Under the pieces are notes generated by a model. It was not told the DNA's origin. It saw only the letters and a list, made by a program, of their open reading frames with translations, and did not search any database. From assembly GCA_027021085.1 (NCBI GenBank), contig JALUVB010000247.1, positions 1 to 28,511 on the forward strand: a stretch of 28,511 nucleotides of DNA, written 5' to 3'. Positions 1-28,511 of this stretch are shown here, piece by piece (position 1 is the stretch's first letter; the number at the start of each line of letters is the position of its first letter). The stretch is from a bacterium (GTDB lineage Bacteria; CAIJMQ01; JAADFP01). The position numbers and the translations under genes were made by a program.

Positions 1-1
1 A

Positions 2-505
2 AACTATGCCCTCAAATTTATAAACGATTTCAAAGACATTTCATCTTCTCGCCGGGCAGAGGTGTTGAATTACCTTGCTACCATATACTTTATGAAAAAC
101 AATCTTACGGAAAGCGAGACATACCTGGGGAAAGCCATAAATGAGGACCCTGATTTCCCCCTTTCCTATTTGAATTATGGAAACGTGCTTATGAAAAAAG
201 GGGAAAAAAGGAAAGCAGAAGAGATGTTTTTAAAAGCACTTCAGTATGGAGGGCAAAAAGCAGTAATCTACCGCAACCTGGGACTGCTCCTTTATCGAGA
301 AGGCAGATGGGAAGAATCCCGAAAATACTGGGAAAAATCCCTTACCTTAGAGGCAAAAAATCCCCTGCCCTATTACTACCTGGGGCTGATTTTTGAAAAA
401 GAGGGAAATCTGAATAAAGCCATGAATATGTGGAGAAAATCTCTCCATCTTAATCCTCCAGCGGACATAAAAAAGATTATTGCAGAAAAATTAAAGAAAA
501 ATTGA
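2..505 (+). CDS. TPR-repeat protein, 5'-truncated by window edge
   Basis: The frame is open from base 2 to the TGA at 503-505, giving 167 visible residues. A GTG at 62 could serve as a start, but the 20 codons before it read as ordinary protein, so I take this as the C-terminal part of a longer protein that begins outside the window. The sequence is built from tetratricopeptide repeats of about 34 residues: patterns such as A..NEDPDFPLSYLNYGN, KAVIYRNLGLLLYREGRWEESRKYWEKSL and PLPYYYLGLIFEKEGNLNKAMNMWRKSL have the TPR spacing of small and aromatic residues. TPR arrays are protein-protein scaffolds; the partner cannot be read here. The ferredoxin gene starts 6 bases downstream, suggesting co-transcription. 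TPR identity is firm; any specific role is unknown. Confidence 0.85.
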   Translation, partial: NYALKFINDFKDISSSRRAEVLNYLATIYFMKNNLTESETYLGKAINEDPDFPLSYLNYGNVLMKKGEKRKAEEMFLKALQYGGQKAVIYRNLGLLLYREGRWEESRKYWEKSLTLEAKNPLPYYYLGLIFEKEGNLNKAMNMWRKSLHLNPPADIKKIIAEKLKKN

Positions 506-511
506 TAGAAT

Positions 512-751
512 ATGTCTATGCCGGAATTCATAATTAAAATAGATAAAGAAAGATGCAAGGGATGCGGTCTCTGCATTGAATTCTGTCCCAGAAAAGTACT
601 CACTTTCTCAGCCGAGATAAACAGGAAAGGATACCATCCTCCTCAACCTTCCTCGCCAGAAAATTGCACCGGCTGTCTTTCCTGCATCTTAGTCTGTCCT
701 GACCTGGCTATTGATATATTCAGGAAAGAAAGCAGAGAAGTAAGCGTCTAA
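512..751 (+). CDS. Small 2[4Fe-4S] ferredoxin (delta subunit-like of 2-oxoacid:ferredoxin oxidoreductases)
   Basis: A 79-residue protein with two cysteine motifs, CKGCGLCIEFCP (residues 15-26) and CTGCLSCILVCP near residues 52-63, each able to hold a [4Fe-4S] cluster. The layout, with a short N-terminal strand (FIIKIDKERC), an insert containing KGYHPP between the motifs and a short tail, resembles the KorD/VorD ferredoxin subunit of 2-oxoacid:ferredoxin oxidoreductases. In such operons the alpha, beta and gamma subunits normally follow; here none follows within the window, and the next 494 bases hold only a pseudogene. It may be a stand-alone electron carrier, or the rest of the enzyme may lie to the left. 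It starts 6 bases after the TPR gene. A GC-rich inverted repeat (754-759/775-780) follows the stop, but without a T-tract it is weak as a terminator. Confidence 0.85.
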   Translation: MSMPEFIIKIDKERCKGCGLCIEFCPRKVLTFSAEINRKGYHPPQPSSPENCTGCLSCILVCPDLAIDIFRKESREVSV

Positions 752-804
752 TCCCGGGACGCATCAGGGGAAACTCCCGGTCCTAACTTTAAAAGGCAGT
801 AAAT

Positions 805-1043
805 TCAGGAGCCAGTCAATAAAATGTGCCCCCCAATTGTAAGCTCTCCCCCCTGGGTATAAACAATCACGGCAGCATATCCCTTTAAGTTCCTAAGCGA
901 ATCCTGCTCCCTGGTTACCACTATCTCGCAGGTACCGTAACTTTCCAGTAAATCTTTTAAAATCTTTGCACAGGCATCAAAGGATGAAACCTGCCTCCGG
1001 TTATAAATAATACTTTCTGCCCAGCAGACATTTTATCCTTCAT
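805..1043 (-). pseudogene. ThuA-like protein, frameshifted and truncated remnant
   Basis: On the minus strand an ATG at 1043 (or 1031, preceded by AAGGATAA) opens a frame reading MSAGQKVLFITGGRFHP. This frame hits a stop soon after, but a one-base shift at a T-run near 990 restores a long match: FDACAKILKDLLESYG, then EIVVTREQDSLRNLKGYAAVIVYTQGGELT. Those segments (TGG.xHP, the DSL..L..Y core and VVIVYTQGGELT) match the N-terminal half of the ThuA/trehalose-utilisation fold, class I glutamine amidotransferase-like. After GGELT the frame ends at a TGA (805-807), so well over half of a normal protein of roughly 220 residues is missing. One missing T could be a sequencing error, but the missing C-terminus could not. 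The family call is by eye from short motifs. Confidence 0.7.
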
Positions 1044-1230
1044 TTAACTCAGTTCCGGGGAATACCGGGGCATTCTTGTGTTTGACGATGAAAAATTAAT
1101 CCCTTTCTCCCTCCCGCTATTTTACCACCATAACTTTAGCAGGGGAAGAGTGAAATCTACCAGATTAAAAGCAAAGCAAATTTTTTCTAACCGCAACGGC
1201 AAAAAATACCTGCTTTTTACATTTCAAAAC

Positions 1231-1239
1231 TGATAAAAT
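1231..1239 (+). promoter_or_regulatory. Extended -10 promoter of the MFS gene, predicting a leaderless mRNA
   Basis: The bases TGATAAAAT form an extended -10 (TG-N-TAAAAT). With usual spacing, transcription would begin at 1246, the A of the ATG itself. No good -35 lies 17 bases upstream, which extended -10 promoters tolerate. No usable Shine-Dalgarno sequence precedes the ATG at normal spacing; GCAGG abuts it. Confidence 0.5.
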
Positions 1240-1245
1240 AGCAGG

Positions 1246-2397
1246 ATGCAAAAGAAACTTCTTAGGATTTATATTGTCGCCTTCCTCACCGGGACTAATT
1301 TAAGCATCGTCATGCTTTCTATCCCCCTTTATTCCATTGACCGATTCCAGGCCACATCTTTTCAACTCGGTATACTGGGTTTTCTCTTAAATCTCGCCTA
1401 TTCCCTAAATACTTTTCTCACCGGTAAGACCGGGCTTAAAAACAAAAGAATTCACCTTATAAAAATATCCCTCATTACTATATCTTTCCTGTTCCTTTCT
1501 TTCCTGATTCTCCGTACATTTCCCCTGGTGGTCTTCTTCTTTGCCCTCTACGGGCTCTTCCAAGCCTGGGTCTGGCCTGTCCTGCAATTTTCCCTGGCCT
1601 CATTCACATCGGAAGACCTTTCCCGCATACTGGGCACCTACAATATCTCCTGGGCAATGGGAAATATTATAGGAACTACCCTGGCAGGATGGCTGTACCA
1701 ACAGCATTATTCCCTGCCATTCTTAACAGCAAGCTTATTCAGCGTGATTTCATATCTTCTTATCTGCAACTTATCCATCCGGGTGCCTGAGAAAGCAATA
1801 AAGAAAGAATCCTTTTCTCTTTCCCATCCTTACTACCTGAAAATTGCCCGCCTTTTCAATTTCTTAAACTTCATGATTCTGGGAGCCATGCTTTTCCTCT
1901 TCCCCAAGCTGGGGAAAAATTACAATTTTTCTCCTTCTTTTATTGGATTAATTCTCTCTTCTCTCTTTTTGGGCCGGGCAGTATTCTTCTTTCTCTGGAG
2001 AATTCTTTCCTTCTGGAAATACAGGTTTTCTGTGCTTTTCCTCTGTCCGTTCGTATCTCTTTTCTCGCTTATAACCATAGGATTAACCCACACCCCTCTG
2101 TTTCTGGTGCTGAGTTTTTTACTTATTGCTTTCTCCGTAACCCTCACCTTCTCCTCCAGCCTACTGGCCAGCATTGACCAGAAAACAGGCAAAACCATCA
2201 CCAGCGAAATAAACGAGTCTATAATAGGAGCAGGTCTATTCCTGGGCCCCCTGGTGGGAGGGGTTATTTCCCGCTACATCCCACTCCCCTACACGTTCCT
2301 TTCCCTCATTCCTTTTTTAATTGCCGGGGAGATAGCCGGTGGATTCATCCTCCTGGCCAGGTACAGAAAAATGCGCAAATGCGGGGAATCTGCTTAA
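1246..2397 (+). CDS. MFS transporter (12 predicted membrane segments)
   Basis: A 383-residue, strongly hydrophobic protein with about 12 membrane segments in two halves joined by a polar loop (around residues 180-200, VPEKAIKKESFSLSHP). The first segment ends in a stretch like MLSIPLYSIDRFQATSFQLGILGF, and a short basic loop (KTGLKNKRIH, around residues 61-70) sits between TM2 and TM3, where MFS proteins carry their A-motif. The SWAMGNIIGTTLAGWLYQ segment matches the helix-5 region of efflux-type members. The substrate cannot be inferred: it could export a drug, sugar or metabolite. It stands alone and is convergent with the ACT gene. The start is the only ATG that keeps the whole first helix, and it sits at the predicted transcription start. 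Confidence 0.8.
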   Translation: MQKKLLRIYIVAFLTGTNLSIVMLSIPLYSIDRFQATSFQLGILGFLLNLAYSLNTFLTGKTGLKNKRIHLIKISLITISFLFLSFLILRTFPLVVFFFALYGLFQAWVWPVLQFSLASFTSEDLSRILGTYNISWAMGNIIGTTLAGWLYQQHYSLPFLTASLFSVISYLLICNLSIRVPEKAIKKESFSLSHPYYLKIARLFNFLNFMILGAMLFLFPKLGKNYNFSPSFIGLILSSLFLGRAVFFFLWRILSFWKYRFSVLFLCPFVSLFSLITIGLTHTPLFLVLSFLLIAFSVTLTFSSSLLASIDQKTGKTITSEINESIIGAGLFLGPLVGGVISRYIPLPYTFLSLIPFLIAGEIAGGFILLARYRKMRKCGESA

Positions 2398-2419
2398 AGA
2401 CGCGGGGATTCTGCCTGCC

Positions 2420-2848
2420 TTACCTTCCCCAGGAAGAGAGGGTTAATACATAGCCAAGCACTTCCACTGCCTTATCATCATTATTTGAAGAGAGGACAAT
2501 AGTGGTCTTTTCTGCCTTCTCGGAAGTGGTAGCATATATATATTTGAGGTTAATGCCTGCTTTTTTCAGCTCTTCTGCCACTTCGGATAAAGCGCCGGGA
2601 CGATTTTCAAGCGACAAAATAACAACATCCCTTTCTTCAATCTGGTATCCCTTGCGGGAGAGGGTACTCTTAACTTTTTCATTATCACTGGTTATAAGGT
2701 AAAATGATGCTTCTTCTCCTCTTGCGTAGGCACAAATATCCTCAATATTAACTCCTGCCCGGAAAATCTGTTTAGTGATTTCAGCCAGCATTCCCACCTT
2801 GTTCCCGGTAACTACCCTGACTTCCTTTGCCTTCCTGACTCTTTCCAT
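2420..2848 (-). CDS. Tandem ACT-domain protein
   Basis: A 142-residue protein made of two ACT domains. The first (about residues 8-68) reads EVRVVTGNKVGMLAEITKQIFRAGVNIEDICAYARGEEASFYLIT; the second (about 74-138) reads DVVILSLENRPGALSEVAEELKKAGINLKYIYATT. Both carry the typical glycine at the ligand-binding turn (NKVGML, NRPGAL). ACT domains bind amino acids or other small molecules and regulate an attached or partner enzyme; here there is no catalytic domain, so it is a stand-alone regulator-type protein of unknown ligand. A Shine-Dalgarno sequence AAAGGTGGTGA precedes the ATG. It is followed by a convergent MFS gene and lies 85 bases downstream of the sulfatase, so the two may share a transcript. 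Confidence 0.85.
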   Translation of the reverse strand: MERVRKAKEVRVVTGNKVGMLAEITKQIFRAGVNIEDICAYARGEEASFYLITSDNEKVKSTLSRKGYQIEERDVVILSLENRPGALSEVAEELKKAGINLKYIYATTSEKAEKTTIVLSSNNDDKAVEVLGYVLTLSSWGR

Positions 2849-2933
2849 TCAGCTCACCACCTTTATTCTTTATACCCTGAACCGGAAATAATTGCAATTT
2901 CCTCCTCCTTTTTGTCCCCTGTAAGCACCGGTT

Positions 2934-4415
2934 CTATTCTTCGCTGTAACCCGGGATTATTTCCTCAGCCCATACATTATCCTGGACTAACAACCCTACA
3001 TCAGGATCATCCGGGACACTTATCGCGGGATACTTCTTCCAGTCGTCTTTCTCAATTCCCCCTTCTTCTCCGCACTCCCTGAGAAATTTTATAAGCTGCT
3101 CTTTCATCTCCTGCTTTATCCCGGCTAAAAATCTTACTCCCGCCCTGTTGCGCCTCTCCAGCGGATCAACTTCCCTGTCAAACAAAAATTCCCTATCATC
3201 AGGTGCACTGTAAAAATACTTCCACCTCTTGCGTACTATCATGTATATTGCCCTCTCTTCCCGTTGATACTGAGAAAAAACGTATTTTCTCCTGCCACTG
3301 CCTGCTGCAAGCTCTGCAATATCCATCCCGTCTAATTCGTGCGTGGTTATACCTGCATTTGCAGCTGAGAGCACGGTAGGAGCAATATCTACCAGGGTTA
3401 CCGGTTCATCACATACTTGATTCCCCGAAATCTGGTTCGGAAATTTTATTATCAACGGCACTCTCGCACAGGTATCATGCATGCTTCTCTTGCCAAAGCA
3501 ATTGTAGTCCCCCAGGTGTTCTCCATGGTCGGAGGTGAATAATATCAGGGTATTATCCATTTCTCCTGTCTTTTCCAGCACCTCGAGTATCCTGCCTACC
3601 TGGTAATCAATAAAGGATATCGCAGCATAGTAATAAGCCTTTATACATCTCAGTAAGTTATTGTCTATACCCTGGTCCCTGTATTTATACCTATTTTGAA
3701 TTCTGTTTATGTAGGTATGCAAACTTTCCACATCTTGCGGGACATTGGGAAGAGGCATTAGAGGAGCCCTGTACAATTTATGCCAGGGAGCGGGTACAGC
3801 GAAGGGAGGGTGGGGATGAACAAAGCTAAGAAATAAGAACCAGGGTTGGGAACCCCGGGATTCTTTGTTTATAAACTGTACCCCCCGGTCCCCTACCCAC
3901 TGGGTTGGATGGTATTCTGCCGGCATCTGGGCAGGCTGTGGGATATAATACATTTCACTCCTCACTCCATGCGGGTCTGTTATATGGGAGAAACCACTCT
4001 GCCGCAAAAATTTCAAGTAGTCATCTCTTCCGGGCTCTTTTACTATCTCCTCCTGGATTTCCCTGCTCTGAAAGCCCCGTAAGGCATGGGGATCCGGCGT
4101 GAAATGACATTTACCTATCCCATGCGTCCTGTATCCAGCCCTGCCGAGCGCATGCATGAATGATTCTTTATCGCGGGGCATCTCATAACCGTTATCGTAA
4201 CACCCGGTGTTGGACGGATACTGCCCATAGTGCATTGAGCATCTTGCCGGCACACATACAGGAGAAGGAGAGTAGGCATTGGTAAAAGATACTCCGCTTT
4301 TTACCAGCTTATCCAAATTGGGAGTTTTTATCACAGGATTACCCAGCGCATGAATGGTATCAGCTCTCTGCTGGTCCGTGAAAATCAACAAGATATTCGG
4401 CTTTTTGTTGTCCAT
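2934..4415 (-). CDS. Type I sulfatase (Cys-type, formylglycine-dependent)
   Basis: A 493-residue member of the alkaline phosphatase-like superfamily. The N-terminus NILLIFTDQQRADT holds the metal-binding aspartate D14. The sulfatase signature is C54-V-P-A-R58, in which C54 would be oxidised to formylglycine, followed by G64. SDHGEHLGDY (295-304) gives metal-binding D296 and H297, and K309 follows in GKRSMHD. K102 and H104 lie in the expected GIGKCHF region, and HPHPP is at 200-204. It hydrolyses sulfate esters; the sequence resembles choline-sulfatase and sugar-sulfatase branches, and the substrate is not determinable. No signal peptide is visible, so it is probably cytoplasmic. No maturase (anSME) gene is in the window. 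GGGAGG precedes the ATG. Confidence 0.93.
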   Translation of the reverse strand: MDNKKPNILLIFTDQQRADTIHALGNPVIKTPNLDKLVKSGVSFTNAYSPSPVCVPARCSMHYGQYPSNTGCYDNGYEMPRDKESFMHALGRAGYRTHGIGKCHFTPDPHALRGFQSREIQEEIVKEPGRDDYLKFLRQSGFSHITDPHGVRSEMYYIPQPAQMPAEYHPTQWVGDRGVQFINKESRGSQPWFLFLSFVHPHPPFAVPAPWHKLYRAPLMPLPNVPQDVESLHTYINRIQNRYKYRDQGIDNNLLRCIKAYYYAAISFIDYQVGRILEVLEKTGEMDNTLILFTSDHGEHLGDYNCFGKRSMHDTCARVPLIIKFPNQISGNQVCDEPVTLVDIAPTVLSAANAGITTHELDGMDIAELAAGSGRRKYVFSQYQREERAIYMIVRKRWKYFYSAPDDREFLFDREVDPLERRNRAGVRFLAGIKQEMKEQLIKFLRECGEEGGIEKDDWKKYPAISVPDDPDVGLLVQDNVWAEEIIPGYSEE

Positions 4416-4579
4416 GATTTTTCCTCCCTATTTATGTGGTAATTTTCCGTACAACACACGCAAGCTCCAAGAATTAACCTAACCTTCAAACTCAACCTAT
4501 AGTCTAAGAGTGGTAAGTCCCGACGTATGTCGGGGCGCCTACCCCCCACCTATATATTGTATCCTGCATTTCCTCTTCC

Positions 4580-4614
4580 AGTCTAAAGTCTATAGTCTGA
4601 AGTCTATAGTCTAA
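4580..4614. repeat. Heptamer tandem repeat, consensus AGTCTAW, five units
   Basis: Five consecutive 7-base units: AGTCTAA, AGTCTAT, AGTCTGA, AGTCTAT, AGTCTAA. The same unit forms arrays at 4766-4793 and 17696-17730. Confidence 0.85.
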
Positions 4615-4618
4615 ATTA

Positions 4619-4645
4619 TGGATGCCTGCTTCCGCAGGCATGACA
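4619..4645 (+). repeat. Palindromic hairpin repeat, copy A
   Basis: An 8-bp perfect stem, ATGCCTGC paired with GCAGGCAT, closes a TTCC loop. It is framed by TGG on the left and GACA on the right. Copy B (4685-4711, opposite strand) has the same frame with changes that keep the stem paired. Confidence 0.8.
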
Positions 4646-4684
4646 TGTAAACTAAACTGCTTTTCCTCCTTTCTGCTTCTTTTC

Positions 4685-4711
4685 TGTCATTCCCGCGAAA
4701 GCGGGAATCCA
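4685..4711 (-). repeat. Palindromic hairpin repeat, copy B
   Basis: Read on the minus strand: TGG, then ATTCCCGC, loop TTTC, GCGGGAAT, then GACA. Compared with copy A it differs at five positions. Four of them are two compensatory pairs in the stem (G-C to T-A and T-A to C-G) and one is in the loop. The core also fits ATTCCC-N8-GGGAAT, the published form of the Neisseria dRS3 repeat; I treat that as a resemblance only. Confidence 0.8.
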
Positions 4712-4716
4712 TTACC

Positions 4717-4751
4717 CTATCTACCCGCTACTCACTACCCACTACTCACTG
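4717..4751. repeat. CTAC/CACT-rich repeat tract
   Basis: Imperfect repeats of CTACTCACT/CTACCCACT. The first 16 bases (CTATCTACCCGCTACT, 4717-4732) occur identically at 17745-17760. Confidence 0.7.
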
Positions 4752-4765
4752 GTTACTGCTTTCCC

Positions 4766-4793
4766 AGTCTAAAGTCCAAGGTCTATAGTCTAT
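4766..4793. repeat. Heptamer tandem repeat, four units, running into a stop codon
   Basis: Units AGTCTAA, AGTCCAA, GGTCTAT, AGTCTAT. The last unit contains the minus-strand TAG (4790-4792) that ends the glycosyltransferase gene, so the array abuts or has replaced the end of that gene. Confidence 0.8.
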
Positions 4794-5974
4794 AAACTGT
4801 AGGGTTTAAATACTCCCAGATAAATATACTTTATCTTTTCCCAGTCAAACTCCTTCTCTATCCTTTCCCTACCCTGCTTACCCATTATCTCTCTTTTTTT
4901 GGCATTTTTAAGCAGTTCCTCTATTTTATCTGCCAGGTCTGCCGGATTATCGGGGCGGGCAAATATCCCGGCAGAGGCAAGGAGTTCCCTGCTCATTTTT
5001 AAATCAAAGCACACTACCGGCTTGCCCATTGCCATATACTCAAGTATCTTGTTGAGCGTGGACAGATTACTGTAATTATTGGCAGGCATGGAATCCACAC
5101 ATATATCACAGGCAGAAAGATGTTTCCTTAAAGTTTTGTAAGAAGAAACCCAGCCAGTAAAATGGACAAAATCTTTTAATCCCCGCATTTCCACCATACT
5201 TTCCAGCTCTTCCCGTGCATCGCCATCTCCTATAAGGTAGAGAATAAAATCTGTAAATGCTCTCTTCTTTACCAGTATATCCACCGCCTCAATTAACTGA
5301 TGCACCCCGTCCTGAGGATTCATAACTCCCAGGTATCCTATCATATATTTTCTCCCTTTTTTCAAGGATACATCCTTCCTGTCAGGATAGAGTTTGGCTA
5401 AATCAGGGGCAGTAGGAACGACAACAAACTTATCCGGGAGAGAAAAGGTCCTTTTCTCCAGCAACTTTCTATAGTATTTATTCGGTTCTATAACTTTATT
5501 TGCACTCTTCACCGTGAGAAACTCCAGCACTCTTAAAATCCAGTAGAAAAAATCCCTTCTTCCAAATCTTGCTTCGTACATCTCGGGGGAAAGGTCATGA
5601 TGGTCAAAAACAAAATAACCCCTTTTCATCCTGATTATCCAGCCCAGGGGAAAGAACATCTCGGGCGGATTGCATACCTGTAAAATATCTATCCCTTCCC
5701 GGGAAATAACCATTAAAAATAAAAGAAATGTCCAGAAAAAAGCGTTAATATACTCGAATAGATAACTGAACTTGCTCTTTGTATAAAGCAGGCGAGGATA
5801 GTGGTATATTTTTACTCCTTCTGCAATATTCCACCAGGAAAAGGGGGAAGAGGCAGGAGAAATAGCAGAAACATGAAAACCAGCTTCTTTTAAAGCCTTA
5901 ATTTCCCGCCATACTTTTCTGTCCTCGGGCAGGGGAAGATTTTCTACAATTACAAGAATTCGCTTCCTACTCAA
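4790..5974 (-). CDS. Glycosyltransferase, GT4-like, GT-B fold
   Basis: A 394-residue protein with the two Rossmann-like halves of GT-B enzymes. The N-terminal half begins RILVIVENLPLPEDRKVWREIKALKEAGFHVSAISP and includes VFDHHDLSPEMYEARFG, a segment common in GT4 enzymes of surface polysaccharide clusters. The C-terminal half has YMIGYLGVMNPQDGVHQLIEAV and LYLIGDGDAREELESM, followed by the nucleotide-sugar region NLSTLNKILEYMAMGKPVVCFDL. It probably transfers a sugar from an NDP-sugar to a polysaccharide or lipid carrier at the inner membrane; donor and acceptor are unknown. The hydrophobic patch at about 75-92 may be membrane-associated. The start is TTG, supported by GAGGG 8 bases upstream. 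Its stop lies in a heptamer repeat. No other polysaccharide genes are nearby. Confidence 0.88.
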   Translation of the reverse strand: MSRKRILVIVENLPLPEDRKVWREIKALKEAGFHVSAISPASSPFSWWNIAEGVKIYHYPRLLYTKSKFSYLFEYINAFFWTFLLFLMVISREGIDILQVCNPPEMFFPLGWIIRMKRGYFVFDHHDLSPEMYEARFGRRDFFYWILRVLEFLTVKSANKVIEPNKYYRKLLEKRTFSLPDKFVVVPTAPDLAKLYPDRKDVSLKKGRKYMIGYLGVMNPQDGVHQLIEAVDILVKKRAFTDFILYLIGDGDAREELESMVEMRGLKDFVHFTGWVSSYKTLRKHLSACDICVDSMPANNYSNLSTLNKILEYMAMGKPVVCFDLKMSRELLASAGIFARPDNPADLADKIEELLKNAKKREIMGKQGRERIEKEFDWEKIKYIYLGVFKPYSL

Positions 5975-6161
5975 AAACTGCCCTCACAATTTTTCCATCC
6001 CGCTCCCGATGAAAAACTAACCTTTCCCACTGGGAATCATTTTAAAATACCGCGCCTTTTCCGCAAAACCCCGTACACCAATCTCCACTAACAACTATTT
6101 TAATTTACTCTCCTAAGTTTCTCAACGGGAAAGAAGAAATAAGAGCGCCCAGCCCGGTTCT

Positions 6162-6851
6162 TTATACAAACAAGCCGCCCACAAAACCTATCTTATACAT
6201 TATCGTGATACCCAGAAGAATACTAATGGCTCCCGCAAGTATTTTTACTGTGCTATTCATTCTATCAGACTTCGCGGTGAAGAAAAAAGGCAAGCTGATA
6301 ATCCCCCCTATTACTAACATGCCTAAAATAGACCCCACCCCAAAGATTAATATATAAAGTACTCCCAGAAACACAGATTTTATCGTGGTCAATACTAAAA
6401 GCATTAAGGCAGCACTGCCGGCAAGCCCGTGCACTACGCCTACTAAAAAAGACTTATGCACATGGCTATGCAGAAATGATTTAGCGTGAGAATGCAGATG
6501 GGCATGCACGACTCCTCCATGCTGGTGTTTATGAAAATGTATCTTATCTCTTGCTACTTTGCGCAGAACATCTATTCCCAACACTACCAAGACAATGCCT
6601 ACCAGAAATTCGAAAGAGGAAGCTACCCTCTCTGGTATAGCTATCTTCAGTATCAATATCAGCAATCCCACCAGAAGCAAAGTGGTGGTATGCCCCACAC
6701 CCCAGATAGCTCCAAACAGGGAAGATTTCCTAACGCTTTTCACCTGGCTCACTATGGTAGAGACAGCCACCACGTGATCAGCATCCAATGCGTGTTTCAA
6801 TCCTAAAACAAAGCCTAAGGCAAGCAAGGTTACTACTTGAAATATTCCCAT
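6162..6851 (-). CDS. Nickel/cobalt permease (NiCoT/UreH-like) with a histidine-rich loop
   Basis: A 229-residue membrane protein of about six segments. The metal-recognition signature HALDADH lies at residues 20-26 in the first helix (H-x4-D-H), as in NiCoT transporters, with GVGHTT at 51-56 and HGLAGS at 141-146. Between the third and fourth helices is a loop with eleven histidines in 28 residues (105-132), a likely cytoplasmic or periplasmic metal-collecting segment. It should import Ni2+ or Co2+, both needed by this organism: nickel for CODH and acetyl-CoA synthase, cobalt for the corrinoid protein. It lies 15 bases after the YHS gene with GGAGG before its ATG, so the two form an operon. 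Nickel versus cobalt cannot be settled from sequence. Confidence 0.88.
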   Translation of the reverse strand: MGIFQVVTLLALGFVLGLKHALDADHVVAVSTIVSQVKSVRKSSLFGAIWGVGHTTTLLLVGLLILILKIAIPERVASSFEFLVGIVLVVLGIDVLRKVARDKIHFHKHQHGGVVHAHLHSHAKSFLHSHVHKSFLVGVVHGLAGSAALMLLVLTTIKSVFLGVLYILIFGVGSILGMLVIGGIISLPFFFTAKSDRMNSTVKILAGAISILLGITIMYKIGFVGGLFV

Positions 6852-6866
6852 GATTAGCCTCCAGAG

Positions 6867-7052
6867 TTAAGTATAGTCACCGTTCTCTTTCTCCTTCCCC
6901 TGGCATATATATTCTGCAGGAGCCCTATCAAATTCTATCTTGCAGCCGAGAGAACAGAAGTAAAACAGGTTACCCCTGTACTCACTGCTACCCATGGCAC
7001 CTTCCTCATCCACTTCTCTACCGCAAACAGGGTCTTTCCCCTTTTTGCCCAT
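6867..7052 (-). CDS. YHS-domain small metal-binding-type protein
   Basis: A 61-residue protein that is essentially one YHS domain: DPVCGREVDEEGA at residues 7-19, then EYRGNLFYFCSLGCKIEFDRAPAEYI. The cysteines C10, the pair in FCSLGC, and the conserved Y and F positions match YHS domains found in metal ATPases and metal-resistance proteins. It has no other domain. It is the first gene of the transcript with the nickel/cobalt permease, so a role in metal handling or delivery is a reasonable inference; no direct function is known for isolated YHS proteins of this kind. A purine-rich GGGGGTGAGG ribosome-binding site precedes the ATG. Confidence 0.85.
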   Translation of the reverse strand: MGKKGKDPVCGREVDEEGAMGSSEYRGNLFYFCSLGCKIEFDRAPAEYICQGKEKENGDYT

Positions 7053-7084
7053 CTTTCCTCACCCCCTTTCTTGAATTATTCCTC

Positions 7085-7113
7085 ATTATACCCTACCCCC
7101 CTACTGTATGCAA
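7085..7113 (-). promoter_or_regulatory. Sigma-70-type promoter of the YHS-permease operon
   Basis: On the minus strand TTGCAT (7113-7108), a 17-base spacer, then a perfect TATAAT (7090-7085). Transcription would start near 7078, about 26 bases before the YHS ATG. Confidence 0.7.
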
Positions 7114-7135
7114 CAACATTATGCAAGGATGCAAC
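7091..7135 (-). promoter_or_regulatory. Possible metal-regulator operator: G6 tract in the spacer plus ATGCAAC repeats
   Basis: The 17-base promoter spacer reads AGTAGGGGGGTAGGG on the minus strand: six Gs flanked by TA dinucleotides inside outer ATAC/GTAT arms. CsoR/RcnR-family regulators (RcnR binds TACT-G6-N-AGTA) use operators of this style, so metal control of the permease is plausible. Upstream on the plus strand are three copies of ATGCAA (7108-7113, 7121-7126, 7129-7134), two of them ATGCAAC; the first is the -35 itself. These could be a second protein-binding array. The similarity is visual and the regulator is not in the window. Confidence 0.35.
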
Positions 7136-7226
7136 CTCCCTGTTACAGAACACGTGGGATCCTGTGGACTGAAGTATGCAGCCTCTTTTTTAACAGTATT
7201 GCCCCGGAGAGCAGCTACAGGTAGGT

Positions 7227-8585
7227 TTATTCTTCCTTCTCGGAGAAATCCGCAGAATCCTCTTCCAGCCAGGCCAGGTCCTCAAAGCGGGTATATTCGT
7301 GCAAGAAAGTCAGCTCTATGGTCCCCACAGGCCCGTTTCTCTGCTTGGCAATGATAACCTCGCAAACTCCCTTTGTTTCAGGGTCATCGCTGTAATAATC
7401 TTTTCTGAAGAGCAGCAATACCACGTCAGCATCCTGCTCAATTGCACCTGATTCTCTAAGATCGGAGAGCTTAGGCCGGTAGTCCGCTCTCCCCTCAGGT
7501 CTTCGCGAAAGTTGAGAGACTGCAATTACAGGTATTTCCAGCTCCTTGGCTAAATTCTTGAGGCTGAGAGAAATCTCGGCAATCTCCTGCTGCCGGTTTT
7601 CTGTCCTGCGGGAAAGTCGCATTAACTGCAGGTAGTCCACAATGATTAACTTTACATCTGCCCTGGCTTTTAATCGCCTTGCCTTTGCTCTTATTTCCAG
7701 GGGAGTCAGGCCAGAAGAGTCGTCGATGAAAATCGGTGCATCATGCAGTCTGCCAGCAGCAATACTTAACTTTGGCCATTCTTCGTCACTGATAAACCCC
7801 TGCCTCAGTTTCTGCATCTCCACCTTCGCTTCCATGCAAAGGAGCCTCTGGGCTAATTGCAAGGCTCCCATCTCCAGGCTAAATATGGCTACGGGCACAG
7901 CGTGGTCCAGGGCAGCATTCAGGGCAATGTTGAGTACAAAGCTGGTTTTACCCATGGATGGCCTGCCTGCCACCACAATTAAATCACCCGGTTGAAACCC
8001 GGAAGTTTTCAGGTCAACATCCCGGAACCCGGCCGGGACGCCGGTAATAATCTCTTTTCGGTCAGCAAGTTCTTCCAGATACTTTAAGGTATCCTCCATA
8101 AGCTGGCGGATGTTTACAAAATCCTTGACTTCCTTTCTTTGTGCCAGGTCAAATATATATTTCTCGGCCTCATCAATTATGGCTTCTATCGCCTTGTCTC
8201 CCTGCTGGGCATCCTCTGTTATTTTAATTCCTGCTTTCATAAGGCCTCTCCGGATTGCCTTTTCCCTGACAATATCAACGTAATGCTCTACATTTATAGT
8301 GGTAGGAAGCGAAGAAAAGATGGAAGTCAGGTAGCTCACCCCGCCGATTTCTTCCAGTTCACCCTTGTTTCTCAGATAGTCTGTCAGGGTGATAATATCA
8401 ACCGGCTTGTTTTTTTCGTATAGGTCCAGGATAGCCTGAAAGATACACTTATGACTACTGCGGTAGAAAGTCTCCTTGTCTATCTTTTCCAGGATTAAGG
8501 GGATAGTGTCCGTATCCTGGAGCATAGCGCTCAAGACCGCTATCTCTGCCTCCAGGTTTTGAGGAGGTAGGTATATCTCCTCCAT
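7227..8585 (-). CDS. dnaB: Replicative DNA helicase DnaB
   Basis: A 452-residue protein with the complete DnaB plan. The N-terminal helical domain starts PPQNLEAEIAVLSAML (7-22). The RecA-like ATPase domain has Walker A AGRPSMGKTS (206-215), Walker B IIVDYLQLM, and the SLKNLAKELEIPVIAVSQLSR motif with the arginines used at the hexamer interface. It unwinds the parental duplex ahead of the replisome as a ring on the lagging strand. No intein is present. The ATG directly follows the frr stop codon (TAA-ATG), so it belongs to the rpsB-tsf-pyrH-frr transcript. This is an unusual neighbour, because uppS and cdsA often follow frr in bacteria. Confidence 0.97.
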   Translation of the reverse strand: MEEIYLPPQNLEAEIAVLSAMLQDTDTIPLILEKIDKETFYRSSHKCIFQAILDLYEKNKPVDIITLTDYLRNKGELEEIGGVSYLTSIFSSLPTTINVEHYVDIVREKAIRRGLMKAGIKITEDAQQGDKAIEAIIDEAEKYIFDLAQRKEVKDFVNIRQLMEDTLKYLEELADRKEIITGVPAGFRDVDLKTSGFQPGDLIVVAGRPSMGKTSFVLNIALNAALDHAVPVAIFSLEMGALQLAQRLLCMEAKVEMQKLRQGFISDEEWPKLSIAAGRLHDAPIFIDDSSGLTPLEIRAKARRLKARADVKLIIVDYLQLMRLSRRTENRQQEIAEISLSLKNLAKELEIPVIAVSQLSRRPEGRADYRPKLSDLRESGAIEQDADVVLLLFRKDYYSDDPETKGVCEVIIAKQRNGPVGTIELTFLHEYTRFEDLAWLEEDSADFSEKEE

Positions 8586-9143
8586 TTATTCTTCCCTGAT
8601 TTCCTTTTCTTTCATCTGAAGAATTTTATCCACTTCCTCAATATAGGTATCAGTCAACTTCTGGAGCTCCTTTTCCGCCCGGAAAGCATCGTCTTCCGGT
8701 ATTTCCCCCTTTTTCTTCCCTGCTTCTATCTGCTCGCGTGTATGCCTTCGATGTGCCCTTATGCTCACCCTTCCCTCTTCTGCTATCCTTCTTACTATTT
8801 TCACTAACTCTTCGCGTCTTTCCTCGGAAAGAGGCGGGATAGGAATTCTTATTGTCTCCCCTTCCACCTGGGGGACTAAACCCAGGTCCTCTTTCAAAAT
8901 AGCCTTCTCTATTTCCCGTACCACTGTTTTATCCCAGACCCTGACAAGTAAAAGATTAGCCTGCGGCACTGTTATGGAAGCCACCTGCTTCAACGGAGTC
9001 AAATTCCCATAATAATTTACCTTCACAGTATCCAGAAGCGCCGGGGTTGCCCTGCCAGTGCGAATAGCTGCAAATTCGTGTTTCAAACTGCTTACACATT
9101 TCTGCATCTTTTCTTCAGTATTCTTCAATATCTCTTTTATCAT
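8586..9143 (-). CDS. frr: Ribosome recycling factor
   Basis: A 185-residue protein, the normal RRF length. The N-terminal helix has SLKHEFAAIRTGRATPALLDTVKVNYYG, the domain II segment has TPLKQVASITVPQANLLLVRVWD, and the C-terminal helix has RVSIRAHRRHTREQIE and the ELQKLTDTYIEEVD repeat. With EF-G it splits the post-termination ribosome. The gene overlaps pyrH by 4 bases (ATGA) and abuts dnaB, so its translation is probably coupled to both. Confidence 0.98.
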   Translation of the reverse strand: MIKEILKNTEEKMQKCVSSLKHEFAAIRTGRATPALLDTVKVNYYGNLTPLKQVASITVPQANLLLVRVWDKTVVREIEKAILKEDLGLVPQVEGETIRIPIPPLSEERREELVKIVRRIAEEGRVSIRAHRRHTREQIEAGKKKGEIPEDDAFRAEKELQKLTDTYIEEVDKILQMKEKEIREE

Positions 9144-9856
9144 TTTCTCCCCTCCCTCAATAAAGTTCCTAAATCTTCTCCCTGCAAAATCTTCTTAAGA
9201 TTTCCTTTTTCGTCCATTTTAAATACTCTTATAGGCAAAGCGTATTCCTGGCACAGGGTGATGGCACTGAGGTCCATAACTCTTACCCCTTTTTGAAGAG
9301 CCTCCTGGTAAGTGAGGTAATCAAATTTTTGCGCATCAGGGTGAAGTAGGGGGTCATTATCATATACACCATCAACTTTGGTCCCCTTTAAAAAAATATC
9401 TGCCCCTATCTCCACCGCTCTCAACGCTGCTGCGGTATCAGTAGTAAAATACGGATTGCCGGTGCCTCCGCTCAAAATCACCACTCTTTTCCTTTCCAGG
9501 TCTTTGCGTACTTTTTCCAGGTCAAAGAGGGGTACAACGCCCTTAACTTCCAGAGCACTATAAAGGGAAGAAGGTATACCGGCCAGGTTAAGGAAACTCT
9601 TCAGGGCCATACCATTGACAATGGTAGACATCATGCCCATATAATCGGCCGTGTAACGGTCAATCCCTCCAGCAGACAAAGAAGCACCTCTTATTATATT
9701 GCCTCCTCCCACCACTATCCCAATTTCCACATCTAATTGAAAGCCTTCTTTTACTTCACGAGTAAGGAATTGTAATGAATTACAGCTGATAGGGGAATCT
9801 TCTTCGGAAAAGAAATCACCGCTTAATTTCAGCAGGACACGAGAGTATTTCTGCAT
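9140..9856 (-). CDS. pyrH: UMP kinase
   Basis: A 238-residue bacterial-type UMP kinase of the amino-acid-kinase fold, which phosphorylates UMP to UDP with ATP. Seen: VLLKLSGDFFSEED (7-20) with the phosphate-binding K10 and G13; VVGGGNIIRG (48-57); DYMGMMSTIVNGMALK, the UMP site; and GTGNPYFTTDTAAALRAVEIGADIFLKGTKVDGVYDNDP (131-169), the ATP and magnesium region. GDFF replaces the more common GEAL after KLS, a conservative variation. It lies in the normal place between tsf and frr but is separated from tsf by 150 bases, and a TAGAAT hexamer at 9929-9924 could be a weak internal -10. Confidence 0.97.
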   Translation of the reverse strand: MQKYSRVLLKLSGDFFSEEDSPISCNSLQFLTREVKEGFQLDVEIGIVVGGGNIIRGASLSAGGIDRYTADYMGMMSTIVNGMALKSFLNLAGIPSSLYSALEVKGVVPLFDLEKVRKDLERKRVVILSGGTGNPYFTTDTAAALRAVEIGADIFLKGTKVDGVYDNDPLLHPDAQKFDYLTYQEALQKGVRVMDLSAITLCQEYALPIRVFKMDEKGNLKKILQGEDLGTLLREGRK

Positions 9857-10006
9857 TTCGCCTGTACGCCCTCCAGATGATTAGGATTTACTACGATGCA
9901 CCACCGAAAAAGAGAGCAAATTTATTCTACTCCCCTTTAAAATTTTGTATTCCGCCCAATCCCGGGACCAGAGACTGCCATTCAACTCCGACATTGGCCA
10001 TCGGGA

Positions 10007-10600
10007 CTACTCTTCTTCCCCTAATTGGTAGCGAATGAATCTTTTAATCCGGATATTTTCTCCCAGTTTCCCAATCACAGATTCTACGTACTCTTTAACA
10101 GTGAGCCCGGAATCCCTGATGAATGGCTGCTCCATCAAGCAGACCTCGGAAAAAAACTTTTCCAGCTTGCCCTGCGCAATCTTTTCCTGTACCTGGGGAG
10201 GACGATTGGCAAACTGGGAAAGGTAGATTTGTTTCTCTTTTTCTATTATTTCCTGCGGTATCTCTTCCCGCGAAATATACCGGGGAGAACTGGCAGCAAT
10301 CTGCATGGTAATATTTTTTACCAACTCTTTAAATTCTTCTGTCCTGGCCACAAAATCAGTCTCACAGTTGACTTCCACCAGAACCCCAATCTTTCCCCCA
10401 AAATGTATATAAGAGGCAATTAAGCCTTCCCTGGTGCTTCGCTGGCTCTTTTTCCGGGCTATATCCATGCCCTTCTTCCGCAAAACTTCTATGGCTTTCT
10501 CTATATCGCCATTTACCTCTTCCAGAGCTTTTTTACACTCCAAAACCCCTGCTCCGGTTTTCTCTCTCAGTTCCTTTACTTTCTGGACATCACTTTTCAT
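10007..10600 (-). CDS. tsf: Elongation factor Ts
   Basis: A 197-residue EF-Ts, of the short form seen in organisms such as Thermotoga and lacking the longer C-terminal module of the E. coli protein. The N-terminal UBA-like domain has [37 protein letters not shown], and the core has [19 protein letters not shown], whose TDFVAR motif inserts near the EF-Tu nucleotide site. It exchanges GDP on EF-Tu. Its ATG lies inside the last codons of rpsB (11-base overlap), so the two are translationally coupled. Confidence 0.97.
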
Positions 10601-11426
10601 CTTTTGCTTCCTCTTTCTCTTTTTTCTCTTCTTTCTCTTCTACTACTTCTTCTTCCTTCTCCGCCGTTTCCTTCTCAACTTCCTTTACCTCTCCTTCTCC
10701 GGATTCCTCCGCTTCCTGTGAAAATTCCAGCTTCTCTTTCAAGCCTCCCTCTTCCAAGCCCTCTATTATTTTGTCAGCAATAGCCGAGGTTATAAGCGCA
10801 ATTGATTTTATGGCATCGTCATTTGCCGGGATAGGATAATCCACCTCATCCGGGTCGCAATTGGTATCCAGAATAGCCACTATGGGAATACCTATATTTT
10901 TAGCTTCTCTCACTGCATTATCCTCTCTTTTGGGGTCAATGATAAAAAGCGCATCGGGTAATTCTTCCATATCCAGGATTCCCAGAAGATTTTTTTCCAG
11001 TTTGGCCCTCTCTTTCTGTAAATGAGCCACTTCTTTCTTGGTAAGAAGATTTAGAATTTCTTCATCCATCTGCATTAATTCTTTTAATCTGGCAATGCTA
11101 CGGCGAATGGTCTCAAAATTTGTAAGTGTGCCACCCAGCCATCGTTCCGTGGCATAGAACATTCCACAACGAACAGCTTCATTTTTAATAATCTCCTTAG
11201 CCTGTTTCTTTGTGCCCACGAAGAGAATCTTTCCCCCTCTGCGTGCAATATCTTTAAGAAATTCTCCGGCTTTTTCCAGTTCTTCCAGGGTCTTGGTAAG
11301 GTCAATTATATGGATACCTTCCCTTTTCCCATAAATGTATTTCTCCATTTTGGGGTTCCAGCGACGAGTTACATGTCCAAAATGCACTCCCGCCTCAAGA
11401 GCATCAGATAAAGAAATCATGGGCAT
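10590..11426 (-). CDS. rpsB: 30S ribosomal protein S2 with a charged C-terminal tail
   Basis: A 278-residue protein. The S2 core runs to about residue 222: LLEAG-type start [23 protein letters not shown], then [96 protein letters not shown]. It binds the 30S head-body junction. Residues 223-278 form a tail made almost only of Glu, Lys and Val, which is longer than usual and probably disordered or helical. AAGGAGGAG precedes the ATG with good spacing. The 288-base spacer upstream holds its promoter and a weak hairpin but no gene. Confidence 0.97.
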
Positions 11427-11453
11427 TTTTTCTCCTCCTTAAAAAGTGACAGT

Positions 11454-11462
11454 ATTATACCA
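11454..11462 (-). promoter_or_regulatory. Extended -10 promoter of the rpsB-tsf operon
   Basis: On the minus strand TGG-TATAAT: a perfect -10 with the extended TG. The -35 region (TTATCT at 11482-11477) is weak, but an A/T-rich tract lies beside it. The start would be near 11447, giving a leader of about 20 bases that contains AAGGAGG. Confidence 0.65.
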
Positions 11463-11714
11463 TAAGATAAAAAAAAAGATAAGATGGCGAGTCGCCTCAC
11501 TAAAAATCTTCTCGAAAAAGGAGGGAGAAATTAAAATAAGGTGCCCCTCTGCCTCTCCCGGTACACATCGGGAGGCGGGCAGGCGGGAGGAGTAGTGCAT
11601 TTTGTATTAGGGAGTTAGTTTCCTGGCCAGGAGATTTGCCCTGGGCTGGGAGAGGATTCCAGGACAGATGACATCCGCCAGGAATATTTGCCGGAAATTT
11701 CAAATGAAGCAAAA

Positions 11715-12575
11715 CTACTGTTCAGGAAGCAGTGATTTGAGGTATGCAAGGTCTTTCTTTAGGATTTCTTTCTTCGTGGAGAAATCGTACTTTCCCAGGG
11801 ATTCGTCTTCCAGGCAGAAATCCCCCTTATAGCCTGCTTTTTTAAGTATTTTCATCACCTTAGCATAGTCAATATCTCCCTCAAATACAGGGGATACATA
11901 TTTGCCATACTCGTAGCCAACTTCTCTCGCCTTTTCCCTCAGGTGCGGGGGATACTTGATATTCTTGACATGTGCATGATAAACCCGGGGAGAGAGCTCT
12001 TCCATTATTTCATAAACCCGAGATAAGGGTTTGCCCGACCAGTAGAAATTGCCAGTATCCAGGGTATATCCTAATCTGGGAGAGTTTACCCGGTCAATTA
12101 CCTTTATTAGAAAATCAGGGTCGTTACCCAAAACCCCATGATTTTCCAGGCCGAGTTTAATAGAAGAGCTTCTGGTAATATTCAGCGCCTCTCTTAGGAT
12201 GACTACAGCCTTTTCTATCGCCTCTTCCTTTCCTGTTGCTCCTTCTTTTTTGGGGAGCGGGTCGATCCTCACTACTTCCGCCTCCATATCCTCTGCCAGC
12301 ATTATGCCGCTTACTATGTAATCCACTTCCTCCTTAACATCTCCACTAAAATCGTTGGCTTCCAGGATAGAGAATATTTTCAAGCCGCTTTTCTTCCAGG
12401 CAGAAAGAAATTCCGCCCGGCTTTTCAAAACGTTTGTTTTTTCTCCCGTGGGGGAGAAAGCTTTGAGTTCTCTTTCCAGGTAAATTTCCAGGGCTTCTAT
12501 ACCTAACTGGCGGGCAAGTTTTTCAATATCTTTTTCTATCGAGGCAAGAATCACCTCTCTTGCAGAAACAAACAT
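11715..12575 (-). CDS. Sugar phosphate isomerase/epimerase-like TIM barrel
   Basis: A 286-residue protein of the xylose isomerase-like (AP endonuclease 2) family. Diagnostic pieces are KLGLENHGVLGNDPDFLIKVIDRVNSPRLGYTLDTGNFYWSG, with the metal-binding glutamate and the DTGN aspartate; YHAHVKNIKY with a histidine ligand; and YKGDFCLEDES near the C-terminus with the final glutamate. Such proteins isomerise or epimerise sugars, or act on inosose, hydroxypyruvate and similar compounds; the substrate here is unknown. The first strand is unusual (MFVSAREVILASIEKDIEKLARQLGIEALEIY). It is the last gene of the nadD-mtlD-MDR-E1 operon, 20 bases after the E1 beta gene, which points to carbohydrate catabolism. 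Confidence 0.85.
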   Translation of the reverse strand: MFVSAREVILASIEKDIEKLARQLGIEALEIYLERELKAFSPTGEKTNVLKSRAEFLSAWKKSGLKIFSILEANDFSGDVKEEVDYIVSGIMLAEDMEAEVVRIDPLPKKEGATGKEEAIEKAVVILREALNITRSSSIKLGLENHGVLGNDPDFLIKVIDRVNSPRLGYTLDTGNFYWSGKPLSRVYEIMEELSPRVYHAHVKNIKYPPHLREKAREVGYEYGKYVSPVFEGDIDYAKVMKILKKAGYKGDFCLEDESLGKYDFSTKKEILKKDLAYLKSLLPEQ

Positions 12576-12595
12576 CCTTGTTTCCCTGCTTCTTA

Positions 12596-13567
12596 CTACA
12601 GAATTTCCTGCACTGCCTGGATTACTTTCTTAGCAGAAGGGATAGCTTCTTCTTCCAGAACCGGGCTCATGGGAATGGGCACATCAGGGGTGGTAATCCT
12701 CTTTACCGGAGCATCCAGGTCATCAAAACACTCCTCTATGATTCTGGTAACTATTTCTGCCGCCATCCCGCAGTGACGATATCCTTCCGAAACTACCACT
12801 GCCTTATTAGTTTTTCGCACAGAACCTGCTATTAAATCCATGTCCAGCGGTTTTAATGTTCTGGGGTCAATAACTTCACAGGAGACTCCCTCCTTTTCCA
12901 GGGCTTCTGCTGCTTCCAGTGCCACGTGCAGCATTCTCGAGTACGCCACAATGGTGACATCTTCTCCTTCCCGCTTTATTACCCCTTTTCCCAGTGGTAT
13001 GAGATATTCTTCTTCCGGGACTTCCCCTTTCATCCCGTACAACATCTTATGCTCTATGAAGACAATGGGATTGTCATCACGTATAGAAGTTTTCAGTAAT
13101 CCTTTGGCATCGTAGGGAGTGGCAGGCATAACCACATACAAGCCAGGCATGTGCACATACCAGGCCTCTAAACTCTGCGAATGGTGTGCAGCAATTCCTC
13201 TTCCTGCCCCGCCCTGGGTTCTGAGCACCATAGGCACCTTGCTTTTACCCCCGAACATATACCTCATCTTGGCGGCCTGGTTGACCATCTGGTCTGTGGC
13301 CTGGGTGGAAAAATCTATGTACATTATCTCGGCTATCGGTCTCATTCCGGTTAATGCGGCCCCTGTGGCTACTCCCGCAATTGCCGCCTCGGAAATCGGA
13401 GTATCCTTTACCCGGTCCTCTCCGAACATTTTGTAAAGCCCATCGGTAACTTTGTATGCTCCTCCATAAATAGCTACATCTTCTCCCAGTATAAATACAC
13501 TTTCGTCCCTCTTCATTTCTTCAATAAGTGCTTCTCTCAAAGCCTCTCTATAAGTGATTTCTCTCAT
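12596..13567 (-). CDS. Thiamine-dependent 2-oxoacid/acetoin dehydrogenase E1, beta subunit
   Basis: With the ATG at 13567, preceded by GGGAGGCGAT, the protein is 323 residues; a longer frame exists but lacks a ribosome-binding site. It starts MREITYREALREALIEEMKRDESVFILGEDVAIYGGAYKVT, where ILGEDV is the conserved E1 beta region with the glutamate that activates thiamine diphosphate. SEAAIAGVATGAALTGMRPIAEIMYIDF, then MPATPYDAKGLLKTSIRDDNPIVFIEH and the C-terminal RRITTPDVPIP-like segment all match E1 beta. It pairs with the upstream E1 alpha in a heterotetramer. No E2 or E3 gene is in the window, so the substrate (pyruvate, acetoin or a branched 2-oxoacid) is open. Confidence 0.93.
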   Translation of the reverse strand: MREITYREALREALIEEMKRDESVFILGEDVAIYGGAYKVTDGLYKMFGEDRVKDTPISEAAIAGVATGAALTGMRPIAEIMYIDFSTQATDQMVNQAAKMRYMFGGKSKVPMVLRTQGGAGRGIAAHHSQSLEAWYVHMPGLYVVMPATPYDAKGLLKTSIRDDNPIVFIEHKMLYGMKGEVPEEEYLIPLGKGVIKREGEDVTIVAYSRMLHVALEAAEALEKEGVSCEVIDPRTLKPLDMDLIAGSVRKTNKAVVVSEGYRHCGMAAEIVTRIIEECFDDLDAPVKRITTPDVPIPMSPVLEEEAIPSAKKVIQAVQEIL

Positions 13568-13619
13568 ATCGCCTCCCACATAATCGGTAAAATCCGAAAC
13601 TAACAACTCAAAACTAAAA

Positions 13620-14591
13620 CTATTTTACTACGTAAACATCCTTTGCCAGTTCTTCCACAGGCGGATAAGGACTTTCAAGAGCAAACTTCTCTGCTTCATT
13701 GGTTTCTTCTTCCACTTCTTTTTCTATCCCCTGCAATTCCTCCTCCGTGGCTACCCCTTCCTCAATCAACCTCTTCCAGAAACTCTGTATAGGGTCCCTC
13801 TTTCTCCAGTAACTCTCTTCTTCTTTTGTGCGATATACCCGTGGGTCACTACGGGAATGTCCCTGGTATCGATAAGTGCGGCATTCCAGCAAAGTAGGCC
13901 CTCCTCCTTTCCTGGCTTTTTCCACCGCTTTCCGGGTAGCTTCCCTAACCGCCATTACATCCATGCCATCCACTGCTTCTCCGGGTATATTGTAGGCACA
14001 ACCTTTTTTGTAAAGTTCCTGTACGGCAGATGCCCTTTCCACAGAGACACTCATTCCATAAAGATTATTTTCAATTATGTAGATTACCGGTAATTTCCAG
14101 AGCGCAGCCATGTTCAAAGACTCATGAAATACGCCGTTGTTTGTGGCCCCGTCGCCGAAGAAACAAAGGCAAACCTGGTCTGTTCCCCTGAGTTTAATAG
14201 CATAACCGGCTCCCGTGGCTACAGGAATATTACTGGCAACAATTCCGGTGGCTCCCAGGTTTCCTTTTGTTACATCTGCAATATGCATGGAGCCACCTCT
14301 TCCCTTGCAGTAACCGGTAGCTTTACCACAAAGTTCCGCCAGCATATACTTTAACTTCCCCCCTTTTGCCAGGCAGTGTCCATGTCCCCTGTGTGTAGAG
14401 GTTATATAATCATCATCTCTTATCGCAGAAATAGCCCCCACAGCCACTGCTTCCTCTCCCATATAAACATGGGAAGCCCCTTTTATAATGTTCCGGGCCA
14501 GCAGTTCCCATACCTTTTCTTCAAAGTAACGAATCTCAAGCATCTGTTTCAAAAGGGAGAGAAGCTCCTCTTTTGTCTCTTTAAAAGGCAT
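13620..14591 (-). CDS. Thiamine-dependent 2-oxoacid/acetoin dehydrogenase E1, alpha subunit
   Basis: A 323-residue E1 alpha. The start is the ATG at 14591 behind AAGGAGGTAAGTG; the GTG one codon earlier is part of that spacing. The thiamine diphosphate motif GDGATNN begins at residue 146 and ends with NN at 175-176 (GDG-x26-NN). Other family marks are STHRGHGHCLAKGG (65-78), KGRGGSMHIAD (97-106) with MHI, and YRYQGHSRSDP, the phosphorylation-loop region. It decarboxylates the 2-oxoacid or cleaves acetoin and passes the acyl group to an E2 lipoyl domain. An E2 is missing nearby. The neighbours are a zinc-type dehydrogenase upstream and E1 beta downstream, separated by 52 bases. Confidence 0.93.
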   Translation of the reverse strand: MPFKETKEELLSLLKQMLEIRYFEEKVWELLARNIIKGASHVYMGEEAVAVGAISAIRDDDYITSTHRGHGHCLAKGGKLKYMLAELCGKATGYCKGRGGSMHIADVTKGNLGATGIVASNIPVATGAGYAIKLRGTDQVCLCFFGDGATNNGVFHESLNMAALWKLPVIYIIENNLYGMSVSVERASAVQELYKKGCAYNIPGEAVDGMDVMAVREATRKAVEKARKGGGPTLLECRTYRYQGHSRSDPRVYRTKEEESYWRKRDPIQSFWKRLIEEGVATEEELQGIEKEVEEETNEAEKFALESPYPPVEELAKDVYVVK

Positions 14592-14631
14592 CACTTACCT
14601 CCTTCATAATGGTTCTTCCATCTATTATCCC

Positions 14632-15672
14632 TTAAGGCTCTATTATAACTTTTAACCCTTCCCCTTTTTCCGCTATCCCCAGACCGGTTTTTAACTCTTT
14701 TAACGGCAGCCTGTGTGTTATCAAATCTTCCACGTCCAGCAATCCGCTTCCCAGCACTTCCAGGGCAAGCCGGTTATGCTGGGGGCTTGAGCCATGTGTT
14801 CCCACTGCATAACATTCCTTGTAATGCAGGAAATTTGTATTTAGTGTAGCAAGAGGCTTATCCTTGGGAAGTCCTCCAAAGAAATTAACCGAACCCAGCG
14901 GAGCTACAAGTTCCAGCGCCAGGGACTGAGCCTTATCTGAACCACAGGCCACAATAACTCTATCTGCTCCCCTTCCCCCTGTGATTGCCTTTATCTTATC
15001 CACCACGTTATCTTCTGCAGGATTGAAATAAAAATCAGCCCGGGCTTTCTCTTTAGCCATCTCCAACCTATGAGCAGACACTTCAAGGATTATAACCTTG
15101 TCTGCCCCTTTAATCCTGGCCAGGCGCGAATGGATACAGCCCAAGGGCCCACTCCCGATTACCACTACCACATCTCCCTCGCTTACCCACATGAGTTCCT
15201 GCGCATTGATAGCACAGGCAAAGGGCTCAGCCAGAGCGGCTACTTCAAAACTTAATCCCTCCGGTATTTTATTTACACAACCCCCGGAAATTACCTCCCG
15301 GGGAATTAACATATATTCAGCAAAACCACCGTCCCAGTAATAGCCAACCGCACGCAGATTCTCACACATCGCTTCTTCCCCTCTCTGGCAGTAATAACAC
15401 CGCCTGCAGGGAACAGCAGGAGCTACTGCCACTCTGTCTCCCGGGGCAAACCCTTCCACCTCCTCTCCCACTTCCACCAATTCCCCTGCCACCTCATGCC
15501 CGGTAATCCTGGGAAAGGTAATTAACCGATGCCCATGGTGGTAAATCTTGATATCCGTCCCGCAGATAGCACAAGCCTGCACCTTCATCAACATCTCGCG
15601 GGAAGAAGGCTCCGGCCGGGGCACTTCTTTAAATTGCAGGTTTTCTATATTTTCCAGTACTTGCGATTTCAT
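14632..15672 (-). CDS. Zinc-dependent medium-chain alcohol/polyol dehydrogenase
   Basis: A 346-residue MDR-family enzyme. Catalytic zinc ligands C37 (CAICGTD), H59-E60 (ITGHE) and E149 (ALAEPF) are present, as are the four structural-zinc cysteines C89, C92, C95 and C103. The NAD(P) site is VIGSGPLG (171-178). E149 in the AEP context is typical of sorbitol, threonine and butanediol dehydrogenase branches rather than simple ethanol dehydrogenase. It oxidises a polyol or secondary alcohol. It sits between mtlD and the E1 alpha gene, which makes sugar-alcohol or acetoin/butanediol metabolism plausible. The exact substrate cannot be chosen from sequence. Confidence 0.88.
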   Translation of the reverse strand: MKSQVLENIENLQFKEVPRPEPSSREMLMKVQACAICGTDIKIYHHGHRLITFPRITGHEVAGELVEVGEEVEGFAPGDRVAVAPAVPCRRCYYCQRGEEAMCENLRAVGYYWDGGFAEYMLIPREVISGGCVNKIPEGLSFEVAALAEPFACAINAQELMWVSEGDVVVVIGSGPLGCIHSRLARIKGADKVIILEVSAHRLEMAKEKARADFYFNPAEDNVVDKIKAITGGRGADRVIVACGSDKAQSLALELVAPLGSVNFFGGLPKDKPLATLNTNFLHYKECYAVGTHGSSPQHNRLALEVLGSGLLDVEDLITHRLPLKELKTGLGIAEKGEGLKVIIEP

Positions 15673-15705
15673 TTTAATCCTATGATTTTACCAGTCTTAC
15701 AGCCC

Positions 15706-16881
15706 CTATGCAAATTCCCCGCTCTGGAGTTTCTTACATATCTCCTTTACTAAAAGAGCAAGTTTTTCTCCGGGAGAAACTCCGCAGATTTCTTCCAGGA
15801 CTCCATCTATTCCCTTCATTTTTACCAATTTCTGCAATCTCACCGCTTCTTTGTCCCCGGGATAATCGTAGAGAAGCGCGGCGGCAATCCCCCAGCCTAT
15901 TGCTTCCAGGTCACCGCCCTGTTGCTCTATGAACCTCGCTCCCCCTATCAACCTCTCCCCGGGCGAAAGCTTCCGTATGGGGTCACGGGAAACCCTTACC
16001 ACGGTATCCTTCAAGGCCCGGTTAGCAAACCTTCTTAGAAGGTCCTGGCGGTGTTCTCTGAGCGACAGGAGATGAAAGCCATACTCTTTTACCAGGCCAC
16101 CCTCACATTTCTCCCAGATAGCTTCTACCTTCTTATGTATCCAGGCATCAGCAATGGCTTCATAAATAAATTTATATCCCTTTAAATATCCCAAATAGGA
16201 AAATACGGCATGTCCCAAATTATGCATGAACAACTTCCTTGCCTCCAGAGCCTGGATATCCTCTGCAAAAACCAGCCCGCTTATTCTGGGTAATTCTCCC
16301 TTGAAACTCTTTTTATCCACAGGAAGCAGGGAATATTCCTCCACTCTTATAAACAACGGGTCTTTTTCCTGCATCTCCGGCTCCATGAAGGGAACCATGC
16401 GGGCAATAACTGCTTCCACCAGCCCCAGGAAATGCTCTGCAAACTCCTGTTCTTCTGCACTGAGATTCTGATAAATGAGCTTTTTCAACAACTTGCTTCC
16501 CTCCGCTACATTCTCTGCAATTACCAGGTTGAAATAGTTATCAAGCCCTCTTCTTTTTCTCTCCCTGATTATGGAAGCAAGATGTAAAGCTACAGAGGAA
16601 AGATTATTCTTCCCAACCGAGGTGGCAAAAATATCTCCCTCCCAGCAATTTTCTACCACCCCGGGAATATTCATCCCATTCACTGCACTCACATTGGTTA
16701 TCTTTTTCCTGCGGGGAGGCACCCCGGCAAATTCAATCTCGTACTCACCTCTCCTCTTCAATTCTTCTACCATTCTCTTGTTTACTTCCACGAATACCAC
16801 CTGATACCCCGAAGAGGTAAAAAGGTCCGCGAGAAATCCTCTTCCTATATTTCCCGCCCCGAATTGCACTGCCTTCTTCAT
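15706..16881 (-). CDS. mtlD: Mannitol-1-phosphate 5-dehydrogenase
   Basis: A 391-residue protein of the polyol-specific long-chain dehydrogenase family. The NAD-binding motif FGAGNIGRGF lies at residues 7-16, followed by an acidic strand end, VVFVEVNKRMVEELKRRGEYEI. The C-terminal helical domain has MHNLGHAVFSYLGYLKGYKFIYEAIAD and RFANRALKDTVVRVSRDPIRKLSPGERLIGGARFIEQQG, matching MtlD. It interconverts mannitol-1-phosphate and fructose-6-phosphate with NAD+/NADH. No mannitol PTS or other transporter is beside it. The ATG overlaps the nadD stop by 4 bases (ATGA), so the two are coupled. Confidence 0.93.
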   Translation of the reverse strand: MKKAVQFGAGNIGRGFLADLFTSSGYQVVFVEVNKRMVEELKRRGEYEIEFAGVPPRRKKITNVSAVNGMNIPGVVENCWEGDIFATSVGKNNLSSVALHLASIIRERKRRGLDNYFNLVIAENVAEGSKLLKKLIYQNLSAEEQEFAEHFLGLVEAVIARMVPFMEPEMQEKDPLFIRVEEYSLLPVDKKSFKGELPRISGLVFAEDIQALEARKLFMHNLGHAVFSYLGYLKGYKFIYEAIADAWIHKKVEAIWEKCEGGLVKEYGFHLLSLREHRQDLLRRFANRALKDTVVRVSRDPIRKLSPGERLIGGARFIEQQGGDLEAIGWGIAAALLYDYPGDKEAVRLQKLVKMKGIDGVLEEICGVSPGEKLALLVKEICKKLQSGEFA

Positions 16882-17456
16882 CTGTACAGCGAGTTCTCCT
16901 CTATGTATTTTTCCACTGAGCAGGGTAAAAGATAGCGCACAGGTTTTCCTTCTCTGATTCTGCTGCGCAGCTCCCGGGAGGAAATATCCAGTAAAAGGGA
17001 ATCCATCAGCACCATTTCTCTTCTAAAGTCGTCTCTAACTTTTCCAAACGGGTAACTGGGCCTTTCAAACACTATGAAAGTAGATAACTGCAGGATACTC
17101 TCCGGTTCTTTCCAATTCGGCAAATCAAGAGCAGAATCACTTCCTGCAATAAAATATATCTCCCCGTAGCTTTGTTTCAGTTCCCTTAAAGTGTCCACCG
17201 TATAGGAAACCCCGCCCCTCCTGATTTCCATATCCGAAACCTGGAACCTCTCTTCCCCTGCAATAGCTAATTCCACCATTTTAAGACGATGCACAGCAGA
17301 GACAAGTCCCTCTTCTTCCTTGTGGGGAGGAATATTGGCAGGGATAAAAAGCACTCTTTCCAGGTGAAATTGGCAAAGAGTCTCCATCGCCATAAATAGA
17401 TGGGCATAATGAGGGGGATTGAAACTGCCGCCAATTACTCCTATTTTTGTATTCAT
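16878..17456 (-). CDS. nadD: Nicotinate-nucleotide adenylyltransferase
   Basis: A 192-residue nucleotidyltransferase that makes deamido-NAD from nicotinate mononucleotide and ATP. Seen: GGSFNPPHYAHL (9-20), the HxGH-like loop region; IPANIPPHKEEE (38-49); GSDSALDLPNWKEPESIL (105-122), typical of NadD; and ISSRELRSRIREGKPVRYLLPCSVEKYI (158-185) for triphosphate binding. It heads the operon with mtlD and dehydrogenases, an odd partner for NAD synthesis, though all the downstream dehydrogenases use NAD(P). The ATG lies directly after an extended -10, so the transcript should have almost no leader, and no Shine-Dalgarno sequence is seen. Confidence 0.96.
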   Translation of the reverse strand: MNTKIGVIGGSFNPPHYAHLFMAMETLCQFHLERVLFIPANIPPHKEEEGLVSAVHRLKMVELAIAGEERFQVSDMEIRRGGVSYTVDTLRELKQSYGEIYFIAGSDSALDLPNWKEPESILQLSTFIVFERPSYPFGKVRDDFRREMVLMDSLLLDISSRELRSRIREGKPVRYLLPCSVEKYIEENSLYR

Positions 17457-17465
17457 GGAAGCTAC

Positions 17466-17474
17466 ATTTTATCA
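17466..17474 (-). promoter_or_regulatory. Extended -10 promoter of nadD operon, predicting a near-leaderless mRNA
   Basis: On the minus strand TGATAAAAT, identical to the element before the MFS gene. Standard spacing puts the start at about 17459, three bases before the ATG at 17456. Confidence 0.5.
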
Positions 17475-17545
17475 AAAAGAGGCCAACCTTGCATCGGCAA
17501 GCAGTCAGGATACCACTCCCCCACTTACTACTTACCGTCATTTCC

Positions 17546-17593
17546 TGGATACCTGCTTCCGCAGGCCTGCCCGCCCTTCGGGAGCAGGCGGGC
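17546..17593 (+). repeat. Compound palindromic repeat: partial hairpin copy C joined to a GC-rich stem-loop
   Basis: TGGATACC then TGCTTCCGCAGG repeats the left part and loop of hairpin copy A, with a 5-bp stem kept (CCTGC/GCAGG) but the outer pairs lost. It is followed at once by GCCCGCC (17569-17575) paired with GGCGGGC (17587-17593) around an 11-base loop. Confidence 0.7.
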
Positions 17594-17695
17594 ATAACAG
17601 GCAGGGCTGGTTACTTGTAATTCTTGCGCAATCTATCCCCTTTACCATTAACTGCTTACCGTTTACTGTTCACTACTTACTGTTCACTATCTTCC

Positions 17696-17730
17696 GGTCT
17701 AACGTCTACAGTCTAAGGTCTATAGTCTAA
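17696..17730. repeat. Heptamer tandem repeat, five units
   Basis: Units GGTCTAA, CGTCTAC, AGTCTAA, GGTCTAT, AGTCTAA: the same family as the arrays at 4580-4614 and 4766-4793, some 13 kb away. Confidence 0.8.
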
Positions 17731-17744
17731 AATCCCCCTCGCTA

Positions 17745-17777
17745 CTATCTACCCGCTACTAACTACTGTTCACTACT
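17745..17777. repeat. CTAC/CACT-rich repeat tract sharing 16 exact bases with 4717-4732
   Basis: CTATCTACCCGCTACT (17745-17760) is identical to 4717-4732; the following bases are a looser continuation (AACTACTGTTCACTACT). Confidence 0.7.
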
Positions 17778-17805
17778 TTCTCCCCGGATTTATCCGGGTG
17801 GAGGC

Positions 17806-17843
17806 AAAAATAAAAAAACTGCCCCGAGGCATCTCGGGGCAGT
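17806..17843 (-). terminator. Rho-independent terminator of the Hsp20 gene
   Basis: On the minus strand, 8 bases past the Hsp20 stop, an 11-bp perfect stem (ACTGCCCCGAG paired with CTCGGGGCAGT, four-base loop) is followed by a run of seven Ts, an A and five more Ts. This is the clearest terminator in the window. Confidence 0.92.
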
Positions 17844-17851
17844 GAGTAAGC

Positions 17852-18319
17852 TTACTTGACTTCCACTTTTATCTGTTTGGGTTTTGCCTCCGCTACCTTG
17901 GGTAAAACCACTTCCAGCACACCGTTTTTCAGCCTGGCTTTTGCCTTGGAAGCTTCTACTTCCACCGGCAGCTCAATCACCCTTTCGAAGCTTCCGTAGG
18001 TACGCTCCAGCAGGTGATAGTTCTTGGCTTTCTTCTCCTTCTCTCCTTTCTTCTCACCCTTCAGGGTAACAGTGTTCCCGGTTACGTTTATATCCAGCTC
18101 TTCCGGCTTGAGTCCGGGGATTTCTGCTTCTACTATCACGTTGTTTTCATCTTCATAAACATCCACCTCTGGCGCCCATACTATTTCACCCCCCACCTTT
18201 CTCCTCCGCAAGCTCCAGGGAGAGAAGAAGTTTTCAAAGAGCCTATCCATCTCGTCACGAAACACCATGATGTCCCGCAGGGGAGACCACTCTTCACTTC
18301 TTTTTTTGAGTACTGCCAT
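17852..18319 (-). CDS. Hsp20 / alpha-crystallin family small heat-shock protein
   Basis: A 155-residue chaperone. The N-terminal arm (1-40) has MDRLFENFFSPW, common in class A small heat-shock proteins. The alpha-crystallin domain (about 47-142) reads WAPEVDVYEDENNVIVEAEIPGLKPEELDINVTGNTVTLKGEKK and YGSFERVIELPVEVEASKAKARLKNGVLEVVLPK, with the A-x-x-x-N-G-V-L-E-V motif near the end. The C-terminal tail has the QIKV I-x-V/I-type anchor. It holds unfolded proteins in oligomers without ATP. AAGGAGGTGATGAGAA gives a strong ribosome-binding site. It is transcribed alone, divergently from cooC; I found no CIRCE element in the 214-base gap to cooC. Confidence 0.95.
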   Translation of the reverse strand: MAVLKKRSEEWSPLRDIMVFRDEMDRLFENFFSPWSLRRRKVGGEIVWAPEVDVYEDENNVIVEAEIPGLKPEELDINVTGNTVTLKGEKKGEKEKKAKNYHLLERTYGSFERVIELPVEVEASKAKARLKNGVLEVVLPKVAEAKPKQIKVEVK

Positions 18320-18488
18320 TTCTCATCACCTCCTTCTGTTTCAAAATAGAGCAAACTCCATGCCATTTATATGGCCCTCCCCCTATACCCCGCATTTTCC
18401 TGACTTTCTATCCGGGCACCCGAAGAGAAATCTGATTTTTGGAAATCCTGACACAGAATCGGCGCGTTTTTTTGTTAAATGGGACATC

Positions 18489-18517
18489 TTTACACAGAAG
18501 ATTCCAGGTGATATGAT
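18489..18517 (+). promoter_or_regulatory. Sigma-70-type promoter of the CODH/ACS operon
   Basis: TTTACA (18489-18494), a 17-base spacer, then TATGAT (18512-18517): each hexamer matches consensus at five of six positions. The start would be near 18524, about 10 bases before the cooC ATG at 18534. The ATG at 18513 lies inside the -10, so it cannot be the start codon of this transcript. Confidence 0.72.
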
Positions 18518-18533
18518 AGAATTAATTGTTATC

Positions 18534-19325
18534 ATGAAATTAGCAGTGGTTGGGAAAGGTGGCACCGGGAAAACTACCTTAACCGCATCTATTGCTAAAA
18601 TCTACCTGGAGAAAGGCAACAGAGTCATTCTGATAGACGCTGACCCTGATGCGAATCTATCTCGCACCCTGGGGATAAAGGAGGAAGTCATTCCTTTAGT
18701 GGAGTTGAAATCTCTCATTACGGAAAGAACCGGGGCAGAGCCGGGTAAACCCACCATCTTTTTCACCCTGAATCCACGTGTGGATGATATACCGGAGAAA
18801 TTCTTTTATCGAGAGGGCAATCTTTACCTGGGCATCATGGGAACGGTAAGGGGTGGAGGCATGGGCTGCACCTGCCCCGAGAATACTTTTCTTAAGGCAC
18901 TGCTTCAACATCTTATACTCTTCCAGAATGATATGGTGATTATGGACATGGAAGCGGGGATAGAACACCTGGGGAGAGGCACCTCCCAGGGAGTAGATTG
19001 GCTGCTCACCGTAGTTGAGCCGGGCGAGAAAAGTGTAGATACCGCATTAAAAATCAGGAAGTTAGCAGGGGAACTGGGAATAAAAAGAATAGGGGTGATA
19101 GGGAATAAAATAGGTAATGAGAAAGAGAAAAAATTTTTGCGGGAAAGACTGAAAGATTTCCATTTCCTGGGCTTCATCCCTTACTTACAGGGAATAAAAG
19201 AAGCAGACCTCAAGGGGATACCTCCCTGGGAAGAAGCTCCCCGGCTTCTGGAATACAGCAGGAAAATAGTGGTAAATATGGAGGGAGAAAATGAAGGAAA
19301 AGAAAATCCTGGGCCCCACGTATGA
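18534..19325 (+). CDS. cooC: CODH nickel-insertion ATPase CooC
   Basis: A 263-residue P-loop ATPase of the MinD/SIMIBI class. It begins MKLAVVGKGGTGKTTLTASIA with the deviant Walker A KGGTGKTT (8-15) and the signature lysine K8. IDADPDANL (34-42) is switch I, and C112-T-C114 in GCTCPENTFL is the CxC pair that binds nickel between subunits in CooC dimers. MDMEAGIEHLGRG is switch II. It inserts nickel into the C-cluster of CO dehydrogenase. A much longer frame opens at 18267, antisense to the Hsp20 gene, but the promoter hexamers lie at 18489-18517, so the ATG at 18534 is preferred; no Shine-Dalgarno sequence precedes it. The 3' end overlaps the next small ORF. Confidence 0.93.
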   Translation: MKLAVVGKGGTGKTTLTASIAKIYLEKGNRVILIDADPDANLSRTLGIKEEVIPLVELKSLITERTGAEPGKPTIFFTLNPRVDDIPEKFFYREGNLYLGIMGTVRGGGMGCTCPENTFLKALLQHLILFQNDMVIMDMEAGIEHLGRGTSQGVDWLLTVVEPGEKSVDTALKIRKLAGELGIKRIGVIGNKIGNEKEKKFLRERLKDFHFLGFIPYLQGIKEADLKGIPPWEEAPRLLEYSRKIVVNMEGENEGKENPGPHV

Positions 19326-19467
19326 ACGGGGTAAACCCACTCAGCCGCTTTCCTGGATGAAGAAACTCTCAAATAGAGAGGAGATGCTGAAGTTCTTAAA
19401 AACGGGTGAACGCTACTGGTTTTCCCGGGAAGGCTACGGAAGCGAAAGAAGGAAAACGCCTGCTTAG
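19291..19467 (+). CDS. Unrecognised 58-residue basic protein in the CODH/ACS operon
   Basis: A small ORF starting at ATG 19291 behind GGAGGGAG with a 5-base gap, a better ribosome-binding site than most genes here. It overlaps the last codons of cooC in another frame and stops at TAG 19465-19467, inside the AGGAGG of acsD, so translation of cooC, this ORF and acsD is probably coupled. The protein has nine Lys, six Arg and seven Glu (net about +8), no Cys or His, and seven aromatics clustered in YERG, PLSW and RYWFSREGYG. It begins MKEKKILGPTYERGKPTQPL. I do not recognise a family. It lacks metal-binding residues, so a docking or regulatory role toward CooC, CODH or the corrinoid protein is only a guess. 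Confidence 0.68.
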   Translation: MKEKKILGPTYERGKPTQPLSWMKKLSNREEMLKFLKTGERYWFSREGYGSERRKTPA

Positions 19468-19476
19468 GAGGTGAAG

Positions 19477-20421
19477 ATGAACTGGGAAATTCCAAAGATT
19501 CAGTATAAGGGGAAGATAAAAGAGGTTACTCTGGGCACAGGAGAAAAAGCAGTAACAGTGGGGGGAGAAAACTGCTACTCGTTCCATGACTTCGAAGGAG
19601 AAATACCAAACTCTCCTATCATAGCTTACGAGATCTGGGACCACGCGCCCGAGAACTGGCCGGAGGCAGTGCGCAAACCATACGAAAACGTGCTGCAAAG
19701 CCCCTCTGACTGGGCCAAGAAATGCGTGGAGGAATACGGAGCCAGGCTGATTACTGTGCAATTGCTCGGAATCGACCCGCACGGGATGAACCGTTCAGTA
19801 GAAGAAGAGATGAAAATAGTGGAGGAAATAGTAAAAGCAGTAGATATTCCCTTAATATTCTGGGGATGTGATGACGTGGAAAAGGATGCCGAAATACTGC
19901 GTAAAATTGCCGAGCTTTGTGAAGGCAGAAATGTAGCTCTTGCACCAGTGGCAGACAAGAATTACAAGCAAATTGGTGCTTCTGCCATTGCTTACAAACA
20001 CGTGGTAATCGCCTCCACTCCCATTGATGTCAACCTGGCCAAGCAGCTGAACATACTTCTCCTGGACCTGGGTGTGCCGGAAAATAAGCTCCTCATGGAC
20101 CCCACGACAGGAGGGCTGGGTTACGGAATTGAGTATACTTACTCGGTAATGGAAAGGGACAGGATAGCCGCACTGGTGCAGGAAGACGAAAAACTCGCCT
20201 TCCCCATGATTTGCAACCTGGCCAAGGAAGTATGGAAGGTAAAAGAAGCGGCTATACCTATGGCAAAGGAGCCCGCCATGGGGAAAGAAAAAGAAAGAGG
20301 CATAATGATGGAGGCAATCACTGCTTCCCTTCTGGCGCTGGCGGGAGCCGATATCCTGGTAATGAGACATCCCAGGGCGATAGGGTTAATAAGTGAATTG
20401 ATAGAGGAGTTGCGAGCATGA
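19477..20421 (+). CDS. acsD: Corrinoid/iron-sulfur protein small subunit (CODH/ACS delta)
   Basis: A 314-residue TIM-barrel protein. The ATG at 19477 follows AGGAGG by five bases; a GTG at 19471 lies inside that sequence and is rejected. Family segments include EVTLGTGEKAVTVGGENCYSFHDFEGEIPNSPIIAYEIWD near the N-terminus, VDIPLIFWGCDDVEKDAEILRKIAE, LAPVADKNYKQIGASAIAYKHVVIASTPIDVNLAKQLNILLLDLG and LLMDPTTGGLGYGIEYTYSVMERDRIAAL. With AcsC it forms the heterodimer that cradles the cobalamin and carries the methyl group from methyltetrahydrofolate to acetyl-CoA synthase. Its partner acsC is not adjacent but lies about 6.7 kb downstream. The end overlaps the ferredoxin gene by 4 bases (ATGA). Confidence 0.95.
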   Translation: MNWEIPKIQYKGKIKEVTLGTGEKAVTVGGENCYSFHDFEGEIPNSPIIAYEIWDHAPENWPEAVRKPYENVLQSPSDWAKKCVEEYGARLITVQLLGIDPHGMNRSVEEEMKIVEEIVKAVDIPLIFWGCDDVEKDAEILRKIAELCEGRNVALAPVADKNYKQIGASAIAYKHVVIASTPIDVNLAKQLNILLLDLGVPENKLLMDPTTGGLGYGIEYTYSVMERDRIAALVQEDEKLAFPMICNLAKEVWKVKEAAIPMAKEPAMGKEKERGIMMEAITASLLALAGADILVMRHPRAIGLISELIEELRA

Positions 20422-20921
20422 AGAGAATATTTGTGGATGAGGAAAGATGCCTGGGGTGCAGAAGTTGCGAGATAGCCTGCGCCATAAAACATTCCCATTC
20501 AAATAAACTGGAAAAGGCCATCCGGGAACAACCCCTTCCTATCTCCCGCATAAGAGTGAGAAAAGACGAAAATAATGCTATACCTCTCCAGTGCCGCCAC
20601 TGCCCGGAGCCTTCCTGTGTCTATGCCTGTATTGCAGGCGGGATAAGAAAGGATGAGAAAACCGGCCTGGTGGTATTTGAGGAGAAAAAATGCGTCAGAT
20701 GCTACTCCTGCGTGATGGTCTGTCCTTTTGCGGTAATAAAACTGGGAAAAGAAGAACAGCCGGCCGTTAAATGCGACCTCTGCCAGGAGGAAGAAATTCC
20801 GCCCTGCGTAAGAGCATGTCCTACGGGCGCTTTATTTTTCGGAGAGGCGGAAGAATTCCAGGAATTGATGGAGAAGAGAAGAAAACGGGGTGAGAAAGAT
20901 GCATTACTTAATACTGGGTAA
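20418..20921 (+). CDS. CooF-like ferredoxin with four [4Fe-4S] motifs
   Basis: A 167-residue electron-transfer protein of the CooF/HycB type. Sixteen cysteines fall in four groups: C11-C14-C17-C21, C59-C62-C67-C71, C92-C95-C98-C102 and C119-C122-C130-C134, the pairing order of the polyferredoxin subunits of CODH, hydrogenase and formate dehydrogenase. It should pass electrons between CooS and the flavoprotein encoded next. It overlaps acsD by 4 bases upstream and the oxidoreductase by 23 bases downstream, so all are in one operon. The CooF call rests on neighbourhood as well as motif pattern; a general HycB-like protein cannot be excluded. The basic, polar C-terminal end (MEKRRKRGEKDALLNTG) overlaps the next gene. 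Confidence 0.85.
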   Translation: MKRIFVDEERCLGCRSCEIACAIKHSHSNKLEKAIREQPLPISRIRVRKDENNAIPLQCRHCPEPSCVYACIAGGIRKDEKTGLVVFEEKKCVRCYSCVMVCPFAVIKLGKEEQPAVKCDLCQEEEIPPCVRACPTGALFFGEAEEFQELMEKRRKRGEKDALLNTG

Positions 20922-22188
20922 CTGCGCCGCAGGATTAAATGGGATAGAGGGCATCCGAAGCTTAGACAAAAAAGGTGAGATTACTTTAATCTCGGCCGAA
21001 TCTTACCCTGCTTATGCACGCTGTCTCATTACAAATTTTCTCATAGGCACCCACTCCGAAGAAGACCTCTACTTGAGAGAAAAGGATTTTTACCAGAAAA
21101 ACGGGGTTAAGGTTCTGCCGGGAAAAAAAGCAGTCAGAATATTTCCAAAAGAAAAAAAGGTGGAAACAGAAGAGGGGAAAAAGATACCCTACGATGCCCT
21201 GCTGATTGCTACCGGAGCCTCTCCCAAGGCACTGATGGTAAAAGGGGAAGAAAAGAAGGGGGTTTTTGGTTTTCGCACCCTGGAAGATGCCAAGCAAATC
21301 TTGAAAAGAGCAGAGAAAGCTGAGAAGGCTCTTGTTTTCGGGGGAGGATTAATAGGATTAAAAGCTGGCTATGCTTTAAAGAAAAAAGGGCTTGCCGTAG
21401 AGGTGATTGTCAAATCGCCCCGCGTACTTTCCCGGGTAGTGGAGGAAAACTCTTCCCGCCTAATAGCAAAGTGGCTGCAGGAAAAGGGAATTAAAATCAG
21501 GACAGGCCTGGCAGCGAGAGAAATCCTGGGAGATAAGGAGATGAGCGGGGTGCTTCTGGATAACGGGGAAGAGGTCAAAGCACAGATAGCCATCGTGGGA
21601 AAGGGAGTTTCACCCAACCTGTCCTTCACAGAGGGAAGCGGCATAAATACTCACTGGGGAATAGTGGCGGATAATTATTTGCGAACAAACTTCCAGGAAA
21701 TATTTGTTGCCGGGGATGTAGCGGAAACAAAGGACCTGGTTACCGGAGAACGCACTATCAATGCCCTCTGGCTTGCTGCTCAGGAACAGGGAAAGACCGC
21801 AGGGATAAATATGGCAGGCGGGGAGAAAGCGTATCCAGGCTCCATAGGAGCCAATGCAGCAGAGTTCTTTGGTTTGCCTTTCATTTCCATGGGGTGCCTG
21901 CAGGCAAGAAACGGAGAAATAATCAGGGAGAGAAAAGAGGAGAAAAAATTCATTTACCGGAGGCTGGTCTTCAAAGAAGGCAGGCTAATTGGCGCGGTGC
22001 TGGTAGGCAAGGTGGAAGCAGCCGGAATATACATGGCACTCATTCGTAAAAAAGAGAGGGTGGAAAATTTAATGGACGAGCTCTTAGAAGGCTGGATTGA
22101 CTATGGGAAATTCGAGAAAATACTGGAAGGGGAAAATGGATTTAGAGAAACAGTTACCCCGGACGGCAGGCTTATAAAATTACCCTAA
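20899..22188 (+). CDS. FAD/NAD(P)-dependent oxidoreductase of the CODH-associated (FNOR) type
   Basis: A 429-residue flavoprotein. The start chosen is ATG 20899, six bases past GGGGTG; a GTG at 20890 is part of that region. The N-terminal FAD fold is HYLILGNCAAGLNGIEGIR, the NAD(P) fold is KALVFGGGLIGLKAGYALKKKG, and the second FAD contact is LRTNFQEIFVAGDVAE. These and SYPAYARCLITNFLIG match the NADH oxidase/nitrite reductase-like flavoproteins that accompany cooF and cooS in many anaerobes. It probably moves electrons between the CooF-like ferredoxin and NAD(P)H. No C-terminal rubredoxin domain is present. The cooS gene starts 8 bases after its stop. Confidence 0.88.
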   Translation: MHYLILGNCAAGLNGIEGIRSLDKKGEITLISAESYPAYARCLITNFLIGTHSEEDLYLREKDFYQKNGVKVLPGKKAVRIFPKEKKVETEEGKKIPYDALLIATGASPKALMVKGEEKKGVFGFRTLEDAKQILKRAEKAEKALVFGGGLIGLKAGYALKKKGLAVEVIVKSPRVLSRVVEENSSRLIAKWLQEKGIKIRTGLAAREILGDKEMSGVLLDNGEEVKAQIAIVGKGVSPNLSFTEGSGINTHWGIVADNYLRTNFQEIFVAGDVAETKDLVTGERTINALWLAAQEQGKTAGINMAGGEKAYPGSIGANAAEFFGLPFISMGCLQARNGEIIRERKEEKKFIYRRLVFKEGRLIGAVLVGKVEAAGIYMALIRKKERVENLMDELLEGWIDYGKFEKILEGENGFRETVTPDGRLIKLP

Positions 22189-22196
22189 GGAGGTGC

Positions 22197-24131
22197 ATGA
22201 TGGAGTGGTCTCGTGATGGCTCTGCAAAAAAGTTGCTGCAAGAAATAAGAGAGGAGGATTTCCAATTATCCTGGGATAGATTGCAGGAACAACTTCCCCA
22301 GTGCGGCTTTGGTATCCTGGGGATATGCTGCCGCAACTGTTCCATGGGTCCCTGCAGGATAGATCCCTTCGGCGAAAATGCCCAGGTGGGCGTATGCGGA
22401 GCAGACGCTGATACCATTACCGCGAGAAACTTTCTGCGCATGGTAGCAGCAGGCGTTTCTGCCCATTCCGACCACGGAAGAGCCGTAGCCGAAACTTTGA
22501 TAAAGGTGGCCAGGGGAGAAGCACCCGGATACGAGATAAAAGATGAATACAAGCTGCTTAAACTTGCCCTGGAATTTGGCCTGGAAGTGGAGGGGAAGAA
22601 AATAGAAGATATTGCCCTGCAGGTGGGGATAAATGCCCTGCACGAATTCGGAAACCAGGAAGGAGAAATTACCCTGGTTAAAAGAGCGCCTCTCAAAAGG
22701 CAGAATATCTGGAGAAAACTGGGAGTGGTACCGCGGGGCGTGGACAGGGAAGTGGTAGAGGCTTTGCACCGCACTCATATGGGAACTGACCAGAACTATT
22801 TACATATTATGCGACAGGCTACGCGCTGTGCACTATCCGATGGCTGGGCAGGTTCAATGTTAGCTACCGAATTACAGGATATTCTCTTCGGCACCCCCAC
22901 CCCCATCGTGGGCAAGGTAAACCTGGGCGTACTCAAGGAGGACCAGGTAAATATTATTGTACACGGGCATGAACCCCTGCTTTCCGAAATGATAGTAATG
23001 GCTGCCCGGGACCCGGAGATGCTCAAGATGGCTAAAGAAAAAGGAGCCAGGGGGATAAATATTGCCGGCATCTGCTGTACTGCCAACGAGGTCCTGATGA
23101 GACACGGGATTCCCCTGGCAGGCAACTTCCTTAACCAGGAACTTGCCATAACCACCGGCGCAGTGGAAGTGATGGTAGTAGACGTACAATGCGTAATGCA
23201 GTCCCTGCCCACCATAGCCTCCTGCTTCCATACCCGGATTATCACCACTTCTGAAAAAGCCAAAATCTCCGGAGCAACCCATATGGAATTTAGCGAGGAA
23301 AATGCTCTGAAAAAGGCAAAGGAAATAATCAAGATGGCTATTGAACGATTCCCCCTGCGCAAGAAATCCCAGGTGCGAATTCCTGCAGGAGAAGTAGACC
23401 TGGTGGCAGGATTTACACACGAGACTATCACTTACATGCTGGGAGGTATGTTCCGTGCTTCTTACAAACCTCTCAATGATAATATCATAGGAGGCAGAAT
23501 AAGAGGGGTAGCCGGCGTGGTAGGATGCAATAATCCCAAGGTTACCCATGATGAGTCCCACCTCATCATGGTCAAGGAGCTTTTGAAACAGGACGTGCTG
23601 GTACTCCAGACAGGCTGTGCAGCCATTGCCTGCGCCAAGGAGGGACTCTTAGACCCGGTGAAAGGGCTGGAATACTGCGGGGACGGTTTAAGGGAGGTCT
23701 GCGAAGCCGTGGGTATTCCTCCTGTCCTGCATTTAGGTGCTTGCGTGGATAACTCACGCATTCTGGTAGCGGCAACCGCCATGGTGAAAGAAGGCGGGTT
23801 GGGTGATGATATCTCCGAGCTTCCCGCGGCTGGAGCAGCTCCGGAATGGATGAGTGAAAAAGCTATCTCCATAGGACAGTACTTTGTTGCCTCCGGCGTA
23901 TTCACAGTCTTTGGCGTTACCTGGCCTACACTGGGGAGCAAGAATCTAAGCAGGTACCTGTTTGAAGAAATTGAAGAGGAGATGGGCGGCAAATGGGCAT
24001 TTGAACCTGACCCGCTGAAAGCTGCCCATTTAATGATAGAGCATATTAATAAAAAGAGAAAAGCGCTGGGTATAGATAAAGCCAGGGAAAGGGTCCTCTT
24101 TGATATGGAGATGAGGAGGGGACTGGAATGA
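22197..24131 (+). CDS. cooS: Nickel-dependent carbon monoxide dehydrogenase catalytic subunit
   Basis: A 644-residue CODH (also called AcsA). Tandem ATGs occur at 22197 and 22200; AAGGAGG spacing favours the second, but coordinates are given from the first. The D-cluster cysteines are C36 and C44, and the B-cluster cysteines C45, C48, C53 and C67. C-cluster ligands are present in IVHGHEP (His), AGICCTANE, DVQCVMQ, VVGCNNP, QTGCAAIA and HLGACVDNSR (Cys). The enzyme interconverts CO and CO2 and delivers CO through a tunnel to AcsB. All catalytic residues I looked for are there. The gene lies between FNOR and acsB, so it may serve both the ACS complex and NAD(P)H-linked CO oxidation. Confidence 0.97.
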   Translation: MMEWSRDGSAKKLLQEIREEDFQLSWDRLQEQLPQCGFGILGICCRNCSMGPCRIDPFGENAQVGVCGADADTITARNFLRMVAAGVSAHSDHGRAVAETLIKVARGEAPGYEIKDEYKLLKLALEFGLEVEGKKIEDIALQVGINALHEFGNQEGEITLVKRAPLKRQNIWRKLGVVPRGVDREVVEALHRTHMGTDQNYLHIMRQATRCALSDGWAGSMLATELQDILFGTPTPIVGKVNLGVLKEDQVNIIVHGHEPLLSEMIVMAARDPEMLKMAKEKGARGINIAGICCTANEVLMRHGIPLAGNFLNQELAITTGAVEVMVVDVQCVMQSLPTIASCFHTRIITTSEKAKISGATHMEFSEENALKKAKEIIKMAIERFPLRKKSQVRIPAGEVDLVAGFTHETITYMLGGMFRASYKPLNDNIIGGRIRGVAGVVGCNNPKVTHDESHLIMVKELLKQDVLVLQTGCAAIACAKEGLLDPVKGLEYCGDGLREVCEAVGIPPVLHLGACVDNSRILVAATAMVKEGGLGDDISELPAAGAAPEWMSEKAISIGQYFVASGVFTVFGVTWPTLGSKNLSRYLFEEIEEEMGGKWAFEPDPLKAAHLMIEHINKKRKALGIDKARERVLFDMEMRRGLE

Positions 24132-24191
24132 ATCCCGTTTCAACAAAAGATTTGCCCTTGGATAGGCTCTCGGGTATAAGGAGGGGAGAAT

Positions 24192-26396
24192 ATGTCTAAA
24201 ATTATTGCTTCAGCAGCCATAAGGGGAGCACACAAAATTGTAGATATGGCAGAAAAGAAATGGAAAGAAGCGGTTGATAAGTTTGGTATTAACCAGGAGG
24301 TGCATTTTCCGGAAACTGCCTATTACCTGCCAATCATATACGGCATACTGGGAGAAAAAATAGAGAAACTATCTGACATGGAAAAAGTATTTTCCCTATG
24401 TAGAAAATTCTTACCCGCACCCGTGCATGAGAAAGTACACCTACCCTACCTGGGCCCCACGCTGGACGCCGGCATGGTAACTCTATTTGCCGAGGAAATG
24501 ATGGAAGCAGTAAAGTACCTGGAAGAACCTGACTTCTACTTCCCGGAAGAAGAACCGCCGGAAGGCAAGCTCTGGCTGGGTGCAGCAAACGACATAATTT
24601 TAAGGAAAAGGGGCATTGAATTTGTGGATGGTACTGCACCCGGGTTTGCCGCCATTGCCGGAGCAGCCCCCGACGCAACGACTGCCATGAAAATCGCCCA
24701 GGAGTTGCAGGAGAAAAATCTATACGTCTTCATGTGTGCCCAGCACGCAGGGAAGAGGTTCGCCGAGCAACTGGTGGAAGGAGGCATGCAAATCGGCTGG
24801 CCCGTGCGGCTGGTGCCATTCGGACCGGAGATTTATGAGGCTGTGTTTGCCCTGGGATTCGCGGTAAGGGCTGCCATGTCCTTTGGAGGAATAGAACCAG
24901 GAGATTTCCGAAGAATTCTTATCTACAACAAGGACAGGATATTTGCCTTTGTCCTGGCATTGGGCTACGTCTCGGAAGAATGGTATGCCAATGCCGCAGG
25001 AGCAATTAATTTTGGTTTTCCCACCATTGCTGACACCCCTATCCCGCAGATTCTTCCCACCGGAGTATGCACCTATGAGCACGTGGTTTCCAACATTCCC
25101 CACGACCGGATAGTAGCCAAGGCCGTAGAAGTAAGGGGATTGAAAGTCACGGTAAGCAAAGTCCCCATTCCGGTTCCCTACGGACCCGCCTTTGAAGGAG
25201 AAAGGGTGAGAAAAGAGGACCTTTACCTTGAAGCAGGAGGGACAAGAACATTATCCTGCGAATGGACTACCACCCTTCCCCTCAACCAGGTGGAAGACGG
25301 GAAAGTAGAAGTCATCGGTTCTGACCTTGATGAGCTACCGGAAGGCACACAGACGCCCTTAGCCATAGTAGTGGAGGTAGCCGGCAGAGAAATGCAGGAG
25401 GAGTTTGAACCCATCCTGGAAAGGCAAATCCACGATTACATAAACTATATAAACGGGGCAATGCATATAGGACAGAGGGAGATAGTATGGATAAGGATAA
25501 GCAAGAAAGCCAAGGAGAAGGGACTCCGTTTAAAGCACCTGGGTATGGTCATACATGCCAAGTACCATGAAGTATTCGGGAATATCCTGGATAAGGTGCA
25601 GGTAAAGCTATACACGGACGAGCAAAAGGTAAAAGAGATACTGGAAAAAGCAAGAATAGTCTGGAAAGCCAGGGATGAGAGACTTGCCGGTATGACCGAT
25701 GAAGAAGTTGACACATTCTACTCCTGCACCCTATGCCAGTCATTTGCTCCCTCTCATGTCTGCATAGTCACCCCGGAACGCACAGGGCTGTGCGGTGCCT
25801 ACTCCTGGCTTGATTGCAGAGCCTCTAACCGGATAAATCCCGAAGGACCCAACCAGCCGGTGAAAAAAGGAGCAATTATTGACAGCCGCCTGGGACAGTG
25901 GGAGGGATGCAATGAATTTGTAAACAAAGCCTCACGGGGAGCGCTGGAGAGAGTAAGTATATACAGTTTAATGGTAGACCCCATGACCACCTGCGGATGC
26001 TGTGAATGTATTGCCGTGGTATTACCCCTTTGCAACGGAATAATGACCGTGAACCGGGAATACAAGGGCGATACTCCCTGCGGCATGAAATTTACCACGC
26101 TGGCAGGCACCATCGGAGGAGGCAAACAGAACCCGGGCTTCCTGGGGCACTCAAAATTTAACATCACCCAGAAGAAATTCATTGCTTCCGAAGGAGGAAT
26201 AAAAAGACTGGTATGGATGCCCAAAATGCTCAAGGAAGAAATCTGGGAGAGACTGGTCAAAAGATGCGAAGAGATAGGAATGCCTGATTTGCCAAATATG
26301 ATTGCCGATGAGACAGTGGGAGTAACCGAGGAAGAAATACTCACTTTCCTGCAGGAGAAAAAACATCCTGCCCTGGAAATGGAACCTTTGATTTGA
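24192..26396 (+). CDS. acsB: CO-methylating acetyl-CoA synthase
   Basis: A 734-residue bacterial-type acetyl-CoA synthase. The A-cluster ligands are complete and keep the spacing of the Moorella enzyme shifted by six: [4Fe-4S] cysteines C512, C515, C524 and C534, and the C601-G602-C603 motif that holds the proximal and distal nickel. F518 (QSFAP) corresponds to the phenylalanine near the nickel site. The N-terminal domain (about 1-310) that binds CODH in bacteria is present, unlike archaeal CdhC. It joins CO, the corrinoid methyl group and CoA into acetyl-CoA. The ATG follows AAGGAGGGG, 60 bases after cooS. The stop overlaps the -35 element of the next promoter. Confidence 0.97.
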   Translation: MSKIIASAAIRGAHKIVDMAEKKWKEAVDKFGINQEVHFPETAYYLPIIYGILGEKIEKLSDMEKVFSLCRKFLPAPVHEKVHLPYLGPTLDAGMVTLFAEEMMEAVKYLEEPDFYFPEEEPPEGKLWLGAANDIILRKRGIEFVDGTAPGFAAIAGAAPDATTAMKIAQELQEKNLYVFMCAQHAGKRFAEQLVEGGMQIGWPVRLVPFGPEIYEAVFALGFAVRAAMSFGGIEPGDFRRILIYNKDRIFAFVLALGYVSEEWYANAAGAINFGFPTIADTPIPQILPTGVCTYEHVVSNIPHDRIVAKAVEVRGLKVTVSKVPIPVPYGPAFEGERVRKEDLYLEAGGTRTLSCEWTTTLPLNQVEDGKVEVIGSDLDELPEGTQTPLAIVVEVAGREMQEEFEPILERQIHDYINYINGAMHIGQREIVWIRISKKAKEKGLRLKHLGMVIHAKYHEVFGNILDKVQVKLYTDEQKVKEILEKARIVWKARDERLAGMTDEEVDTFYSCTLCQSFAPSHVCIVTPERTGLCGAYSWLDCRASNRINPEGPNQPVKKGAIIDSRLGQWEGCNEFVNKASRGALERVSIYSLMVDPMTTCGCCECIAVVLPLCNGIMTVNREYKGDTPCGMKFTTLAGTIGGGKQNPGFLGHSKFNITQKKFIASEGGIKRLVWMPKMLKEEIWERLVKRCEEIGMPDLPNMIADETVGVTEEEILTFLQEKKHPALEMEPLI

Positions 26397-26422
26397 CAGA
26401 ATAATTTGGTAAGGATTAGAAT
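26393..26422 (+). promoter_or_regulatory. Promoter of the toxin-antitoxin module, overlapping the acsB stop
   Basis: Perfect TTGACA (26393-26398, covering the acsB TGA), an 18-base spacer and TAGAAT (26417-26422, five of six). Transcription would start near 26429. It could also drive acsC downstream. Confidence 0.72.
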
Positions 26423-26426
26423 AAAA

Positions 26427-26453
26427 GTAAGTAATAAAAATGAGGTAAGTAAT
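26427..26453 (+). repeat. Direct repeat GTAAGTAAT x2, candidate antitoxin operator
   Basis: GTAAGTAAT at 26427-26435 and again at 26445-26453, 18 bases apart start to start. The first lies at the predicted transcription start and the second overlaps the antitoxin ATG and its GAGG ribosome-binding site. AbrB-type antitoxins usually repress their own promoter, so this is a plausible operator; it is also AT-rich enough to arise by chance. Confidence 0.45.
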
Positions 26454-26691
26454 GGCATATTTTACTACCCTTACTAAAAAAGGGCAGATAACTATTCCCA
26501 AGGAATTAAGAGGGATGCTTTCTCTTAAAACCCCCTCTAAAGTAATATTAGAAATAGAAGAGGGTAAAAAGACAATTAAAATAACACCTCCCCTTGACAT
26601 ACTGAACCTGGCGGGGAAGTTAAAACCCAGAAAGGGGAAATCCGCCGTGAAAGCAAGAGACATTCTTGAGAAGCATTATCAAAGATTGTAG
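26452..26691 (+). CDS. AbrB/SpoVT-type antitoxin
   Basis: A 79-residue protein. Residues 4-48 form a swapped-hairpin AbrB fold, FTTLTKKGQITIPKELRGML followed by VILEIEEGKKTIKITP; TKKGQITIPKELR is the family hallmark. Residues 50-79 (LNLAGKLKPRKGKSAVKARDILEKHYQRL) form the basic, helical tail that such antitoxins wrap around a PIN toxin. It is followed after 3 bases by the PIN gene, the classical antitoxin-toxin order. Its base composition is clearly more AT-rich than acsB and acsC on either side, a sign that the pair came from elsewhere. Confidence 0.88.
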   Translation: MAYFTTLTKKGQITIPKELRGMLSLKTPSKVILEIEEGKKTIKITPPLDILNLAGKLKPRKGKSAVKARDILEKHYQRL

Positions 26692-26694
26692 AAT

Positions 26695-27087
26695 ATGGAG
26701 TATTTTATTGACACCAATGTATTCTTGAAAGTATTAATCAGAGAAGATGATAAAATCTTTGCAGAATGTTTCCATCCTTTTAAAATAATCAAAGAGAAAA
26801 AAGTTTCTGCCTTTACCTCTTCTCTGGTAATTGCCGAAGTACATTGGACACTTCTGAGTTTCTATCAGATACCTAAGAAGGAAGTGACTGAAGCACTAAA
26901 AAGCATTATAAATTTAAGAGAACTTAAAATAACGGATAATTTTAATGTAAGAACTGCTATTAATCTTTACGAAGATTATTCGGTTAAATTTATAGATGCC
27001 CTTATTGCTTCTATTCCTAAAATATTTAAAAGAGAAATGGCAGTTGTCTCCTATGATAATGACGTAGAACCCTCGAGAGTGCTTTGA
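26695..27087 (+). CDS. PIN-domain ribonuclease toxin (VapC-like)
   Basis: A 130-residue PIN-domain protein. The acidic residues expected for magnesium binding are all present: D6 (FIDTN), E48 (VIAEVHW), D101 (KFIDALIA) and D121/D123 (SYDND). Such toxins cut tRNA or rRNA when the antitoxin is lost. The length is normal for the family, and the short C-terminus after SYDND (VEPSRVL) is slightly unusual but does not remove catalytic residues. It appears intact and potentially active, inside the CODH/ACS operon between acsB and acsC. It is AT-rich like the antitoxin gene. Confidence 0.87.
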   Translation: MEYFIDTNVFLKVLIREDDKIFAECFHPFKIIKEKKVSAFTSSLVIAEVHWTLLSFYQIPKKEVTEALKSIINLRELKITDNFNVRTAINLYEDYSVKFIDALIASIPKIFKREMAVVSYDNDVEPSRVL

Positions 27088-27159
27088 AGAGGCGCCTTTA
27101 CCCCAACTACTGTGAGGTTTTACCGCCAAAAGGGGATTCTCTTGAAAGGAGGTTGAAAA

Positions 27160-28503
27160 ATGGGACTGAATGCTCTGGAAATATTTAAGCTTCTACCTAA
27201 AACAAACTGCAAAAAATGCGGGTTCCCCACCTGCTTAGCCTTTGCCATGCAGCTGGCCATGGGAAAAGTATCCCTGGACAAGTGCCCGGATGTAAGCGAA
27301 GAATCCCGGGCAAAATTGCAGGAATCTTCTGCGCCTCCCATAAAAACCGTTACCATTGGCAAGGGGGAATCAGAACTCAAACTGGGAGGAGAGATAGTAT
27401 TATTCCGCCATGAGAAAACCTTTTACAGCCCCACCGGGATAGGTACCACCATATCGGAGGATATGAGCGAGGAAGAAATAGAAGAACGCATAAACAGGCT
27501 TAAAACTCTTGAATACGAAAGGGTGGGACTGAGCTTAAAAGCAGACCTCGTAGCAGTGGAAGACAGGGGGAAAGGCAAATTTCTGGAACTGGCACAGAAG
27601 GCATTATCCACAAAAAAAGCCGTGATTCTTGCCAGCAAAAGTCCTGCGAACCTGGAAAAGGTTTTAAAGGAACTATCCGATTTTTGCCCCCTTGTTTACG
27701 CAGCGACAGAAGAAAATTTTGCCTCGATGGCTAAACTGGCAAAAGAATTTCGCGTACCCCTGGCAGTAAAAGCAGAAGGGATAGAAAAACTCATCCCCCT
27801 GATAGAGAAGATTAAGCAAATGGGAGTGGAAAACCTGGTCCTGGATACCGGGGCAAATGATATTAAAACCCTTTTCAGGGACATGGTAAGCTTGAGAAGG
27901 GCAAGCATATTAAAAAAATTCAGGACCCTGGGTTATCCCACAATCTCTTTTACCGGAAGATTAACAGATGATTACCTCAAGGAAGCCCTTTACGCTTCCA
28001 TACTAATTGCAAAATATTCCAGCGCCGTAGTAATGAACCATATTGCAGGAGAAACTCTTTTTCCTCTATTAATAGAAAGATTGAATATATTCACCGACCC
28101 TCAAAGACCGATGGCCACCCCGGAAGGCATATACGAAATAGGCAAACCTGACGAGAATTCCCCGGTTATAGTTACCGTGAACTTTGCTCTTTCCTACTTC
28201 ATTGTCTCAGGAGAAGTGGAAAACTCCCGCACCCCGGCCTGGCTGCTTGTGCAGGATTCGGAAGGGTTATCCGTGCTTACTGCCTGGGCAGCAGATAAAT
28301 TCAATGCAGAAACTATTGCTGCACTGGTAAAGAAAACCAAAATAGAGGAGAAAATTAAGCATCGGAAACTTATTATCCCCGGTTATGTGGCCCAAATAGT
28401 GGGCGAGCTGGAAGAAGAATTGCCAGGCTGGGAAATACTACTGGGGCCAAGAGAAGCCTCCTATATCCCTGCTTTCCTCAAAAGCAGCTGGAAAGCAGCA
28501 TAG
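27160..28503 (+). CDS. acsC: Corrinoid/iron-sulfur protein large subunit (CODH/ACS gamma)
   Basis: A 447-residue protein. The N-terminal [4Fe-4S] domain holds C17, C20, C25 and C42 in TNCKKCGFPTCLAFAM and DKCPDV, the low-potential cluster that reactivates the cobalt. A short linker (about 58-66) leads to a TIM barrel with LKADLVAVEDRGKGKFLELA and LVLDTGANDIKTLFRDMVSLRRASILKKF. The C-terminal corrinoid-binding region includes IAKYSSAVVMNHIAGETLFPLLIERLNIFTDPQRPMATPEGIYEIGKP. With AcsD it carries the methyl group to AcsB. AAGGAGG precedes the ATG. A 72-base spacer separates it from the toxin gene; I see no separate promoter there. It should be expressed from the operon or the toxin-antitoxin promoter. 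Confidence 0.95.
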   Translation: MGLNALEIFKLLPKTNCKKCGFPTCLAFAMQLAMGKVSLDKCPDVSEESRAKLQESSAPPIKTVTIGKGESELKLGGEIVLFRHEKTFYSPTGIGTTISEDMSEEEIEERINRLKTLEYERVGLSLKADLVAVEDRGKGKFLELAQKALSTKKAVILASKSPANLEKVLKELSDFCPLVYAATEENFASMAKLAKEFRVPLAVKAEGIEKLIPLIEKIKQMGVENLVLDTGANDIKTLFRDMVSLRRASILKKFRTLGYPTISFTGRLTDDYLKEALYASILIAKYSSAVVMNHIAGETLFPLLIERLNIFTDPQRPMATPEGIYEIGKPDENSPVIVTVNFALSYFIVSGEVENSRTPAWLLVQDSEGLSVLTAWAADKFNAETIAALVKKTKIEEKIKHRKLIIPGYVAQIVGELEEELPGWEILLGPREASYIPAFLKSSWKAA

Positions 28504-28511
28504 AAAAGGAA

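Follow-up and report, generated by a model that had tools for sequence, protein, structure and literature searches.

CODH/ACS ranks with the most ancient enzymes of carbon fixation. Very small proteins are encoded together with CODH maturation genes, namely the nickel chaperones CooT and CooJ, which bind Ni through Cys and His residues. To our knowledge, descriptions of the well-studied CODH/ACS-CoFeSP systems do not include the small protein that is the subject of this work. The enzyme is usually described with five subunits (PMC6305446). The components AcsA/CooS, AcsB, AcsC, AcsD and AcsE (CdhA-E in Archaea) share with the small protein their operon and, within one branch of the enzyme, their phyletic pattern. 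The small protein differs from them in its length of about 58–75 residues, matches none of AcsA-E in sequence, and is absent from the other ACS branches.

The window, i.e. the whole stretch of 28,511 nucleotides that was analysed, carries the gene at 19291–19467 on the + strand, as do all features named below. As claimed in an earlier, sequence-only reading of the window, it is a complete open reading frame for 58 amino acids, extending from ATG 19291 to TAG 19465–19467; the product has the C-terminal motif RYW...YGSERRKTPA. The start is preceded by the Shine-Dalgarno-like sequence GGAGGGAG (19280–19287, +; read from the sequence). The gap of 5 bases given for it previously has to be corrected: the ATG is 3 bases away from the end of GGAGGGAG or 6 from its GGAGG core. 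Identical bases precede the start in the related locus L031. The two overlaps that had been noted follow from the coordinates. The start of the gene shares 35 nt with the 3' end of cooC (18534–19325, +; ORF list, Pfam CbiA), which codes for a P-loop ATPase for Ni insertion, and this overlap is present in L031 too. The TAG stop overlaps the Shine-Dalgarno sequence AGGAGG of acsD (19466–19471, +; read from the sequence). acsD (19477–20421, +; Pfam CdhD 4.5e-48, NCBIfam PRK04452) codes for the small (delta) subunit of the corrinoid iron-sulfur protein. A mechanical ORF call begins this gene at GTG 19471; because this codon falls on the Shine-Dalgarno sequence, ATG 19477 is the likely start.

The same operon continues with a 4Fe-4S ferredoxin-like protein (CooF-like; 20418–20921, +; Pfam Fer4_11) and with what we take to be an FAD/NAD(P)-type oxidoreductase (20890–22188, +; ORF list), assigned by its sequence type and not by a library scan. 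These two genes (20418–22188) lie between acsD and cooS, likewise in L079, and their products may feed electrons to CODH. The Ni-CO dehydrogenase is presumably encoded by 22197–24131 (+), named cooS/acsA from its sequence type (ORF list; homologs in related operons). It is followed by acsB for acetyl-CoA synthase (24192–26396, +; PF03598 5.7e-67), which was the source of the trees, and by a gene which we take, again from its sequence type, to be acsC for the large (gamma) subunit of the corrinoid iron-sulfur protein (27160–28503, +; ORF list; homologs in related operons). Between acsB and acsC lies a 130-aa ORF (26695–27087) that appears PIN-domain-like by eye and is unusual within this operon.

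Outside the cooC overlap, comparison with a genome of the same genus yielded a dN/dS value of 0.068 for the small gene; the values for its neighbours cooC and acsD were 0.064 and 0.096, respectively. Ten of the 13 nucleotide differences in this part are synonymous, and the probability of so few amino-acid changes is P = 0.00035 if the same substitutions are placed at random. By this comparison the small gene is shown to be under purifying selection, with the synonymous bias that the earlier reading had proposed to look for. A translated search of acs operons found the small protein at the same place in many phyla, and in related operons the interval is kept as protein. Since homologs occur in many phyla, selection is purifying, and the remaining two same-strand frames of the non-overlapping stretch are interrupted by stops, the ORF is far beyond chance; on these comparative grounds, 19291–19467 is a genuine protein-coding gene.

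The searches yielded neither a name nor a model or structure for the small protein, which would add a component to an already known enzyme. The window protein matched no Pfam or NCBIfam family at E ≤ 5 and had no credible match in the PDB, Rfam contained nothing for its gene, and 17 family members gave only stray single-member matches in Pfam and NCBIfam. None of the known CODH/ACS subunit families (AcsA-E, CdhB) was matched in Pfam, NCBIfam or PDB. The open-licence papers searched do not mention such a protein. Like CooT and CooJ it is very small, but its family conserves no Cys or His for metal binding, and no CooT-type nickel-binding family was matched in Pfam at E ≤ 5. The NCBIfam model NF003377 (432-aa delta subunit) is a related description: some AcsD proteins carry C-terminal extensions, and the extension of the fused lineage ends in the small-protein domain. 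The model covers AcsD and up to about 100 residues beyond it, but not this domain, and the small protein alone gives no match to it.

In 74 sequences, G14, W22, R41, Y42, W43, G50, S51, E52, R54, K55 and A58 are invariant or nearly invariant; the conserved features are thus a Trp, an RYW motif and the end GSE(K/R)RKxxA. In 70 of the 74 the polypeptide ends exactly at the conserved Ala, in stand-alone and fused forms alike. Because the exact C-terminus is conserved, these alignments suggest that the free end belongs to the function. The window protein was described previously as strongly basic, aromatic-rich and devoid of Cys and His. For this protein the description is accurate (net charge +8, pI 10.1, 7 aromatics, no Cys/His), but neither the strong basicity nor the absence of Cys/His holds for the family: the mean net charge is +2.0 (range -5 to +9; 9/74 negative), and 30 of the 74 sequences contain one to three Cys/His. 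Basicity was therefore rejected as a functional clue, strong basicity being particular to the window genome; a basic C-terminal segment occurs in most members. AlphaFold predicted no confident fold from 17 or from 74 sequences (pLDDT 65–66; pTM 0.39 and 0.33), and a helix at about residues 29–39 was the most constant element of the models. Strong conservation without a predicted fold is weakly indicative of a subunit that takes up its fold on a partner; the models are too poor to carry much weight. To model the AcsD-tail protein, fusions, AcsD and stand-alone small proteins were aligned together, but this alignment placed the N-terminal halves of the small proteins on AcsD and was dropped.

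A single-sequence search of 98 genomes gave clear relatives in three others (G001, G044 and G046), with identities of 93% in the same genus and 64% and 61% in other families; weaker matches outside these three were taken as chance. Two short patterns, scanned against 84,980 species genomes, detected 17 loci in MAGs labelled Caldisericota, Desantisbacteria, Deltaproteobacteria/Desulfobacterales, Myxococcota, Bacillota, Dehalococcoidia, Armatimonadetes and Spirochaetia. The MAG labels of the relatives span at least eight phyla, across which the protein identity is 47–66%; all carriers with a name are MAGs. By profile search, the protein was found in 6 of 301 genomes from the phylum of a Dehalococcoidia MAG, in 57 of 395 from that of a Desulfobacterales MAG, and in all seven genomes of one small phylum. 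In the sample from the phylum of the Bacillota MAG, the query's own genome was the sole counted match. The matches in G289 (E 0.02, internal stops) and G1270 (E 9.8e-4) were taken as chance.

AcsB is present in 36 of 386 bacterial genomes; in a set of these 36 plus G001, nine genomes have the small protein with a clear score. With 60 rows in the AcsB tree, the presence and absence of the small protein correspond to a single change (shuffled mean 19.8). This perfect distribution could not be maintained: when far more Desulfobacterota were included, an AcsB tree of 118 rows required 5 changes (shuffled mean 39.2), and the less resolved AcsD tree required 7. The presence of the small protein follows one branch of bacterial CODH/ACS. 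The counts do not separate gain from loss, and one origin plus several losses would fit them. In the Desulfobacterota sample, AcsB occurs in 252 of 395 genomes as against 57 with the small protein; most Desulfobacterota ACS are therefore without it. Many ACS operons of other branches lack the small gene, as do some nested Desulfobacterota lineages. Related operons without the gene, which the sequence-only reading would have counted against a real protein, do thus exist, but the absence follows the phylogeny of CODH/ACS.

The constant partner of the small gene is acsD, and not cooC. Of 63 distinct loci without fusion, 60 are followed on the same strand by acsD as the next recognised gene and two by cooS; in one case the contig ends. 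Upstream, cooC is the closest recognised gene in 39 of the 63 loci, and several operons have other genes between. The earlier proposal that an additional conserved component lies between these two genes is supported, with the correction that acsD is the constant neighbour and cooC is not. Co-occurrence and co-inheritance are those of a dedicated CODH/ACS component: either acsD or cooS lies downstream in 62 of the 63 loci, and the distribution follows the AcsB tree. Nearly all loci from the pattern scan have acsD next, and cooS, acsB and acsC farther downstream where the contig extends. Judged by eye from the sequences, the wider operons contain fhs, cooC, folD, the small gene, acsD, cooS, acsB, acsC and acsE in variable order and look like complete Wood-Ljungdahl clusters.

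Furthermore, in 12 Desulfobacterota genomes the small-protein domain is the C-terminal end of an AcsD protein of about 500 residues and thus part of the same polypeptide, whereas it is encoded by a separate gene in the window and in most relatives. It is preceded in the fusion by a linker segment of about 100–130 residues, for which no convincing Pfam match was found. The gene next to the fused forms is usually cooS or acsB. The fusion counts as a single change whether it is mapped on the AcsB tree or on the AcsD tree, which indicates that it arose once. Judged from gene order and fusion, the link between the small protein and AcsD is well supported, and the small protein very probably belongs to the CODH/ACS enzyme as a part that has been overlooked.

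AcsD is joined to other proteins as well. A neighbouring ACS clade of Desulfobacterota that is devoid of the small protein includes 11 loci (L163, L166, L168, L176, L182, L184, L187, L191-L194) in which MetF (methylenetetrahydrofolate reductase) is apparently connected to AcsD by a long Ala/Lys/Glu-rich linker within one polypeptide; in L168, Pfam MTHFR and CdhD both match. AcsD-CooS open frames were found at L036:5315-8683 (confirmed by Pfam) and L148:1890-5294 (whose reading frame looks alike), and an AcsB-AcsD fusion at L060:2506-6054 (also confirmed); Pfam confirmation covers one example of each of the three types. These fusions indicate that joining partners through AcsD is recurrent. They are further ways in which AcsD is tied to pathway partners, but they involve large enzymes and Ala/Lys/Glu or Ala/Pro linkers, whereas the small protein is a small conserved tail. 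In L036 the small protein is still separate although AcsD is fused to CooS, and the L148 frame looks alike; tethering of AcsD to CODH is therefore not its only role. Among the lineages without the small protein, 13 loci (L165, L167, L170, L171, L173-L175, L177, L179, L181, L183, L186, L189) have Ala/Lys/Glu-rich AcsD tails of about 200 residues. These tails end in a short conserved segment that occurs in two versions, approximately ...DRxxxxIDRIHRR and ...GPDAVYILKSLxRWRLRGDGV. The remaining lineages without the small protein have an AcsD without extension.

We consider it moderately likely that the small protein is an accessory subunit of one CODH/ACS branch, which is bound to AcsD and helps the corrinoid protein to dock on CODH/ACS. 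From the fusion and the gene order we infer a physical binding to AcsD; the fusion speaks more firmly for a shared function than for an exact binding site. The small protein probably has no globular domain of its own and would extend along AcsD with one central helix. Contacts would be made by the invariant Trp22, by Arg-Tyr-Trp 41–43 and by the C-terminal tail GSE(K/R)RKxxA, whose free end would sit in a pocket. Bound in this way, it would assist AcsCD during methyl transfer in docking to CODH/ACS or to its other exchange partners. Both the docking role and the C-terminal pocket are speculative. A published C. hydrogenoformans model puts the CoFeSP beta subunit in contact with the N-terminal domain of ACS (PMC12289521); because of this placement, an AcsD-bound peptide could act at the ACS-facing side.

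The main rival, which we regard as unlikely, is an assembly or maturation factor, that is, a chaperone that holds AcsD or apo-CoFeSP until the pairing with AcsC and corrinoid, or that aids nickel loading by CooC. A small, poorly folded and highly conserved protein would suit a chaperone; it is encoded upstream of acsD and would be made first, and cooC is often close by (39 of 63 loci). However, the neighbour that remains constant is acsD and not cooC, no Cys or His is conserved for metal handling, and the permanent fusion to AcsD (12 genomes, one change on the tree) is better explained by a stoichiometric subunit. Distinctly less probable is an AcsD-anchored adaptor for a partner outside CODH/ACS, such as the methyltransferase AcsE, a corrinoid reductive activator or the MetF/NADH side. 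The fhs-, folD-, acsE-like and redox genes recognised by eye in the operons and the MetF-AcsD fusions of ACS lineages without the small protein are compatible with such an adaptor, but it is cooS or acsB that usually follows the fused forms. A regulator or nucleic-acid-binding protein, to which the charge and pI of the window protein and the basic C-terminal segment of most members would point, is very improbable, as basicity is not conserved and the fusion to an enzyme subunit strongly disfavours it. A non-protein origin, i.e. a leader ORF coupling the translation of cooC and acsD or a by-product of cooC and the Shine-Dalgarno sequence, would be suggested by the overlaps at both ends but is refuted by the protein identity across phyla, the dN/dS of 0.07 outside the overlap and the in-frame fusion to AcsD.

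The accessory subunit bound to AcsD can be put into a broader statement, for and against which we see the balance as even: the small protein may be a sixth CODH/ACS component of one major branch, a peptide that folds on binding, is tied to AcsD, controls how the corrinoid protein docks to acetyl-CoA synthase at the final Wood-Ljungdahl step, and has been passed on together with the enzyme in at least eight phyla. If this is true, the CODH/ACS complex of one branch has a part that has not yet been studied. The small protein and the recurrent fusions of AcsD to MetF, CooS and AcsB would then offer a handle on how the corrinoid protein stays near acetyl-CoA synthase.
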